64,000 bases of DNA from Phytoactinopolyspora halophila (lineage in GTDB: Bacteria; Actinomycetota; Actinomycetes; Jiangellales; Jiangellaceae), in assembly GCF_003287285.1 (NCBI RefSeq), contig NZ_QMIG01000002.1, forward strand, positions 186,001 to 250,000, given 5' to 3'. Shown piece by piece: positions 1-64,000 of the stretch. Below the pieces are notes generated by a model. The model saw nothing but the letters and a program-made list of their open reading frames with translations, was not told the DNA's origin and ran no database searches. The translations under genes were made by a program, and so were the position numbers. Numbering within the stretch: position 1 is the stretch's first letter; each line of letters opens with the position of its first letter.

Positions 1-47
1 TGGCCCGCTACCTGGACTCCTTCGTCGACGAGAAGGAGGCGCAATGA
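1..47 (+). CDS. 2-oxoacid dehydrogenase E1 component, alpha subunit (C-terminal end only)
   Basis: Only the last 14 codons are in the window, in the frame that begins at base 3, ending ARYLDSFVDEKEAQ and a TGA that overlaps the ATG of the next gene. The ending, the AGGAGG-like stretch inside the last codons, and the E1 beta and E2 genes that follow make the alpha subunit of a branched-chain or pyruvate-type dehydrogenase the only sensible reading. The identification rests on operon position, as no catalytic residues are visible. The overlapping stop and start imply translational coupling with E1 beta. Confidence 0.75.
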   Translation, partial: ARYLDSFVDEKEAQ

Positions 48-1021
48 CTGCGCTCACCATCGCCAAGTCCATCAACGCCGGCCTGCGTCGTGCCATGGAC
101 GCCGACGCCAAGGTGCTGGTCATGGGCGAAGACGTGGGCCGTCTCGGTGGAGTTTTCCGCGTCACGGACGGGCTGCAAAAAGACTTCGGAGAAGACCGGG
201 TCTTCGACACGCCACTCGCCGAGGCCGGCATCATCGGCACCGCTATCGGGCTTGCCCTGCGGGGGTACCGCCCGGTCTGCGAGATCCAGTTCGACGGGTT
301 CGTGTTTCCCGGCTATGACCAGATCGTCAGCCAGGTCGCGAAGATGCACTTCCGTTCGGGCGGGCGGCTGCGGCTGCCCATCACCATACGGATTCCCTAC
401 GGCGGTGGCATCGGCGCCGTCGAGCACCACAGCGAGAGCCCGGAAGGATACTTCGCCCACACCCCAGGGTTGAAGGTCGTCTCCTGCGCCAGCCCGGCGG
501 ATGCCTACTGGATGATCCAGCAGGCGATCGCGAGCGACGACCCCATCATCTTCTTCGAGCCGAAGCGCCGTTACTACGAGAAGGCCGAGTTCGATCTCGA
601 TCAGGAGCCCGATCTCCCGCTGAACGCTTCCCGCGTCGTCGCCGAAGGATCCGATGCCACGCTCGCGGCGTACGGGCCGATGGTGAAGACCTGCCTCGAG
701 GCAGCCACGGCCGCGACCGACGACGGCCGCTCGCTCGAGGTCATCGACTTGCGCACGCTCTCCCCGCTGGATCTCGAGCCGGTCTACGCCTCGGTGCGGC
801 GCACCGGAAGGCTCGTCGTCGTACACGAGGCCCAGCGCACACTCGGCGTGGGCACCGAGGTCGCCGCCCGGGTCACCGAAGAATGCTTCTACTCGCTCGA
901 AGCGCCCGTCGTCCGGGTCACCGGCTACGACACGCCCTATCCACCGGCTCGGGTCGAGGAGGACTACCTCCCCGACCTCGACCGGGTGCTCGACGGCGTC
1001 GAGCGCGCCCTGAGCTACTGA
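44..1021 (+). CDS. bkdB: 2-oxoacid dehydrogenase E1 component, beta subunit
   Basis: Protein of 325 residues, the full length for this family. It pairs with the alpha subunit to form the thiamine-diphosphate-dependent decarboxylase of the branched-chain 2-oxoacid (or pyruvate) dehydrogenase complex in the cytoplasm. The N-terminal transketolase pyrimidine-binding domain is visible (LVMGEDVG near residue 26, FDTPLAEAGIIGTAIGLA near 55), as is the EHHSESPEGYFAHTPGLKVV stretch near 130 that is typical of the beta chain. The transketolase C-terminal domain follows from about residue 200. The start overlaps the alpha-subunit stop. The substrate (branched-chain versus pyruvate) cannot be fixed from sequence; the E2 linker resembles actinobacterial BkdC. 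Confidence 0.93.
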   Translation: MTALTIAKSINAGLRRAMDADAKVLVMGEDVGRLGGVFRVTDGLQKDFGEDRVFDTPLAEAGIIGTAIGLALRGYRPVCEIQFDGFVFPGYDQIVSQVAKMHFRSGGRLRLPITIRIPYGGGIGAVEHHSESPEGYFAHTPGLKVVSCASPADAYWMIQQAIASDDPIIFFEPKRRYYEKAEFDLDQEPDLPLNASRVVAEGSDATLAAYGPMVKTCLEAATAATDDGRSLEVIDLRTLSPLDLEPVYASVRRTGRLVVVHEAQRTLGVGTEVAARVTEECFYSLEAPVVRVTGYDTPYPPARVEEDYLPDLDRVLDGVERALSY

Positions 1022-1064
1022 AGGAGCGACGAGGTGACGAGCAGCAACGACAACGACGACCCCA

Positions 1065-1113
1065 TGATCATGAACATTTATCGCCCTCATGGGGCGATAA
1101 ATGTTCATGATCA
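1065..1113. repeat. Family 1 palindrome, copy 1 (49 bp, perfect 22-bp stem)
   Basis: The arms are 22 bp, perfectly complementary, around a 5-nt loop (TCATG). The outer 12 bp TGATCATGAACA / TGTTCATGATCA are identical in the three other copies at 32146, 33573 and 54794. It lies between E1 beta and E2, within what should be one operon. An open frame crosses it: from a GTG at 1034, 34 codons run through the element and stop in a TGA that overlaps the E2 GTG start at 1135. The E2 start may thus have been altered by insertion, or the small frame may couple translation. Confidence 0.9.
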
Positions 1114-1134
1114 GCGGATAGGGAGGGTGCAGGC

Positions 1135-2595
1135 GTGAGCGTGTCGCAGTTCAATCTGCCCGATGTAGGCGAGGGCCTCACCGAGGCCGAGATCGTTTCG
1201 TGGAAGGTCAAGCCGGGCGACGCGGTGAAGGTCAACGACATCATCGTGGAGATCGAGACGGCCAAGTCCGCCGTCGAACTCCCCAGCCCGTATGCCGGTG
1301 TCGTCGACAGCCTGCTCGTCGAGGAGGGCCAGACGGTGCCGGTCGGGACACCGATCATCGCCGTGAACACCGGCACCGAAACTCCCGTGTCCGACGTCGC
1401 CACCCCCGGCGCGGATCTCGGGGCCGAATCGAGCGGCAGTGACGCTGCCGCTCCCACCGGCACCGGCGCTGACGAGAAGGGCGCCACGGACACCGGCGCG
1501 GACACGCCAGCAGCCGAGGACGAACGCCAGCCCGTCCTCGTCGGCTACGGTCCCCGCTCCAGCTCACCCGGCCGGCGCCAGCGCAAACGGCCCGCGGCTG
1601 CCAGCGAGCCACCGCCGGATCAGCAGCGAGCCCAGCAGAGCGCGCATGCCGGGTCGGCGCAGGCTCCGGCGAGCGGCGACGGGCGGGCACGCGTCCTGGC
1701 CAAGCCGCCGGTGCGCAAGCTGGCCAAGGATCTCGGCATCGATATCTCCACGGTGACACCCACCGGACCCAATGGCACGGTCACCCGCGAGGACGTCCAG
1801 GCCGCCGCGGCTCCAGTGGCGGACACGGCCGACGAGGCGGTGCGCGAGCCGGCCGGCGTTTCCAGCGAGCTGGGCTGGAACGGCCAGCCTCGCACCGAGC
1901 GGATTCCCGTCCGGTCGGTGCGGCGCAAGACCGCGCAGGCCATGGTCGAGTCGGCATTTACAGCCCCACATGTCACGGAGTTCATCACCGTCGATGTGTC
2001 GCGTTCCGTGAAACTCGCCGAGCGGCTACGCGAGAAGCGCGAGTTCCGGGACGTGAAGCTGACCCCACTCGCACTGCTCGCCCGCGCGATGTGCCTGGCC
2101 ATCCCGCGCACGCCGGAGGTCAACGCGCGCTGGGACGAGGACGCGGGCGAGATCGTCATGCAGCGCTATGTCAACCTGGGCATCGCGGCAGCCACCCCCC
2201 GAGGTCTCGTCGTGCCGAACATCAAGGAGGCTCACCAGCTGTCGTTGCGTGACCTTGCCGTGGCCATCAACGATCTGGCGTCGACGGCACGTGAGGGCAA
2301 GACCCCACCGGCCGACATGCAAGGCGGGACGATCTCCATCACCAACGTCGGGGTCTTCGGTGTCGACACCGGCACGCCGATCATCAACCCGGGCGAGGCC
2401 GCGATCCTCGCGTTCGGTGCGATACGCGAGCAGCCGTGGGTACACAAGGGCAAGATCAAGCCCCGATCGATCACCACGCTCGCGTTGTCGTTCGACCACC
2501 GGCTCGTCGACGGCGAGCAAGGGTCGCGGTTCCTCTCCGATGTCGCGTCGCTCCTGGAAGACCCCGCGAACGCGCTCGCCTGGAGCATGACCTAA
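1135..2595 (+). CDS. bkdC: Dihydrolipoamide acyltransferase (E2) of a 2-oxoacid dehydrogenase complex
   Basis: Protein of 486 residues that carries acyl groups on lipoyl-lysine and transfers them to CoA. Domains in order: lipoyl domain (residues about 4-78) with the modified lysine in ETAKSAVELPS; an Ala/Pro/charged linker containing VLVGYG, typical of actinobacterial BkdC; the E1/E3 peripheral subunit-binding domain near 185-222 (VRKLAKDLGIDISTV); and the catalytic domain to the end with LSFDHRLVDGEQG, whose histidine is the active-site base. The GTG start follows GGGAGGGTGCAGGC. It is the last gene of the operon. No E3 gene is in view. Confidence 0.93.
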   Translation: MSVSQFNLPDVGEGLTEAEIVSWKVKPGDAVKVNDIIVEIETAKSAVELPSPYAGVVDSLLVEEGQTVPVGTPIIAVNTGTETPVSDVATPGADLGAESSGSDAAAPTGTGADEKGATDTGADTPAAEDERQPVLVGYGPRSSSPGRRQRKRPAAASEPPPDQQRAQQSAHAGSAQAPASGDGRARVLAKPPVRKLAKDLGIDISTVTPTGPNGTVTREDVQAAAAPVADTADEAVREPAGVSSELGWNGQPRTERIPVRSVRRKTAQAMVESAFTAPHVTEFITVDVSRSVKLAERLREKREFRDVKLTPLALLARAMCLAIPRTPEVNARWDEDAGEIVMQRYVNLGIAAATPRGLVVPNIKEAHQLSLRDLAVAINDLASTAREGKTPPADMQGGTISITNVGVFGVDTGTPIINPGEAAILAFGAIREQPWVHKGKIKPRSITTLALSFDHRLVDGEQGSRFLSDVASLLEDPANALAWSMT

Positions 2596-2610
2596 CCCAC
2601 GCCACCACAT

Positions 2611-2688
2611 CCGAATGATCATGTTTGGTACGTTTTCTCGGGCCATAACACGGCTGTAGACGTAGTACGGCCCGAGAAATCGTGTCAC
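2611..2688 (+). repeat. Family 2 element, copy A (stop-proximal hairpin repeat)
   Basis: It starts 15 nt after the E2 stop codon. It has the conserved lead CCGAATGATCATGTTTGG followed by TACG and a hairpin whose outer stem is TTTCTCGGGCC/GGCCCGAGAAA (2634-2644 with 2669-2679); the inner part ACACGGCTGTAGACGTAGTAC is partly paired. The tail AATCGTGTCAC matches the tails of copies B (19747) and C (20943). All three copies have the same orientation relative to the gene they follow. Confidence 0.88.
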
Positions 2689-2701
2689 GGTACCCGACGC
2701 A

Positions 2702-2744
2702 AACGGCGGGCCGGAAATCCACTCGGGGATTCCGGCCCGCCGTT
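2702..2744. terminator. Bidirectional hairpin terminator between convergent genes
   Basis: Two perfect 15-nt arms (AACGGCGGGCCGGAA and its complement) enclose a 13-nt loop, flanked by short A and T runs (GCAAACGG, CGTTGTTTCG). The site lies between the E2 gene and the convergent surface-protein gene, so it can end transcripts from both sides. Confidence 0.8.
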
Positions 2745-2816
2745 GTTTCGTCAACCGTGATCGATCAGCTTTGCTGCCGATCGGTCTTGCTGCCAGCCAC
2801 TGGTGTCAGCCGCCGG

Positions 2817-4109
2817 TCAGCCGCGAGCGCGGAGCAGACCGCGACGCTGCAGGAACATCGCCGCAGCACCACCGAACATCGCGAGGATTCCCGTCCCGAG
2901 CAGCGTCGTCGATGCGACACCGGTGTCGGGCAGGTCTTCGTCTTCGTCTTCATCCTCTTCTGGTGTCTCGGTCGGCTCCGGGGTGTCCGTGGGCTCCGGC
3001 GTCTCGGTCGGTTCCGGAGTATCCGTGGGCTCCGGGGTCTCGGTCGGTTCCGGGGTCTCGGTGGGTTCCGGAGTATCCGTCGGTTCCGGGGTCTCGGTCG
3101 GCTCCGGCTCCGTGGCCGTCCAGGACACCTCACCGGTGACGTTCAGCTTCGAGTTCTCCGCCGAGGCGAGGATCAGCGACTGGGTGGGCGTGTTCTCGTA
3201 GTCGGCACCGATGAACAGCCGGCCCAGGCTCATGGTCACGTTGGCCGATAGATCGAAGGTGCCCGACCCCTCGGCGGCGTCTTCCGGCACGTCCGCGAAG
3301 ATTTCCGCGCCGTCGCCGACCTCGGCGCCCAGCGGCTCGCCATCCTCATCCGCGAGCGTCACGCCTTCCGGAAGCGAGGAGGTGACCTGCACGGTCTCAG
3401 CCGTCGTGCCCACCTCGAACGGGCCGATCAGAGTGCCCGCCTCACCTTCGCGAGCGCCCGGGGTCAGTGACAGCTCCGGTTCGGGCTGATCCTCGATACC
3501 CTCGTTCGCATCTCCGGTCAGGTACTCGTACAGCGCGACGACATCTTCCCTCGATGCAGGATTGCCCGGCGTCTGGTTGTTACGCGCCAGCTCGGCGCCG
3601 TCGCTGAAGTGCCAGACCGCTGCCTGGGTGGCGGCGATCGCCTCCTTCTCGGCCAGGCCGTCACGGAACTCGTGGTCGATCTCGGCCTCGATGCCGCCGA
3701 GATCCACGGCCGGGTAGGAGTGGTGCAGGATCCAGTTGACCTTGTCCCGGTTCTGGTGGAACGGCGATTCCGGATCGGGATACGAATCCCAGTCCACCTC
3801 TTCCATGTCCGGGTGGTCGTAGTCGATCGGCATGTGCAGCTCGACACAGTAGGTCCGCAGCGACGCGCCGTCGGAGGTCGAAAGCCCGATCAGCTTGGTG
3901 GACTGCGAGTCATCTCGGTCATGCCGGGCCAGCCTGACCGGCAGACCCGACACGTCGTTGTCCTTCTCCAGCTTGGCGTTTATCCGAGCTTCCACGGTCT
4001 CGCCCTCGGCTGCTCCGGCCGACACCGCAGTGGCAGTGACACCGAAACCGACCATGCTGAGCGCGAGACCACCGGCTATAGCGGTAGTCCGGCGAGATGG
4101 GGGTGGCAT
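2817..4109 (-). CDS. Thioester-domain (TQXA) surface protein with LPXTG-type sortase anchor
   Basis: Secreted wall-anchored protein of about 430 residues. Order: Sec signal peptide (residues about 8-35); a thioester domain with the Cys of TYCVEL and the Gln of AATQAAVWHFSDG, the pair that forms the internal thioester in TQXA/TED adhesins of Gram-positive bacteria; a beta-rich second domain; a Pro/Glu/Thr stalk of 6-residue repeats (EPTETP/EPTDTP); and the sorting signal LPDTG with a hydrophobic stretch and basic tail. The ATG at 4109 follows AAAAGGAGAACC and gives a normal signal peptide; a GTG at 4130 would add seven residues without a better ribosome site. Role inferred: covalent attachment to surfaces or substrates. 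Confidence 0.88.
   Translation of the reverse strand: MPPPSRRTTAIAGGLALSMVGFGVTATAVSAGAAEGETVEARINAKLEKDNDVSGLPVRLARHDRDDSQSTKLIGLSTSDGASLRTYCVELHMPIDYDHPDMEEVDWDSYPDPESPFHQNRDKVNWILHHSYPAVDLGGIEAEIDHEFRDGLAEKEAIAATQAAVWHFSDGAELARNNQTPGNPASREDVVALYEYLTGDANEGIEDQPEPELSLTPGAREGEAGTLIGPFEVGTTAETVQVTSSLPEGVTLADEDGEPLGAEVGDGAEIFADVPEDAAEGSGTFDLSANVTMSLGRLFIGADYENTPTQSLILASAENSKLNVTGEVSWTATEPEPTETPEPTDTPEPTETPEPTETPEPTDTPEPTETPEPTDTPEPTETPEEDEDEDEDLPDTGVASTTLLGTGILAMFGGAAAMFLQRRGLLRARG
2962..3108 (-). repeat. 18-bp tandem repeats encoding the EPT(E/D)TP stalk
   Basis: About eight near-identical 18-bp units inside the surface-protein gene encode alternating EPTETP and EPTDTP hexapeptides. Such repeats change copy number easily and act as a wall-spanning spacer. 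Confidence 0.9.
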
Positions 4110-4163
4110 GGTTCTCCTTTTCTGTTCCACCTGCCCACCTCGAGGGCGAGCAGGGTCATTGTT

Positions 4164-4197
4164 GTAAGATCACTCCCCCGCCGAGGGCAGATCTTAC
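4164..4197. promoter_or_regulatory. Inverted repeat upstream of the surface-protein gene
   Basis: GTAAGATC and GATCTTAC form a perfect 8-bp dyad with an 18-bp spacer, about 55 bp upstream of the ATG of the thioester-domain gene. It could be an operator or a 5'-UTR hairpin; no regulator is assigned. Confidence 0.45.
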
Positions 4198-4347
4198 CGA
4201 ACCACCCCAAGTAACGCGCTAGGGGATGTGCCGTGGTAATTCAGGCATCCTTTTCTTTGCCGAAATCTCGCCCGTGACCAGGCATAAAGTGCGTAGTTGA
4301 CAGAACGTGCCTATGCAGCCACTGATCGTTAGCATAAGGTCGGGCTC

Positions 4348-5145
4348 GTGGCCGACTTCAACGAAGCGACGACCGTGAAGAACGTGGAGCCCGGCATCTA
4401 CGAGGTCGAGATCGACAGCTCGTGGTCCGTCGGTGATGTCGCGAACGGTGGTTACCTTGTCGCGCTGATCCTCAAGGCGGTGGTTTCCGAATCACCGCAT
4501 CCGCACCCGCTGAGCACGAGTTCCCATTTCGTGGCTCCGCCCTCGTCCGGCCCGGCCCGCGTCCGTGTCGATCTCCTCCGGGCCGGTCGCACCACCGCCA
4601 CGCTACGGGCGACGCTCGTGCAGGATGACATCCCCCGCGTCGAGGCATTGGTCACGACCAGCACCTTGAGCCACGACGCCGACGTCGAGTGGGCCGGCCC
4701 GCCGCCCGAGCCGGTCGCCCCGGTGGACGAGTGCATCCCGACGGTTGTCGACCTTCCCGACGGCACGCACGTCGGCGTTCTCGATCATGTCGATCTGCGG
4801 CTCGATCCCCAGACGCTCGGCTGGTTCTCGGGACGTCCCGCCGGGCAGTTGTCCATGCGTGGACATGTCCGGCTAGCCGATGGCACGGAACCCGATCCGA
4901 TCGTGCTGCCGCTGGCCGTCGATTCGCTGCCGCCTACGGTTTTCGGGCTCGGCCGGCTGGGGTGGGCACCGACGGTGGAGCTCACGGTGCTGACGCGCAG
5001 CCTCCCGGCGCCGGGCTGGCTGACGGTTCACCTGCGCGGCAGGTTGGTCCGGGACGGTTGGTTCGACGAGGAGGCGGAGGTCTACGACGTCACCGGCGCC
5101 CTCGTAGCACAGTCCCGCCAGCTCGCACGTGTCCGGGTGAGCTGA
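4348..5145 (+). CDS. Acyl-CoA thioesterase-like protein (double hotdog fold)
   Basis: Protein of 265 residues, the length of two fused hotdog domains (TesB / thioesterase-like superfamily, 4HBT_3 type). Visible features: the N-terminal WSVGDVANGGYLVALILKA helix typical of these thioesterases, HFVAPPSSGPARVRVDLLRAGRT in the first domain, and GWFSGRPAGQLSMRGHVRLADG in the second. It would hydrolyse an acyl-CoA of unknown chain length in the cytoplasm. The GTG start is preceded by TAAGGTCGGGCTC, a weak ribosome site. It stands alone between divergent and convergent neighbours, so the pathway is unknown. Confidence 0.8.
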   Translation: MADFNEATTVKNVEPGIYEVEIDSSWSVGDVANGGYLVALILKAVVSESPHPHPLSTSSHFVAPPSSGPARVRVDLLRAGRTTATLRATLVQDDIPRVEALVTTSTLSHDADVEWAGPPPEPVAPVDECIPTVVDLPDGTHVGVLDHVDLRLDPQTLGWFSGRPAGQLSMRGHVRLADGTEPDPIVLPLAVDSLPPTVFGLGRLGWAPTVELTVLTRSLPAPGWLTVHLRGRLVRDGWFDEEAEVYDVTGALVAQSRQLARVRVS

Positions 5146-5224
5146 TCACGGCAACGAGCTACGTGCGAGCACCGCTCGCTTGAGCATGGGCGCGAGCACG
5201 GCACGCCGAGCACCAGCGAGCTGG

Positions 5225-5926
5225 TCATGAGCGCTCCCGCACCACCCAGAGCGCCGCGGCGGCGACATCGGTGAGTTCGAGCTCGCCCGAACGTGGCTCC
5301 GTTCCCACCCGGAGCGTCGACGAGCCAGCGTAGGGGCGTCGGCGCAGGACTTCGATCCGCTGATCGAGAGTGATCTCATGGGCCGTGAAATAGCGGAGAA
5401 GCTCGGGCTCGTCGTCGCAGATGCGCGCGACGTATCCGGCGTCACCCGCCGACAGGGTGGACAGCCGCACCGCTTCGGGACGGTGGACCGTCCCGTCAGC
5501 AGCGGGGATGGGATCGCCGTGCGGGTCGCGCACCGGGTGGCCCAGCCGCTCGGACATCCGTTCCAGCAGCCGATCGGAGACGACGTGCTCCAGGTTCTCC
5601 GCTTCGTCGTGCACCTCGTCCCAGCCATAGCCCAGCTGCGCGACGAGGTAGGTTTCGACGAGCCGGTGCCGGCGCAGCATCCGCAGGGCAAGCCGCGTTC
5701 CGCTCTCGGTCAGCGCCACCGGGCCGTAACGCTCGTGGGTCACCAGGCCCTGATCGTGCAGGCGGCGCACCATTTCCGAGATCGCCGGGGCGCCGACGCC
5801 GAGGCGCGCCTTGAGATACGACGCGGTCACCGCGACGTCGTCCCATTCTTGCGCCGCGTAGATCACCTTGATGCAGTCCTCCGCGGCGACGGACACCCTG
5901 CCCGGGGAGGGGCGTTCATCGATCAC
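5225..5926 (-). CDS. mntR: MntR-type metal-dependent regulator (DtxR family)
   Basis: Protein of 233 residues with an N-terminal winged helix (AISEMVRRLHDQGLV), a dimerisation/metal domain (HRLVETYLVAQLGYGWDEVHDEAENLEH) and a C-terminal FeoA-like domain (from about 150). At the position of Met10 of the iron regulators IdeR/DtxR it has Asp (AAED, residue 17), and at Cys102 it has Glu (DEAEN). Both substitutions are those of manganese sensors of the MntR type (established knowledge). It probably represses the Mn-type ABC importer at 9.5-12.1 kb. The start is GTG; no in-frame ATG lies nearby. Confidence 0.85.
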   Translation of the reverse strand: MIDERPSPGRVSVAAEDCIKVIYAAQEWDDVAVTASYLKARLGVGAPAISEMVRRLHDQGLVTHERYGPVALTESGTRLALRMLRRHRLVETYLVAQLGYGWDEVHDEAENLEHVVSDRLLERMSERLGHPVRDPHGDPIPAADGTVHRPEAVRLSTLSAGDAGYVARICDDEPELLRYFTAHEITLDQRIEVLRRRPYAGSSTLRVGTEPRSGELELTDVAAAALWVVRERS

Positions 5927-5984
5927 GCCTCTCAGCCTAGCTAGCTGTCCTCACCACCGCTGTGCTGTCGTCTCCACATTCCTG

Positions 5985-7472
5985 TCATCGCGCGGCGTGC
6001 ACGGCGAGGAGCAGGGCTGTGACGATCTCCGGATCGTCCAGCCGGTGCCCGAGCAGGGCCTCAGCCCGCTGCAACCGTTGATGCAGCGACTGCCGCCGCA
6101 CGTGCAGCACGTCGGCGGCCCGTGTCGGGCTGCGACCGTGCCGGAGATAGACGTCGACGGTGCGTATCAGGTCACTACCGTGGGCGCTGTCCCAGCGACG
6201 CAGCGGCCCGAGAAGATCGTCGATCAGGTGCTCACGCGCCGTCCGGTCGAGCATGCCGACCAGCCGCTGCGCCACTGTCTCTCGCCACGTCCGCATTCCT
6301 GGCCGGGCGCACTCCACCGACGCCTGCGCTTCCCGCAAGGAACGGCCGGCCTCGGCCAGCGTCACGGGCGGGCCGACGACGCACGTCAGCTCCGGCCCCG
6401 TGTCGTAGTGCTCGGTCAGCGCCGCGACCACGTCCCCTGCCGGATCAGCATGCGTCTTGGCCGCGGCCACCACGGCCAAGACCTGTCCACCCACGCGACC
6501 GACCAGCGCACCACCCGTACGCGACCCGGCTGCCCGAACGGCCGCGATGATGCTCACCGGGTCGGGTGCGTTCGCCGCGATGCCCAAGACGGCGGCACCC
6601 TCCGGGGTGTGCAGGCCAGCCAGCCCGGCGCGCACGACGAGCTCGTGCTCGCTGACGGCGCTTCCGGCGAGCAGGTCTTCCAGGAGGGCGACGGCGGCCG
6701 ATCCGGATTCCGCGGTGGAATCCCCGAGATGTGCGACGGCGACGGCCGCAGCCGCGGCGATCCGGCGCGCCACCTGCTGCGGTGCGCCTGCCGGGAGATG
6801 CGCGTCTGCAGCCGGTTCGCCGGTGAAGACATGCCCCCACACGTGCTCGTCGACGATCACCGGCGCATGAGCCGCAGCGGCAGCGATCACGTTGTCCAGC
6901 ACGCGCTTCGAGGGCACTCCCGCCACGGCGACGGCTTGCCCGGCCGCCGTCGCGATGACCACGGGCTGACCGAGCTGCTCGGTCGCGGCCCGGGCGACGG
7001 CTGCGAGGCCGCCCTTGGCCAGTGCCGCGAGAAGCCTGTCGCTCAGCTGATCGGCTATCCGGAGGGCGGCGCCGTCCTGATCGACCAGGACGGTGTTGAC
7101 GTCTCGGCATATCCGCTCGAACGGCACGACCTCGTCGAGGCGGACCAACGGCAGATCGCACCGCTCGGCCTCGTCGACGAGTTCCTCGGGCAGCGCTGGA
7201 AGTGAGCGTCCCACCTCGATCGCTATCGCGACGACACCGCGGTGTGTCAGTTCACGGATCCAGTGCCGCCGAGCGCCGGCGTCGGCGCCGGAGAGACCGA
7301 GGCCGGTGGTCAAGAGCAGCTCGCCGCCCGCCAGCAGTGGTCCGATCTCGAAGATCTCGCTCGAGTGCGCCCACGTAACGGCCCGATCGAGCCCCTCCGG
7401 ACGGGTCATGAGCCGGGGCTCGGCGGCACGCACGGCAGGGAGGGCAAGAATGTCTCGAACCGTCATCGCCAT
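5985..7472 (-). CDS. PucR-family transcriptional regulator
   Basis: Protein of 495 residues: N-terminal purine-catabolism regulatory domain (TVRDILALPAV through about residue 125), central GAF/GGDEF-like region, and the C-terminal PucR helix-turn-helix (ADVLHVRRQSLHQRLQRAEALLGHRLDDPE) that ends the protein. This family activates purine or pyrimidine use in response to a metabolite. It is divergent from the cytosine deaminase and permease genes across 206 bp, so it is their likely regulator. A second ATG two codons in (7466) is an equally good start. Confidence 0.88.
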   Translation of the reverse strand: MAMTVRDILALPAVRAAEPRLMTRPEGLDRAVTWAHSSEIFEIGPLLAGGELLLTTGLGLSGADAGARRHWIRELTHRGVVAIAIEVGRSLPALPEELVDEAERCDLPLVRLDEVVPFERICRDVNTVLVDQDGAALRIADQLSDRLLAALAKGGLAAVARAATEQLGQPVVIATAAGQAVAVAGVPSKRVLDNVIAAAAAHAPVIVDEHVWGHVFTGEPAADAHLPAGAPQQVARRIAAAAAVAVAHLGDSTAESGSAAVALLEDLLAGSAVSEHELVVRAGLAGLHTPEGAAVLGIAANAPDPVSIIAAVRAAGSRTGGALVGRVGGQVLAVVAAAKTHADPAGDVVAALTEHYDTGPELTCVVGPPVTLAEAGRSLREAQASVECARPGMRTWRETVAQRLVGMLDRTAREHLIDDLLGPLRRWDSAHGSDLIRTVDVYLRHGRSPTRAADVLHVRRQSLHQRLQRAEALLGHRLDDPEIVTALLLAVHAAR

Positions 7473-7678
7473 ACGCCGACGGTGCCCCGGATATGTGCAA
7501 TCGTCAACGACGATCCGTCAGGAGACGTGTGAACGAATACTGACGATACGTCCGTTGTGGCTGCGTGTGCCGCGCCGCCAAGCTGTGGGGAATCAACCTC
7601 GCACCGGCCGGCCGCTAGACAGCATCACAGGTCAGCACCACCAACCGGCACCATCAACAACTCAGAAGGAGCGTGCGG

Positions 7679-8146
7679 ATGCTCGACGACGCGACCATGC
7701 AGGCGTGGCTGCGCGTGGCCCTGGACGAAGCTCGTACCGGCCTGGCCGAGGGTGGGATACCTATCGGTGCTGCGCTCATCGGTCCCGACGGTCACGTTCT
7801 CGGCCACGGTCACAACCGTCGCGTCCAGGAGGGCGATCCCACGTTGCACGCCGAAACCGTCGCCTTCCGCAACGCGGGGCGGCGACGCTCGTACGACGGA
7901 ACGACGATGGTGACGACCCTGTCACCGTGCTGGTACTGCAGCGGCCTGGTCCGCCAGTTCGGCATCTCCCGCGTCGTCATCGGAGAGGCCACCACGTTCA
8001 CCGGTGGCCACGATTGGCTGGCCGAAAACGGCGTGGAGATCGTCATGCTCGACGACGCCGAGTGCGTCGAGCTGATGGAGCAATTCATCGCGGCCAACCC
8101 CACATTGTGGATGGAGGACATTGGCGATGACGGCGAACAGCCCTGA
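7679..8146 (+). CDS. Cytosine deaminase of the yeast (FCY1) type
   Basis: Protein of 155 residues of the cytidine/deoxycytidylate deaminase fold, with the zinc site HAETVAF (His, catalytic Glu) and PCWYC (two Cys). Sequence along the whole length follows the small yeast cytosine deaminase rather than bacterial CodA: GGIPIGAALI, TTLSPC, and the ending FIAANPTLWMEDIG that matches the yeast C-terminus pattern. Predicted reaction: cytosine to uracil plus ammonia. ATG 7679 lies 8 nt after AAGGAG; a GTG at 7673 is too close. It overlaps the permease gene by 20 bp, and the permease supplies the substrate. Regulation by the divergent PucR protein is likely. Confidence 0.88.
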   Translation: MLDDATMQAWLRVALDEARTGLAEGGIPIGAALIGPDGHVLGHGHNRRVQEGDPTLHAETVAFRNAGRRRSYDGTTMVTTLSPCWYCSGLVRQFGISRVVIGEATTFTGGHDWLAENGVEIVMLDDAECVELMEQFIAANPTLWMEDIGDDGEQP

Positions 8147-9437
8147 CGGATCCGAAGCCAGAACGCACGCTGACTCCCACGTCGACCCCGACTATCCCAT
8201 CGAGCCCGTTCCCGGGCACGCCCGCAAGTCTCTCTTCTCGCTCTCGATCGTGCTGCTGGGCTTCACATTCTTCACGCCCACGATGCTGGCCGGCGCACAG
8301 GTCGGTGCGGCATTCGAATTCTGGCCGCTCATGGGTGTACTGGCGCTGGGCAGCGTCGTTCTCGGTACGTACGTAGCGGTGATCAGCGGGATCGGCGCCC
8401 GCACGGGGCTAACCACGGTCATGATGTGCCGCTACGCGTTCGGCAACAGGGGCTCGAAACTGAGCTCACTGCTTCTCGGAGGCACCCAGGTCGGCTGGTA
8501 TGGCGTCACGGTCGCCACGTTGGCCCAGCTCACCGCGAACGCGTTCGAGTGGGAGGGCGACGGCGTCGAGCGGCTGCTCATGGTGATCGGCGGCTTTCTC
8601 ATGGGCGTGACCGCCTACTACGGCTACCGCGGCATGTACGGCCTGTCTCTCGTCTCCGTCCCGCTGCTTCTCATCCTGGTCGCATGGATCACGATGCGCT
8701 CGTTCGACGAGGTCGGCGGCATGTCGGGCATGCTCGATCAGGAGCCGACGACGACGATGGGTCTGGCACTCGCCGTGACGATCATCGTCGGCACCTTCGC
8801 GTCCGGAGGTACACAGGCACCGAACTGGACACGCTTCGCCCGCTCGCCAGGTCAGGGCTTCGGGGCCGCGCTGATCGCCTTCGTCGTCGGGCAGTTCCTC
8901 ATGCTGTTCTGCGGCGCCATCGGCGCCATCGCCTTCGGGGAACCGGACTTCGTGCTGGTGCTGTTCCAGCTGGGCCTGGTCTTCTGGGGCCTGGTCTTCT
9001 TGCTCAGCAACCTCTGGACGACCAACGACAACGCCGCGTACAACTTCGGTGTCGCCGGCGCCGAGATCGCCAACTCACGCTCGAAGAAGCCGTTCGTCGT
9101 GATCGGCGTCGTGATCGGAACCGTGCTGGCCATCACCGGGATCTACGACAACTTGATCACTTACTTGAACTGGTTAGGCATCTTGATCCCGCCGATCGGG
9201 GGCGTGATCATCGGTGATTGGTGGTCCCGCTGGCGCCACAGCCTTCCCGCCCCGTCCACGCATGTGTTCCCGGCAGTGCGCTGGGAGAACGTGGCCGCAT
9301 ACGGGCTGGGGGCAGCGGTGGCCTGGATCTCCGACGAATGGACGTGGGGGATCCCGCCCATCAACGGGATCGTCGTCGCGCTCCTCGCCGCCGCCCTCGC
9401 CGCGCGTGTCCGCCGCTCCGAACCCGTCACACGGTGA
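8127..9437 (+). CDS. codB: NCS1-family cytosine/purine permease (CodB-like)
   Basis: Membrane protein of 436 residues with about twelve transmembrane segments and the cytosine-permease family signature (GFTFFTPTMLAGAQVGAAFEF, GGTQAPNWTRFAR, WWSRWRHSLP loops). It should import cytosine by sodium or proton symport for the deaminase encoded just upstream. ATG 8127 has GGAGG nine nt upstream inside the deaminase gene; a TTG at 8121 would be too near that site. The overlap of coding frames suggests coupled translation. Substrate could also be another nucleobase. Confidence 0.88.
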   Translation: MTANSPDGSEARTHADSHVDPDYPIEPVPGHARKSLFSLSIVLLGFTFFTPTMLAGAQVGAAFEFWPLMGVLALGSVVLGTYVAVISGIGARTGLTTVMMCRYAFGNRGSKLSSLLLGGTQVGWYGVTVATLAQLTANAFEWEGDGVERLLMVIGGFLMGVTAYYGYRGMYGLSLVSVPLLLILVAWITMRSFDEVGGMSGMLDQEPTTTMGLALAVTIIVGTFASGGTQAPNWTRFARSPGQGFGAALIAFVVGQFLMLFCGAIGAIAFGEPDFVLVLFQLGLVFWGLVFLLSNLWTTNDNAAYNFGVAGAEIANSRSKKPFVVIGVVIGTVLAITGIYDNLITYLNWLGILIPPIGGVIIGDWWSRWRHSLPAPSTHVFPAVRWENVAAYGLGAAVAWISDEWTWGIPPINGIVVALLAAALAARVRRSEPVTR

Positions 9438-9484
9438 CGTCCAGCGCACCCACGATCGCGACGATCACCACGTGTCGCCGAGAA

Positions 9485-9515
9485 GAGCGAGGCGCATGGA
9501 ACGTGCGCCTCGCTC
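9485..9515. terminator. Hairpin terminator between permease and Mn importer genes
   Basis: Perfect 12-bp arms GAGCGAGGCGCA / TGCGCCTCGCTC with a 7-nt loop. The right arm overlaps the stop codon of the convergent ABC permease gene. It can serve both convergent transcripts. Confidence 0.75.
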
Positions 9516-10380
9516 ATTGGCGGCCAGCCGCCACTCGAAGGCGGCGCACCAGTCCCCGGCGCGGCGCCACGAGATACAGGACGAAGAAGAGCGAACCCTG
9601 CGCCAGCACGACGGCGCCGCCGGGAGACACGTCCGCGTAGTAGGACACGTACAGTCCGGCCACCGAACATGCCACCGCCAGCAGCGGAGCGATCACCAGC
9701 ATCCGTTCCATCCGGTTGGTCAGGAGGTATGCCGTGGCACCCGGAATGATCACCATGGCCACCGCCAAGATGACGCCGACGGCTTGCAAGGCGACGACGA
9801 CGGTCAGCGCCAGCAGGACGAGCAGCAGCACCTGCAGCCGTCGTGGACTGATTCCGATCGCATGCGCGTGGTCCGGGTCGAACGCGTACAGGGTCAGGTC
9901 GCGATTCTTCACCAACAGCGCGCTGCCCGTCACGGCACCAATGATCACCACCTGCCACAGGTCCGTGTCCGAGACGCCAAGCACGTTGCCGAACAGGATG
10001 TGGTTGAAATCGACCTGGCTGGGCGTGGCCGAGATGAGCACGAGACCCAGCGCGAACAACGTCGTGAACACGACACCGATCGAGGTGTCCTCTTTCACCC
10101 GGGACGTCGAATGCACCGTTCCGATCAGCCACACGGCGACGCAGCCGAACACGAACGCGCCGATCGCGAACGGGAGACCTGCCATGTAGGCGAGCACGAC
10201 GCCGGGAAGGACGGCATGCGAGACCGCGTCGCCCATGAGCGACCACCCGATAAGTACCAGCCAGCAGGACAGGACCGCACAGACCAGGCTGGCGACCACG
10301 GTCACAAGCAGCGCACGGCGCATTACCTCGAACTGCCACGGGCCGACGACGACATCGACGACGAACTCGAAAAGACTCAC
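9514..10380 (-). CDS. mntC: Metal (manganese-type) ABC transporter permease
   Basis: Protein of 288 residues, ABC-3 family permease with about eight or nine membrane segments. The loop WSLMGDAVSHAVLPGVVLAYM near residue 45 and VGVILAVAMVIIPGATAYLL near 190 are the family marks. It forms the membrane channel for the ATPase and binding protein encoded upstream. It is the last gene of a three-gene operon; its start is 9 nt after the ATPase stop. The symbol follows the mntABC naming in gene order; the family also transports zinc. Confidence 0.86.
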   Translation of the reverse strand: MSLFEFVVDVVVGPWQFEVMRRALLVTVVASLVCAVLSCWLVLIGWSLMGDAVSHAVLPGVVLAYMAGLPFAIGAFVFGCVAVWLIGTVHSTSRVKEDTSIGVVFTTLFALGLVLISATPSQVDFNHILFGNVLGVSDTDLWQVVIIGAVTGSALLVKNRDLTLYAFDPDHAHAIGISPRRLQVLLLVLLALTVVVALQAVGVILAVAMVIIPGATAYLLTNRMERMLVIAPLLAVACSVAGLYVSYYADVSPGGAVVLAQGSLFFVLYLVAPRRGLVRRLRVAAGRQ

Positions 10381-10389
10381 GCCACCACC

Positions 10390-11187
10390 TCAGGCTCCGT
10401 CGCTCCGTTCGGTCTCGGCGGGCATGAACGCCAGGGCGAGGTTCTCCGGCCGCAGCACCGTCTGCGGCGTGGAATGCAGCAAGACACGCTTGTGTAAGAG
10501 CACAGCTTCGTCGGCGATCTCCGGCAACACGTCGAAATCGTGAGTGGCGATGAGCACGGCGCAGCCAGCCGCGGCGCGGCTGCGCAACAGCTGGCAGATC
10601 GTCTCCACGGAACGCGCGTCCACGCCGGAGAAGGGCTCGTCGAGCAGCAACAACCTGGCGTCTTGCGCGATCGCGCGAGCGACGAATACGCGCTTGCGCT
10701 GCCCACCGGACAGCTCACCGATCTGGCGGGATGCGAGCCCGGTCAGATCTACCTGTTCGAGGGCGTCGTCGACAGCGGCACGGTCGACACCACGCGATCG
10801 CCGCAGCATGGACATCGTGCCGTAACGGCCCATCATCACGACGTCACGCACCCGCAAGGGAAACGACCAGTCGACGTTCTCTGCCTGCGGCACGTACGCG
10901 ACCTCGCCGCGTCGTCGTCCGTGAGCGGGATCGCTCCCGAAGAGCCGCACCGTACCGGCCTGTGGACGGATCAACCCCATCATGGTCTTGAACAGCGTGG
11001 ACTTCCCCGAGCCGTTCATGCCGATCAGGCCACACACGCGGCTCGATCCCACCGTGAGCGACACGTCGTGCAGCGCGAGCACATCGTCGTAGCGAACCGT
11101 GACGCCAGCGATATCAACGACGGGTCCATGATCGGCGACGTCCCCGGTGGCGGGGTCGCTGGCGTTCCCGATCGTCGTCCCGGTCAT
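10390..11187 (-). CDS. mntB: Metal (manganese-type) ABC transporter ATP-binding protein
   Basis: Protein of 265 residues with Walker A GMNGSGKST (near 60), Q-loop YVPQAENVDWSFPL, signature LSGGQRKRVFVARAIA and Walker B LLLLDEPFSGVD, then the H-loop ATHDF. The VDWSFP stretch after the Q-loop is characteristic of Mn/Zn/Fe chelate-type importers. The ATG overlaps the stop of the binding-protein gene (ATGA). An N-terminal extension of about 25 residues precedes the usual ATPase start; an internal start near VVDIAGVTVRY cannot be excluded. Confidence 0.9.
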   Translation of the reverse strand: MTGTTIGNASDPATGDVADHGPVVDIAGVTVRYDDVLALHDVSLTVGSSRVCGLIGMNGSGKSTLFKTMMGLIRPQAGTVRLFGSDPAHGRRRGEVAYVPQAENVDWSFPLRVRDVVMMGRYGTMSMLRRSRGVDRAAVDDALEQVDLTGLASRQIGELSGGQRKRVFVARAIAQDARLLLLDEPFSGVDARSVETICQLLRSRAAAGCAVLIATHDFDVLPEIADEAVLLHKRVLLHSTPQTVLRPENLALAFMPAETERSDGA

Positions 11188-12125
11188 CGCTGTTCGCCTG
11201 CCACCTGCGCGTCGACCAGCCCTTCGATGATCGTCTCCGCGTCGTGCCGGATCAAATCGATGTACGTGGGAACCGGGCCACCGGCCTCGGACAGGGAGTC
11301 GACGTACAGCAGACCACCGAACTCGGCGCCCGACTCCCGGGCGACCTGCCGCTGCAGCCGATCGCTCACGGTTGACTCACAGAACACCGCCGGGACCCGC
11401 TTCTCACGGACGATCGTGATCGTTTCCGTGACCTGCCGCGGGGTGCCCGCTTCGTCACTGTTGACCGGCCAGAGATACCGCTCCTGCAGTCCCGCATCAC
11501 GCGCCAGATACGAGAACGCCCCCTCACACGTCACGAGAACTCGTTGCTGCTCGGGCAGCTCCGCGACGGCCTCGACCAGCTCCTCGTGCACCTCACGGAG
11601 CTCGTCCGCGAAAGCGTCGGCGTTGCTCTCGAAAAGCTCGGCGTTGTCCGGATCGAGTTCGGCAAAGGCCTCCGCGATGTTCTCGGCATAGATGGCGACG
11701 TTGAGCGGCGACATCCACGCGTGCGGATTGGCCTCGCCCTCATACGTGCCGGACTCGATCGGGATGGTGTCGACGCCCTTGCTGACGACGACGCGTGGTG
11801 CGTCCACCTGTGCCATGAAATCCTCGAACCACAGTTCCAGGCCGAGGCCGTTCTCGAGCACCAGGTCTGCGCCGTCGACACGGCGAGTGTCGCTGGGTGT
11901 GGGCTCGTATCCGTGGACCTCGGCACCGGGCTTGACGATGGACTCGACGTTTATGGCGTCCCCTCCGACATTCCGGGCGATGTCGGCCAGAACCGTGAAC
12001 GACGTCATCACCGTGGGCCGTTCGTCGTCGGAAGCGGAATCGGAGCCGAGTGCGAGCGCGCCGTCGCCGCACGCTGCGACGGCGATGGCGACGAGCCCCA
12101 GCAGTACGAGCCGTATTCGCGACAT
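11184..12125 (-). CDS. mntA: Metal ABC transporter substrate-binding lipoprotein (Mn/Fe type)
   Basis: Lipoprotein of about 313 residues of the cluster A-I (ZnuA/PsaA) family. Start ATG 12125 gives a short lipoprotein signal with lipobox IAVAAC, the Cys at residue 19. Candidate metal ligands: His of VHGYEPTP, His of NPHAWMSP, Glu of VTCEGAFSYLARDAG and an acidic residue near the C-terminus. Glu at the third position is the Mn/Fe arrangement (PsaA/MntC), whereas zinc proteins carry His there. This fits the Mn-type ligands in the regulator at 5.2 kb. First gene of the operon; an 18-bp dyad lies about 95 bp upstream. Confidence 0.88.
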   Translation of the reverse strand: MSRIRLVLLGLVAIAVAACGDGALALGSDSASDDERPTVMTSFTVLADIARNVGGDAINVESIVKPGAEVHGYEPTPSDTRRVDGADLVLENGLGLELWFEDFMAQVDAPRVVVSKGVDTIPIESGTYEGEANPHAWMSPLNVAIYAENIAEAFAELDPDNAELFESNADAFADELREVHEELVEAVAELPEQQRVLVTCEGAFSYLARDAGLQERYLWPVNSDEAGTPRQVTETITIVREKRVPAVFCESTVSDRLQRQVARESGAEFGGLLYVDSLSEAGGPVPTYIDLIRHDAETIIEGLVDAQVAGEQR

Positions 12126-12220
12126 CAGAATCCGGACGGCGACACCTGGCGTGCGGCGGCCTCGTATTCCGAGATGATTGGCACGCGGCGATGAGCTATT
12201 TACGCGTAGCCGAATCAAAT

Positions 12221-12238
12221 AGTTCGGCCAACCGAACT
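12221..12238. promoter_or_regulatory. Candidate MntR/DtxR-type operator upstream of mntA
   Basis: AGTTCGGCCAACCGAACT: two perfect 7-bp arms around CCAA, located in the promoter region of the manganese importer operon. Its length and interrupted symmetry fit a DtxR-family dimer pair. The assignment to MntR is inference. Confidence 0.5.
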
Positions 12239-12331
12239 TCGCCGGAGACACGTACGCCCTTCCTCATCGCCCGAGATGCCTGATCTGGAACCAGGTTACC
12301 GCGCCCATGAGAACACACGGTGAGCGGCTGA

Positions 12332-12361
12332 TAGCTGCCTCCCACGCGCGGGCGGCAGCTA
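12332..12361. terminator. Hairpin downstream of the XRE-TPR gene
   Basis: TAGCTGCC and GGCAGCTA form a perfect 8-bp stem, continued by CCC/GGG after one mismatch, loop ACGCGC. It lies about 210 bp beyond the 3' end of the leftward XRE-TPR gene and also upstream of the mnt operon promoter, so it may insulate the two units. Confidence 0.5.
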
Positions 12362-12407
12362 CCTCACCATGCACCCGCGTCATACCCGCACACACGCCAT
12401 GCCCGCG

Positions 12408-12479
12408 GAGGTTCGTGTGCGCACGCCACGTCCCGGAACCCCGTCGAGGGGTCGAACGTCGCGTGCACACACGAACCTC
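12408..12479. terminator. Long hairpin (18-bp arms) downstream of the XRE-TPR gene
   Basis: Arms of 18 nt (GAGGTTCGTGTGCGCACG and its complement with one mismatch) enclose a 36-nt centre that itself holds an ACCCC/GGGGT stem. Total 72 nt. It starts 90 nt past the stop of the leftward regulator gene. The gap from the mnt promoter to that gene (about 330 bp) contains nothing else but this and the smaller hairpin at 12332; I see no gene in it. Confidence 0.55.
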
Positions 12480-12568
12480 AGGACGCGCCGCCCTCGGCTG
12501 CGTCCACGACCGCATCCACGAAAAGGAGCGCACGTGACATACCGAGCGGGTGCGGGGTGAAAGCCCGG

Positions 12569-13960
12569 TCAGCTGATCGCCAACTCGCGCTCCTGCGCCG
12601 CCGGCGCATCGAGAACGACACCCGCACCCACCGAGTGCGTGATGTGCATCGAGTGCAACGCCCGGTCAAACGCCTGCAGGGCTTCGTCAGTCCGCCCCAG
12701 ATCCCGGTAGAGATCACCGAGTTCGCGCCACGCCGCGGCCGCGCGCCGGGAAGCTCCCATCGCCTCCAGCATGGACGCGGCCAGCGCACCCTCGCGTGCG
12801 CTCTGATCGACGTCTCCCTCGGCGCGCAGGACACGGGCCAGCACCAACCGGGCCCGCGCGGACTCCATGCGTGGCTGATCACCGAGATCCCGCAGCGCCT
12901 CCACGGCGGCCTCGTGCGCCTCGTCGAGACGGCCCAAGGCCAGAAGAGCGTCGGCCCGGGTGCTCTCGTAATGCCGGACGTCGTCCACTCCGCCGTGCAT
13001 GGAGACCTCACCACGGACGGACTCGAGAAGGTCGAGCGCATCTGTCGGCCGTGGGTCCTCTCCCTGGAGGAGAAGCCACGCGTAGGCCATCCGCAGGCGA
13101 GCAAGGTTCCGGCGATCGTCACCCTCACCGAAGAGGGCCAGCGCACGATCGACGAGACTCAGTGCCTGCGCGAGATCACCACGAGACTCCGCGATCACCG
13201 AAGCGTTCCAGTATGCAGCGCCCCTCGTGTGTGGCGCGCCCATCTCGTCAGCGGCTCGGACCAGGTCAGAAGCCAACGTCCGCGACCGGACGATGTCGCC
13301 ACGGCCGTGGTAGGCACTCAGCACCGTGCAGCCGAGCCGGACGTACTCATCGGTCCGCTCCAAGCCGAGCTCGGCGGCATCCCGCATCGCCTTCTCCCCG
13401 ACCTGGATCGCCATGTCGAGATCGCCGGCGTTCTGGTAGCACCGCGACATCGCAAGAGCAATGTCGAGCCATGGCTGGACATCAGGCCGCTGCCGGGCTT
13501 CCTCCGCGAGTTCGTTGAGAAGCCCGATCGCACCTTCGATGTCGCCTTTGCGCTCCAATGCCTGCGCTTGGCCCAGACGCGCGCGACGAGCTTGTTCATC
13601 GTTGAGACCGGGGTCGCCAACCAATGTGGTGAACTCGTCATACGCGTCGGCCGCACGGCCGTCGTACAAGGCCTTCTCCGCACGGCCCAAGGCGAGGCGA
13701 GCCCGCGTACGCACTGAGGCGTCAACACCATCACGCAGGTACTCGACGTCAATGCGCAGCCGTTCCGCGATGTGCGCCAATGCCGCCGCTGCCGGCTGGC
13801 GCCGGCCGCTCTCCACAAGCGAGACATAGCTGGGAGACAGCATTCCCTCAGCGATATCTGCCTGTGAAAGGCCCAGCTCCAACCTGCGCGACCGGATACG
13901 CTGCCCGACGGGCGTCGGTTCCGGCGCCTCGTCAGCTGTTGCTAGTGGCTGCTCTGTCAT
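12569..13960 (-). CDS. XRE-family HTH regulator with C-terminal TPR array (RRNPP-like layout)
   Basis: Protein of 463 residues. Residues about 18-75 form an XRE helix-turn-helix (IRSRRLELGLSQADIAEG, SYVSLVESGRRQPAAAAL). From about 90 to 445 runs a chain of tetratricopeptide-like helices (RAEKALYDGRAADAYDEFTT, GDIEGAIGLLNELAEEA, GDLAQALSLVDRALALF, GRTDEALQAFDRALHS). The HTH-plus-TPR form is that of the peptide-sensing RRNPP regulators (Rgg, PlcR, NprR), though many actinobacterial members have no known ligand. ATG 13960 lacks a Shine-Dalgarno sequence and may be leaderless (TGCAAT 7 nt upstream). It is divergent, across 64 bp, from a 42-codon gene for an exported peptide. An upstream in-frame extension exists but would run through that peptide gene. 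Confidence 0.85.
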   Translation of the reverse strand: MTEQPLATADEAPEPTPVGQRIRSRRLELGLSQADIAEGMLSPSYVSLVESGRRQPAAAALAHIAERLRIDVEYLRDGVDASVRTRARLALGRAEKALYDGRAADAYDEFTTLVGDPGLNDEQARRARLGQAQALERKGDIEGAIGLLNELAEEARQRPDVQPWLDIALAMSRCYQNAGDLDMAIQVGEKAMRDAAELGLERTDEYVRLGCTVLSAYHGRGDIVRSRTLASDLVRAADEMGAPHTRGAAYWNASVIAESRGDLAQALSLVDRALALFGEGDDRRNLARLRMAYAWLLLQGEDPRPTDALDLLESVRGEVSMHGGVDDVRHYESTRADALLALGRLDEAHEAAVEALRDLGDQPRMESARARLVLARVLRAEGDVDQSAREGALAASMLEAMGASRRAAAAWRELGDLYRDLGRTDEALQAFDRALHSMHITHSVGAGVVLDAPAAQERELAIS

Positions 13961-14024
13961 GACACTATTGCACAACACGTAGTCATTTTTTGCTAGTCCT
14001 ACTGAGTTTCGGAGGTCGATCGCA

Positions 14025-14153
14025 GTGGCTCGTCTGAGGCGCGTTCTGGCTGTCACGTTCACCGCTATTGTTCTGTCGGCCGGTGCAGCTACGGTCGCCG
14101 CTCCGGCTTCTGCCGATGAAATCCAGCCACAGTGGCCAGGTATGTGCTGCTGA
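14025..14153 (+). CDS. Small exported peptide (42 residues), candidate signal for the divergent XRE-TPR regulator
   Basis: GTG start with an excellent ribosome site (GGAGG, 9-nt spacing). The product has a basic N-terminus (MARLRR), a hydrophobic core of about 18 residues (VLAVTFTAIVLSAGAATV), and a signal peptidase I site APASA, predicting a mature peptide DEIQPQWPGMCC of 12 residues with a C-terminal Cys-Cys. The reading frame ends in TGA and is followed 40 nt later by a long hairpin. The gene sits divergently next to the XRE-TPR regulator, the arrangement of peptide-regulator pairs. It is not conserved-domain recognisable; the signalling role is inference. Expression and secretion are unproven. 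Confidence 0.65.
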   Translation: MARLRRVLAVTFTAIVLSAGAATVAAPASADEIQPQWPGMCC

Positions 14154-14192
14154 CAGCATTTGCATGGCGCGAATCGACCGGGCGCAGTAGGC

Positions 14193-14264
14193 TGTGACAT
14201 GCGTGGACGATGTCCTGCGTCTCGCCCCCCGAACGCAGTGACGTCGTCCACGTCTTCGTGTCAC
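14193..14264 (+). terminator. Long imperfect hairpin downstream of the small peptide gene
   Basis: A 72-nt hairpin: outer GTGACA/TGTCAC, then GCGTGGACGA paired with TCGTCCACG, then GTC and TGCGT paired with ACGCA and GAC, loop about 12 nt (CTCGCCCCCCGA). It begins 40 nt after the peptide stop and ends about 70 nt before the convergent aminotransferase 3' end. No U-run follows, so it may be a terminator of the GC-rich type or a structured 3' end. Confidence 0.6.
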
Positions 14265-14337
14265 GCGATCTTTGTGTCATAGGTCATAGTTGCCCACAGT
14301 CACCACACGACGCGGCGTGTTGTTGTCGTGACATTCT

Positions 14338-15462
14338 TCACCCACGCCATTCTGCGGCAATCCGGATCAAAAGATCATTTGCCTCTGGCTCGGCAACGCT
14401 GATCCGGCATCCCTCACCGCCGAAGGGTCGGACGATAAGTCCGGCCTCACCACATTTTTCGGCGAAATGATCCGTTTCTTCGCCGAGTTCCAACCAGATG
14501 AAGTTCGCCTCGGTATGCGGGATTCGCCATCCCTGTGCCCGCAGGGCCTCCTGCACCCGAGATCGTTCCTTCACCAGGCTCTCCACCCGCTGCATGAGCT
14601 CCGCTTCCCGATTCAACGACTCCACCGCAGCGGCCTGGGCCACACCCGAGACACCAAAGGGAACGGCCGTCTTGCGCAACGCGTCCGCCACGTCGTCGTG
14701 CGCGAACGCGAACCCGACCCGGAGGCCGGCAAGCCCGTAAGCCTTCGAGAACGTCCGCAGCACACAGATGTTGGGGTAACGCCGGTACAGCGCGAGCCCG
14801 TCAACGGCGCGCGCATCGCGGACGAACTCCCGGTAGGCTTCGTCGACCACCACCAGGACGTCGTCCGGCACGTCCTTCAGGAACTCGACCATCTCGTCGT
14901 GGTGGACGGCGGGACCGGTCGGGTTGTTCGGGCTGCACACCAACACCAACCTGGTCCGCTCGGTGATCGCATCACGCATCGCTTCGAGGTCGTGACGCGC
15001 ATCCACAGTCAGCGGAACCCGCACCGAGCGTGCTCCCGAGATGCCCACAACGATCGGATATGCCTCGAACGAACGCCACGGGTAGATCACCTCGTCGCCC
15101 TCCGCCGCGCACGCCTGGATGACCTGCTGCAGCACGCCCACGCTGCCGGTACCCGTGGCGACATGTGCGGCGGGCACGTCGAACCGTCGAGCGATCGCAT
15201 CCACGAGCCCGGTCGCAAACATGTCGGGATACCTGTTCATCGACCTCGAGGCCTCCTCTACGACCTCGAGGACGCCAGGCAGCGGTGGGTACGGATTCTC
15301 GTTCGAGGAAACCTTGAAGACCGGACCGGCGTCGGCCGACGACGAACCGGCTGCGGAACGTCCGGGCTTGTAAGAAGGTAGGTTCGCCAGCGCCTCGCGC
15401 AGGCGAACACGGCTGGTGTGCGGGTGTGGATCGCGGTCGTCTCGATCATGCGATGGCGTCAT
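14338..15462 (-). CDS. hisC: Histidinol-phosphate / aromatic aminotransferase (class I/II)
   Basis: Protein of 374 residues, PLP-dependent fold type I. Visible: [17 protein letters not shown] at the N-terminus, the cofactor-phosphate region [28 protein letters not shown] (PLP ring Asp), and [19 protein letters not shown] with the Schiff-base lysine. It converts histidinol phosphate to imidazole acetol phosphate or transaminates phenylalanine/tyrosine (Pat); actinobacteria have both types and I cannot separate them here. The chosen ATG has no Shine-Dalgarno; a TATGGT motif 9 nt upstream suggests a nearly leaderless transcript sharing its promoter core with the divergent neighbour. Confidence 0.86.
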
Positions 15463-15490
15463 GTCGATGCACCATATACGCTCAGCCTTC

Positions 15491-15868
15491 GTGGTCTCTC
15501 TAATCGTACGAATCATCGTCAACGGACTGGCACTGTGGGTTGCGACCGAGCTGGTCAGCGGGGTCAACGTCACCGACACCGACACGGCGACCGGTCAAGT
15601 GATCACCCTGCTCGTGGTCGCGCTGATCTTCGCGATCGTCAACGCGATCATCAAGCCGATCGTCAAGTTGTTCACGTTCCCGCTGTTCATCCTGACGCTC
15701 GGGCTGTTCACGTTCATCGTCAACGCCTTGATGCTGTCCCTCACGGGATGGATCGCCGACGTGCTGAACGTGCCGTTCCAGGTCGACAGCTTCTTCTGGG
15801 ATGCCGTCCTGGGTGCGTTGGTCGTGTCGCTGGTCAGCTGGATTCTCAATCTTTTGCTGCCAAAATAG
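15491..15868 (+). CDS. Phage-holin-family / YvlD-type small membrane protein
   Basis: About 125 residues with four transmembrane helices and the family motif [36 protein letters not shown]. Function unknown; such proteins are common in actinobacteria and are not true phage holins. The GTG 15491 start matches the usual family N-terminus ([17 protein letters not shown]) and could be leaderless with TATACG 12 nt upstream. ATGs at 15461 and 15467 would overlap the divergent aminotransferase promoter and have no ribosome site, but remain possible. Confidence 0.75.
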
Positions 15869-16005
15869 ATCCGAACGGCCGATCCGAGGTCTTCCGCTAC
15901 CCTGTAGTGGTGCCGTATCTTAGGTCCGAATACGCACGACGATAGGCGGATCTTCAAGGGTCCCACGGGGGTCGTAGTGCTCAAGTTCTCAGCCCCTATG
16001 AGAAT

Positions 16006-16428
16006 GTGGTGGACAACGACATGACGATCGGCCATGGTCCGGTAACGTCGCTCTTGGATGAAAGGCCGCCTGAAGGGCACCTCATCAACGACCTGCCCCG
16101 TCAGCACCGTTCTGCTGACTCGTCGCAGGGCTCCTCGTCGCAGGGCTCTTCGCCGCTTCATCAGCAGTATGAAGTGGTGTATGAGGATGTCACAGGTAAT
16201 CCGCTGTTGGCCTTCTCCGACGGTCAATGGTGGGACGTCGCGGGCACGTCGCCACGTCCCGTATCGGTTCGATTTGCCTTGCGCCGCGATCCGTCCTGGG
16301 CGGGAGCCGTCGTACAGACCGTATGCCTGTGGATGCGCAGCAACCCGCAACACGAGCGCTCGTTCGATCTCGCGACCGAACTCGCGCTTGCCGTTGGCGA
16401 GCTCGCACGCCAGCTCGAGGATGACTGA
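16006..16428 (+). CDS. Hypothetical protein (140 residues)
   Basis: Not recognised. The N-terminal third is polar and low-complexity with a short SSQGSSSQGSS repeat encoded by 15-bp tandem units; residues about 55-140 look like a folded domain (YEVVYEDVTGNPLLAFSDGQ, WWDVAGTSPRPVSVRFALRR, TELALAVGELARQLEDD). No signal peptide or membrane segment. The 137 bp upstream are AT-richer than the genes. GTG 16006 or ATG 16021 could be the start; neither has a clear ribosome site. It ends 24 nt before the phosphatase gene and may be cotranscribed with it. Confidence 0.6.
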   Translation: MVDNDMTIGHGPVTSLLDERPPEGHLINDLPRQHRSADSSQGSSSQGSSPLHQQYEVVYEDVTGNPLLAFSDGQWWDVAGTSPRPVSVRFALRRDPSWAGAVVQTVCLWMRSNPQHERSFDLATELALAVGELARQLEDD

Positions 16429-16452
16429 ACCCCGATACGGCGCGCATCCGGC

Positions 16453-16968
16453 ATGAAAGTTTGTATCGTCTGCGCGGGCAACATCTGCCGCTCGCCCATG
16501 GCGGAGGTCGTCTTCCGCAGCCGCTTGGCCGATGTCGGCCTGCAGGACATGGTGGAGATCGAATCGGCGGGGACGGGCGCGTGGCACGTCGGCGAGCCTG
16601 CTGACCCACGAGCCGTCGACACGCTTCGGGCGCACGGTTACGAGCCAGGCCACCATCGTGCTCGGCAGTTCCAGAAGTCGTGGTTCGACGACGTGGACCT
16701 CGTGCTCGCCCTCGACAGTGCCAACGTCACGAACCTGCACCGGCTAGCACCGAACGAAGAGGCGCGAGCGAAGATCCGGATGCTGCGCGACGTCGGCTCC
16801 GAGGGACGAGACGGCGGAGACGCGGAGGTGGACGTCCCGGATCCGTACTACGGCGGTGACGGCGGATTCGAACTCGTCCTCCAGCTGGTCGAGCAAGCCG
16901 CCGATGACTTCCTGGACGCGATCCGTGACACGCGTGACGGACAGGTGCGTACGCCGAGCCGTTCATGA
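16453..16968 (+). CDS. Low-molecular-weight protein-tyrosine phosphatase
   Basis: Protein of 171 residues. The phosphate-binding loop CAGNICRSP lies at the N-terminus (nucleophile Cys 7 in the C-x5-R-S pattern) and the general acid motif DPYYGG near 135. It would dephosphorylate tyrosine residues of cytoplasmic proteins or act as an arsenate-reductase-like enzyme; the DPYY motif favours the phosphatase. Its stop overlaps the ATG of the kinase gene that follows (4-bp overlap), so the pair is translationally coupled. The start ATG has no obvious Shine-Dalgarno. Confidence 0.9.
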   Translation: MKVCIVCAGNICRSPMAEVVFRSRLADVGLQDMVEIESAGTGAWHVGEPADPRAVDTLRAHGYEPGHHRARQFQKSWFDDVDLVLALDSANVTNLHRLAPNEEARAKIRMLRDVGSEGRDGGDAEVDVPDPYYGGDGGFELVLQLVEQAADDFLDAIRDTRDGQVRTPSRS

Positions 16969-17837
16969 GCGTGATCAATTCTGGACAGCTCGCCGAGCTC
17001 CTGGGCATCTCCGTGTCCAGTACCACACCGATCGGTGGCGGCGATATCTGCGACGCCTATCGAGTCGAGACGAGCGACGGCCGCCAGCTGTTCGTCAAGA
17101 CGCTGGCCGACCCACCCGACGGCTTCTTCGACATCGAGTCCCATGGCCTCCGCCGGCTGCGCGACGTGCCAGATGGTGTCGCGGTACCCGAGGTACTCGC
17201 CGCCAGCCGACATTGGCTCGCGCTGGAGTGGATCACTCAGACCGCCCCCTCGCGCAAGGCCGCCGAACGATTCGGCCGGGATCTCGCCACCACGCACCGC
17301 CGGGGCTACGAGGTCTTCGGCTCGTCGGCCGGCGACGGCTGGGTCGGCACTCTCCCCCTTCCAGGTGGACCATGGCCGGATTGGCCCACGATGTGGGCCG
17401 AAGGCCGGCTCGCGCCGTACCTGCGCCGGGCACGTGACCTCGGCGCCATCAACAACCGCGACATGTCCGACGTCGAGCGAGTCATGGATGTGCTTCCGGA
17501 TCTCACCGGTCCGGCCGAACCCCCGTCGCTCCTGCACGGTGACCTGTGGGCCGGAAACGTCATGTGGGGCGACGACGGCCGGAACTGGCTCATCGACCCG
17601 GCGACGCACGGCGGACATCGCGAAACCGACCTCGCGATGCTTTCCTTGTTCGGCCTGCCCTATCTGGATCACGTGCTCGCCAACTACCACGACGCCTGGC
17701 CGCTGGCCGACGGCTGGCAACAACGTGTGCCCCTGCACCAGCTGCATCCCATCCTGGTGCATGCGGTGCTGTTCGGCGGGTCATACGGAGCCCGCGCGGG
17801 CCACCTCGCGCGCCAGGTTCTGTCGACCTTAGGGTGA
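16965..17837 (+). CDS. Fructosamine / ketosamine kinase family protein
   Basis: Protein of 290 residues with the aminoglycoside-phosphotransferase-like kinase fold. Catalytic loop LLHGDLWAGNVMW and the metal-binding segment LIDPATHGGHRETDLAML are the marks of the fructosamine-kinase family, which phosphorylates sugar adducts on protein or amino acids for repair. It is paired with a phosphotyrosine phosphatase; both fructosamine-kinase/LMW-phosphatase pairing and overlap suggest a joint role in protein deglycation, since phosphatase YwlE-type partners occur in such loci. A short stem (CCCCTG/CAGGGG near 17850) follows. Confidence 0.87.
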   Translation: MSVINSGQLAELLGISVSSTTPIGGGDICDAYRVETSDGRQLFVKTLADPPDGFFDIESHGLRRLRDVPDGVAVPEVLAASRHWLALEWITQTAPSRKAAERFGRDLATTHRRGYEVFGSSAGDGWVGTLPLPGGPWPDWPTMWAEGRLAPYLRRARDLGAINNRDMSDVERVMDVLPDLTGPAEPPSLLHGDLWAGNVMWGDDGRNWLIDPATHGGHRETDLAMLSLFGLPYLDHVLANYHDAWPLADGWQQRVPLHQLHPILVHAVLFGGSYGARAGHLARQVLSTLG

Positions 17838-17992
17838 AACCCCGATACCCCTGATGGTCTCCCAGGGGCCGGGTCCACCCTGCGCCGGAGGCGAAAGTTC
17901 ATTTCCTAGAACGACCACATGGAGCTTGTCGGCACGATAAGTTCTGCGAGGAACATCAACCGGCGCTATCATCGCCAAACGCAGGAGACCAT

Positions 17993-18964
17993 ATGATCAC
18001 CGCAGAAGGACTGCGAAAACGCTACGGGTCGAAAGTCGCTGTCGACGATCTCTCGTTCAACGTCCGTCCCGGCGTCGTCACCGGCTTTCTCGGCCCCAAC
18101 GGTGCCGGCAAGTCGACGACGATGCGGCTGATGCTCGATCTGGATAACGGTGAAGGAGAGACACGGTTCGACGGACGCCGGTTCGCCGAGATCCGCCACC
18201 CGATGACCGAGATCGGAGCCGTACTCGAAGCGAAATCCTTCCACCCGACGAGGACCGCACGCAATCACTTGCGCATGCTCGCGGCAGGAAGCCGGCTCCC
18301 GAAGAAGCGGGCTGACGAGGTCCTGGAGTTCGTCGGCCTGACAGAGGTACGGAACAAGAAGCCCAAAGGCTTCTCGCTCGGTATGGCGCAACGCCTCGGT
18401 CTCGCCCAGGCGTTGCTGGGCGACCCCAACACGCTCATCCTCGACGAGCCCGCGAACGGTCTCGACCCACACGGCATCCACTGGCTACGCGACATGTTGA
18501 AGGCTCTGGCGGCCGAGGGCCGCTGCGTTCTCGTGTCCAGCCACCTGCTCTCGGAGATGTCGTTGATGGCCGATGAGTTGGTGGTGATCGGCCGAGGTCA
18601 GATGATCTTCAATGGCGATGTCGACGAGTTCGTCAAGAAGTTCACGCAGACCACCGTGCTCGTCAAGTCGCCCTCGGCTACGCAACTGACCGAGACGTTG
18701 CAGCAGATGGGCGCCGAGGTCGAACCGAACCCGGAGGGCGGACTGCTGGTCAGTGGCGCCGACGCGTCGGTCATCGGCGAGATCGCCCATCGCGACGGCA
18801 TCATCCTGCACGAGCTCGCCACCCAGAGCGCCTCGCTGGAAGACGCGTTCATCAGCGCCACCGGCGCATCCGAGGAGTACGTCGCCCATGACGTCCGCGA
18901 AGAGGCCGCGTCCCTCGTCGACGGGCAAGGCGCCCACAACGAGACCGCGGGAGGTGCCGCATGA
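17993..18964 (+). CDS. ABC transporter ATP-binding protein (export type)
   Basis: Protein of 323 residues: Walker A GPNGAGKST, Q-loop region EIGAVLEAKSFHPTRTA, signature FSLGMAQRLGLAQALLG, Walker B LILDEPANGLD, H-loop SSHLL. It resembles the BcrA/CcmA drug-resistance and lantibiotic-immunity branch, with a C-terminal DUF4162-like tail (TTVLVKSPSATQLTETLQQM). The signature has Met in place of the second Gly, usual in this branch. ATG follows GCAGGAGACCAT. The 4-bp overlap with the permease gene shows a two-gene operon. Substrate unknown. Confidence 0.9.
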   Translation: MITAEGLRKRYGSKVAVDDLSFNVRPGVVTGFLGPNGAGKSTTMRLMLDLDNGEGETRFDGRRFAEIRHPMTEIGAVLEAKSFHPTRTARNHLRMLAAGSRLPKKRADEVLEFVGLTEVRNKKPKGFSLGMAQRLGLAQALLGDPNTLILDEPANGLDPHGIHWLRDMLKALAAEGRCVLVSSHLLSEMSLMADELVVIGRGQMIFNGDVDEFVKKFTQTTVLVKSPSATQLTETLQQMGAEVEPNPEGGLLVSGADASVIGEIAHRDGIILHELATQSASLEDAFISATGASEEYVAHDVREEAASLVDGQGAHNETAGGAA

Positions 18965-19740
18965 TCGACGCACTGCGCTTCGAGTCGACCCGGATCCGCA
19001 CGCTGCGGTCCACGTACTGGCTCATCGGCCTCGGCCTGCTCATCACGGCGGGGATCGCGGGCATCGTGGCGATCGCCTCCAGTGACGAACCGCTCGACGA
19101 CACGTTGATCATGACCGTGCTCACGGGTGGCGGCGAATTCGCGACCTTCATTCCGATCTTCATGGCCATCATCGGCATCTTCGCGGTCGGCCACGAGTAC
19201 CGGCACGGAACCATCCAGCCGACCTTGCTGGCCATTCCCCAGCGCTCCACGGTGCTGCTGTCCAAGATCGTGATTGTCTTGTTCACGTCGGCCGTGGTCG
19301 CCATCGTCTCGGTCGCGATCAACTTCGGGGTCGGGACGCTCTTCTGGGGCGAGGCACCCGACCTGACCGCTAGCCCGCTGAACGAGGCGGTCCCCGGCTA
19401 CATCGTCATGGTCATGATCTATAGCCTGCTGGGAATCGCACTCGCCCAGTTGTTCCGCGGCATTCCCGCAGCGCTCGTCATCCTGCTGATCACGCCACTG
19501 TTGGTCGAGGGGCTCATCGCTGGTCTGTCGATGGTGCCAGCCCTCGACTGGTTGCAGCCCATCCTGAAGTTCCTGCCATTTGGAGCCGGTCAGCGGCTGC
19601 TCGCCGTGACCCCATACGATCCGCAAGGTGGCCCGGAGTTCGACTACCTGGACCGTTGGGCCTCCGGCGGGGTGTTCGCGGCGTTCACCGTGATCCTCCT
19701 CGCCGTCGCCTGGTACCTGTTCAAGAAACGCGACGCCTAA
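18961..19740 (+). CDS. ABC transporter permease (ABC-2 type)
   Basis: Membrane protein of 259 residues with six predicted transmembrane segments (YWLIGLGLLITAGIAGIVAI, FIPIFMAIIGIFAVGHEY, IVIVLFTSAVVAIVSVAI and three further). It partners the ATPase upstream, overlapping it by 4 bp (ATGA). The FAVGHEYRHGTIQPTLLAIPQR loop is typical of ABC-2 permeases that export lipids, antibiotics or peptides. The gene is followed 6 nt downstream by a family 2 hairpin element. Confidence 0.86.
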   Translation: MIDALRFESTRIRTLRSTYWLIGLGLLITAGIAGIVAIASSDEPLDDTLIMTVLTGGGEFATFIPIFMAIIGIFAVGHEYRHGTIQPTLLAIPQRSTVLLSKIVIVLFTSAVVAIVSVAINFGVGTLFWGEAPDLTASPLNEAVPGYIVMVMIYSLLGIALAQLFRGIPAALVILLITPLLVEGLIAGLSMVPALDWLQPILKFLPFGAGQRLLAVTPYDPQGGPEFDYLDRWASGGVFAAFTVILLAVAWYLFKKRDA

Positions 19741-19746
19741 CCCTTT

Positions 19747-19826
19747 CCGAATGATCATGTTTGGTACGTTTTCTCGGGCGGTGACACGTCTGCAGGCGTG
19801 TCACCGCCCGAGAAATCCTGTTACCG
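19747..19826 (+). repeat. Family 2 element, copy B (stop-proximal hairpin repeat)
   Basis: It starts 6 nt after the permease stop with CCGAATGATCATGTTTGG, then a perfect 18-bp stem (TTCTCGGGCGGTGACACG, 19771-19788 with 19797-19814) and loop TCTGCAGG. The inner arms differ from copies A and C but remain fully paired. The tail ATCCTGTTACCG overlaps the stop region of the convergent AbiEi-like gene. Confidence 0.9.
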
Positions 19827-20786
19827 CAACCCTCGTCGGGCCGAACGACGTGTCCGTTCGAACGCCGCGCGGAATCGCTCACGTACCGTCGCGTCGTCGT
19901 TGAGGTCCTTCCAGACGAGCCGAGCGACGCCGTATCCCATGTCGCGCAGCATGTCCTCGCGTCGCTTCTCCCTCCACACGACCTCCGCCGGATCCTCTCC
20001 CGGGCCGAGATACGCGAAATACTTCGAGCGGCCATCGAACTCACCCAACGTATGCTCGGCTTCGAAGTAGAAGTCCGGCCGGAACGTCTCTCCGTTCGGC
20101 GCCTGGATCACGTACTGCAGGCGCGGTCGGGGCAGCCCGATCCTTTCGAACTGGACTCGAGCCCGCGACTCACCTACCGACTCGGCGTTGCCGTCAGCGA
20201 ACTCCACGACGCGACCAGCTCCGCGTGCCCCACTCCAGGTCCGCATCCGCTCGAACGTCGCGAACAGCCCATCTCGGTCCTTGCCCGACCGTGCAAGCGC
20301 GCCGTCGGCTACCACGACACTCTGTTCGAACGGCGCCGTGCGCGCGATATCGACAGCCGTCCGCAACGGGCCGGTGACCGTGATGCCGTCGACGACGCAC
20401 AGGTCACTCGGCGGGAGACGTGCCGCGTGATGCATCACGCCCGCCTCGAAACGCGACGCATGCCGATCTTGACGCGTGACATGTACGACGGTCAGGTCCA
20501 GGTCCCACACGGCCATCCCCAGCATGACCGCAGCCGACACGTGACTCGGTACGGCCGGCACTTTCAGCTGCTTCACCACTGCAATCGTCAGCACTCGATG
20601 TCGCTGGACGGCGTCCAGCGAATCCCACACGTGCGTCTCGACGTACGCACCGCGCCGGATGGCCGTCCAGTCGTTGCGTCGTATCCGTCGAGAGATCTCG
20701 TCGTCGGAGTATCCGGCAGCCAGAAGCTGTGAACGGAAGAGGATCGAGTGTTGCGCTGCGGCAAGGGGCTCTAGCCGAGATTCCAT
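19821..20786 (-). CDS. AbiEi-like winged-helix protein with DUF559-type endonuclease-like domain
   Basis: Protein of 321 residues. The N-terminal 75 residues resemble the AbiEi antitoxin winged helix (RSQLLAAGYSDDEISRRIRRNDWTAIRRGAYV). The C-terminal part has a Vsr/DUF559-like nuclease core: SRARVQFERIGLP, FRPDFYFEAEHTLGEFDGRSKY (Asp and Glu-x-Asp acidic cluster) and REKRREDMLRDMGYGVARLVWKDL. No AbiEii-type toxin gene is adjacent, so this is a solitary member of a family common in actinobacteria; function unknown. Upstream 150 bp hold the family 2 element copy C at the far side. Could be a defence or DNA-repair protein. Confidence 0.7.
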   Translation of the reverse strand: MESRLEPLAAAQHSILFRSQLLAAGYSDDEISRRIRRNDWTAIRRGAYVETHVWDSLDAVQRHRVLTIAVVKQLKVPAVPSHVSAAVMLGMAVWDLDLTVVHVTRQDRHASRFEAGVMHHAARLPPSDLCVVDGITVTGPLRTAVDIARTAPFEQSVVVADGALARSGKDRDGLFATFERMRTWSGARGAGRVVEFADGNAESVGESRARVQFERIGLPRPRLQYVIQAPNGETFRPDFYFEAEHTLGEFDGRSKYFAYLGPGEDPAEVVWREKRREDMLRDMGYGVARLVWKDLNDDATVRERFRAAFERTRRSARRGLR

Positions 20787-20942
20787 GCATGCGATCGTCG
20801 TGCGAGTGCGTAGTGAAAGGGAAGGCCGCTTCGAACGAATGTGGATAACTCACGACGACGCGGCGCCGAGCCTGTAGATAGTCCGCGTCGGCCCAGAACC
20901 GCTCTGACGGACACGGCTGATTTGGCCACTGAGCCCCGTGCC

Positions 20943-21020
20943 CTAACACGCCTTCTCGGGCCGTACTACGTCTACAGTCGTGTCACGGCCCGAGAAGGCG
21001 TACCAAACATGATCATTCGG
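20943..21020 (-). repeat. Family 2 element, copy C (reverse orientation)
   Basis: Read leftward, it starts 7 nt after the stop of the VOC gene with CCGAATGATCATGTTTGG, then a perfect 16-bp stem (20985-21000 with 20949-20964) and a 20-nt loop closely matching the inner part of copy A. The tail CGTGTTAGG matches the other copies. The element therefore keeps the same orientation relative to its gene although it is inverted in the window. Confidence 0.9.
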
Positions 21021-21027
21021 ACTCAGG

Positions 21028-21663
21028 TTAGATGGTGATGAGGTCCATCTCCGTGCGGAAGGTCACCGCCTGGAGACCTGGTTGGCCGTTCGGATTGATC
21101 CACGCCACTTCCACATCCTCAAGCGGATCCGATTCGGGTTCCCCCAGCCATTCGGCCACCCGGCGCGGATCGCCCGCGATCTCCAGACCGGTGAGCTGCA
21201 CGCCACGGCCGCCCTTGGATGGGTGCTCGGCCGGTTCCGACTCCCACCGGACGAAGAACGGCAATTGGGGATCGTTGATCAACCCTTTGACACCGATCTG
21301 CTTCCACCGGAGCTCGAAGCCATCTGGTCGCTTCCGGTTGCCCTGTACCGCCGATCTGCCCAGCCGCTGCTCGATGGGCGCGAGATCGTCAACGGCCACC
21401 ACCCAACCGAGCCAGCCGCCACCGGTCTCCGATCGGGCTTTGACGGCCTGGCCGAATGGCACCTGATCGGCAGCGGGATGGTCGAGGACGGCCACGACCT
21501 CCACATAGTGACCGCCCGCCAGAGGCAGCACCCGGTTGCGCGTACCGAACCGTGGATGCAGGCCGCCGTCGATGAACTGGACGCCAAGCTGGTCGGAAAG
21601 CCGCTGGGCGGTGGCGTCAAGGCCGTCCGGTCCCGCAGCGTAAGAGACATGATCGAGCCGCAT
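21028..21663 (-). CDS. VOC-superfamily (glyoxalase-like domain) protein
   Basis: Protein of 211 residues of the Glyoxalase_3-like type: MRLDHVSYAAGPDGLDATAQ at the start, GTRNRVLPLAGGHYVEVVAVLDHP in the first module and FFVRWESEPAEHPSK in the second. The His of LDH and Glu of YVEV could be metal ligands. Catalytic activity and substrate are unknown. It is a single gene with a family 2 element directly after its stop. It is divergent from the large regulator gene to the right. Confidence 0.8.
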   Translation of the reverse strand: MRLDHVSYAAGPDGLDATAQRLSDQLGVQFIDGGLHPRFGTRNRVLPLAGGHYVEVVAVLDHPAADQVPFGQAVKARSETGGGWLGWVVAVDDLAPIEQRLGRSAVQGNRKRPDGFELRWKQIGVKGLINDPQLPFFVRWESEPAEHPSKGGRGVQLTGLEIAGDPRRVAEWLGEPESDPLEDVEVAWINPNGQPGLQAVTFRTEMDLITI

Positions 21664-21783
21664 GTCCGCATGTTCCCAGCTCTGATAACGATCTTGCAGG
21701 TCAGGCTGCCCTAACTTCCGGGTGACTCGATGTCCGACCTCCCGTCGCGATCATCCTCGCCTCTCGGGGATACGACATGTGAT

Positions 21784-21808
21784 CGTCACTGGCGGCATAA
21801 TAGTGACG
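21784..21808. promoter_or_regulatory. Perfect dyad over the promoter of the 448-residue regulator gene
   Basis: CGTCACT and AGTGACG are perfect 7-bp arms separated by 11 bp; the spacer holds CATAAT, a likely -10 element. The site ends 33 bp before the ATG. Its position suggests autorepression or binding by another dimeric regulator. Confidence 0.6.
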
Positions 21809-21841
21809 GGACAGAATGGCGGTAGCGGTCAGGAGCCAAAA

Positions 21842-23191
21842 ATGCACCATCCGGCGACCGGAACGACCCGCGAGGAGATCACCATCGGAGTCGTCGGCGC
21901 CGACGAAGTCGTGCGCAGGACCATGGCGGTCGCCCGGGAGAGCGGCAACACTTCGTGGCGGCTTGTCGCCGCGGTGTACGACGACGAACAGGAGGCGCAC
22001 ACGCAGGCGATGAAGATCGCCTCACGCGTCGATGTGTGCCTGTTTGCGGGTCCGCTGCCGTACGACGTCGCCACAAGCCGCGGAGACCTTCCCGTTCCCG
22101 CCACCTATGTACCGGTCGGAGGTTCCGCGTTCTACGCCACCCTTCTCCGCGGCGCGCTGAACGACACCTTTGACCCCCGATACCTCAGCGTTGACTCCGT
22201 GTCCGCCACCGACGTGCACACTGCCTATCGCGAGATCGACGTCGATTCGAGTCACGTTCACGTCCAGGAGTATGTCCGGCCCGAGTCGGCGAGCGAGTTC
22301 CTCGGGTTCCACCGCGATCTCTACGAGCGTGGAGAGACCACCGGTGCCATCACCACGGTGCCGACGGTCGCAACCGGGCTGGCCGACGCGGGCATACCGT
22401 CGCTGAAGATGACTCCGGCCGGCGTCACACTCCGCCATGCCCTGCAGACTGCCGCATTGATCGGAAGTGGCGCCAAGCTCGAGGAATCGCGGATCGTCAC
22501 CATGATCGTGCGGGTGCCGAGCGGGGCACTTCCCGCACACGCCAGTCCGAGCAACTACTGGTACCAGGAGCTCAAACTCTCCTTACATCGTGAGCTGCTG
22601 CGCGACGCACGCCCCATGGACGCGGCGGTACTCGTGCGCGACGAGCACAGCTACCTCATCGTCACCACCATGGGCTCGCTGACCCTGGCGACCGACGACC
22701 TCACGGTAGCGCCGTTTCTGGGGCGGATCTCCGCTGAACTCGGCCTCCAGCTCGAGGTGGGGATCGGACTGGGGAGATCGACTCGGGAGGCAGAGCTCAA
22801 CGCCCAGGCTGCGGTCGACAGGGCGGCGGCCGCCGGGGGCAAGAATGCGTACCTGGTCGGCCCCAGCGACACGACGTTGCAGCTCCCCGCCGCCCGACAT
22901 GGCGAGGCGGCACCCGCGCCGCCACAACCGGCCAAGGATGCGAAGGCTGTCGAGATGCTCAGCCGGCTCGCCGAGAGACTCGAGTCCGACGAGGACGGCG
23001 AACGCATCGTGGATGCGGAGAAGGTGGCGGAGCTGCTCGGCGTGACGTTGCGAACGGCACGCCGGATGCTGCACACGCTCGTCGACGAGGGACTCGCCTG
23101 GCCGATGCCGCCCGCCCGGTCAAGCAAGGTTGGCCGGCCCCCGCGTCCTTACCAGTTGCTGATCGAAAAGATCCCGGACGAGCGCGGCTAG
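21842..23191 (+). CDS. Multi-domain transcriptional regulator with C-terminal winged helix (unassigned family)
   Basis: Protein of 449 residues. The N-terminal part (about 10-115) looks like a Rossmann-type sensor domain (ITIGVVGADEVVRRTM, RVDVCLFAGPLPYDVA); a middle part (about 255-345) resembles a degenerate GGDEF/nucleotide-cyclase-like fold (AAVLVRDEHSYLIVTTMG, LGLQLEVGIGLGRSTREAEL); the C-terminal 70 residues form a winged helix (KVAELLGVTLRTARRMLHTLV). ATG 21842 follows AGGAGCCAAAA. I do not recognise the exact family. It lies just upstream of an epimerase/DapA/Gfo-Idh operon that it probably controls; a perfect dyad covers its own promoter. Confidence 0.7.
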   Translation: MHHPATGTTREEITIGVVGADEVVRRTMAVARESGNTSWRLVAAVYDDEQEAHTQAMKIASRVDVCLFAGPLPYDVATSRGDLPVPATYVPVGGSAFYATLLRGALNDTFDPRYLSVDSVSATDVHTAYREIDVDSSHVHVQEYVRPESASEFLGFHRDLYERGETTGAITTVPTVATGLADAGIPSLKMTPAGVTLRHALQTAALIGSGAKLEESRIVTMIVRVPSGALPAHASPSNYWYQELKLSLHRELLRDARPMDAAVLVRDEHSYLIVTTMGSLTLATDDLTVAPFLGRISAELGLQLEVGIGLGRSTREAELNAQAAVDRAAAAGGKNAYLVGPSDTTLQLPAARHGEAAPAPPQPAKDAKAVEMLSRLAERLESDEDGERIVDAEKVAELLGVTLRTARRMLHTLVDEGLAWPMPPARSSKVGRPPRPYQLLIEKIPDERG

Positions 23192-23628
23192 CCGATCCGG
23201 AACACGACGTCCGCGAGTACGCCGCGGCGCCTCGCGAGACTGTCGATTCCAGCAATAGGGGCGGCTGATGCCCGGGGGTTTCGGCCCGTGGCTAACCTAC
23301 CCGCGATCGGATCGCCGCCACCGACAGGGCCTGCGACACCAACCATGCGTACGGCCTGCCATGCGACGCCAGCCAACGCGACCTGCCATGCGGCACCAGC
23401 CGTGCTTTGCGGTCGCCGGCGCGCCGGACGCACCGGCGCGTCCCGGTTTACGAACGAGAGCGACTATTATGGATAGAACTGAAATTGACTTATGGACGTT
23501 CTTAAATCAGACTGATGGCTGTCGGGCAGGTCACGTCGAGTACGCGCCGAACGGCAAGGGCGGCGACCGCGGCTTCCCCTGTCCGAAACCCGGAGTTGGT
23601 GCCCGACGGCGAGCGGGGAAGGTACATC
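23192..23628 (+). promoter_or_regulatory. Intergenic leader of the epimerase operon with short repeats and AT-rich promoter
   Basis: 437 bp without a convincing gene. It contains three CCATGCG heptamers (23343, 23359, 23386), two of them inside the longer repeat CTGCCATGCG at 27-bp spacing. An AT-rich block at 23461-23515 carries TATTATGGA and TTATGGA direct repeats and an AGAAC/GTTCT dyad, the likely promoter and control region. About 115 nt of leader then precede the GTG at 23629. Confidence 0.45.
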
Positions 23629-24645
23629 GTGCGAACTGTCGAAGAACTCGAAGAGTGGCTGTCGCGTCCACGGCCGCCACTTGTGGATGATCTGCACCGG
23701 CTCGACGGAGACATCGTCGTGCTGGGAGCGGCCGGAAAGATGGGACCGAGTCTGGTGCGCTTGGTCAGCCGGGCACTGCGTGAGGCCGGAAGCGACGCTC
23801 GAGTCATAGCCGTGTCGCGCTTCTCCCAGCCCGGATCGGCCGATCCCATCCGTGCGGCCGGCGCCGAGATCCATCGTGCGGACCTCAACGACGACGACGC
23901 GATCGCCGCCCTTCCCGATGCCCGCAATGTGATCTTCCTCGTCGGCGCCAAGTTCGGAACCGCCGGCGACGAGGCGGCAACCTGGGCCACCAACACCTAC
24001 CTCCCCGGACGCATCGCACAGCGCTACGCCGGGTCGAGAATCGTGGCCCTGTCCACGGGCAATGTCTATCCGCTGACTCCTACCGGCGGTGGCGGACCCA
24101 GCGAGGAGCATCCCGTCGACCCGGTGGGCGAGTATGCCATGTCATGCCTGGGACGCGAACGGATCTTCACCCATTTCGCCGGCGTTCACGCCAGCCCGAC
24201 CGCACTGATCCGGTTGAACTATGCCGTCGAGCCGCGATATGGCGTCTTGGTCGACATCGCCAGCCAGGTTCGCGCCGGCCAACCCGTCGACGTCACCACC
24301 GGATACGTCAACGTCGTCTGGCAGCGGTACGCGAACGAGGTCATCGTGCGCAGTCTCCTGCACGCTGACGTTCCGCCGTTCGTCCTGAACCTCACGGGCC
24401 CGGAGACGGCATCCGTACGCGACATCGCGCACCGCTTCGCCCGTTCCTTCGACACCGTCGCCGAATTCACCGGGGCAGAAGCGCCGACCGCCCTGCTGTC
24501 GAACGGCAGGCGGTGTCACGGCATCTTCGGATATCCCGACGTCCCGCTCGACCAACTGATCGACATCACAGCCAACTGGATCGATGCCGATCTTCCACTG
24601 CTTGGAAAACCGACGAAGTTCGACGTACGGGATGGTCAGTTCTGA
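23629..24645 (+). CDS. NAD-dependent epimerase/dehydratase family protein (SDR)
   Basis: Protein of 338 residues, extended short-chain dehydrogenase fold. Cofactor site IVVLGAAGKMGPSLVR near residue 32; later NVIFLVGAKFGT, IVALSTGNVYP and a YAMSCLGRERIF helix in place of the classical YxxxK, so the usual catalytic Tyr/Lys pair is altered (Tyr followed by Cys-Leu, no Lys at +4). GTG 23629 follows GGGAAGGTACATC; an ATG at 23515 would add 38 residues of non-typical composition. First gene of a three-gene operon with a DapA-like lyase and a Gfo/Idh oxidoreductase, pointing to sugar or sugar-acid catabolism. Confidence 0.8.
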   Translation: MRTVEELEEWLSRPRPPLVDDLHRLDGDIVVLGAAGKMGPSLVRLVSRALREAGSDARVIAVSRFSQPGSADPIRAAGAEIHRADLNDDDAIAALPDARNVIFLVGAKFGTAGDEAATWATNTYLPGRIAQRYAGSRIVALSTGNVYPLTPTGGGGPSEEHPVDPVGEYAMSCLGRERIFTHFAGVHASPTALIRLNYAVEPRYGVLVDIASQVRAGQPVDVTTGYVNVVWQRYANEVIVRSLLHADVPPFVLNLTGPETASVRDIAHRFARSFDTVAEFTGAEAPTALLSNGRRCHGIFGYPDVPLDQLIDITANWIDADLPLLGKPTKFDVRDGQF

Positions 24646-25700
24646 TGACGGAGACGTCGCCCCACCCGATGACCAGCGACGAAGGACTCGAGGCATTCCG
24701 GACCGGCACGGTGATCCCCGCGCATCCGCTCGCTCTCGACGCCTCACGGCGCCTGGATGAACGGCGCCAGCGAGCGCTCACCCGCTACTACCTCGAAGCG
24801 GGTGCCGGTGGCCTCGCCGTCGCCGTGCACACCACACAGTTCGCGATTCACGAACCCGAACGGGGGCTGCTCGCTCCCGTGCTCGAACTGGCCGCCAGCA
24901 CCGCCGCGGAGTACACCGACCGCTCCCCGGTACTGGTCGCCGGCGTCTGCGGCCCGACCGAGCAGGCCGTGGCCGAAGCCGAGCTCGCGGCATCGCTGGG
25001 CTACCACCTCACGCTGCTCGCGCCGTACGGCGCCACCGATTTGAGCGAGGAGGAGCTGCTCGATCGCACGCGCGCCGTCGGGGAGGTACTGCCCGTCATC
25101 GGCTTCTATCTGCAGCCGGCGGTCGGCGGGCGGACGTTGCCCCGGCCGTTCTGGCGGCAGCTCGCCGAGATCCCCTCGGTGGTGGGGGTCAAGGTGGCGC
25201 CGTTCGATCGGTACGCGACGCTCGACGTCGTGCACGGCATCGCCGACTCCGACCGCCACTCCGATGTCGCCTTCTACACCGGAAACGATGATCACATCGT
25301 GGGCGATCTGCTCGCGACGTACTCGACCGGCGCGGAATTCGTCGGTGGCCTGCTCGGCCAGTGGGCAGTGTGGACGCGCGGGGCGGTGCGGCTGCTCGAG
25401 CTCGCCCGCCGCGCGAAGAACGGAGACGACCAGGCGTTGCGCCAGGTCATGGACCTCGACACGGCCCTGACGGATGCCAACGCCGCCATCTTCGACGCGC
25501 TCAATAACTTCCGGGGCTGTGTACCCGGGATACACGAGGTCCTCCGCCGGCAGGGTCTACTGGAGGGGACATGGTGCCTGGACGAGAAGGAAACGCTGGG
25601 CCCGGGGCAGATGGCCGAGATCGATCGGGTCTGGCGCACCTATCCGTACCTGCGCGACGACGATTTCGTCGCGGAGCGGATCGATCGATGGCTCGCCTAG
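24645..25700 (+). CDS. Dihydrodipicolinate synthase/N-acetylneuraminate lyase family protein
   Basis: Protein of 351 residues, class I aldolase-type TIM barrel. The Schiff-base lysine is in VVGVKVAPFDR and the conserved Tyr in IGFYLQPAVGG. The family splits or joins pyruvate or related keto acids with aldehydes. Here it is longer than DapA (about 295) by a C-terminal extension, and the N-terminal GLAVAVHTTQFAIHEPERGLL differs from the canonical GTTGE motif, so lysine biosynthesis is unlikely. The ATG overlaps the epimerase stop (TGATG). Substrate is probably a sugar-derived keto acid. Confidence 0.82.
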   Translation: MTETSPHPMTSDEGLEAFRTGTVIPAHPLALDASRRLDERRQRALTRYYLEAGAGGLAVAVHTTQFAIHEPERGLLAPVLELAASTAAEYTDRSPVLVAGVCGPTEQAVAEAELAASLGYHLTLLAPYGATDLSEEELLDRTRAVGEVLPVIGFYLQPAVGGRTLPRPFWRQLAEIPSVVGVKVAPFDRYATLDVVHGIADSDRHSDVAFYTGNDDHIVGDLLATYSTGAEFVGGLLGQWAVWTRGAVRLLELARRAKNGDDQALRQVMDLDTALTDANAAIFDALNNFRGCVPGIHEVLRRQGLLEGTWCLDEKETLGPGQMAEIDRVWRTYPYLRDDDFVAERIDRWLA

Positions 25701-25719
25701 TCGCCTCGGGGAGCCCCGC

Positions 25720-26769
25720 ATGACCGGAGGCATGACCCGCCCGATCTCCGTGGGGATCATCGGCCTGGGCCGCAGTGGATGGGACATCCACGCCGCGGGA
25801 GTGGCACGGCTGGACGCGTACGAGATCGTCGCCACCGCCGATCCCGTCCCCGAACGGCGCGCCGAGGCGATCGAGCGCTACGGCTGCACGGCGTACGGAA
25901 CGCCCGAGGAACTCGTCGCCGATCCGTCCGTCGACGTGGTCGTGGTCGCCACGCCAAGCCATACACACCTGCCCCTGACGGTCAGCGCACTCGAAGCCGG
26001 CAAGCACGTCGTGGTCGAGAAGCCCATGGCACAGAGCACGGCCGAGGTCGACGCCATGGTCGACGCCGCCAGCAGCGCCGGGCGAGTGGTCACGTGTTTT
26101 CACAATCGCCGGTTCGACCCGTCGTTCCTGACCGTCCGTGACATCCTCGCATCCGGACGGCTCGGCGAGCTGATCTCGATTCGCCGCACGCTGCACCGCT
26201 TCGTGCGGCGGGCCGACTGGCAGACCCTCCGCGAGCTCGGCGGAGGGGAGCTGTCCAACACCGCCTCGCACCTGCTCGACCAGGTGTTGCTCCTCCTCGA
26301 CGGCGAGCCCACCGACCTGTTCGCAGATCTGCGACGCACCGTGTCGGCCGGCGATGCGGAAGATCATGTCAAGTTGTGCTTCAAGACGACCACCGGACCG
26401 GTGGCCGATATCGAGTGCAGCACCGCCGTGGCCATCCCCCAGCCGGAATGGGCGATCACCGGAACGACCGGCAGCCTGACCGTCAGCGACGATCACCTCA
26501 CGGTCCGCTGGTTCGACCCTTCCGGACTACCCGAGCCGACGCCCGATGCCGGAGCCGCCGCCGGACGTCGATACGGCAGTGACGAGCGGATCGAATGGTT
26601 CGAGGAGTCCGTCGACATCGACCCTCCCAGCGGTGAGCGAACGCTGCGTTTCTACGAGGCACTCGCCGACACGCTCCTGCATGGAGCGGAACTGGTGGTG
26701 TCCCCGCAGAGCGTGCGGCGCCGGATTGCCCTGCTCGAACACGCCCGGCAACGGGCTCATCGACCGTGA
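25720..26769 (+). CDS. Gfo/Idh/MocA family oxidoreductase
   Basis: Protein of 349 residues. NAD(P) site VGIIGLGRSGWDIHAAG near residue 10, the EKPMAQ motif near 98 whose Lys is catalytic in this family, and a C-terminal alpha/beta domain with GGGELSNTASHLLDQVL (the His is usually catalytic). It likely oxidises or reduces a sugar or cyclitol. Two ATGs (25720, 25732) are possible; the first has GGGGAG six nt upstream. Third gene of the operon, 19 nt after the DapA-like gene; its 3' end overlaps the convergent imine-reductase-like gene by 13 bp. Confidence 0.87.
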   Translation: MTGGMTRPISVGIIGLGRSGWDIHAAGVARLDAYEIVATADPVPERRAEAIERYGCTAYGTPEELVADPSVDVVVVATPSHTHLPLTVSALEAGKHVVVEKPMAQSTAEVDAMVDAASSAGRVVTCFHNRRFDPSFLTVRDILASGRLGELISIRRTLHRFVRRADWQTLRELGGGELSNTASHLLDQVLLLLDGEPTDLFADLRRTVSAGDAEDHVKLCFKTTTGPVADIECSTAVAIPQPEWAITGTTGSLTVSDDHLTVRWFDPSGLPEPTPDAGAAAGRRYGSDERIEWFEESVDIDPPSGERTLRFYEALADTLLHGAELVVSPQSVRRRIALLEHARQRAHRP

Positions 26770-27659
26770 TGGGATGACGTCCTCGACTCCTGGGTGAACT
26801 GCTCGATCAGAACGGGATAGCTCTGTTCTGCTTGGCCAGCAGTGATCGCCCGGTCCACCAGCGACTTGAACAGCCTCGGGAGCTCCGCGTTGACGCCTAA
26901 CCGCTCGCTCTCCTCAACGAGGTGGGCCATGCCACCTGCATGGGTGGCGAGCGTCGCGTCGTCGGGCGGGTAGATGCCACTGTCGACCTGGTCGGCATAA
27001 CCTGCCAGCCACCCGGCCGTTCCCTGCGCTATCTGCACCGCGAACGACGTGTAGGTGGACGCGTCGATGCCGGCGGTGCGGAGAAGGGCCACGCCATGGA
27101 GCCAGGCGTTCAAGACGCCCCACATCATGCTCAGGCCGGCGACGTCGTACAGCGCAGACAGGCCGTGGTCCGCACCGAGATAGGTGGCGGTTCCGAGCGC
27201 ATCGAGGACGGACTGCTCTCTGTCGAAGGCGCTCTTGGAGCCGCTCAGCAGGATCACCGCCTCAGCGGTGCCGATGGTCGTCGGAACAGCCATGATCGCG
27301 CCGTCGAGATAGTGGGCACCTCGTTGCTCAGTCCATAAGGCCATATCGCGAGCCTGCGCCGAGTCGCCCGACGTGACGTTGACCAGGAGTCGACCGTCGA
27401 GCTCATCGGAGATTGAGGCGAAGGCCTGTTGGAGTGCTTGATAGTCAGAGACACAACTGATGGTCACCGGGCTCGCGTTGACCGCACTGTTGGCTGAGTC
27501 GGCAAGCAGTGCCCCCTGAGCCAGCAGTTCCTCTGCCTTGGCGGCCGTGCGGTTCCACACGGTGACCTGGTGTCCCTCCGCGAGCAGCGCGCCTGCCAGC
27601 GCCCTGCCCATGAGCCCGAGGCCGATGATTGTCACGTCAGTATCCGTTTGGGAAGCCAT
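26757..27659 (-). CDS. NAD(P)-dependent oxidoreductase, imine-reductase-like
   Basis: Protein of 300 residues of the 6-phosphogluconate/beta-hydroxyacid dehydrogenase superfamily. N-terminal NADP site TIIGLGLMGRALAGALLAEG and the NRTAAKAEELLAQGA stretch fit an NADPH-preferring fold; GAIMAVPTTIGTAEAVILLSGS and ALYDVAGLSMMWGVLNAWLHG match the imine reductase branch. Physiological substrate unknown. The start ATG has no ribosome site. It is divergent from a MerR regulator across 47 bp, a common pair. Confidence 0.83.
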   Translation of the reverse strand: MASQTDTDVTIIGLGLMGRALAGALLAEGHQVTVWNRTAAKAEELLAQGALLADSANSAVNASPVTISCVSDYQALQQAFASISDELDGRLLVNVTSGDSAQARDMALWTEQRGAHYLDGAIMAVPTTIGTAEAVILLSGSKSAFDREQSVLDALGTATYLGADHGLSALYDVAGLSMMWGVLNAWLHGVALLRTAGIDASTYTSFAVQIAQGTAGWLAGYADQVDSGIYPPDDATLATHAGGMAHLVEESERLGVNAELPRLFKSLVDRAITAGQAEQSYPVLIEQFTQESRTSSHHGR

Positions 27660-27706
27660 AGCAACATGGTGAACGTTGATACCGGTGTGAAGGTCAAGGA
27701 GGAACG

Positions 27707-28123
27707 GTGCACATTGGTGAATTGAGCCGTCGGACTGAAGTCAACGCCCATCAGCTGCGGTACTACGAAGCACAAGGACTGCTGGAGCCGGAGCGCACCA
27801 CGGCCGGATACCGGGTGTACGACGAGGCAGATGTCGTCACGGTGAAACAGATCCGGCACCTCCTCGACGCCGGACTGTCCACCGATGACATCGCTTACCT
27901 GCTGCCATGTGCAACCGGGGAAACCCCCGAGCTCATCGGCTGCCCCGAACTCCTGGCAGCCATGCGGACCCGGCTGCGTCGCTTGGACGAGCAGGTAGAC
28001 ACACTGAACCGCTCCCGACAGGCGTTGGCCCACTACATCCACGAAGCCGGACGAATCGGCAGCGAGACCTACGGCCCCTTCGGCGCGACCGCACCGAAGG
28101 GGCCCACTCCACCGGTTACTTGA
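27707..28123 (+). CDS. MerR-family transcriptional regulator
   Basis: Protein of 138 residues: N-terminal MerR helix-turn-helix (IGELSRRTEVNAHQLRYYEAQGLLEPERT) with the wing GYRVYDEADV, then a coiled-coil dimer helix (ELLAAMRTRLRRLDEQVDTLNRSRQAL). The conserved metal-site cysteines of mercury/copper sensors are absent, although CATGETPELIGCPEL holds two Cys. GTG start after CAAGGAGGAACG. It probably controls the divergent imine-reductase-like gene. The 3' end overlaps the convergent sugar permease gene by 8 bp. Confidence 0.88.
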   Translation: MHIGELSRRTEVNAHQLRYYEAQGLLEPERTTAGYRVYDEADVVTVKQIRHLLDAGLSTDDIAYLLPCATGETPELIGCPELLAAMRTRLRRLDEQVDTLNRSRQALAHYIHEAGRIGSETYGPFGATAPKGPTPPVT

Positions 28124-28991
28124 TGCCCGTCATGGCGATGCTATTGACGAGGTAGCGCTGGAGGACGAAGAACACGATGATGCAGGGAATGACACTGATG
28201 GTCGCGCCGGCCATCAGCTCGGGGGTGGAGACGTCGGCGGTCCGGAGGGTGGCGAGACCGACCGTCAGGGTACGCATGTCATCGCTCTGGGCCACCACCA
28301 GCGGCCAGAGGAAGTCGTTCCAGTGCCACAGGAAGACGAAGATTCCCAGCGTCGCCAGAACGGGCTTGGTCAGGGGGAGCACGAGCTGGAAGAAGACCCG
28401 CCACTCGGGCGCCCCGTCGACCTTGGCCGCTTCGAAAAGTTCCTCTGGGAGGTCCCGGATGAACTGGCGCATGAGGAACACCGCCTGCGCGTTCGCCAGC
28501 GTGGGCACGATCAGACCCCAGTAGGTGTTGACGCCCTCGAGATTGGAGATCAACACGAAGTAGGGGATGATCATCGCTTGCACCGGGACCATCAGCGTCG
28601 CCAGGAACGACCACATCAGCACCTGGCGTCCCGGGAAGCGTTTACGCGCGAACGCGTAGCCCGCCATCGCGGCCGCGAGCAGGACGATGACGACGGAAAC
28701 CACCGAGTAGATGATCGTGTTTATCGTCCACCGGATGAAGCCGCTGGCACCGAGCATCCGGCTGATGTTGTCCAGCGTGAGCCGCTCGGGTAGCTGTTGC
28801 GGGATGCCGGCCGAGTCGGCGGGCGACAATGCCAGAATCACCATCAGGAAGAACGGCGTGACGGTGATCAGCGAGATCACCAGCAACAGCATGTTGAGCG
28901 GCCAGCGCCGCCCACGCCATCGGCTCCGCCGCGGCGGCTGCTGCGTCATGGCCGAGGACGGCGTATCGGCCGTCGTCTTCAGAACGGTCAT
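28116..28991 (-). CDS. Carbohydrate ABC transporter permease (MalG type)
   Basis: Protein of 291 residues with six membrane segments and the permease EAA loop EAAKVDGAPEWRVFFQLVLPLTKP that contacts the ATPase. The conserved C-terminus (YLVNSIAMTGIK) is that of MalG-type subunits. It is the third gene of the operon, 3 nt after the other permease. No ATPase gene is nearby, so a shared MsiK-type ATPase is expected, as usual in actinobacteria. Confidence 0.9.
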   Translation of the reverse strand: MTVLKTTADTPSSAMTQQPPRRSRWRGRRWPLNMLLLVISLITVTPFFLMVILALSPADSAGIPQQLPERLTLDNISRMLGASGFIRWTINTIIYSVVSVVIVLLAAAMAGYAFARKRFPGRQVLMWSFLATLMVPVQAMIIPYFVLISNLEGVNTYWGLIVPTLANAQAVFLMRQFIRDLPEELFEAAKVDGAPEWRVFFQLVLPLTKPVLATLGIFVFLWHWNDFLWPLVVAQSDDMRTLTVGLATLRTADVSTPELMAGATISVIPCIIVFFVLQRYLVNSIAMTGIK

Positions 28992-28994
28992 GCG

Positions 28995-29918
28995 TCAGGC
29001 CTCCCGATCAAGGAATCGGCGCTGGATGAGCGTGATGACAAGGACGATGAGGAAGATCACCACACCGATCGTCGCGGCATAACCGAAATCGAACGCCCGG
29101 AAGCCCTGATCGTAGAGCGCGTACACGAGGGTGTAGCTCGCCCGGGCCGGCCCACCGCCCGTCATGACGTAGATGGTGTCGAAGACCTGGAAGGACACGA
29201 TCGTCTCGATCACGAGGACGAAGAACAGGACGGGCTTCAACAGCGGCAGGATCACTTTCCAGAAGCGCTGCCACGCGCTGGCGCCATCGACACGGGCGGC
29301 TTCCAGATACGAGTCTGGGATCGCCTTCAGCCCGGCCATCAGGATCAGCATCGAATACCCGAATCCCTTCCACGCGGAGACCACCGCCAGTGAGGGCAAC
29401 ACCAGCGCCGTCTCCTCTAGGAAGCCGATCGGGCCCGCTCCGAGCTCGGCCAGCAGCCCGTTGATCAGCCCGTCCACCTCGTAGACCCAGCGCCACACCA
29501 GGCCCGCCAGGATGAAGCTGGTCACGTATGGCAAGAACAGGGCGCCACGGAAGACGCCCTTCCACCAGACCACCGAGTTCAGCAACATCGCCGTCGCGAG
29601 CGCGATGACGATCGTCAGCGGGACGTAGATCGCCGTGTAGATCGCGGTCGTCTTCAGGCTGTCCAGAAAGACCTGGTCGGAGATCAAACGCTCGTAGTTC
29701 TCGAGCCCGACGAGGCTCCATTCCCCGCTGATCTTGTAATCGGTCAGGCTCATACCGATCGACCCGAAGGCCGGCATGAACCTGAAGACGATGAACAGCG
29801 CGAGCATCGGCAGCAGGAAGATCAGCGCCGTGGTCGGATCCCGCCATCGCCCGCGTCGGGCGCGCGGCCCGGTACCGGGCCGCGCGCCCTTTATACGGTG
29901 AGAGACGCCGTCACTCAT
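28995..29918 (-). CDS. Carbohydrate ABC transporter permease (MalF type)
   Basis: Protein of 307 residues with six membrane segments. EAA motif EAARVDGASAWQRFWKVILPLLKPV and MTGGGPARASYTLVYALYDQGF (the standard MalF-type loop) are clear. It overlaps the binding-protein gene by 4 bp (ATGA). With the MalG-type subunit it forms the membrane part of a sugar or oligosaccharide importer. Confidence 0.9.
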   Translation of the reverse strand: MSDGVSHRIKGARPGTGPRARRGRWRDPTTALIFLLPMLALFIVFRFMPAFGSIGMSLTDYKISGEWSLVGLENYERLISDQVFLDSLKTTAIYTAIYVPLTIVIALATAMLLNSVVWWKGVFRGALFLPYVTSFILAGLVWRWVYEVDGLINGLLAELGAGPIGFLEETALVLPSLAVVSAWKGFGYSMLILMAGLKAIPDSYLEAARVDGASAWQRFWKVILPLLKPVLFFVLVIETIVSFQVFDTIYVMTGGGPARASYTLVYALYDQGFRAFDFGYAATIGVVIFLIVLVITLIQRRFLDREA

Positions 29919-31165
29919 TCGTCGAGCAGCGCATTCGCCTCGTCGGCCGCTGCCTCCAAGGCTTCCTCGGCCGTCGCGTCGCCACCCAGCGCCTCCTGGA
30001 TCTGCGCGGCGAGGATCGACATGACCTGACGCGCATCCGGGTGCACCTCACCGCTGTTGACATGCGGCAACGCTTCCTTGAACACGCTGGCGTACTCCCC
30101 TGCGCCCTCCAGCTCGACCTCTTCGCTGGGCGGCAGGTACCCCGACTCGGACGCCAGGCCGGCGAGGACGTCCGGGCGCAGCATGTAACTCAAGAACGTC
30201 CGTGCTCCCTCGTTGCCCTCGGCCTTCTGCGCCAGGACGAGCCCGCCGGGATTGCCGAACGCTGCCTGACCACCCGGCCCTTCGAGTGGCTGGCCAAGCT
30301 CGAAGTCGTCTTCCCCGATCGCCTCGGCGAGACGCTCGGCCATCTGCAGGCTGGTGTGGTACGTCATGGCGGCATCTCCCGTGGGCATGCCGCGATCGTC
30401 GAACGTACTCGTCTTCGTCACAACGTCCGACGCGAGACCGCCGGCCTCCTGCAGGTCGAGCAGGAACTGGAGCGCGGCGACACCCTCCGGGCCGTCGAAC
30501 GCGACCTCGGTACCGTCCTCGCTGAAGACGCTGCCTCCGGCCTGCCACAGCAGCGGGTAGAAGGTGAGGTTGAGGGTCTCTTCCGGGTTTCCGGCGTAGT
30601 CCAGCGTTGCGAACCCTTCGTCGGCGAGCTTGGGGGCGGCCTCGAGCATCTCGTCCCACGTCGTCGGTGGCTCCGAGATGCCCGCCTCCTCCAAGACCGC
30701 CGTGTTGTACGACGTCGTGTTGACGGTCTGATAGATCGGCACGCTGTAGACCTGGCCGTCGACGGTCATCGCCTCGACGGCATCGGGGAGCAGCTCGACC
30801 TCGCTGCCGTTCACGACCTCGTCGACCGGCAGTAGAGCATCTTGTTCGACGTACTGGGGAAGCTGATCTGGGATGAGAAGGATGATGTCGGGTCCGCTAC
30901 CGGAGGCCAGCGCCGTCGTCACCTTCTCTTGGCGACCTTCCCAGGGCTGTAGTTCGATGTCGAGTTCGATGTCCTCGTGCTCGGCCTCGAAGTCGGCCTC
31001 GACACCTTCCCAGAACTCCGAGCTGGCCTCGTCGTCGGCAATGACCGGGTACATCCAGACCGTAACTTCGTCACTTCCGGATGCGCTCTCGCCCGAGCCG
31101 CCACATGCGGCGAGCGTGACGAGTGCGAGTGCGCCACCCGTCGCTATTACTGTCCTCATGTCCAT
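29915..31165 (-). CDS. Extracellular sugar-binding lipoprotein of an ABC transporter
   Basis: Lipoprotein of about 416 residues (bacterial solute-binding family 1). Signal sequence MRTVIATGGALALVTLAAC carries the lipobox LAAC; the mature region begins GGSGESASGSDEV. Motifs such as GSGPDIILLIPDQLPQYVEQDALLPVDE and TTWDEMLEAAPKLA are typical. ATG 31159 has better spacing to AAGGAAGG; ATG 31165 is two codons earlier. First gene of the operon. The bound sugar is not evident from sequence. Confidence 0.9.
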   Translation of the reverse strand: MDMRTVIATGGALALVTLAACGGSGESASGSDEVTVWMYPVIADDEASSEFWEGVEADFEAEHEDIELDIELQPWEGRQEKVTTALASGSGPDIILLIPDQLPQYVEQDALLPVDEVVNGSEVELLPDAVEAMTVDGQVYSVPIYQTVNTTSYNTAVLEEAGISEPPTTWDEMLEAAPKLADEGFATLDYAGNPEETLNLTFYPLLWQAGGSVFSEDGTEVAFDGPEGVAALQFLLDLQEAGGLASDVVTKTSTFDDRGMPTGDAAMTYHTSLQMAERLAEAIGEDDFELGQPLEGPGGQAAFGNPGGLVLAQKAEGNEGARTFLSYMLRPDVLAGLASESGYLPPSEEVELEGAGEYASVFKEALPHVNSGEVHPDARQVMSILAAQIQEALGGDATAEEALEAAADEANALLDE

Positions 31166-31204
31166 GCCTTCCTTCCGCCGCACTGGGCTGACCAAGACTA
31201 GAGA

Positions 31205-31233
31205 ATAATATCGGTCAACACAAAACTAGTGTT
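31205..31233 (-). promoter_or_regulatory. Promoter and small dyad upstream of the sugar importer operon
   Basis: TATTAT (complement of 31205-31210) is a good -10 element for the leftward operon, 40 nt before the start. Just upstream lies AACAC-N7-GTGTT (31217-31233), which overlaps the expected -35 region and may be an operator; no LacI/GntR gene is adjacent. Confidence 0.4.
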
Positions 31234-31329
31234 ATGGTCATGCCGCGTCAACGGAGATGGGTGACACGGGCCACGCGGAAATCCACGCTTCCCGGGTGGC
31301 CAGATCCCGGATCACGATCGCCGTCTGTG

Positions 31330-31986
31330 TCAAATCTCCAGCGCACGACGCAGTCGTGCAGCGGCATCGCCGGGGTCGGACGCACGCGTGATGGCCCGCA
31401 CGACGACGACGCGGCGGGCACCGGCATCGACGACCTGGGTGACGTTCTCGTGGTCGATACCGCCAATCGCGAACCAGGGCGTGCTGGGCTGCCGCGCGGC
31501 CACGGCACGGATGGTGTCAAGACCGACCGGCGAACGCCCCTCCTTGGTGGGCGTCGCCCAGACCGGTCCCACGCAGAAGTAGTCCACCTCGGGATCAGCC
31601 TCCGCAGCACCCGCCTGTTCGATGGTGCGTGTGGAGCGACCGAGTATGACGTCGGGACCGAGTAGCCGGCGAGACGCCGCGACCGGCAGGTCCCCCTGGC
31701 CGGTGTGGAAGACGGCGGCGCCGGTCAGGCGCGCTACGTCGGCCCGGTCGTTGACGGCCATCAGTGCACCATGCTCGTCTGCGATACGTGCCACGACGGG
31801 CTGCAGCTCCAGCTCGTCCCGGACGTCGAGCGTCTTGTCCCGCAGCTGCACGATGTCGACGCCGCCGCCCAACGCCGCATGCAGGAAATCTTCCAGATCG
31901 CCCTCGTCGCGCCGGGCATCGGTACACAGATAGAGACGTGCTGCGCAGAGCCGTTCTCGAAGTTCGACCGGATCCGTCGTCGTCAT
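31330..31986 (-). CDS. thiE: Thiamine-phosphate synthase
   Basis: Protein of 218 residues, TIM barrel. Joins HMP pyrophosphate and the thiazole phosphate to give thiamine phosphate. Motifs: VDIVQLRDKTLDVR (pyrophosphate/Mg site), AVNDRADVARLTGAAVFHTGQGDLP, DYFCVGPVWATPTKEGRSPVG and FAIGGIDHENVTQV. The ATG follows TGGAGTACGAGCG. It is divergent from the thiO-thiS-thiG operon, which supplies the thiazole half. An upstream GTG-like extension (to 32028) has no ribosome site and is not needed. Confidence 0.92.
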   Translation of the reverse strand: MTTTDPVELRERLCAARLYLCTDARRDEGDLEDFLHAALGGGVDIVQLRDKTLDVRDELELQPVVARIADEHGALMAVNDRADVARLTGAAVFHTGQGDLPVAASRRLLGPDVILGRSTRTIEQAGAAEADPEVDYFCVGPVWATPTKEGRSPVGLDTIRAVAARQPSTPWFAIGGIDHENVTQVVDAGARRVVVVRAITRASDPGDAAARLRRALEI

Positions 31987-32145
31987 CGCTCGTACTCCAG
32001 AAATCGGTCCCGGCTCGGGTGAGCACACGGGGTATATCCGCGTGCGAGTCTGCCACGGTCACCGCCTACGGCGCCCAACGGCGTACTGTGGGAGGTGTGC
32101 ACGGGAGCCTTCCCGCTGCCCGCTCAACCCGACAACCACAAATCA

Positions 32146-32195
32146 TGATCATGAACATAAGTGGGGCTCACAGAGCGAGTAAGTGTTCATGATCA
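32146..32195. repeat. Family 1 palindrome, copy 2 (50 bp)
   Basis: It has the fixed 12-bp ends TGATCATGAACA and TGTTCATGATCA; the 26-bp centre is poorly paired but closely related to copy 3 (shared AAGTGG-GCTCACAG). It lies 9 bp upstream of the TPP riboswitch in the divergent thiE/thiO gap. The one extra base relative to other copies breaks the reading frame that crosses copies 1, 3 and 4. Confidence 0.9.
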
Positions 32196-32203
32196 TCGTT
32201 CAG

Positions 32204-32298
32204 TGGTGAAGGGGTAAGCGACAGCGGTGGGCTGAGAGGGCCGCACGGGCCGACCGTCCTACCTGAACTGGGTTATGCCAGCGGAGGGAGCATCACCA
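32204..32298 (+). promoter_or_regulatory. TPP riboswitch (THI element)
   Basis: Conserved aptamer blocks are present: GGGCTGAGAGGG (the CUGAGA pyrimidine-sensor side), ACCTGAACTGGGTTATGCC and AGCGGAGGGAG. The closing helix P1 is TGGTGA (32204-32209) with TCACCA (32293-32298), whose last base is the A of an ATG. The sequence GGAGGGAG of the aptamer is also the only good Shine-Dalgarno for that ATG. Binding of thiamine pyrophosphate should therefore hide the ribosome site and stop translation of the thiO-S-G operon. Confidence 0.92.
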
Positions 32299-32375
32299 TG
32301 CCGAACATTCACGTGCCGGGAGCAGTCCGGTTGCCAGCGTCCCCACGCATGGCACGAACGGGGTGCGCCCGGTGA
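32298..32375 (+). CDS. Short leader ORF (25 residues) between TPP riboswitch and thiO
   Basis: The ATG is spaced 8 nt from the riboswitch Shine-Dalgarno GGAGGGAG. The 25-codon frame (MPNIHVPGAVRLPASPRM, then ARTGCAR) ends in a TGA that overlaps the GTG start of thiO (GTGA), so riboswitch control of this small frame would be passed to thiO by translational coupling. The peptide itself resembles nothing known and may have no function. An alternative view is that thiO is translated only from its own weak site. Confidence 0.5.
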   Translation: MPNIHVPGAVRLPASPRMARTGCAR

Positions 32376-33645
32376 ACCACACCGACACCCCTGACAACAC
32401 CTCTGACGTCCTCGTCGTCGGCTGCGGGATCGTCGGAGCCTCGATCGCGTGGAATCTCGCGCGCCGCGGTATCGCCGTCCGGTGCTTCGATCCCTCTCCA
32501 GGCAACGGCGCGACCTACGCGGCCGCAGGCATGCTCGCCGCCGTCAACGAGGGCACCTTCGGCGAGCACGAGCTCGCCCGGCTCAACGTCCGGTCGGCTG
32601 CGTTGTGGCCAGATTTCGCGCGCGAGCTGGCCGCCGAAACGTCGCATGCCGTGGGCCTTCGCGAAACCGGGACGCTGACGGTCGCCTTCGATGCCGATGA
32701 CCACAAGCAGCTGCGGCGACTACTGGACCTGCGGCAACAGTGGGGACTCGACGCCCGTGAGATCGACGTGCCCGAAGCCCGGGAGATGGAGCCGTCGTTG
32801 GGCCCGAGGATCTCCGGCGCGATGTGGGCACCCGGCGACCATCTGGCCGATCCACGCAGCGTGCACCGCGCGCTCATCTCCGCGATCGAACGCCGCGGCG
32901 TCGAAATTGTCCACCGGCGTGCACAGACGTTACTGCAGCGTGCCGGTGGTGACACGGACACGGACCCCGTGATCGGCGTGGTCGACGACACCGGGGAACG
33001 CCACCACGCCCGCCTCGTCGTCCTGGCCGCCGGGTGGGAGAGCGCTGGCCTCGTGTCGCGCGCGATCGGCACGTCCGGTCATGTGCCACACGGTGCACGT
33101 GTCCCCACCCGCCCGGTCAAAGGCCAGGTGGTGCGGCTCGACGCCACGCACGAGCCCACATTCCTGCTTCGACGCGTCGTGCGCGGCATCGTGCAGGATC
33201 GCCAGGTCTATCTGGTACCCAAGGACGACGGCGAGATCGTCGCCGGCGCCACGAGCGAAGAACAGCCCGACGACCGGAAGGTGACCGCTGGCGGGATCTT
33301 CGCCGTCCTGCGTGACGCGCGGGCTCTGGTGCCTGGCATCGACGAGCTTCCCGTGACGGACGTGACCGCACGCGCCCGGCCGGGCAGTCCCGACAACATG
33401 CCGCTGATCGGGCCGACTTCCGTTCCCGGTCTGGTCGTGGCCACCGGCCACTTCCGCAATGGTGTCTTGCTCGCTCCGCTGACGGCATCGGCGATCACCG
33501 AGTACTGCGTCGACGGCGCGTTGCCGGACGCGGTCGCCGCAGCCATCCCCACCCGTTTCGCACCTTCTCCGCTGATCATGAACACAAGTGGCGCTCACAG
33601 CACGATAGGTGTTCATGATCAACGGGAAAGGGGAGAGGAGGACGG

Positions 33646-33649
<4 letters not shown>
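32372..33649 (+). CDS. thiO: Glycine oxidase ThiO (FAD-dependent)
   Basis: Protein of 425 residues. It oxidises glycine to iminoglycine for thiazole synthesis in thiamine biosynthesis. FAD site DVLVVGCGIVGASIAWNLARRG at the N-terminus; ATYAAAGMLAA, the second FAD motif near 130 and RARPGSPDNMPLIGPTSVPGLVVATGHFRNGVLLAP at the C-terminal domain are DAO-family marks. The last 25 residues are encoded by a family 1 palindrome (LIMNTSGAHSTIGVHDQ) and look added: the normal protein should end near residue 400. GTG 32372 overlaps the leader stop; GTG 32363 is possible. The stop overlaps the thiS start. Confidence 0.9.
33573..33621. repeat. Family 1 palindrome, copy 3, inside the 3' coding end of thiO
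   Basis: It has the same 12-bp ends as the other copies and a 25-bp centre related to copy 2. The element is translated in frame as part of ThiO, adding IMNTSGAHSTIGVHDQ to the C-terminus, then nine more codons to the stop in front of thiS. This is the only copy clearly inside a known coding sequence. Confidence 0.9.
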
Positions 33650-34717
<1,068 letters not shown>

Positions 34718-34750
34718 GCTCACCCGAGCGATCTTTCCGGGCGGCGGCGT

Positions 34751-35131
34751 TCACGTCGCGGAGTCCAGAGCCTTCAGCATGCGTTTGAGCGCCACCTGCC
34801 GGTAGGACGCGTCCATCAATTCTGCGATCTCGTCCCATTCCACCGGCCCGGCGGTGAAGTCCAGAGCCAACCAGCCACCCGGCCCGAAGTACGGTGGGCT
34901 GAAGATACGCCGATCTTCGGCAAGTGCCTGGCGATCGGCAGGATCCGGTTTGAAGATCACTGCGTAGGGCCGTTCATCGTCGCTGCCGAAGACGGCGAAG
35001 ATCTTCTTACCGGCGCGAAAGGTCGGGCGTCCCCACGCCTCCACCTCGACTGCCTCGGGAAACCCCAGGCAGATACGCCGCACATCATCAAGATAGGGAT
35101 CGTCGTCGCTGTACATCCGCGGATGTGCCAT
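34751..35131 (-). CDS. MmcQ/YjbR family DNA-binding-like protein
   Basis: Protein of 126 residues of the YjbR/CyaY-like superfamily: VRRICLGFPEAVEVEAWGRPTFRAGKKIFAVFG, then VIFKPDPADRQAL and PPYFGPGGWLALDF, the usual family motifs. Function unknown. ATG 35131 is the usual family start (MAHPRMYSDDDPYLDDVR). Convergent with thiG, 33 bp between the two stops. Confidence 0.85.
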   Translation of the reverse strand: MAHPRMYSDDDPYLDDVRRICLGFPEAVEVEAWGRPTFRAGKKIFAVFGSDDERPYAVIFKPDPADRQALAEDRRIFSPPYFGPGGWLALDFTAGPVEWDEIAELMDASYRQVALKRMLKALDSAT

Positions 35132-35170
35132 GAGCGTCACTCTAGCGGCACCCACCGACGGGGTCCCCGC

Positions 35171-35203
35171 GCGAATCCCTCGACCCGTGCGAATCCCTCG
35201 ACC
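35171..35203. repeat. Short direct repeat
   Basis: GCGAATCCCTCGACC occurs twice with 18-bp period in the gap between the YjbR-like gene and the AraC-family gene. It may be residue of slippage; no role evident. Confidence 0.55.
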
Positions 35204-35255
35204 ACCGCGGCGCGTCCCGCGCCATGCCGGCGGCGCCCACGAAGCGGTGCCATCC

Positions 35256-36032
35256 TCATGGCTCGTCCACGCCCACCAACGCGGCGAACGTCGTGCCCGT
35301 CAACACGCGCACGTCCCGGGCGAGGTGTGCCTGATCGGCATATCCGCTGGCCAACGCCGCGTCGGCACCCGCGAACCCGGCCCGTCCGATATCGAGAGCC
35401 CGGTTCAGCCGCACGATGCGGGCGAGCGTCTTCGGACCATACCCGAACGCGTCGAGGCACCGGCGGTGCAGTTGGCGCACGCTCAACCCCGCCCGTTCGG
35501 CAATCCGCTCCACGCTGTGACCACGTCCTACGTGCGACGCCGTCATGTCGGCCACGGGATCAGGAGGCCGGGTGTCGCGCAGCCGCTCGCTGACAACGGC
35601 CTCGAGTACCGTGGCCGGTGCGCGGGCATGGGCGAGGCGTTCCTCCAGCGACCTCGTCACGGCGGCAGACCAGAGCTGATCCAACGGGATGCGCTGGTCA
35701 CGTAGTTCTCTCGCTGGCACGCCGACGACGCGAGGTCCGACGCCGCGGCCGAAGCGCAGTGCGGCATACGGCATGTCGGCTCGCCACGTGGCCAGGTAAG
35801 CCTTCGTATCCGGACCGGCGACGACCATCTGGCCACCCATCCAGATCAGGTCCATACACCCGTCGGGGAGCACCCGGTGCGCATCCACGGCGCCCGTGGA
35901 CCTTCCCGTCCATGCGACCGTGTGCGAGATGTTCGATGGCCGCTCTCGGTATACCAGGTGCACCCGATCAGGATGGCACGGTTCTGCCGGTCGGTGCCAC
36001 GCGTCGACAAGTCCCGTCACAGGGGTTGTCAA
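35256..36032 (-). CDS. AraC-family transcriptional regulator
   Basis: Protein of 258 residues. The N-terminal domain (AHRVLPDGCMDLIWMGGQMVVAGPDTKAYL) is the DUF6597-type sensor domain often found in actinobacteria; the C-terminal 100 residues form the AraC double helix-turn-helix (SVERIAERAGLSVRQLHRRCLDAFGYGPKTLARIVRLNRAL). Starts at TTG 36032 or GTG 36020; neither has a ribosome site. It is divergent from the secreted hydrolase gene across about 80 bp and could regulate it, but this is inferred. Confidence 0.85.
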   Translation of the reverse strand: MTTPVTGLVDAWHRPAEPCHPDRVHLVYRERPSNISHTVAWTGRSTGAVDAHRVLPDGCMDLIWMGGQMVVAGPDTKAYLATWRADMPYAALRFGRGVGPRVVGVPARELRDQRIPLDQLWSAAVTRSLEERLAHARAPATVLEAVVSERLRDTRPPDPVADMTASHVGRGHSVERIAERAGLSVRQLHRRCLDAFGYGPKTLARIVRLNRALDIGRAGFAGADAALASGYADQAHLARDVRVLTGTTFAALVGVDEP

Positions 36033-36109
36033 GTTGGCGGTCGTCTAAGAAACTGATTTTCAACCAGCGGCCAATATCGGACTTTTTTGAGAACGAGGAG
36101 GCATCGCTC

Positions 36110-38116
36110 ATGGGTTCAGTCCGCAGTGCCCTCGCCGTGACAACCACGACATTGCTCACCGCGGGGATGGTCGGCGCTGCATCAGCGGGCGCCACGTCCG
36201 ACCGCACCTCGCCGGCATCCAGCGCCGGCACGAGCGCGTCCAGCCAGTGCACGACCAATCCCGACGCCCCGAAGCACCAGTTCCGGGCGATGTGGATCTC
36301 CTCGGTCTACAACATCGACTGGCCAAGCGACAGCGGCCTCAGCGCCTCGGCGCAGCAGGACGAGTTCCGATCCTGGCTGGATCTCGCCGAGGCCAACAAC
36401 ATGAACGCCGTGGTCGTCCAGGTCCGGCCGACGGCCGACGCGTTCTGGCCATCCTCGTACGAGCCGTGGTCCCAGTGGTTGACCGGCACCCAGGGACAAC
36501 ATCCGGGCTACGACCCCCTGGAGTTCATGGTCGAGGAGGCACACGAGCGCGACATCGAGTTCCACGCGTGGTTCAACCCGTACCGGGTGGCCACGCACAC
36601 CAACCGCAACGCCCTGCACAGCAGTCATCCGGTCCGGCAGAATCCCGGCTGGGCGTTCGAATACAACGGCCAGCTCTACTACAACCCCGGTATCCCCGAC
36701 GTCCGTGAATTCGTCATCGACGCCATGATGGACGCCGTGACCAGCTACGACGTCGATGGCGTCCACTTTGACGACTACTTCTACCCGTATCCCTCGAGCG
36801 GCGAGTCGATTCCCGACCAAGCCACCTACGATCAGTACGGCTCGGGCTTCAGCAACATCCACGACTGGCGCCGCGACAACGTCAACCAGCTGGTCGAGGG
36901 AATGGGCGATGCGATCTCGTCGGCGAAGCCACACGTCAAGTTCGGCATCAGCCCGTTCGGGATCTGGCGCAACAGCTCCACCGACCCAGCAGGATCGGAC
37001 ACCAACGGGCTACAGTCGTACGACGCGATCTACGCCGACTCGCGCCGATGGGTCCAGGAAGGCTGGGTGGACTACATCAACCCGCAGATCTACTGGGAGA
37101 TCGGGCACTCGGCCGCCGACTACTCCACCCTCGTGCCCTGGTGGTCCGACGTGGTCAGCGGCACCGACGTCCACCTGTATGTCGGACAGGCCGCGTACAA
37201 GATCGGTGACGGCGGGGCGTGGAACGACTCCGGCGAGTTGAGTGATCATCTCTACCTCAACCGGGACCACCCCGAGGTACAGGGCGACGTCTATTTCAGC
37301 GCGAAGGACGTGCGTTCCGACCCGCTGGGCGCCATTGGCCGGTTGACCGGCGACCATTACGGCCACCCGGCCATCATTCCGCCGATGCCCCATCTCGGCG
37401 GGAGTACTCCCAGCTCGCCGGTGATCAGCCATGCGCGGCACACGGGCAGCAGCGTCTCACTGACGATCCAGGGCAACGCTTCCTCGTACGCCATATACCG
37501 GTTCGACGCCACGGGCTCGAACGATCCCTGCGACTTCGAGGACGCCACCCACCTCGTAGGTACGGCGCGAGGGGATGGATCGGTGGCGACCTTCACTGAC
37601 TCGTCGGCCGGTGATGGGACCTACACGTACTACGCGACGGCTCTTAGCCGGAACCACCTGGAGAGCAGCCCGAGTGATCCGGTTGAGGTCGAGCCCGGTA
37701 GCGGCTCCTGGTCCACCACGATCGACGCGACCACGCCTGGCGGCTTCACCGCCAGCGACAACTGGGGAACGTCGTCGTGGTCATCAGAACGGTACGGCGA
37801 CGAGTATCGCTTCGCCGAGCCGGAATCGGTCAGCGACGCTGCGTGGTTCAGCGCCGACGTTCCCGCCACCGGGAACTACCGGGTCGAGGTCTGGTATCCC
37901 TCGAACGCCGACTACAACAGCGCGACGCCGTACGTGATCGCAACGACCAACGGTAACGAGGTGGTGGAAGTCGATCAGCGCTCGAACGGCGGGCAGTGGG
38001 TCGACCTCGGCACGTTCACGTTGTCCGGAGGTGACGGCAACGTCGTCGGGGTGAGCCGGTGGACGGCGACGAGCGGACTCGTCATCGCCGACGCCGTTCG
38101 CCTCACCCTCCAATAG
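36110..38116 (+). CDS. Secreted GHL10-type glycosyl-hydrolase-like protein with C-terminal golvesin-like domain
   Basis: Protein of 668 residues. Signal peptide (MGSVRSALAVTTTTLLTAGMV, cleaved near SAGA). Residues about 55-415 form a TIM-barrel of the glycosyl-hydrolase-like 10 (DUF187/YngK) family: HQFRAMWISSVYNIDWPS, VVVQVRPTADAFWPSSYEPW, GYDPLEFMVEEAHERDIEFHAWFNPYR, DVDGVHFDDYFYPYP and DYINPQIYWEIG. A fibronectin-like region (about 435-540) follows. The last 110 residues (YRFAEPESVSDAAWFSADVP, NYRVEVWYPS, VIADAVRLTLQ) are golvesin/Xly-type. ATG follows GAGGAGGCATCGCTC. Substrate unknown, probably a cell-wall or plant polysaccharide. Confidence 0.87.
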   Translation: MGSVRSALAVTTTTLLTAGMVGAASAGATSDRTSPASSAGTSASSQCTTNPDAPKHQFRAMWISSVYNIDWPSDSGLSASAQQDEFRSWLDLAEANNMNAVVVQVRPTADAFWPSSYEPWSQWLTGTQGQHPGYDPLEFMVEEAHERDIEFHAWFNPYRVATHTNRNALHSSHPVRQNPGWAFEYNGQLYYNPGIPDVREFVIDAMMDAVTSYDVDGVHFDDYFYPYPSSGESIPDQATYDQYGSGFSNIHDWRRDNVNQLVEGMGDAISSAKPHVKFGISPFGIWRNSSTDPAGSDTNGLQSYDAIYADSRRWVQEGWVDYINPQIYWEIGHSAADYSTLVPWWSDVVSGTDVHLYVGQAAYKIGDGGAWNDSGELSDHLYLNRDHPEVQGDVYFSAKDVRSDPLGAIGRLTGDHYGHPAIIPPMPHLGGSTPSSPVISHARHTGSSVSLTIQGNASSYAIYRFDATGSNDPCDFEDATHLVGTARGDGSVATFTDSSAGDGTYTYYATALSRNHLESSPSDPVEVEPGSGSWSTTIDATTPGGFTASDNWGTSSWSSERYGDEYRFAEPESVSDAAWFSADVPATGNYRVEVWYPSNADYNSATPYVIATTNGNEVVEVDQRSNGGQWVDLGTFTLSGGDGNVVGVSRWTATSGLVIADAVRLTLQ

Positions 38117-38135
38117 CCGCACGTCACCAGAGCGT

Positions 38136-38170
38136 GGTGGGGAAGCGCCGCGACCCGGCGCTTCCCCACC
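38136..38170 (+). terminator. Strong hairpin terminator after the GHL10 gene
   Basis: Perfect 15-bp arms (GGTGGGGAAGCGCCG and complement) with a 5-nt loop, 20 nt after the stop codon, followed by GTTCC. Confidence 0.8.
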
Positions 38171-38641
38171 GTTCCAGGTACTCGCTCGACATCTCGTGCT
38201 CTCGTACGTTCGAGATAGCATTACGTACGCACGAGTCAAGCTATTTGGCATATGGGATCCGAACGTCGTCAGCGTCGACAGCCAGCGACCCACGCACGCT
38301 CAACCATGCTCTATATTGCTGCGGGGAGAAACGGGAATGACATTCTCTAAATTGGCAAAGCATGAAGATGGAATCAGGCGCGCTAGATTCTAGCAATCGA
38401 TCTTCATTGTGGCAATATGCAGCAGAGCGAGATAACGACTTGAAAATTTAAAAGGAAACGAGCTCGAAATCCGAGGACTCCCCGAAAAGGAAGTCGACAT
38501 GTGGTTACATGCCACCTCAGCAGCTTCGGGATTTGCGCACGGTGGCAAGCCATCCGCCGCATTCATTATCGTTTGGTAGCAGGTGGAATTGTTTGTGATA
38601 ATCTCGACTAGAGATGTTCACAAGGTCCAGCGAGGTGCCTG
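38171..38641. other. AT-richer intergenic stretch without a convincing gene
   Basis: About 470 bp of clearly lower GC than its surroundings (for example ACTTGAAAATTTAAAAGG near 38440). It contains several imperfect dyads (CTCGTACG/CGTACGCACGAG near 38205, GTGG/CCAC around 38500). One tiny frame of 18 codons (ATG 38338) has GGGGAG 8 nt upstream but no other support. The stretch ends in the gene at 38642. Looks like acquired or decayed DNA. Confidence 0.5.
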
Positions 38642-39010
38642 ATGACTCGGAGGCCAGGTAGCACTACGGTCGAGGATAGACTGCGACGCCTCTCCCGTGC
38701 TCAGCGGGGAGAGGTGCTCTCTGCCGTTAACTCTGGCCGGGCTGTCCACGACCCAGCACTAGCGGACCTTGCAGTTGCCTTAGCCCGCCGTGAGCAAGAG
38801 GCGAATGGTCTGGGTCTTTACCGTCAATGGTGGTATCTGCTCGCTGCTGCCATCTTTATCACACTAGCGTTTATCGCCTATTCATGGATCGGCGCCGTGG
38901 TTATCGCCGGCGTCCTGGCTATCGCCCCGTTTCTGCTGCATCGTCGGGTGCTAGCCGCACGTCGAGCCGAGGCCGCGAACGCACATCCTGACAACGGATC
39001 GAGTACCTGA
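38642..39010 (+). CDS. Small two-helix membrane protein, hypothetical
   Basis: Protein of 122 residues with a charged N-terminal half (VEDRLRRLSRAQRGEVLSAV, then two short alpha helices) and two adjacent transmembrane segments (WWYLLAAAIFITLAFIAYSW, GAVVIAGVLAIAPFLLH) followed by RRVLAARRAEAA. ATG preceded by GCGAGGTGCCTG. Composition and codon use are less GC-rich than in neighbours. No family recognised; small two-helix proteins like this are common in actinobacteria. Confidence 0.7.
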   Translation: MTRRPGSTTVEDRLRRLSRAQRGEVLSAVNSGRAVHDPALADLAVALARREQEANGLGLYRQWWYLLAAAIFITLAFIAYSWIGAVVIAGVLAIAPFLLHRRVLAARRAEAANAHPDNGSST

Positions 39011-39169
39011 CACCGCCACCATAGATCTCGTTAGTGCCGGTTCTGAGCGGGCCGCCTCGTGCTCTCGATTTGTGATGACGCAAACAGATCTCACGTTTTG
39101 CCATGCGCAATTATTATCGCTACACCACGCAGGCTTGATCGCTGGCAAGCGAGGCCATCTACACGCCGA

Positions 39170-40105
39170 TCAGGTGCGCGGAAACTCGTCCCAGGCCGGT
39201 CCGGGCGGGGGCGCATCGTCGCGGGTGACGGCCGCTTGGATCAGCCCGTAGGGGCGGTCGTCGGCATGGAACACTTCACCCGCGTTGGCGATCCCGAACC
39301 TGTCGAGGTCGTACAGCAAGTGATGGTTGTTCGGCGCGGATAGCCGGACCTCGGCGATCTCGGGGTGCGCCTCGAGCACCGCCGAGCCCATCGCGTAGAG
39401 CGTCTGTTGCAGGGCCAGCGATTCCAGCTCGGCATAGGTGCGCATCATCAACGCCTTCACGTTGCCATAGACCGCGCCGTAGTCCACGTCGGTTGTCGCG
39501 TATCTCCACCACGCTTGCAGCGATGTCGCCATCACCCGATCCGTGGTGGGTTCGAGTACCGTGTACTCGTCTTCGAGGAAGCCCCAGAACTGCGACCCGG
39601 TGGACTTCAACAGCGCCAGGTCCTTGAATCCGGACACCACCCACGCACGCGGGCCAGGGGTCTCGATTCCCGCCGCCTCGGATCCGCCAGCGCCGGCTCC
39701 GGCCGTCCCCACCTCGACCGTCACCGCCGTGGTGCGGGTCTCCTCGCCAGCTCGAACCCAGGTGTGATCGTGGTCTTCCACCCGCTGCCACCGGTGCTCG
39801 TCGACGCTGATTCGAGCAGCATCGACGGGCTCGATCGATGCGACGAAGTGCCGGCCCAGGGCGAGCGCATACGTCTCTATCTGGTCGATCCCGTGTGTCT
39901 TGGCGAACGCGTAGCACGCGTGCTTCTGCGAATCCGTGGGGACGATGCGTGCCTGGTCGCCCACGGTGTGCGCGTCGGTGAAGTCACCGCGAAGGGCGGT
40001 CGAGACGGTCACGTCCTTGATCTCGTGCCGGGGCGTGTCGCGGTAGATCCGCACGACGCGGTTCTCGGCCTTGCCGTACTGGGTGGGTCCGAGCACGATC
40101 GCCAC
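39170..40105 (-). CDS. uox: Urate oxidase (uricase)
   Basis: Protein of 311 residues with both T-fold halves. Motifs: YGKAENRVVRIYRD (catalytic Lys), VSTALRGDFTDAHTVGDQARIVPTDSQKH, FVASIEPVDAARISV, ALLKSTGSQFWGFLEDEYT, RYATTDVDYGAVYGNVKALM and PNNHHLLYDLDRFG. Oxidises urate to 5-hydroxyisourate. A Gly/Ala-rich stretch (GTAGAGAGGSEAAG near 155) is an insertion not usual in uricases. GTG start after GGGAGCTGACC. It is the last gene of the operon, 2 nt after the hydrolase stop. Confidence 0.93.
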   Translation of the reverse strand: MAIVLGPTQYGKAENRVVRIYRDTPRHEIKDVTVSTALRGDFTDAHTVGDQARIVPTDSQKHACYAFAKTHGIDQIETYALALGRHFVASIEPVDAARISVDEHRWQRVEDHDHTWVRAGEETRTTAVTVEVGTAGAGAGGSEAAGIETPGPRAWVVSGFKDLALLKSTGSQFWGFLEDEYTVLEPTTDRVMATSLQAWWRYATTDVDYGAVYGNVKALMMRTYAELESLALQQTLYAMGSAVLEAHPEIAEVRLSAPNNHHLLYDLDRFGIANAGEVFHADDRPYGLIQAAVTRDDAPPPGPAWDEFPRT

Positions 40106-40107
40106 GG

Positions 40108-40434
40108 TCAGCTCCCGCGATAGGTCGAGTAGGCATATGGCGAGAGCAGCAGCGGGACGTGGTAGTGCTCGCTCGCGGCGACACTGAACGTGATCGTCAC
40201 CTCCGGGTAGAAACCCTGGCGGCCCATGGTCTCGAAGTACCCGCCGGTGTCGAACACGATCCGGTAGTTTCCCGCCTGCAGCCGCACGTCCGCGAATTCC
40301 GGAATGCGGCCGTCGTCGTTGGTGATACCCGCGGCGACGCGCGTGCCGTCGAGCTCGGCGATGGTCACGGCCATTCCGACGGCCGGTGTGCCGTCGGCCG
40401 CGTCGAGCACGTGGGTACTGATGGTAGCCGTCAT
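40108..40434 (-). CDS. uraH: 5-Hydroxyisourate hydrolase
   Basis: Protein of 108 residues of the transthyretin-related family: STHVLDAADGTPAVGM at the start and the C-terminal tetrapeptide YRGS that marks the true hydrolases. Converts 5-hydroxyisourate to OHCU. Lies between the OHCU decarboxylase and uricase genes with 9- and 2-nt gaps. Complete, no extra domain. Confidence 0.94.
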   Translation of the reverse strand: MTATISTHVLDAADGTPAVGMAVTIAELDGTRVAAGITNDDGRIPEFADVRLQAGNYRIVFDTGGYFETMGRQGFYPEVTITFSVAASEHYHVPLLLSPYAYSTYRGS

Positions 40435-40443
40435 CGGCCTCGT

Positions 40444-40989
40444 TCACCCCTGCCTGTCGTCGAGCTGATCGAGCTGGTCGAGAAGGTTGGCCAGGCGGAT
40501 CCGGTTGATCTTTGCCAGTTCGTCCATCACGACGACGCGCTCGGTCTCGGGGTCGTTGCCGAGGCGGGACGTGAGGATCGAGAGTAGCTCCTCCGCGGAC
40601 TTGCCGGACGCGCACACCAGGTAGACGTGGCCGAACATCTCCTCGTACGCCCGGTTGCCCGCCACGATCCGTTCCTGCACGTCGGTACTCGCCGACGCCA
40701 TTCCGCGCTGCTCGGAGGCTGACCAGGTGCCGGACGCGGGTCGGTCACCGATGCGGGGGTGGCCCGCCAGCGCCTCGTCCAGGTCCTCCCGACCCAGCAG
40801 GTCCACCGCCCGGTCCGAGGTGGCGAACAGGTCGTCGCGCTCGCGGTATGGCCGCCCGGTCGCGACCACGTCGATCCATCGCGTCGACGTGCAACAGTCC
40901 CGGAGGGCAGTCGCTGCCTCCATGTCGGACATGGCGTTGAAGGCCGCGAGTCCCGATTCCCCCGGCAACGCTTCAGCTTCAGCTGGCAT
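40444..40989 (-). CDS. uraD: OHCU decarboxylase
   Basis: Protein of 181 residues. The catalytic His is in LAGHPRIGDRP; the Gly-Asp-Arg and the EQRGMASASTDVQERIVAGNRAYEEMFGHVYLVCASG stretch are family marks. Converts OHCU to S-allantoin. The chosen ATG follows the allantoinase stop by 10 nt; GTG 40995 is an alternative with better spacing to GGGGG. The C-terminus (ANLLDQLDQLDDRQG) is helical. Confidence 0.92.
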   Translation of the reverse strand: MPAEAEALPGESGLAAFNAMSDMEAATALRDCCTSTRWIDVVATGRPYRERDDLFATSDRAVDLLGREDLDEALAGHPRIGDRPASGTWSASEQRGMASASTDVQERIVAGNRAYEEMFGHVYLVCASGKSAEELLSILTSRLGNDPETERVVVMDELAKINRIRLANLLDQLDQLDDRQG

Positions 40990-40999
40990 CGGCACGAAT

Positions 41000-42328
41000 C
41001 TACCCCCGATCGGGCTCCACGCCACGCAACCATCGTCTCCGCACGACACCGCGCAGCTCGTGACCGAGATATGGCGTGTGCGGGTGCCGGTGCCGGATAC
41101 GTTCCGCCTGGACGGCGAACCTTTCGTCTGGGGCCAGGGCGACAAGATCGGCGTCGGCGCCGACACCGATCCGCCCCTTGCGCGGCATGCCTACCAGGTC
41201 GGCCGGTCCGGTCGACATCCACTGGACGACACGGGCAAGGTCCACACCGCGTTCGGCGGCGGCCGTCCAGGTCGCGGCAAAGCCGAACTGCAACGACGAG
41301 ATGCCGCCCCAGGCCGCGTCGAGATCGCCCGTGTCCAGGTGTTTCAACTCCGGTGTCGACGGCGAATGGTCGGTGACGACGATGTCGAGCGTCCCGTCGA
41401 GCAGCCCCGCCCAGAGCCGCTCCCGATCGTCCCGGCCACGCACCGGCGGGCAACACTTGTACTCCGGGGCGCCATCCGGGATGGTCTCGGCGGCAAAGAC
41501 GAGGTAATGCGGGCAGGTTTCGGCGGAGATGGGAACGCCTCGGCCCTTGGCGCGTCGAATCTCCTCGACGCCGGCACCCGATGAGACATGCACGACGTGC
41601 ACGCGGCAGCCGGTCCGCTCCGCGACGTCCACCACCCGGCGGATCGCCGACACCTCGGCCTCGACGGGGCGTGAGGCGACGAATGCCTGGTAGCTCCGCC
41701 CTTCGGGAGGGGCAGCCCGTTCGAGCAGCCCGGGATCCTCGGCATGTACGAGCAGCACCCCATCGAGATCGGCGATCATGGCTGCCGCCGCGGACAGATC
41801 GGCGTCCGACAGCGGCGGGAACTCGGCGACGCCGGAGTCGGAGAGGAAACCCTTGACACCGGGTACGCCCGCCCCGAACAACGCGGGCAGCTCGCCGATG
41901 GTCGCGGGCGTGACACCACCCCAGAACGCGACGTCGACGCGGCATCGCCCTGCGGCGGCCTGTCGTTTCCGCTCCAGCGCGTCCACCGTCAGCGTCGGAG
42001 GCAGCGAGTTGAGCGGCATGTCCACGAGCGTGGTCACACCCCCGTCGAGTGCCGCCGCCGTCGCCGTGGCGAAACCCTCCCACTCCGTGCGGCCGGGCTC
42101 GTTGACGTGCACGTGCGTGTCGACCAGGCCAGGGGCCAGCACCTCGTCCGGCCCGGTCTCGGTGACGACGCGCGCCTCAGCCTCCGCCCTGTGGGATCCG
42201 TCGGACTCGTACGGTTCGATCGCGGTGATCACGCCGTTTCGAACCAGGACCGTCGCGGGCCGGACCTGTCCGTCGACGACGGCTCGCCACGCCCGCACCG
42301 CCAGATCGACCGAGTGTGGAGGGCTCAC
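41000..42328 (-). CDS. allB: Allantoinase
   Basis: Protein of 442 residues, amidohydrolase family. Metal sites DTHVHVNEPG, the carboxylated Lys in GVKGFLSDSG, HAEDP, HVVHVSS and the catalytic TDHSPS. GVDLARVVQWMSTGPADLVGMPRKGRIGVGADADLV is the usual C-terminal region. Hydrolyses allantoin to allantoate. Its start overlaps the aldehyde dehydrogenase stop by 4 bp. No allantoate amidohydrolase gene is in the window. Confidence 0.93.
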   Translation of the reverse strand: MSPPHSVDLAVRAWRAVVDGQVRPATVLVRNGVITAIEPYESDGSHRAEAEARVVTETGPDEVLAPGLVDTHVHVNEPGRTEWEGFATATAAALDGGVTTLVDMPLNSLPPTLTVDALERKRQAAAGRCRVDVAFWGGVTPATIGELPALFGAGVPGVKGFLSDSGVAEFPPLSDADLSAAAAMIADLDGVLLVHAEDPGLLERAAPPEGRSYQAFVASRPVEAEVSAIRRVVDVAERTGCRVHVVHVSSGAGVEEIRRAKGRGVPISAETCPHYLVFAAETIPDGAPEYKCCPPVRGRDDRERLWAGLLDGTLDIVVTDHSPSTPELKHLDTGDLDAAWGGISSLQFGFAATWTAAAERGVDLARVVQWMSTGPADLVGMPRKGRIGVGADADLVALAPDERFAVQAERIRHRHPHTPYLGHELRGVVRRRWLRGVEPDRG

Positions 42329-43794
42329 GGAAGGGCGACGGAGACGTACTTGGTCTCGAGGAATTCTTCGATCCCCTCGAAGCCTCCCTCACGCCCGATC
42401 CCGCTGGCTTTCACCCCGCCGAATGGTGCGGCAACGTTCGAGACGATCCCCGCGTTCAGCCCGACCATACCGGTTTCCAGCCCTTCACAGACCCGCAGCG
42501 CACGCTGCAGATCCCGGGTGTACACGTAGCTCACCAAGCCGTACTCGGTGTTGTTGGCCTGCACCAGGGCGTCGTCGTCGGAACCGAACGTGGCGATCGG
42601 CGCTACCGGCCCGAAGACCTCTTCGGTCAGGATGCGCGCATCCCGGGGCACGTTGCCGAGCACGGTCGGCTCGAAGAAATAGCCAGAATCTCCGGTGCGG
42701 GAGCCGCCCGTGGCCACATGTCCGCCGCGCTCGACCGCGTCGGACACGAGCGATTCGACCGTTTCTCGCTGCTGGGCATTGATGAGGGGCCCGACGTCAA
42801 CGCCCTCCTCGGTGCCGCGGCCCACGCGCAGGCGCGACAGCCGCGCGGCGAGCCGCTCGGTGAAGTCGTCGGCGATCGACTCGTGTACGTGGAATCGGTT
42901 GGCGGCCGTGCAGGCTTCACCGACGTTGCGCATCTTCGCCAGCACCGCGCCGTCGACGGCGGCGTCGAGATCGGCGTCCTCGAACACGAGGAACGGCGCG
43001 TTCCCGCCGAGCTCCATGGAGGTGCGCAGCACCTGCTCGGCGGACTGCTCGATGAGCATGCGTCCCACCTGTGTCGAGCCGGTGAACGAGAGCTTGCGCA
43101 GCCGCGGGTCGCGGATCAGCGGCTCGGAGACGCCACGGGCGGACGTCGTCGGCACGACGTTGAGCACGCCATCGGGCAGCCCCGCCTCGGCCAGGATCGA
43201 CGCGAGGGCGAGCATCGACAGCGGTGTCTCCGCAGCTGGCTTCACCACCATAGTGCAGCCGGCCGCCACGGCCGGACCGATCTTGCGAGTCCCCATGGCC
43301 ATCGGGAAGTTCCACGGAGTGATGAACAGGCAGGGCCCGACCGGCTGCTGCATGGTCAGCACGCGGCTACCACCTGCGGGCGACGTCGAGTACCTCCCGG
43401 AGATCCGCACCGCTTCCTCGGCGAACCATCGGAAGAAGTCCGCAGCATAGGTGATCTCGGCACGGGACTCCTGCAGTGACTTCCCCATCTCCAGGGTCAT
43501 CAGCAGGGCGAGATCGTCGATTCGGGCCATGATGGTCTCGTAGGCGCCCCGGAGTATCTCTCCCCGCGTACGCGGCGGTGTGGCCGCCCAGGACGCTTGC
43601 GCGCCAACCGCGGCCGCGAGTGCCGCGTCACCATCGTCGGGGGTCGCATCGGCGACGCTCGTCAGGGTCTTCTCCGTCGCCGGGTCCTCGACATCGAACC
43701 GTGCACCCGACGCCGACTCCCTCCACTTGCCACCGATGAACAACCCGGTAGAAACGTTGCTGACCACTGCTTGTTCGCGCTCGGACACGCACAC
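42325..43794 (-). CDS. NAD(P)-dependent aldehyde (succinate-semialdehyde-type) dehydrogenase
   Basis: Protein of 489 residues. NAD site TPWNFPMAMGTRKIGPAVAAGC, catalytic Glu in MELGGNAPFLVFEDAD and catalytic Cys in RNVGEACTAANRFH. The ending PFGGVKASGIGREGGFEGIEEFLETKY is that of GabD-like enzymes. GTG 43788 (six bases inside) has better spacing to AAGGAG. It is the first gene of the urate operon and overlaps allantoinase; its role there is not obvious, perhaps a ureidoglycolate/glyoxylate-side semialdehyde. Confidence 0.88.
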   Translation of the reverse strand: MCVSEREQAVVSNVSTGLFIGGKWRESASGARFDVEDPATEKTLTSVADATPDDGDAALAAAVGAQASWAATPPRTRGEILRGAYETIMARIDDLALLMTLEMGKSLQESRAEITYAADFFRWFAEEAVRISGRYSTSPAGGSRVLTMQQPVGPCLFITPWNFPMAMGTRKIGPAVAAGCTMVVKPAAETPLSMLALASILAEAGLPDGVLNVVPTTSARGVSEPLIRDPRLRKLSFTGSTQVGRMLIEQSAEQVLRTSMELGGNAPFLVFEDADLDAAVDGAVLAKMRNVGEACTAANRFHVHESIADDFTERLAARLSRLRVGRGTEEGVDVGPLINAQQRETVESLVSDAVERGGHVATGGSRTGDSGYFFEPTVLGNVPRDARILTEEVFGPVAPIATFGSDDDALVQANNTEYGLVSYVYTRDLQRALRVCEGLETGMVGLNAGIVSNVAAPFGGVKASGIGREGGFEGIEEFLETKYVSVALP

Positions 43795-44002
43795 ACTCCT
43801 TTGGCTCGCCGACGTCGGTCACGTCCTGCTCGCCGTTCTCGAACGGGCATGCGCCACAGGACGTTACTGCTGTCACGCTAGCGCAGCGTCGTGATCGTGC
43901 CCCACGAGCAGTACCCAAGCCGGCCTTTCGGTATTCGGGCCACCATCCATACCGATCCTGTGGCACTCGCGTCGATATGACCCGCCCCGTACACTTTGAC
44001 CC

Positions 44003-44953
44003 GTGCTCGCTCCGGCCTCCAGACGACCTGCTCTGCTTGCCAGCCTCAGCGTTGCCGGAGCCGCCATGGCTCTCGCGCTCACCACGTGGTTGTTTGTACT
44101 GCGCACATGGGATGGCCAGCAGCTCGACTGGATGACTTTCGAAGGGCTTGAGTCAGCCCGGCGCACCGGCGCGTGGAATGACCTGCGCGACACGCTGTCG
44201 ACCCTGCGCGGAATCGCCCTGGCTGGATTGTCCATCTCCGCGGCACTCCTCGTCTTCCGCCGGCGTCACTGGATCGGCGCCGCACAGATCGCGATACTCG
44301 TCGCCGGCGCGAGCGCGACCACGTTCATGATGAACGCGCTGGCGTCCAGCGTCTTTCGGCCACATTCGGTACCGGTGTATCCGTCCGACGCGTCCGTGGA
44401 CATGCTCACCACGCTGTTCGCCTGCGCCGGAGTGGCGCTCATCATCGCGGTTCAGCCCCGATACCGGCCGCTCGTCGCCGTCGTCGCCGCCATCGTCGTG
44501 ACACCGCTGACCGCCGCGCAGATCGCGCTCTACGGGCAGCGACCGTCCCCGTTCGTCACGGCCCTTCTCGTCACTGCCGCCTGGGCCGGGTTCGCGACCG
44601 CCACGATCTGCGTTGCCCGCCGACGCCGCTATGGCGCGGCACCGCGTTCGTCGATGCCGGACCGCGACACCACCGCGATCGGCACCGTGGTACTCGTGCT
44701 CATCGGAACGATCGCGGCGTTCGGCTCCGTCGTGCTGATCGCCCAGTGGTACCGGGGAGACCTGCCCATCGGTGGCAGGTACGCCGACCAGATGATGGCC
44801 TTCCTCGGCGCCGCGCTCGCCATCGGCGCGACGGGATGCTTGAGCATCGCGGCCAGCCTGAGCATCGTGCAGGCCGGCGACGACGTCCGAACCAGCTCCG
44901 GGGACGAGCCCGACCAGACGGCCTCTAGGGACGACCAGGAGGCGCCGACATGA
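44003..44953 (+). CDS. Membrane protein resembling a degenerate PAP2 phosphatase
   Basis: Protein of 316 residues with about eight transmembrane segments. The pattern SSVFRPHSVPVYPSDASVDM and, later, ALYGQRPSPFVTALLVTAAW matches the positions of PAP2 catalytic motifs (RP..PSGH and SR..H.P.D), but the key His and Arg residues are replaced, so it is probably inactive or not a phosphatase. GTG start; Shine-Dalgarno weak. The function is not known. Confidence 0.5.
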   Translation: MLAPASRRPALLASLSVAGAAMALALTTWLFVLRTWDGQQLDWMTFEGLESARRTGAWNDLRDTLSTLRGIALAGLSISAALLVFRRRHWIGAAQIAILVAGASATTFMMNALASSVFRPHSVPVYPSDASVDMLTTLFACAGVALIIAVQPRYRPLVAVVAAIVVTPLTAAQIALYGQRPSPFVTALLVTAAWAGFATATICVARRRRYGAAPRSSMPDRDTTAIGTVVLVLIGTIAAFGSVVLIAQWYRGDLPIGGRYADQMMAFLGAALAIGATGCLSIAASLSIVQAGDDVRTSSGDEPDQTASRDDQEAPT

Positions 44954-44987
44954 GGGATCCCATCACCAGGTGTGCCAGGGTAGCTGC

Positions 44988-45410
44988 ATGGCACAAGACA
45001 CACGTAGATCAGTTTCCATCCACCGCACGGCGGCCAAGCAGTTCGTCGCCACCAACGCTCGCGGCGGCGAACTCACCGTCGGCGAGGGCCGCGACGGCGA
45101 GTTCACGCCGGTAGAACTGCTCATGACCGCAATCGGCGCCTGCTCGGGAATCGACGTCGACATCCTGACCAGCCGGCGCTCGGAGCCGGAGTCATTCGAG
45201 ATGGAGGTCAGCGGGGACAAGATCCGCGACGACGCGGGCAACAGGATGGAAAACCTCGAACTCGTCTTCCGGGTCCGCTTCCCGGACGGGCCGGACGGCG
45301 ACGCCGCACGTGACGTACTCCCCGACGCCGTCACCAGATCACACGATCGCCTCTGCACGGTCAGCCGGACCGTGGAGCTGCCGTCACCGGTGAACGTCCG
45401 CACGGAGTGA
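44988..45410 (+). CDS. OsmC-family protein
   Basis: Protein of 140 residues with the two cysteines of the family: GACSGIDVDIL and HDRLCTVSRTVELPSPV. OsmC/Ohr proteins reduce organic hydroperoxides; this one belongs to the larger OsmC group rather than Ohr, since Ohr motifs are absent. ATG 44988 lies 34 nt after the membrane-protein stop with a weak AGGGTAGC site. Confidence 0.88.
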   Translation: MAQDTRRSVSIHRTAAKQFVATNARGGELTVGEGRDGEFTPVELLMTAIGACSGIDVDILTSRRSEPESFEMEVSGDKIRDDAGNRMENLELVFRVRFPDGPDGDAARDVLPDAVTRSHDRLCTVSRTVELPSPVNVRTE

Positions 45411-45428
45411 CGGCCAGCACCGCGAGCC

Positions 45429-46418
45429 TCAACGATCACCGATCGCGAAGATGCGCTCGATGACGGACATGTTGGCAAGCGCGTCGTCGGGCGGCGTCGG
45501 CACCGGTGAGCCGTCCCGTATCGCGCGAGAGAACAGCTCGCCCTGGATCCGGTACTGGTTCGCCGCCGGCACCTCGATGACCTCCGTACGCGGCGCCGTC
45601 GGCGGCGTGCCACCAGCAGTGTGCAGGATCCGGGTGGGCTGATCCGGCGGGATGTTGAACGGGATCTCGACCAGCAACCGGCCTTCCGTACCCAGCAGGT
45701 GAACACGCTGATCGGGCTCGAGCTGCGTGGAACACGTCAGCGTGGCATGCCGGCCGTCGAAGTCCAGGATCGCCGAGGTCAACACGTCGGTGCCGAAGTC
45801 GGGATGGCGGCGGATGCTCGCGTGAACGTCACTCGGTTCGGCGTCGAACATCATCCGGGCCACGTTGATCGGGTAGCACCCGATATCCATCAGTGCCCCA
45901 CCGCCCAGCTCGGCGATGTTGCGGATGTTCTGGGGATCGGTGTTGTTGTAGGCGAAGACCGCCTCGATGGCACGCAGCTCCCCGATTCGCCCTTCGGCGA
46001 CCAGCTCCCGGGCACGCACCCAGGACGGATGCAGGCGATACATGAACGCCTCCATCAGCGCCACGCCCGCTTGCTCGCAGCCCACGAGCATCGTGGCAGC
46101 CTCGGCCGAACTCATCGCCAGTGGCTTCTCGCACAGGACGTGCTTGCCCGCATGGGCCGCATGCAGGGTCCATTCCTTGTGCAAGTTGTTCGGAAGGGGG
46201 ATGTAGACGGCCTCGATCTCCGGATCGGCGAGAAGCGCTTCGTAGGAGCCGTAACTGCGGCTGATCCCCAGCTTCGCCGCCGCCTCGGCCGCGCGATCGC
46301 CGTCGCGGGACGCGATGGCCAGAACCTCGCAGTTCTCGGCCTCCTGCATGGCAGGAATCACTTTGTTCAACGCGATCGCGGCGCAACCTAGTACACCCCA
46401 ACGGACGGGATCGCTCAT
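45429..46418 (-). CDS. Gfo/Idh/MocA family oxidoreductase
   Basis: Protein of 329 residues. NAD(P) site WGVLGCAAIALNKVIPAMQ, the EKPLAMS motif near 97 with its catalytic Lys, and ELGGGALMDIGCYPINVARMMF near 170. Substrate unknown; many homologues act on trans-dihydrodiols, sugars or glucose-fructose. ATG follows CATGGAGGAAGG. Monocistronic; convergent with the OsmC gene. Confidence 0.88.
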   Translation of the reverse strand: MSDPVRWGVLGCAAIALNKVIPAMQEAENCEVLAIASRDGDRAAEAAAKLGISRSYGSYEALLADPEIEAVYIPLPNNLHKEWTLHAAHAGKHVLCEKPLAMSSAEAATMLVGCEQAGVALMEAFMYRLHPSWVRARELVAEGRIGELRAIEAVFAYNNTDPQNIRNIAELGGGALMDIGCYPINVARMMFDAEPSDVHASIRRHPDFGTDVLTSAILDFDGRHATLTCSTQLEPDQRVHLLGTEGRLLVEIPFNIPPDQPTRILHTAGGTPPTAPRTEVIEVPAANQYRIQGELFSRAIRDGSPVPTPPDDALANMSVIERIFAIGDR

Positions 46419-46796
46419 CCTTCCTCCATGTCGTTTGGCGACATCGTCAGCCTTACAAGACCGTCTGCGACGTTACCGTTTCTGATCGCCGTTGGAGACG
46501 AATGCCACTCATATCACGTGCTACCAGCGGTCGGTCGGGATGGCCCGCACGGATCATCGCCCCGCCCGGAAGCGGCAGCCATGACTCGGCTTCCCACCCC
46601 GCACCCGGGCACGGCGGTGCCGATGAGCCGACCGGGATATCGAACCATGGCTGATTACGAAGTGAGCACGGTTGGAAAACGGCGTGGCGAGCGCGGGTAG
46701 CGTACCCTTCCGTTGTGTCCGGGGTGCCCTCTAGTGTCGCCAGACATCATTCACCGTCGGCGGTGAACCGAATATGAACCGGATCGAGGGGGGCAC
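46419..46796. other. Intergenic region without a convincing gene
   Basis: 378 bp between a divergent pair. A perfect 7-bp dyad (TTCACCG-TCGG-CGGTGAA, 46750-46767) lies 30 bp upstream of the coiled-coil gene and may be an operator. An open frame from 46428 of 90 codons exists on the + strand but has no coding signature, and I do not call it. Confidence 0.5.
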
Positions 46797-47525
46797 ATGG
46801 CCGACGAGGAGTCGGGTGGCCGGAAGGATCCCCCGCCACCTCCTTCACCTCCGCTGGCCGAATTCGACCCGGCCGAGCCAGAGGAGCCGCAGGATGGGAG
46901 CAGACCACCAGGAAAGCGCTGGGCATGGCCAGCGACAGTGGCAGCTGCCGCGGTGGTAGGCGTCGGCTCCGGGCTCGGCATCGGAACACTGATCGAACCC
47001 GATTACACCGAAACTGAGGAATACGCCGCCGCTCAGCAAGAATTCGCCGAACGCGAATCCGAACTCGACGACCGCACCGCAGAACTCGATCAGGCGGCCG
47101 AGGAGCTGGCCGAATTCCGCGAGAAAGTCGAAACGGTGGACGAGCGAAGCGCGGAACTCGACGAGCTCGAATCCAAATTGGACGAGCGGTCCACGGAATT
47201 GGACGAACGCTCCGAGCAACTCGATGAACGTGCCGAAGAGCTCGACCGACGCGAAGAGGAGATCACCGCTGCCGAGCTGGAGATCGAGGAGAACACGATT
47301 CCCGGTAACGGCATCTACCTGGTCGGAGAGGACGTTCAGCCAGGTAGATATCGGGGAAACACCGAGAGTGGGCGCTGCTATTGGGCTCGGCTTTCCGGAA
47401 CCAGTGGTGAGTTCGACGAACTCATCACCAACGGCAGCGTACGCGGGCCTACCGTCGTGACCATCGCCTCAACAGACGTGGCATTCGAGACCAGCAGGTG
47501 CGGCGAGTGGACGCGCGTCGACTGA
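46797..47525 (+). CDS. Single-pass membrane protein with coiled coil and C-terminal secreted domain
   Basis: Protein of 242 residues. Pro-rich cytoplasmic N-terminus (about 45 residues), one transmembrane helix (TVAAAAVVGVGSGLGIGTLI), a coiled coil of about 85 residues with repeating acidic-ELDER heptads (for example LDERSTELDERSEQL) and a C-terminal domain GIYLVGEDVQPGRYRG, YWARLSGTSGEFDELITNGS and ETSRCGEWTRV with two Cys. This last domain recurs in secreted and lipid-anchored actinobacterial proteins and is probably exposed outside. Function unknown. ATG follows GAGGGGGGCAC. Confidence 0.75.
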   Translation: MADEESGGRKDPPPPPSPPLAEFDPAEPEEPQDGSRPPGKRWAWPATVAAAAVVGVGSGLGIGTLIEPDYTETEEYAAAQQEFAERESELDDRTAELDQAAEELAEFREKVETVDERSAELDELESKLDERSTELDERSEQLDERAEELDRREEEITAAELEIEENTIPGNGIYLVGEDVQPGRYRGNTESGRCYWARLSGTSGEFDELITNGSVRGPTVVTIASTDVAFETSRCGEWTRVD

Positions 47526-47585
47526 CCTGCCCGGCGGGAACTTCGATATAGTTCACCATGGCACGCTGTCGTGAGGGGGTAGCGT

Positions 47586-48563
47586 ATGCCAGGTGGGCGT
47601 GACCAAGTCGGACCGCTCGAACGGCTGACCCGGATCTTGCTCGCTCTGGACGATGCCGAGCCGCACGGACTCGACTCCGCAGAACTCGTCGGAATCGCCC
47701 GCTACGGCTCGGCGAGCGAGGCGATACGTCAGCTCAACCGCGATCTCAACGCGCTTCGGGCGATCGGATGGGATATCCGCAACGTCGGAGATCACGGCAA
47801 GGAGGGGCGTTATCGCCTGCACGCACGAGATACCCGGCTGCGTGTCGAGCTCGCTTCCGAGCACCAGGTGCAGCTTGTCCGGGCCGCTCTGGTGGCCGGT
47901 GCTACCGACTTCGGAGAGAAGCTGGGCGACGACATCATCGACTCCCAGAACCTCACAAATGCCCCGAGCCGGGTCGAGACCTCCGCAATCCACGCACACG
48001 ATCCCCATCGCTCGGGACACGACGCCCTGGACAAGGCCGCCTATGCGGTGGAGAACCGATGCCTCCTCCGGTTCGTATACAAACGTCGCCGTCGCATCGT
48101 GCACCCCTATCTGATCCATCCGGGCGCGTCAGGCTGGTATCTCGTCGGCTCCGAGGACGGCGACACGACGACGAAGCGGTTTGTCACCGGCCGAATGTCG
48201 AGGGTCACGGTCGACGAGCCGGACACCGCGACGGTCTCCGACGATTCCCCGTATGACGAACTCAACCCCCTCACCTGGAAAATCGACGAGCCGACGGACG
48301 TCATCGTCGAGACGAGCGTCGAGCACGAGCCACACGTGAAGATGATGCTGGGCGCTCCTACCAGCAAGGCCGTGGACGGCGAGGTCGTCCGCCTCGTCAT
48401 TCCCGTCACGCATCGTGCCGCGTTCCGGGCCCGGCTGTACGAGCTCGGCGAGCGCGCTCGCGTCTTGGCACCGTCCAACGTCCGCGCCGAGATCATCGCC
48501 GAGCTGGAACAGTTCGACCAGGTCAACCCGAACATCGTGACAATCGCAAGGAGCCGGTCATGA
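47586..48563 (+). CDS. pafB: WYL-domain transcriptional regulator, PafB-like
   Basis: Protein of 325 residues. N-terminal winged helix (RLTRILLALDDAEPHGLDSAELV, IRQLNRDLNALRAIGWDI), a central linker, the WYL domain with RFVYKRRRR, HPYLIHPGASGWYLVGSED and a WCX C-terminal extension. It forms a tandem with the next gene, as in the mycobacterial PafBC DNA-damage regulator. The 4-bp overlap couples them. Unlike in mycobacteria no proteasome genes are adjacent, so the assignment is to the family, and the pair may be a paralogue. Confidence 0.8.
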   Translation: MPGGRDQVGPLERLTRILLALDDAEPHGLDSAELVGIARYGSASEAIRQLNRDLNALRAIGWDIRNVGDHGKEGRYRLHARDTRLRVELASEHQVQLVRAALVAGATDFGEKLGDDIIDSQNLTNAPSRVETSAIHAHDPHRSGHDALDKAAYAVENRCLLRFVYKRRRRIVHPYLIHPGASGWYLVGSEDGDTTTKRFVTGRMSRVTVDEPDTATVSDDSPYDELNPLTWKIDEPTDVIVETSVEHEPHVKMMLGAPTSKAVDGEVVRLVIPVTHRAAFRARLYELGERARVLAPSNVRAEIIAELEQFDQVNPNIVTIARSRS

Positions 48564-49534
48564 TGTCGACGCCAGCCTATGTTCGGCGATTCGAGCGGGT
48601 GACCCGCACCCTGAACACGCTGTCCATGCACGCCAATGGTCTGCCGCTACATCAGCTGGCGTCGCGGCTCGAGGTCGACACCGAGACACTCCGCGAAGAA
48701 CTGCTGGCCTACTACGTCGCCGAGCTCCCGCCATGGGTCAATCCGGCCCGCCAGCTTCGTATCGAGTTCCACGACGGCGAGGGCAACGATGCCGATCCCG
48801 CGACAGCCACTCACGTCTCCGCCGCTCCCGGCCAGACCCGTGAGGTCGGCGCCGACTACGTCAGCGTCACCGATCTCGCCCGGATCTACCGGGCCGGACA
48901 GGACCTCTTGGCGCTGGAACCGGACAACGCCGCCCTGGAGGGCGCCCTCGAGGCGCTCATGGGCTCCGCGCTGCAGGGCATCGGCTCCCGGCGCAGCGAG
49001 TGGCTCGCGGAGCTCGCCGCCACGATTGGCCAGGCCCTGCGAGAACGTCGGCGCATCCGGATCACCTACGCCCGGGCGTGGGAACCGGGAGTACGCGAAC
49101 ACGTCGTCGAGCCCTATCGGTTGACCAAGACCCGGCGTGGCTGGGAACTCGACGCGGGCGTCGGCGACCAGCACACGGGCACGTTCTTGCTCTCCGGTGT
49201 CCGGACGATCGACGTACTCGACGAGACGTTCGTTCGTCCCATCGACGCCGACGAACGCATCGCCGCGAATCGCCAGCTCCACGCCGTCGACATCATCCTC
49301 TCCCAGCAGGCGCGATGGGTCGTCGAGCGCTACGCCGAGGCTGCCGAGGTGATCCACGAGGACGACGACGAGATCCGGATACGCGCACACCTGTTGCCAC
49401 CGGTGGAGCACCGGCTCGGGTTGGTTCTTATCGTCGCCGGGCCCAGCGCGTTCGTGTATAACCCGACCGAGCTCAGGGACGTGGGCACGTCGCTAGCGCG
49501 CAGCCTACTCCGGCATCACCGGCAGCCGGTCTGA
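48560..49534 (+). CDS. pafC: WYL-domain transcriptional regulator, PafC-like
   Basis: Protein of 324 residues with the same plan as its upstream partner: N-terminal helical DNA-binding domain (TRTLNTLSMHANGLPLHQLASRL), TDLARIYRAGQDLLALEPDN region, a WYL domain in which the motif reads RRGWELDAG (degenerate W-Y-L) and a WCX tail. Starts with overlapping ATGATG. The pair is likely to act as one asymmetric regulator. Confidence 0.8.
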   Translation: MMSTPAYVRRFERVTRTLNTLSMHANGLPLHQLASRLEVDTETLREELLAYYVAELPPWVNPARQLRIEFHDGEGNDADPATATHVSAAPGQTREVGADYVSVTDLARIYRAGQDLLALEPDNAALEGALEALMGSALQGIGSRRSEWLAELAATIGQALRERRRIRITYARAWEPGVREHVVEPYRLTKTRRGWELDAGVGDQHTGTFLLSGVRTIDVLDETFVRPIDADERIAANRQLHAVDIILSQQARWVVERYAEAAEVIHEDDDEIRIRAHLLPPVEHRLGLVLIVAGPSAFVYNPTELRDVGTSLARSLLRHHRQPV

Positions 49535-49677
49535 GGAATGTATACAGCGGTCGGACCGGCTCGTTGGCCCGCGTGGTTGCCGCCTCGCTGACAGCCGGAT
49601 CACGGAGCTAACACTCGGACTGCCATGTCGGTGGGGCTGGCTATGCTCGAAGCAGACGCGCCCAGTTCGGCGGCCTG

Positions 49678-50037
49678 TCAGGCTACGAAACAGAAGGGAT
49701 GCCCCGCCGGATCGAGGTAGACCCGGAAGTTCTCTCCCGGCTGGAACTCCGCCTTCCGCGCACCGAGCGCCAGCACCTGTTCCTCGGCCGTGTCGAGATC
49801 GTCCACGTCGAAATCCAGATGAGCCTGCTGGGGATGCTCGACGCTGGGCCAGACCGGAGGCTGGTGCTCCGGCGCCTGCTGGAAGGCGATGGTGGCCCCG
49901 GAATCGCTGCGCAGCTGGACCCAGTCGCCGTCGTCGTCGTCGATTCTCCATCCGGTCACCGCGCTGTAGAAGGAGGCCAACGCCTGCGGGTCCGGGCAGT
50001 CGAGGGCGACGAGGCTGAAGCGTGCGATACCGTCCAC
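49678..50037 (-). CDS. VOC-family protein (glyoxalase/bleomycin-resistance fold)
   Basis: Protein of 119 residues: FSLVALDCPDPQALASFYSAVTGW at the start and YLDPAGHPFCFVA at the end are typical of the family. One beta-alpha-beta-beta-beta pair; a dimer is expected. GTG start at 50037 with no Shine-Dalgarno. Function unknown. Confidence 0.8.
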   Translation of the reverse strand: MDGIARFSLVALDCPDPQALASFYSAVTGWRIDDDDGDWVQLRSDSGATIAFQQAPEHQPPVWPSVEHPQQAHLDFDVDDLDTAEEQVLALGARKAEFQPGENFRVYLDPAGHPFCFVA

Positions 50038-50144
50038 GCACGAGAGACTAGACGGTCGCCGCGAGCCGGGCAAGAATGCCCGCGCGGGCTTTCGCACCCG
50101 CTCCGCCGACCGATGCTGAAACGTACACGATAGCGTCGTCGACT

Positions 50145-51356
50145 ATGACGATCGTTCACGCCATCGAGAATGCCTGGCTCACGACCGGCGGCACCGGTGC
50201 GCAGAATTACGACGAGTTCGCCGATGACGCCGAAGTCACCGCGATCATCGAAGCCAATCCCAAGAGCGCGCTGGCGATCGAGATGCCGCACCGCGCCCCG
50301 GACACGGTCGGTACGGCGTTCGCCGACGCACTGCCCGACGCCGTCGAGCGCCTGCTGCGGGCCAAGACCGACGGTGATTACGCACCGGCAGACGACATTG
50401 TCGTCCTCTACCGGATCACCGATCCGTCAGGTGGAAAGCCTGCCTACGGAATGTTCTGCCTCGTGAACACCGACCAGATCTCCACCAGCGAGGAGGAGCC
50501 CGGGCTCGTTATCCGCAACGAGGACGTCTTCATCGAGAAGGTCCGGGAGCGCGTGGCGCTGGCCGAGACCACCGGGCACCTGCTCTCGCCGGTCCTGCTC
50601 ATGCAGACGCGTCGAGGCGAGGAGCTGGAGGCCGAACTGGCCGCGGCCTGCGCAGACGCGGGCGAACCGGCAGCCACCGACGTCGACCATGCCGGCCGCA
50701 CCCACGCGATCTGGCCGTTGCCGGCCGGGCCGACAGCGAGCCGGCTGTGTGAGCTCGCCGGCGGTGGCGAGCTGCTCGTCGCCGACGGCAACCACCGAAC
50801 CTTGGCGGCCCAGAACGGTGGCCTGGCCCGGTTCCTCGCCGTCATCAGCACGCCGCAGTCGTTGACGATCCAGCCGTATCACCGCCTGGTTCGCGAGCTC
50901 GCGATGTCGAGCGAGGAGCTCGTGGACCGCCTGCGCCACGCCGGCGCCGAGGTCACGCCCCTACAGGAGGCACCGGATACGCCGGCCACCGCCGGAACGG
51001 TTCACCTGTATGCCGCGGGTTCCGGATACGCCGTGACGTTGCCCACACCGTCCGACGCCACGGTGACCGAACGCCTCGACCACGCACGGGTCGAGCGCGT
51101 GGTGCTCGCCGACGCACTGGGCCTCGACGCGGGCGACAAGCGCATCATCTACGTCGGGGGAGACTACCCGGCGGACTGGTTACGCGGTGAGGTGGATGCT
51201 GGCCGTGCCGACCTGGCCATTCTGATACCTCCGGTGCCCATGCAGGATTTCGTCGAGGTGAATCTCGCGCGGCAGAAGATGCCCCGCAAGAGCACGTGGT
51301 TCACGCCCAAAGCGCGGGCCGGGCTCGTACTGGTCCAGCTACGCCCGGATGCCTAG
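50145..51356 (+). CDS. DUF1015-family protein
   Basis: Protein of 403 residues. The conserved segment LLVADGNHRTLAAQNG (canonical ADGHHRY) and KRIIYVGGDY are DUF1015 marks; a C-terminal QKMPRKSTWFTPKARAGLVLV resembles the usual DK(M)PPKSTYF ending. Some distant relatives catalyse sugar-acid or kinase-like reactions; function here unknown. The ATG has TAGCGT 9 nt upstream and may be leaderless. The usual APPYDV N-terminal motif is absent. Confidence 0.7.
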   Translation: MTIVHAIENAWLTTGGTGAQNYDEFADDAEVTAIIEANPKSALAIEMPHRAPDTVGTAFADALPDAVERLLRAKTDGDYAPADDIVVLYRITDPSGGKPAYGMFCLVNTDQISTSEEEPGLVIRNEDVFIEKVRERVALAETTGHLLSPVLLMQTRRGEELEAELAAACADAGEPAATDVDHAGRTHAIWPLPAGPTASRLCELAGGGELLVADGNHRTLAAQNGGLARFLAVISTPQSLTIQPYHRLVRELAMSSEELVDRLRHAGAEVTPLQEAPDTPATAGTVHLYAAGSGYAVTLPTPSDATVTERLDHARVERVVLADALGLDAGDKRIIYVGGDYPADWLRGEVDAGRADLAILIPPVPMQDFVEVNLARQKMPRKSTWFTPKARAGLVLVQLRPDA

Positions 51357-51392
51357 AGTGCGTGCAGGCACCCCGCGGGTGAACATGTCACG

Positions 51393-52211
51393 ATGCTTAT
51401 CGTGAGCACTCCACCCGACGAACGCTCCCCTGAACACGACGACGCGTCCAAGCCAGCTGGCTTCGTCCAGTCCCTGGAGCGTGGGCTGTCGGTGATCCGC
51501 GCGTTCGATGCCGACCATCCGCGACTGACACTCAGCGAAGTCGCGCGGATCACCGGGCTCACCCGGGCCGCCGCCCGGCGCTTCCTGCACACGCTGGTGG
51601 ATCTGGGCTACGTGCACAGTGACGGCAGACATTTCATGCTGCGTCCGAAGGTTCTCGATCTCGGATATGCCTATCTCTCGAGCTTGAGCCTGCCCGAGGT
51701 CAGCCAGCCCCACCTCGAACGGCTGTCGGCGCGCGTCGGCGAGTCCGCGTCGGTCTCGGTGCTCGATGGGGGAGACGTCGTCTACATCGCCAGGGTCGCG
51801 ACCAAGCGCATCATGACCGTCTCGATCAGTCTGGGTACGCGTTTCCCCGCCCATGCCACGTCCATGGGCAGGGTCTTGCTGGCCGCCCAGTCCGACGAGT
51901 GGCTTTCCGGATTCCTCGCGTCGACGAAGCTCAAGGCGCTCACGCCATACACCGTCACGGACCCGCAAGAGCTTCGCTCGATCGTGAACGACGTCCGCGA
52001 ACAGGGATGGGCGCTGGTCGACCAGGAACTCGAGGAGGGCCTGCGCTCCATCGCCGCCCCCGTGCACGATGCACACGGCACGGTGGTCGCGGCGGTCAAC
52101 ATCTCCGCGCCAGCGCGCCGGGGAACCTCGGAGGACATCGTGCGTGACCTCCTGCCACCACTGCTCGACACAGCCGAACAGATCCGCGCAGATCTCCGTG
52201 CGCTGCGATGA
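51393..52211 (+). CDS. IclR-family transcriptional regulator (Pca/Pob type)
   Basis: Protein of 272 residues: N-terminal IclR winged helix (SLERGLSVIRAFDADHPRLTLSEVARITGLTRAAARRFLHTLV) and effector domain (RVGESASVSVLDGGDVVYIARVA, GTRFPAHATSMGRVLLA, DQELEEGLRSIAAPVHD). This subtype regulates catabolism of protocatechuate and related aromatics. It is 18 nt upstream of an MFS transporter gene, so it may control that transporter. Start ATG 51393 or GTG 51402. Confidence 0.88.
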   Translation: MLIVSTPPDERSPEHDDASKPAGFVQSLERGLSVIRAFDADHPRLTLSEVARITGLTRAAARRFLHTLVDLGYVHSDGRHFMLRPKVLDLGYAYLSSLSLPEVSQPHLERLSARVGESASVSVLDGGDVVYIARVATKRIMTVSISLGTRFPAHATSMGRVLLAAQSDEWLSGFLASTKLKALTPYTVTDPQELRSIVNDVREQGWALVDQELEEGLRSIAAPVHDAHGTVVAAVNISAPARRGTSEDIVRDLLPPLLDTAEQIRADLRALR

Positions 52212-52229
52212 GCCACGAGGCTAACCCCG

Positions 52230-53408
52230 TTGTTGCGTGACAACGTCTCATCTCGGTCCCTCCTGCCCATCGCGGCGGTGATCGCCGTCGGCATGAGCCT
52301 GCGTGGCCCTATCACCGCGGTGTCTCCCATCCTGACCGACATCCAGAGTGAGCTGGACGTATCAGCCGCCTCGGCCGGCCTCCTCACCACCTTGCCGGTG
52401 CTGTGTTTCGCACTCGTGTCCCCGCTCGTCGCCGCCGTGACGAAGAGGACCGGCGTCGATGCCGCCATCACCCTGAGCCTGGTGGTGCTGATCATAGCCG
52501 TGGCCCTGCGGCCCTGGGCCGGATTCGGCCTGATGCTCGTCACCACGCTGCTCATCGGTGCCGCCATCGCGCTCGGCAATGTCCTCGTGCCTGTCGTGGT
52601 CCGCCGGGACTTCCCCGAACGGCCCGGACCGATGCTGTCCGCCTCCACGACGTCGCTGATCGTCAGCGCCACCATTCCAGCAGCCCTGACAGCTCCGTTG
52701 GCGTCGGCCGTGGGCTGGCGCGCGGCACTCGCGCTGTGGGCCGCCCTGACCGTGCCGGCGCTCGTCCTGTGGATCGCCGCCACGAGAGACGCCGCGCCCG
52801 CCGCCGGGAAGTCACTGCCCCTCGAATCACCCGCTCTGCCGGTGTGGAGCCGGCTCACCGCGTGGGAGCTCGGGCTGTTCTTCGGATTGCAGGCTCTCCT
52901 CTTCTACGCGACCACCGCGTGGTTGCCGACCATCCTCCAAGATGACGCCGGATTCGACGCGACCACCGCGGGTACCGCGATGTCCACCTACCAGCTCTTG
53001 GGCATCGCCGGAGCCGTCACCGTACCCGTGCTCGCGGCACGCTCGCGGATCAGATACGCCTTGGTCGTGGTGCTCGCTGCCATGTGGATCGCGCTCTTCG
53101 CCGGCCTGCTGCATGCCCCTGATCTCTGGCCACTATGGTGCACGCTCGGTGGCCTGACACAGGGCGGATGCCTCGCCCTCGGAATCAGCCTCATCGCGCT
53201 GCGATCCACCAGCTCGCAGGCGGCCCGAGGGGTCTCCGCGATGGTCCAGACCCTCGGGTATGCCGTCGCCGCGTCCGGCCCGCTCGTCATCGGTGCGCTC
53301 TCCGCGCTCGCCGACGGTTGGACCCTGCCCATCTACGTGTTGATCGCGCTCTCCGTCGCGTGCGGCGTGCTCGGTGTCCGGGCGGCCACAAGCCAGCCCG
53401 TCGCATAG
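52230..53408 (+). CDS. MFS transporter, CynX/NimT family
   Basis: Protein of 392 residues with twelve transmembrane segments. SLLPIAAVIAVGMSLRGPITAVSPIL at the start and VVVRRDFPERPGPMLSAST in the central region fit the CynX (cyanate/2-nitroimidazole) family. Start TTG 52230 is the only one that gives the normal N-terminus; GTG 52278 would be too far in. Likely cotranscribed with the IclR gene upstream. Confidence 0.82.
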   Translation: MLRDNVSSRSLLPIAAVIAVGMSLRGPITAVSPILTDIQSELDVSAASAGLLTTLPVLCFALVSPLVAAVTKRTGVDAAITLSLVVLIIAVALRPWAGFGLMLVTTLLIGAAIALGNVLVPVVVRRDFPERPGPMLSASTTSLIVSATIPAALTAPLASAVGWRAALALWAALTVPALVLWIAATRDAAPAAGKSLPLESPALPVWSRLTAWELGLFFGLQALLFYATTAWLPTILQDDAGFDATTAGTAMSTYQLLGIAGAVTVPVLAARSRIRYALVVVLAAMWIALFAGLLHAPDLWPLWCTLGGLTQGGCLALGISLIALRSTSSQAARGVSAMVQTLGYAVAASGPLVIGALSALADGWTLPIYVLIALSVACGVLGVRAATSQPVA

Positions 53409-53567
53409 GTATGCTCGTCACCAGGCGATTCGGGATATTACGACGATCCGCTGCTCGATGTATGCACGGCGTTCCGGTTCAGTTCATCGATCGTTCACTC
53501 TCATCGGGCTTCCTTGAAGTGGATAGTCACATTCCGTACCGCTGTCGACGAAGGACCGGATCGGCAC

Positions 53568-54776
53568 ATGGCGAACATCGCCGCTTTCCGCGAGAGCATC
53601 AGTGACGTTCCCGACGTCACTCGCACGGCCGTCTCCCCCGCTGCCTCGATCGGCCCGACGCGGACCGAGCGCTTCACCCGATGGTTCCTCGTCGTCGCAC
53701 TGATCTACCTGTTGATCTCGGCGGTCAGTGTGATCAGTTCCGGCTTCCGGACCGCTACCGGAGATCAGGCCGAGGAGCTGTTCCAGTTCGCGACCAATCC
53801 GTTCATCGGACTCGTGGTGGGCATCATCGCCACCGCGTTGATCCAGTCCTCGTCGACGGTGACCTCGATCATCGTCGGACTCGTCGCGGGAGGACTTCCG
53901 GTCAGCGTGGCCGTGCCGATGGTCATGGGTGCGAACATCGGCACCACCGTGACCAACACCCTGGTCAGCTTGGGATTCGTGCGGGAGAAGGAAGAGTTCA
54001 AGCGGGCCTTCTCTGCCGCGACCGTGCACGATTTCTTCAATCTCCTCGCCGTGGCGATCTTCCTGCCACTCGAGATCATGTTCGGCTTCCTGGAGCGCGT
54101 AGCGGTGCCTCTGGCCGAACCCCTCTCCGGGAGCGGCGACTACTCGGTGGACGACGCGAACCTGATCGGAATGGCCACATCGCCGATCAAAGAAACCGCC
54201 ACCGGCATGATGAGCTTCTTGCCCTCGGCTGCCGCCGGTATCGGCATGGTCCTGATCGGCACGACGATGATCTTCATGGCGATCAGGTACCTCGGCAAGC
54301 TGCTCAAGAAGCTTCTCGTGGGCCGGGCGCAGCGGGTGCTCAACACGGCCATCGGGCGCGGTCCGGTAAGCGGCATGGTCTCCGGAGCGACAGCGACCGT
54401 GCTGGTGCAGTCGTCGACCACCAGCACGTGCCTCATGATCCCGCTGGCCGGCTCCGGAGCGCTGAGCCTGCGCCAGATCTACCCGTTCACCATCGGTGCC
54501 AACCTCGGCACGACCATGACCGCGCTGCTCGCATCGACCGCCGCGACCGGGCCCCTGGCGGTCCATGCCCTCGAGATCGCCCTGGTTCACCTGCTGTTCA
54601 ACATCTTCGCCATGGTGGTCATCTTTGCCTTGCCGCTGCTGCGCAACGTCCCGATTCGCGGTGCCGAATGGCTTGCGGCACTGGCACTGAAGAACAAGAC
54701 CTACGCCATCGCCTGGGTAGTTGTTACGTTCCTCGCGGTCCCCGCCCTCCTCATCCTCGCCTCGGCCCTCCTCTAA
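53568..54776 (+). CDS. Sodium/phosphate cotransporter (NptA/PNaS family)
   Basis: Protein of 402 residues with two inverted repeats, each carrying the family motif QSSS/QSST (ALIQSSSTVTSIIVGLVAGG and VLVQSSTTSTCLMIPLAGSG). ANIGTTVTNTLVS and GANLGTTMTALLAS follow each. It imports phosphate with sodium. ATG 53568 has AGGACCGGATCGGCAC upstream; TTG 53514 would add 18 residues. Followed by a family 1 palindrome 17 nt after the stop. Confidence 0.88.
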   Translation: MANIAAFRESISDVPDVTRTAVSPAASIGPTRTERFTRWFLVVALIYLLISAVSVISSGFRTATGDQAEELFQFATNPFIGLVVGIIATALIQSSSTVTSIIVGLVAGGLPVSVAVPMVMGANIGTTVTNTLVSLGFVREKEEFKRAFSAATVHDFFNLLAVAIFLPLEIMFGFLERVAVPLAEPLSGSGDYSVDDANLIGMATSPIKETATGMMSFLPSAAAGIGMVLIGTTMIFMAIRYLGKLLKKLLVGRAQRVLNTAIGRGPVSGMVSGATATVLVQSSTTSTCLMIPLAGSGALSLRQIYPFTIGANLGTTMTALLASTAATGPLAVHALEIALVHLLFNIFAMVVIFALPLLRNVPIRGAEWLAALALKNKTYAIAWVVVTFLAVPALLILASALL

Positions 54777-54793
54777 CCCCCACACACCTCCGC

Positions 54794-54842
54794 TGATCAT
54801 GAACACTAGCCGGCCCATGAGGTCGGCTAGTGTTCATGATCA
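54794..54842. repeat. Family 1 palindrome, copy 4 (49 bp)
   Basis: Fixed ends TGATCATGAACA / TGTTCATGATCA, with an inner stem CTAGCCG/CGGCTAG different from copy 1 yet paired (about 22 bp with one mismatch, loop CATGA). It lies between the convergent phosphate transporter and methyltransferase genes; the first TGA of the reverse-strand element is the stop codon of the methyltransferase gene. Confidence 0.9.
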
Positions 54843-55640
54843 GCGCACGTGGGGAAGGCGGCGGCAGATCATCATCTCCGTCGTCGGGCTCTCACGGAAC
54901 CGGCGCACGAGTTGCCGCTCGATGGGATACAGTGCGGCTCCCGCGAGCCAGCCCGTCGGCGGCGTCAGCGTCGCGGCACGCAGCGCACCACCCCACGCCT
55001 TCCGCCACGGCGCAGGCGCATCGACCTGCGCGTTCATCAAGATCAGCATCGGAACTCGCCGCTCGATCTCGAAACCGGCGACCCGCAACACGGACGTCAC
55101 CCACTCGATCGTCCGGCTGACCTGATGCTCGGTGTAGTCCGCGCGCCGATGCAAGAAGTTCTCCGAGAGGACGAATCGCCCGCCGGGACGCACGACGCGG
55201 CCGATGTTATCGATCGCGGCCTTGTAGCGCTCGTCATCGACGATATGGAACAACACGTCCATGCACGAGGCGACGTCGAACGACGCGGGCTCCAGCGGCC
55301 CGATGTCCTCGGTGATGTCCAGGCGCACGAACCGGGCGTCAGGGTAGCGTGCGCGCAACTGCTCGACGGCAGCCTCGGTCAGGTCGCTTCCTACCACGTC
55401 GCTCATTCCGAGCCGCTGCCATCCGTCGACGTAGAAGCCGGTGCCGGATCCGATGTCCAGCACCCTGCTCGAAGCATCCAGCCCGAGCGCACTCGTCTCC
55501 CGCGTGAAGACATTGCGCCGCACGCGATACATCCACCGGTTGAACGGTCTGCCCAGAGCCTTGTACCCCACGCCGCTCTCGGTCCAATCGTCGGCCAGGC
55601 GGCGTTCCCAGAAGTCCCTATGTTGATCATCGACGGTCAT
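54840..55640 (-). CDS. Class I SAM-dependent methyltransferase
   Basis: Protein of 266 residues. SAM-binding motif SRVLDIGSGTGFYVDGW near residue 63, acidic SDLTEAAVEQL and motif SFDVASCMDVLFHI. C-terminal part is unusual (RLPHVR end, TGWLAGAALYPIERQLV). Target unknown. Its stop codon is formed by the end of a family 1 palindrome. Promoter candidate AATATT lies upstream in the AT-rich block near 55660. Confidence 0.85.
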   Translation of the reverse strand: MTVDDQHRDFWERRLADDWTESGVGYKALGRPFNRWMYRVRRNVFTRETSALGLDASSRVLDIGSGTGFYVDGWQRLGMSDVVGSDLTEAAVEQLRARYPDARFVRLDITEDIGPLEPASFDVASCMDVLFHIVDDERYKAAIDNIGRVVRPGGRFVLSENFLHRRADYTEHQVSRTIEWVTSVLRVAGFEIERRVPMLILMNAQVDAPAPWRKAWGGALRAATLTPPTGWLAGAALYPIERQLVRRFRESPTTEMMICRRLPHVR

Positions 55641-55738
55641 CACACTCAGCACCCTCGAATAACGAAAATATTAAGTATTGGTCACGAGTATGCCTGAGTT
55701 CGACGCGAGTTTGTAGGGGAGCCCGGCAACGAAAAAGA

Positions 55739-55772
55739 ACCAGCCGGCCCCCTACGAGGGAGGCCGGCTGGT
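55739..55772 (-). terminator. Intrinsic terminator of the GH6/GH5 operon
   Basis: Leftward 11-bp stem ACCAGCCGGCC / GGCCGGCTGGT with an 12-nt loop, followed by TTCTTTTTCG: a classical hairpin plus U-run, 35 nt beyond the GH6 stop. Confidence 0.88.
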
Positions 55773-55806
55773 CCGTCAGAACGCTAATCGAACACGAACG
55801 CCCTGG

Positions 55807-58131
55807 TCAGAATGCCGGATAGGCGTTCTCCACCAGCATCTCGAACTGCTCGGGGAACCACCGCCCGGCATGCGGCGCGTTCGGCAGCGCGTTCGTCGGC
55901 TGCGACGGGTCGTAACTGTTCTCCCCTTCCGGATCACACATCGCATCGTGCTGCTTGTTCGGATCATCCGGGTCCGGCTCGAAGTCCGGATCCGAGACAC
56001 CGTCCGACTCACCGGGAGGCTTCACCCACACGTAGGCATGGATGCCGTCCTCCGGAGATGTCTGCGGACGCTCACCAATGCCGGCTCCGTCCTGGTTGCA
56101 CCAGCCGCCACGATGTGGACGCCGGTCGATACGGCTCTCGTCGACGTACGTGTTGACGTCTTCGGCGTCGCTGACCTCCGTGGGCCGGTCGGGTCCGCCC
56201 CAGCCGTTGCGGCTCGTGTCGATCAGCATGCCGAAGTCGTCCAGCCCTTCCTGGCTGAACGAGTCATGCAGAGCCTGCGTGAACGACAGCTCGTCGAAGT
56301 GCGGGTTCCACTCGTAGAAGTCCGCCGAACGGACCGGGTTGCCCCCACCGGGTGGCACCAGATCCGAGTCCGGAAGGAACGGTTCTTCGGTTGGTGTGTA
56401 GTTGGCGGAGTTGGTGATGAACCCGTTGATGCTGTCCAGCCCCGGTGCCGGGCCGTAGTACTGCTCGCTGGTCAGCATGTCCATGTAGAGGTTCACAGCA
56501 TCGTTGAAGTTGTCATCCCAGCCGAGCCACCCGGAGTGGGCGATGTCGAGGTAGCTGTAGACGTTGTCGATGTCCGCGAACTCGTTGAGCGCGTACCGGA
56601 TGCCATCGCGGTAGCCACCCTCTCCGTCAGCCTCCTGGCACGCCTCCTCGTCCAGGTTGGTCACCAGGTTCGGCAGCGAGTCCACCTCGATGACCGCCAC
56701 GATCCGCAACGACGCGTATTCGGGCCGGCTGAGGATGTCCGTGATGACGTCGATGTACTCCTCTCGATAGATTTCGAACCCGTTCTCGCTGATGAGCAGC
56801 TCACCGTTGGACGCATCCGCGGCACAGTCACGGTTCGGGAGGTTATAGATCACGACCTGGAAGACCATCTCCCCGCCGCTGGCTTGCTGCTGTGCGAGCG
56901 CCTCGTCCAGGTGGCCTTCGAGGCCGATCCCGTCGGTGATCGCGCCTCGCCGATCCATCCACACGGCGGTGGGGTAGGTCGCGACCTCTTCCATGGCACT
57001 CGCCAGCTCCGGATCATCCGTCTGCGCTGCCTGGTCGAGTACCTGCTGGCCCCAGACCTCGTTGACGTAGACGTCCGCGCCCTCATAGGGGTTGGCCACC
57101 CGCTCACCGGGATCGCCGCCCTCCGTCACGGTCACCGATACCTCGACATCGTCGTAACCCGGAGCGCTCGCGGTCACGCTGCCGGAACCGGCCGCGACGC
57201 CGGTGACGCTCACCTGGGCACCGCTGTCGAACGTGTCGTCGTCCAGGACGAATGCGTCCGTGTCGGCCGTGACGCCACCCGACGTCGTGAGTTCGACGGT
57301 GACCTCGCTGCCGGGCGCCTCGTTCAGGGTGAACGTCACGTCGCCGGAATTCCCCTCGATCAGGGAAAGCGAGCTGGGACTGGCCAGGATCGCCGGATCA
57401 GCTTCCTCCACGACCGAGAACGAGACCGGCTCCGACTCCGTCGACTGCTGGGGGTCGCCGGCGTCGACGGCGACGGCCGTGGCTTCATGGGCACCGATCG
57501 CCAGGTCATCTACGGTCACCGTGTAGGGCTCCGTGTCGTCACTGCCCACGGCTTCACCGTCAACGTAGAACTCGACATCGGCGATGCCGGCCGGTGACGT
57601 CGCCTCGGCGGCCAGCTCCACCGACGTGCCCACCTCGAACTCCTGGCCCGCCGCGGGACTGGTCAGCTCGACGTCCGGCGGCGGATCCTCCCCGGGTTCG
57701 CCGTCGCACACGACGCCGTTCAGGGTGAACTCCTCGGGAGCACCCGCGTAGCCGGTCCCGTTGAACCCGATCGACACCTCGCCGCCGGCATCGATGCCGG
57801 AGTTCCAGCTCAGGTTGCTCGCGGTGACGTCCTGGCCGTCCTGCGACCAATCCGCGTTCCATCCCTGGCCGAGGGAGGCGTTTCCCGGCAGCGCGAATTC
57901 CAGCGTCCACCCGTCGATCGGGTCACCGACGTTGGAAATGGTGACCGAACCAGTGAAACCGGCTTGATCATCACCCCACTCGTTGACCTGGAAGTCGACC
58001 TCACAGGCCGTCTGTGCGTGCGCCGGCACGCTCGTGACGGCGGCAAGCCCTCCGGCCGCGAGCAGGATGGCCGCGCCACCGGCGACGCCTCGCCGCCATC
58101 GTGACCGACGTGGAACAGGATCCACTGTCAT
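55807..58131 (-). CDS. GH6 cellobiohydrolase with N-terminal CBM2
   Basis: Secreted protein of 774 residues. Signal peptide (to about 40), CBM2 (about 42-145, EVDFQVNEWGDDQAGFTG), two immunoglobulin-like domains (about 153-250 and 252-340) and a GH6 catalytic domain to the end. GH6 motifs: VVIYNLPNRDCAADASNGEL, EVDSLPNLVTN, SYLDIAHSGWLGW and DTSRNGWGGPDRP; the extended loops suggest an exo-acting cellobiohydrolase. ATG 58131 follows GGAGAGGAG directly; GTG 58125 has better spacing. Probably cotranscribed with GH5. Confidence 0.92.
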   Translation of the reverse strand: MTVDPVPRRSRWRRGVAGGAAILLAAGGLAAVTSVPAHAQTACEVDFQVNEWGDDQAGFTGSVTISNVGDPIDGWTLEFALPGNASLGQGWNADWSQDGQDVTASNLSWNSGIDAGGEVSIGFNGTGYAGAPEEFTLNGVVCDGEPGEDPPPDVELTSPAAGQEFEVGTSVELAAEATSPAGIADVEFYVDGEAVGSDDTEPYTVTVDDLAIGAHEATAVAVDAGDPQQSTESEPVSFSVVEEADPAILASPSSLSLIEGNSGDVTFTLNEAPGSEVTVELTTSGGVTADTDAFVLDDDTFDSGAQVSVTGVAAGSGSVTASAPGYDDVEVSVTVTEGGDPGERVANPYEGADVYVNEVWGQQVLDQAAQTDDPELASAMEEVATYPTAVWMDRRGAITDGIGLEGHLDEALAQQQASGGEMVFQVVIYNLPNRDCAADASNGELLISENGFEIYREEYIDVITDILSRPEYASLRIVAVIEVDSLPNLVTNLDEEACQEADGEGGYRDGIRYALNEFADIDNVYSYLDIAHSGWLGWDDNFNDAVNLYMDMLTSEQYYGPAPGLDSINGFITNSANYTPTEEPFLPDSDLVPPGGGNPVRSADFYEWNPHFDELSFTQALHDSFSQEGLDDFGMLIDTSRNGWGGPDRPTEVSDAEDVNTYVDESRIDRRPHRGGWCNQDGAGIGERPQTSPEDGIHAYVWVKPPGESDGVSDPDFEPDPDDPNKQHDAMCDPEGENSYDPSQPTNALPNAPHAGRWFPEQFEMLVENAYPAF

Positions 58132-58161
58132 CTCCTCTCCTTTCTCTTCACGTGACCCCCG

Positions 58162-59532
58162 TCACGACATGTCGCAGGGCTCGCCATTGAGCGCGACATC
58201 CGTGGGCTCGCTGAAGGTGCCAGTCCACGAGCCGTTGAATCCGATCCCGGCCGAATCACCCGGGTCGATCACGGCGTTCCAGTCCGCGTTCACCGCCGTG
58301 AGGCTCGACCCGTCTTGGCTCCAGCCGGCCGACCATCCGTGGACCAGCTCGTGGCCGCTGGCAAGCTCGACATCGAGGCTCCAGCCATCGATGGCCGCAT
58401 CACCGGTGTTGGTGATCTCCAGATTCGCGGTGAATCCCCCGGCTCCGGACCGTTCCTCCCACCAGTTCGCCGACACCGACACGGCACACGACGTGTCGCC
58501 GTCGTCGTTCCCGTCGTCGTCACCGTTGCCGTCGTCGTCGCAGTCGTAGACGGTGGCGCACTCGGCCGTCTCCGCGATGCCATCGGGACCGTGGAAGATC
58601 CGCTCACCCCACGAGGTCAGCTGATCCACGTCGAAGTTCTCGACCATGTCGAGGTAGCTGACTTCATCGCTGTTGCCGCTCCACGACCACCCCACATAGC
58701 CGAGGCCCAGCTCCTCGGCATGAGCCATGATCGCGTCTTCGGCCGGATCGCCATCGCTGTGCTGATGCCCGAACTCGCCGATCATGAGGGGAAGTCCGGC
58801 ATCGACGAACGTCGTGAGGTAGTCCTCGACGGCGGTCTCGGTCTCGTACACGCCGTACATGTGGATGGAGAACACGGTGTTGGCGTGCGGGTCGGCCGCG
58901 AACACGTCGGCGGCCTCGTCGAGCATGATCTGCTGCCAGTCCTGACCCCAGTTCGGGGCGTCGACGACGAGCGTGTGGTCGAATCCGGCGTCCCGGAGGC
59001 GCCCGATCGCGTCCGCCGTGTCGGCAGCCCAGTTCGCGTTGGTTTCCTCGTCGTTTCCGTACGGCTCGTTGCCGATGTTGATGAGGACGTAGTCCTCCTG
59101 GCCCTCCACCGCGCTCTGGATGTCGATCCAGTAGTCGACGGCTTCGTCGAGCGTCGCAGCTTCTGACTCCTCCCCGTAGCCCGTGGTGTCGTGCACCTCG
59201 AGCATGCAGACGAGCTCGTGTTGCTGACATTCGTCGACGACGCCGGCCACGTCGGCAGCGTCGTTCGGTCCCCAGCGCTGGCCGCTGCCCAAGACGACGC
59301 GCACGGCGTTGGCTCCGAGCGAGGAGATGTCTTCAAGCGAACCGAGTTCCTGCCCGAACCAGGCATGCGGGTGGCTGACGCCGCGCATGACGAAGTCGTT
59401 GCCGTTCGCGTCGAGCAGCCGCCCGTCGCTCACGGTGAAACCGGCATCCGCGTGCGCGGCCTGAACGAAGACAAACGGGGCGGTCGCGAGCGCGAGTACC
59501 GCCGCGCTCGCCATACCTGTGCGTGGTTTCAT
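58162..59532 (-). CDS. GH5 (subfamily 8-like) mannanase with C-terminal CBM2
   Basis: Secreted protein of 456 residues: signal peptide, GH5 catalytic domain (about 30-335) with FVMRGVSHPHAWF, VLGSGQRWG, acid/base Glu in VLINIGNEPYG and nucleophile in LPLMIGEFGHQH, Asp-rich linker, CBM2 (about 362-456). The HPHAWF and SGNSDEVSYLDMVENF segments are typical of subfamily 8 beta-mannanases, but endoglucanase activity cannot be excluded. The linker DDDGNGDDDGNDDGDT is unusual. It is separated from the GH48 gene by a hairpin; 30 nt ahead of GH6. Confidence 0.87.
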   Translation of the reverse strand: MKPRTGMASAAVLALATAPFVFVQAAHADAGFTVSDGRLLDANGNDFVMRGVSHPHAWFGQELGSLEDISSLGANAVRVVLGSGQRWGPNDAADVAGVVDECQQHELVCMLEVHDTTGYGEESEAATLDEAVDYWIDIQSAVEGQEDYVLINIGNEPYGNDEETNANWAADTADAIGRLRDAGFDHTLVVDAPNWGQDWQQIMLDEAADVFAADPHANTVFSIHMYGVYETETAVEDYLTTFVDAGLPLMIGEFGHQHSDGDPAEDAIMAHAEELGLGYVGWSWSGNSDEVSYLDMVENFDVDQLTSWGERIFHGPDGIAETAECATVYDCDDDGNGDDDGNDDGDTSCAVSVSANWWEERSGAGGFTANLEITNTGDAAIDGWSLDVELASGHELVHGWSAGWSQDGSSLTAVNADWNAVIDPGDSAGIGFNGSWTGTFSEPTDVALNGEPCDMS

Positions 59533-59592
59533 GATCTGTCCTCGCGACCTCTCGTACTGCTTGCGCGTGCCCGCCATGGCGGGTGTGGAACG

Positions 59593-59633
59593 CCCCTGGG
59601 TGGGCGGAGGAGTATGTCTCGCCCGCCCAGGGG
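59593..59633 (-). terminator. Hairpin terminator downstream of GH48
   Basis: Stem CCCCTGGGTGGGCG / CGCCCGCCCAGGGG with one G-T pair, 13-nt loop, 13 nt past the GH48 stop. Not followed by a U-run, so it could be partial, allowing some read-through to GH5. Confidence 0.7.
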
Positions 59634-59645
59634 ACGTGCGGCGAT

Positions 59646-62591
59646 CTAGTCGTCGGGGAACAGGTGGGCGTAGTCCGCGAACGCGTTCGCGATGTCCATC
59701 TGGGCCCAGCTGCGGTGATACTCGAAGGTGGGAGGATCATCGGTCTCACCCGACGCGTAATCCAGCACCTGATCGATGTCCGGATCGTCCAGGTAGAACG
59801 ACCGGAGATCCAGGAAGGTGACGCCGGGTTCGATCTCCTCACCATTGCCCATGACGCCTTGCCAGCCCTCCGGGATGAAGACGCCGGCCTCGGAACCCGC
59901 CGGTTCATCGTGCACGTCGAGGAAGCGCGAGTAGTCCTCCCGTTCCTCTTCGACGGCGATGCCTTGCTCATCCCGGTGCTCGTACAGCGCTTCGAGCAGG
60001 TCTCGCGACATCTCCTGCGCCTCGGTGTCGCCGGTCGCGGCGGCATACCACATCAAGGTCCGGGCGTACGCGGCGGCGACACCCACGTCCTGTCCGGTGT
60101 CAGTGACCTCCACCGTCAGGTTGGGGTTCGTGTGCTCCAGCGGATCGCCGTTCTCGTCCCACGTGTCCGGGTAGCCGGACCAATCCAGCGTCGCCGGGAT
60201 CGCGAAGTCTCCTCCCTCGCCGATCTCGGTCTCGCTCATCGCCCACGGCACCCAGCGGTCGAGCACCTGCTGGGCACGCTCGTCACCGGTCAGATACAGG
60301 TACTCGGCAGCCCGCTGAAGCGACCAGACCTGCATTCCGAACCACTCGTTGCTGCCCGGATCCTCGTAGACGGGATGCTCGTCGTAGTACATCCCGTAAA
60401 AGGTCGGTCGCGGCGAACCATCGTCCATCGGCTCGGGCTCGCCGTAGTGGCCGCCCCAGCTGTTCGTGGCTCCACCCGCGATGGCGCCGGTGTCGGATTG
60501 CAGCCACAGGTAGAACTCGAGCGTACGCTCCAGGCTCTCCTCCCAGTCGTCCACGAACGTGGGCGATTCGGTTTGCAGCGCCGGTTCGTTCACCATGGCG
60601 TACGCGGACATCGGGTTCTGATAGCCGAAGTGGTTGTGGCTGGAACCGATGCGCCAGGACCACTCGTCCCCGGGGTACGAACCGCCCCAGGAGTAGTACC
60701 ACGACAGCAGGTAGTGCGCCGAGCTACGGCCACTGCCCGCCGGGCACTCCGTCGCGCCGACACACTCGCCTATCTCCTTGAAATACTTGTCGAACAGCGA
60801 GTACCGCAGGTAGTCACCCATCGTCGCCGCATCGGCGACCGTGCTCGCGATGGCCGACTCGTTGCCCTGCTCGCGCGCCCAGGTCAGTGCCCAGTACGCC
60901 GCCTGCACGGCCCGGGCGTCGGCGTCCGGCGCGTTCGTGTACCGCCACTGCGTCGCGCCGCCATCCGGGTCTTCGACGAACAGATCGAGGAAGCCCTGCT
61001 CGCCGCCGAAATCGAAGGTTTCACACGACGGATGGGGAACCGTCTCCCAGACCGACTCCTGCTCGCCTCGCTGGAACGTGTTGATGTACGACGGCGACGT
61101 CGTGCCGTCACCGCAGTGGCCGTAGCCGTAGGTGTTGTCGACGTCCAGCAGCCAGTGCATACCGTAGATCTCACCGGTGCCGTGCGTGGCTTCGAGCTCG
61201 TCGCGGAGCGGATCCTCCCCGACGGGGACGTCCGAATCCAGCGCGCTCGGGTACATGCTCGGCTGGGGATGCTCGGCCGCGTAAATCGCGTCGCCGTCGA
61301 CTCCCGCGCTGGGCTGATCGTCCGAGCCGGGAATGATGTAGGTCTCCATCGTCTCCCAGGCCTCGTTGAACGGCTCCCAGTCCTCGGTGATCCGTCCATA
61401 GTTGGCCTCCATCCACAGCCAGAAGCTGAACGCCTCCGACGTGGTCACGTGGCCGTAGTCGGGCGCCTCGACGATCAGCGTCTCGATGGAGTGGTACGGG
61501 ATACCGTGCGAGCTGAAGTACCCCGAGTCGTGGATCTTCTCGTACTGCTCCATGAACCGGTCGACCCACTCCGGATCCACCTCGCCGTCGTCGGGAAGGG
61601 CGTTGGCGGTCACCGACGCGGGTGTGTGACCCGGAGCGTCGCTGGTGAACTCGGCGCTCTCACCGGCACTGCCCTCGTCGGCGGCCAGCACCACGTCCTG
61701 GGGCTCGTCCCAATTACCGGACGTGAACGTCAAGACGTCACCCTCGACGACGTCGATGCCGCTGCCACCGCTCGTGTGCTCGGTGGTGACGGTCACCTCA
61801 CCATCCGGTTCCTCCGTGAGGCTTACACCGTAGCTCGCGGTGCTGCCTTCGACCACGCTCACCTGATCCGGCGTCGCCACCACGTCCGGATCGCCGTCGT
61901 CGGCCACCTCGATCGTGATCTCATCCTCGGCGGTCTGGTCCTGATCGTCCACCGCCTGTACACCCAGGACGTACGTTCCCTCGGACAGGTCCTCGTGCAG
62001 GAAGCTGTACGGGGCGGTGGTGTCGTCGCCGGCAAGGCTCCCGTCGAGATAGAACTCGACCCGATCGATCTCGCCGTCCTCGCTGCTCGCCTCCGCCTCG
62101 ACCGTGACGTCGGCGGGTGCGGTGAACTCCGCGCCGTCAGCTGGACTGGCAATCGACACCTCGGGCGCCGTCGTGCCCGGGTCGTCGCCGCACAGCGTCC
62201 CGTTGACGAAGAACTCGTCCGGGTCTCCGGCATAGCCCGTGCCGTTGAATCCGAGCGTGGCCTGCTCGCCGGTGTCCAGCGAGTTCCACGACGGGCCGTG
62301 CGCGCTGACCTCTTGCCCGTCCTGTTCCCAGTCCGCGTTCCAACCCTGCACGAGCTGCGCATCGCCGGGCAGGTCGAAGCTGAGCGTCCAGTCGTCCAGG
62401 GGATCACCGAGGTTGGTGAGGACCACCTCGCCCGTGAATCCTCCGGAGCCGTCACCCCACTCGTCGGCCCCGAAATCGACGTCGCACGCCACCGCGGCGT
62501 GCGCCGTGCCGGGGATGGCCGTCAAACCAGCGGCCACCAGCGCGCCGGCCGCCAGGGCGGCGGCCGGGCGCCATCGTTTCTCTTTCGCCAT
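59646..62591 (-). CDS. GH48 reducing-end cellobiohydrolase with N-terminal CBM2
   Basis: Secreted protein of 981 residues. Signal peptide (to about 32), CBM2 (about 33-137, CDVDFGADEWGDGSGGFTG), an Ig-like domain (about 145-235), a second Ig/Calx-like domain (238-335) and GH48 (about 345-981). GH48 marks: HGIPYHSIETLIVEAPDYGH, TSEAFSFWLWMEANYG (acid Glu), HYLLSWYYSWGGSYPG, SSHNHFGYQNPM. Same plan of CBM2-Ig-Ig as GH6, so the two were probably built as a cognate pair. ATG 62591 follows GAGGAGTGCCC; GTG 62597 is two codons earlier. Confidence 0.94.
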   Translation of the reverse strand: MAKEKRWRPAAALAAGALVAAGLTAIPGTAHAAVACDVDFGADEWGDGSGGFTGEVVLTNLGDPLDDWTLSFDLPGDAQLVQGWNADWEQDGQEVSAHGPSWNSLDTGEQATLGFNGTGYAGDPDEFFVNGTLCGDDPGTTAPEVSIASPADGAEFTAPADVTVEAEASSEDGEIDRVEFYLDGSLAGDDTTAPYSFLHEDLSEGTYVLGVQAVDDQDQTAEDEITIEVADDGDPDVVATPDQVSVVEGSTASYGVSLTEEPDGEVTVTTEHTSGGSGIDVVEGDVLTFTSGNWDEPQDVVLAADEGSAGESAEFTSDAPGHTPASVTANALPDDGEVDPEWVDRFMEQYEKIHDSGYFSSHGIPYHSIETLIVEAPDYGHVTTSEAFSFWLWMEANYGRITEDWEPFNEAWETMETYIIPGSDDQPSAGVDGDAIYAAEHPQPSMYPSALDSDVPVGEDPLRDELEATHGTGEIYGMHWLLDVDNTYGYGHCGDGTTSPSYINTFQRGEQESVWETVPHPSCETFDFGGEQGFLDLFVEDPDGGATQWRYTNAPDADARAVQAAYWALTWAREQGNESAIASTVADAATMGDYLRYSLFDKYFKEIGECVGATECPAGSGRSSAHYLLSWYYSWGGSYPGDEWSWRIGSSHNHFGYQNPMSAYAMVNEPALQTESPTFVDDWEESLERTLEFYLWLQSDTGAIAGGATNSWGGHYGEPEPMDDGSPRPTFYGMYYDEHPVYEDPGSNEWFGMQVWSLQRAAEYLYLTGDERAQQVLDRWVPWAMSETEIGEGGDFAIPATLDWSGYPDTWDENGDPLEHTNPNLTVEVTDTGQDVGVAAAYARTLMWYAAATGDTEAQEMSRDLLEALYEHRDEQGIAVEEEREDYSRFLDVHDEPAGSEAGVFIPEGWQGVMGNGEEIEPGVTFLDLRSFYLDDPDIDQVLDYASGETDDPPTFEYHRSWAQMDIANAFADYAHLFPDD

Positions 62592-62963
62592 GGGCACTCC
62601 TCGTCCGTCATGTCACGCGAGCGTCGGCCGATGCTGGAGTCTGTGTTCACGGCGACGAACCGGACAAGGCCCGAACCCGCCCGATCTGCCCGGCCCGCCG
62701 GTGACCTGCGGATACGCGGATCGTACGGAAGGAATGCGATGAAACATTCACGAATGCCGGCAGCACGCCGAGCCGCGACATGAGGGCTCGAACGCGGATC
62801 GGTTCGCTACCGATCGCGGACGTCCCGAGAGATCATCTGGCGTGAAAGTTTCACGAGAAAATATCTATCGACGCTGCTCACAGGATGACATCCCGCCTGG
62901 TCCCATCGCAGACCCCGCGATCGCGCGCGAAGCTGTAAACGTCCCCGCGGAGAGGAGAGAACC
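62592..62963. promoter_or_regulatory. Divergent promoter region of the cellulase cluster
   Basis: 372 bp between GH48 and GH74. Three symmetrical sites are visible: 62841-62855 (perfect 15-bp palindrome), 62797-62815 (GATCGGT-N5-ACCGATC) and 62738-62752 (a weaker match to the first). An AT-rich run AAAATATCTATCG (62858-62870) is a plausible -10 for GH74. No gene is seen in it. Confidence 0.6.
62841..62855. promoter_or_regulatory. Perfect palindrome CGTGAAAGTTTCACG, LacI-type operator candidate
   Basis: Two 7-bp arms around a central G, in the form typical of LacI-family operators. It lies 109 bp upstream of the GH74 start and 250 bp from the GH48 start, next to an AT-rich promoter-like block. 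A degenerate version (11 of 15 bases) is at 62738. The CebR cellulose operator (TGGGAGCGCTCCCA) known from other actinobacteria is not found here. Confidence 0.55.
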
Positions 62964-64000
62964 GTGCTGGAAGGAACCAGACGGCGCCGCGCTCGCCTTG
63001 CCTTCGTTGCCATGGTCACCGGGACGGGCATCGCCGCCGCCCTCGCCATGGTGGCCGCGCATCTCACGGTGAACGCGACCGCGGCAGAGGACGGGGCCTA
63101 CGAGTGGGAGAACGTCGAGATCGTCGGTGGCGGCTTCGTCCCCAATATCATCTTCAACGCCACCGAGCCGGACCTGATCTATGCCCGCACGGATGTCGGC
63201 GGGGCATACCGGTGGCACGAAGACAGCCAGCACTGGGAACCCTTGCTGGACTGGATCGGCTGGGACGAGTGGGGCTGGAACGGTGTCTCCAGCCTCGCCA
63301 CCGACCCGGTGGATCCGGACCGGCTCTATGTCGCGGCGGGGATGTACACGAACGATTGGGATCCGAACAACGGGGCGATCCTGCGTTCCGACGACCGCGG
63401 CGAGACGTGGGAGGCGTCGCCGTTGCCGTTCAAGCTCGGCGGCAACATGCCCGGGAGAGGCATGGGCGAGCGGCTGCGCGTCGATCCGAACGACAACTCC
63501 GTCGTGTACTTCGGGGCACCCGAGGGCAACGGGCTGTGGCGCAGCACCGATTCCGGTGTCACGTGGGATCCGGTCGAGAGCTTCCCGAACCCCGGCGGGT
63601 GGTCCGAAGATCCGGACGGCCCCTACGGCTACCTCTCCCACGAACCTGGAGTGGTGTGGGTGACCTTCGATCCACGCACCGGCACGCCGGGTGAACCAAC
63701 GCAGACGATCTACGCGGGTGTCGCCGATCCGGACAACACCGTGTATCGCTCGACCGATGGCGGGCAGAGCTGGCACCGCCTGGAGGATCAACCCACCGGC
63801 TTCATGGCCCAGCAGGGGGTGCTGGACGAGGACGGCGGTTACCTGTACATCGCGACGAGCGACAACGGTGGACCGTATGCCGGCGACGACGGCGCGGTGT
63901 GGCGTTTCGACACCGCGACCGGAGAGTGGACCGAGATCACGCCCCTTCCGTTCGGTGGCGACGACCCCTACTTCGGCTACGCCGGGCTGAGTATTGACCG
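62964..64000 (+). CDS. GH74 xyloglucanase-like protein (5' part, runs off the window)
   Basis: The first 345 codons of a secreted protein. Signal peptide (to about residue 40, AFVAMVTGTGIAAALAMVAA), then a seven-bladed propeller of GH74: FVPNIIFNATEPDLIYARTD, RTDVGGAYRW with the likely catalytic Asp, LATDPVDPDRLYVAAG, LRSDDRGETW, GLWRSTDSGVTWDPV and YRSTDGGQSW (Asp-box repeats). Predicted action: endo-hydrolysis of xyloglucan. GTG start after GAGAGGAGAGAACC. It is transcribed away from GH48 and shares its promoter region. Confidence 0.9.
   Translation, partial: MLEGTRRRRARLAFVAMVTGTGIAAALAMVAAHLTVNATAAEDGAYEWENVEIVGGGFVPNIIFNATEPDLIYARTDVGGAYRWHEDSQHWEPLLDWIGWDEWGWNGVSSLATDPVDPDRLYVAAGMYTNDWDPNNGAILRSDDRGETWEASPLPFKLGGNMPGRGMGERLRVDPNDNSVVYFGAPEGNGLWRSTDSGVTWDPVESFPNPGGWSEDPDGPYGYLSHEPGVVWVTFDPRTGTPGEPTQTIYAGVADPDNTVYRSTDGGQSWHRLEDQPTGFMAQQGVLDEDGGYLYIATSDNGGPYAGDDGAVWRFDTATGEWTEITPLPFGGDDPYFGYAGLSID

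Follow-up and report, generated by a model that had tools for sequence, protein, structure and literature searches.

Across the Actinomycetota, a gene for a small exported peptide was found to be genetically tied to the gene of an HTH-TPR regulator. The two genes probably act together in peptide signalling, in the manner of the Firmicutes RRNPP systems, with an exported peptide and an intracellular receptor. The recurrence of this two-gene pair through much of the phylum makes it probable that actinobacteria possess a peptide signalling of their own, which appears to be undescribed. The pair was studied in the window, that is, the whole 64,000-nucleotide stretch of DNA analyzed here (G000:C25:186001-250000 in a 5.04-Mb genome). 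The named relatives Phytoactinopolyspora, Jiangella, and Haloactinopolyspora place this genome in the Jiangellaceae. The copy in the window belongs to a set that extends through the phylum, and in this set Cys-Cys (CC) is the commonest ending of the peptide, not a universal one.

The regulator gene (12569-13960, minus strand, ATG at 13960) encodes an XRE-family HTH protein of 463 amino acids with a TPR superhelix, a putative peptide receptor. Pfam HTH_3 and HTH matches in the PDB place the HTH domain at residues 18-78 (13727-13909, minus strand). The TPR superhelix with its putative peptide-binding groove spans residues 81-440 (12641-13720, minus strand), as indicated by Pfam TPR families, the predicted structure, and similarity of fold to Rap, NprR, AimR, PlcR, and MalT domain III. 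The start codons of the regulator and peptide genes are 64 bp apart and divergent, and the intergenic region between them (13961-14024), a shared promoter region, is conserved in an alignment of 14 Jiangellaceae loci; these 64 bp yielded no sigma-70-like promoter consensus. On the plus strand, a GGAGG ribosome-binding site (14011-14015) lies 9 nt before the GTG start of the exported-peptide gene (42 codons, 14025-14153), which is conserved in relatives, as is a GGAG/GGGG-type site in front of it. The predicted precursor of 42 amino acids consists of a Sec-type signal peptide of 30 residues (VARLRRVLAVTFTAIVLSAGAATVAAPASA, 14025-14114, plus strand), which ends in APASA and is conserved in relatives, followed directly by the exported tail DEIQPQWPGMCC (14115-14150, plus strand), a putative pheromone with the core WPGMCC. 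The earlier note had described both the regulator and the divergent frame with its GGAGG site, Sec-type signal peptide, APASA, and tail; the ORF together with the Pfam HTH_3 and TPR matches confirmed the former, and the sequence itself the latter. On its downstream side, the regulator gene is neighboured by a gene of the ZnuA type (11184-12251), and an aminotransferase gene (14338-15585) lies beyond the peptide gene and is convergent with it.

The 42-codon frame proved, from its pattern of substitution, to be a real gene under purifying selection that encodes a signal peptide and a short variable tail. Specifically, dN/dS was 0.18 in Phytoactinopolyspora including the window and 0.35 in Jiangella, so that the question of coding selection raised in the earlier note was answered in favor of a gene. 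In the alignment of 14 Jiangellaceae loci, indels came in multiples of three, the Shine-Dalgarno sequence was kept, and the CC end was invariant. Within this family, non-synonymous change was 1.6-2.4 times faster in the tail than in the signal peptide, with CC fixed. Cleavage sites were read by eye as A-x-A-type positions, and signal-peptide-like ORFs were picked with a filter for hydrophobicity and charge.

A hairpin with an invariant CGTCTCGCCCCCCGAACG tip follows the peptide gene (14200-14254, plus strand). The predicted fold of positions 14190-14275 has an energy of -49.3 kcal/mol (z -7.2). The hairpin was present in 20/20 Jiangellaceae loci, always with the same tip, a six-C loop, and 9 of its 22 pairs covaried, with double-sided changes, at 98.5% of cells paired. 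The 17-mer GTCTCGCCCCCCGAACG occurred once per genome in 11 of the 13 Jiangellaceae genomes searched, always at the peptide locus, and in none of eight genomes of other families. No Rfam family matched the hairpin, and no similar hairpin was seen at the loci of other lineages. The hairpin may serve as a terminator for both directions or act as a C-loop regulatory RNA. Since two Cys codons adjoin the stop and a strong hairpin comes next, the frame might also be taken for a cis-acting, cysteine-responsive leader peptide or attenuator whose product has no role. We give this reading next to no credence and ruled it out. The next downstream gene is convergent, so nothing is attenuated on the peptide strand; selection acts on the protein and its export signal, and the Cys codons are missing in deeper lineages.

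In the Jiangellaceae, the peptide gene was found at the same place in 19/19 relatives with enough flanking DNA, a count that leaves out one further relative (L022/L080), in which the regulator is present and the contig ends too close to it. The earlier note had named relatives lacking any small exported peptide at this position as a refuting outcome, and its idea withstood this check. Per genome of the family there is one copy of the regulator, in a single linked pair; the small genome G004 lacks the regulator. The regulator was additionally searched for in the class (394 genomes), in 84,980 named genomes (79 loci kept), in plasmids, and, by profile, in the phylum (396 genomes). Together, these searches gave 163 distinct regulators across the Actinomycetota. 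A regulator was counted as paired when a mini-ORF with a signal peptide and a tail containing CC or aromatic-Pro lay ≤800 nt upstream or ≤500 nt downstream. By these final criteria, 125 of the 163 were paired: 83 with a divergent CC peptide gene, 19 with a divergent aromatic-Pro one, 11 with a convergent CC gene 3' of the regulator, 9 with a same-strand upstream CC gene, and 3 in other arrangements. Convergent peptide genes were seen, for instance, at L032, L037, L038, L043, and L061, and same-strand upstream ones at L030 and L086. The position of the peptide gene thus shifts while the pairing is kept, which argues against simple inherited synteny. No motif-bearing peptide was found by the criteria used for 38 of the 163 regulators; some of these stand at contig ends, and in the rest the peptide may truly be missing.

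CC tails were concentrated near the regulator when signal-peptide-like ORFs were compared (112/362 near vs. 9/486 far; Fisher p 1e-35). In a stricter set of such ORFs, 63/169 ended in CC within 600 nt of the regulator, as against 1/301 at more than 1200 nt. Because of these near/far counts and the dN/dS values, a chance ORF was rejected. The named hosts include Streptomyces, Kitasatospora, Streptacidiphilus, Nonomuraea, Microbispora, Acrocarpospora, Sphaerisporangium, Planotetraspora, Actinoallomurus, and Cellulomonas, and further hosts are MAGs assigned to Frankiales, Propionibacteriales, and Micrococcales. Two of the peptides are plasmid-borne (WP_331750220.1 and WP_123083198.1) and carry no annotation beyond "hypothetical protein". 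A homologue on a truncated, unannotated faecal phage contig (L151, MT836207), with 34.7% identity to part of the regulator, was set aside; a peptide was not found there.

The tails vary in a lineage-dependent manner. In the Micrococcales, CC is followed by a few residues (GAVGCCRWTR, MGLCCRVVQ), and in Streptosporangium and its relatives endings such as GWNHPG, GWVYPG, and SPWQWPI take the place of CC. The Cys pair, for which the earlier note had suggested a possible disulfide, lipid, or metal-linked form, is not universal: it is missing in these relatives and in several deeper lineages with aromatic-Pro endings. In other classes of the phylum, the whole peptide gene is reduced to 28-36 codons, and the tails after the cleavage-type site (PWPHCC, PWPPCC, PFPGCCG, NWPHH, NWPKH, GWPKH, KWPWG, SFPGP, GFPWPK, GYPWPK) mostly comprise 5-7 residues, compared with 12 in the window. 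The window's WPGMCC has its core in common with these tails, and known pheromones are similar in size to tails of 5-7 residues.

The earlier note had suggested looking for covariation between the tails and the TPR residues. A correlation of this kind was seen in the Jiangellaceae, where tail distance tracks TPR distance once HTH distance is removed (partial rho 0.78; reached by 0/300 permutations), and not in the distant lineages outside this family (rho about 0.1). We take the former value as weak support, because the HTH is almost invariant in the Jiangellaceae and the correlation is confounded by shared ancestry. A private, i.e., autocrine or within-cell, use of the peptide is conceivable, in which the same cell makes and senses it as a report on secretion, cell-wall, or growth state. 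The single linked pair with one regulator copy per Jiangellaceae genome would suit such a role, and the genomic data would fit it equally well. We nevertheless consider it quite unlikely; the tail varies more between species than the signal peptide does, which is, as a weak argument, more typical of selection for specificity.

Turning to the regulator, Pfam reported HTH_3 (E 3.6e-9) and several TPR families over their cut-offs, and both HTH_3 and TPR were found in 54/54 members scanned, i.e., the window protein and 53 homologues. An AlphaFold2 model built with 54 homologues reached a pLDDT of 89.8 and a pTM of 0.82. The A3 sequence profile matched PlcR at E 5e-15, the best match to a natural full regulator, and Foldseek with the regulator model placed the PlcR-PapR7-DNA complex at rank 2. 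Z scores in the VIA alignment were 30.7 for MalT domain III, 24.5 for Rap/Phr (RapF-PhrF), 24.0 for NprR, about 21 for AimR, and 20.6 for PlcR, the last over residues 15-293 with the HTH included. By fold, the RRNPP receptors match less well than MalT domain III and than certain TPR proteins of eukaryotes. TPR superhelices bind many partners and the fold is common to many proteins, so these matches support compatibility, not function. In Pfam and NCBIfam, no named family over cut-off was found for the regulator beyond generic HTH and TPR, and the RRNPP-specific profiles (RNPP C-terminal, RGG C-terminal) were absent from the matches of the window protein and its 53 homologues. The nearest actinobacterial profile is that of the NsdA-family TPR regulators of Streptomyces (NF053720), which covers part of the TPR region at E 1.2e-8; with 35 bits against a cut-off of 75, the protein is not a member by this model. 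To our knowledge, NsdA has no peptide partner.

RRNPP receptors combine an N-terminal HTH (except in Rap) with a C-terminal TPR superhelix, and their mature C-terminal peptides, of about 5-10 residues, are re-imported by an oligopeptide permease. The regulator described here has this HTH and TPR architecture, as judged from Pfam, the AlphaFold2 model, and the PlcR profile and fold matches, and a small gene for an exported propeptide adjoins it (19/19 in Jiangellaceae, 125/163 overall). The closest parallel is PlcR-PapR of the Bacillus cereus group (RRNPP/RRNPPA), likewise an XRE regulator with HTH and TPR next to a small exported-peptide gene; in this system, the last few residues at the C-terminus of the peptide are the signal. 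In contrast to PlcR-PapR, the present pair occurs in another phylum, its TPR domain is longer (about 360 residues), its putative ligands have CC or aromatic-Pro tails, the peptide gene is usually divergent or convergent, and the RRNPP-specific profiles are unmatched. In the streptococcal RRNPP systems Rgg-SHP and ComR-XIP, very short hydrophobic precursors are encoded beside an HTH-TPR regulator, often divergently. The deeper-lineage precursors of 28-34 amino acids with tails of 5-7 residues resemble these, but have clear A-x-A-type cleavage sites and other tail motifs, and the RGG C-terminal profile is unmatched. Similarly, NprR-NprX, Rap-Phr, and AimR-arbitrium share the TPR receptor fold (Z 20-24.5) and short exported peptides with our pair, whereas sequence identity is only 7-14%.

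The known RRNPP members come from Firmicutes and their phages (PMC10075063; PMC9765709). As the RRNPP-specific profiles are unmatched here and the surveys consulted searched Firmicutes and viruses only (PMC10075063; PMC9765709), we class the pair as RRNPP-like in operation, without calling it an established member. The earlier note's interpretation as a unit of RRNPP-like logic is partly supported: the pairing, the coding selection, and the export signals are shown, and the PlcR profile and fold matches agree with it, whereas actual export, signalling between cells, re-import, and binding are inferred.

By analogy with RRNPP systems, the precursor would pass through Sec, and signal peptidase, with or without further trimming, would free a tail of about 5-12 residues with the core WPGMCC. 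The freed peptide would build up outside the cell, re-enter via an oligopeptide permease, and bind within the TPR superhelix. Binding would alter the interaction of the HTH domain with DNA and thereby control at least the promoter of the peptide gene itself; further targets would depend on the lineage. The window genome encodes 17 SBP_bac_5 solute-binding proteins, a class that includes oligopeptide-permease receptors, which shows only that peptide import is possible. At four loci of other classes (L154-L157), inspection by eye showed a TTGACT box in front of the peptide gene, enclosed by an inverted repeat, TTAAC-N17-GTTAA. Control of the peptide promoter by the regulator would call for an operator there, and this repeat is a candidate for it.

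Clustering of 13-kb neighbourhoods revealed no third gene conserved with the pair across lineages, as expected for a self-contained unit of signal and receptor; a single conserved effector neighbour was accordingly dismissed. The short hydrophobic precursor, the XRE regulator, and the divergent arrangement would also suit a membrane-active toxin or a secreted antimicrobial repressed by the regulator, in the manner of a toxin-antitoxin or bacteriocin-like system. Such a function appears very unlikely in view of the large conserved TPR sensor domain, the small residues at -1/-3 before the tail, tails of down to 5 residues, and the lack of a conserved immunity, modification, or transport gene.

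Lineage-specific neighbours hint at possible targets of the regulator. In the Streptosporangiales, the regulator is followed immediately, without a change of strand, by CopC and CopD/CtaG genes (L114, 7358-9927; same position in others), which possibly form an operon with it. In Streptomyces and Kitasatospora (L082, L084, L087, L092, and L104), the peptide gene and a glycogen-synthase-like gene behind it share a strand and lie within a few tens of nt of each other, and at some of these loci glgB-like genes stand on the far side of the regulator. The Micrococcales pair is found in a ribosomal-protein/lepA context. The copper genes of the Streptosporangiales, the ZnuA-like gene next to the window regulator, the CC ending in most lineages, and the His-ended tails of some deeper ones (WPHH, WPKH) could together point to a metal or redox ligand: the exported Cys-Cys peptide would bind Cu(I)/Zn or report thiol state, and the regulator would read its loaded or oxidised form for metal homeostasis, not population density. 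We regard this as unlikely. The same regulator family pairs with tails without CC or His (SFPGP, GYPWPK, KWPWG, and the GWVYPG type of Streptosporangium relatives), which weakens metal sensing as a universal function, and metal genes are not conserved neighbours elsewhere, as the Micrococcales ribosomal-protein/lepA and Streptomyces glycogen contexts illustrate.

Among actinobacteria, the known density signals are chiefly gamma-butyrolactones and other small molecules. Quorum sensing in the group has been reviewed with a focus on gamma-butyrolactones (PMC4748050), and our literature search, whose coverage lay outside bioRxiv and most subscription papers, found no description of such a peptide/regulator pair. 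More tentatively, at somewhat below an even chance, we propose that the Actinomycetota have an ancient, so far undescribed peptide-pheromone system of their own, present in the class and beyond, with HTH-TPR receptors and mini-peptides of the core [WFY]-P-x-x-(Cys-Cys) released by signal peptidase, in which the vicinal Cys residues, possibly as a disulfide or with bound metal, contribute to the signal, and the Jiangellaceae signal mRNA ends in a conserved C-loop RNA. If the signalling reading is true, a pair distributed from Streptomyces and Nonomuraea to Jiangella, Cellulomonas, and further classes of the phylum would give the main antibiotic-producing group a genetically simple signalling route. 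Short synthetic peptides derived from the tails could be tried at once as inducers, and with the CC or aromatic-Pro ends a code between receptor and ligand becomes open to testing. What the pair may control is suggested by its operon-like settings beside copper genes in the Streptosporangiales and glycogen genes in Streptomyces.

Some loci deviate from the simple pair. Several Jiangella (L010, L012, L014, L015, L078, and L079) carry a second, convergent CC peptide gene 3' of the regulator, with a product ending in GEVAPWNDDGVRDTPDGGSDYCC, and L128 holds two similar peptides and two regulators. CC peptide genes were also observed about 2 kb from the regulator and not adjacent to it (L112, 6850-7005; L147, 6702-6866). 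Furthermore, small hydrophobic ORFs adjoin more distant regulators of the families f86 (L165, L168, L174, and L179) and f19 (L177, L181, and L182). Their tails, such as WSDGH and AAAAGPH, contain neither CC nor aromatic-Pro, and these pairs are possibly further branches of the same scheme.
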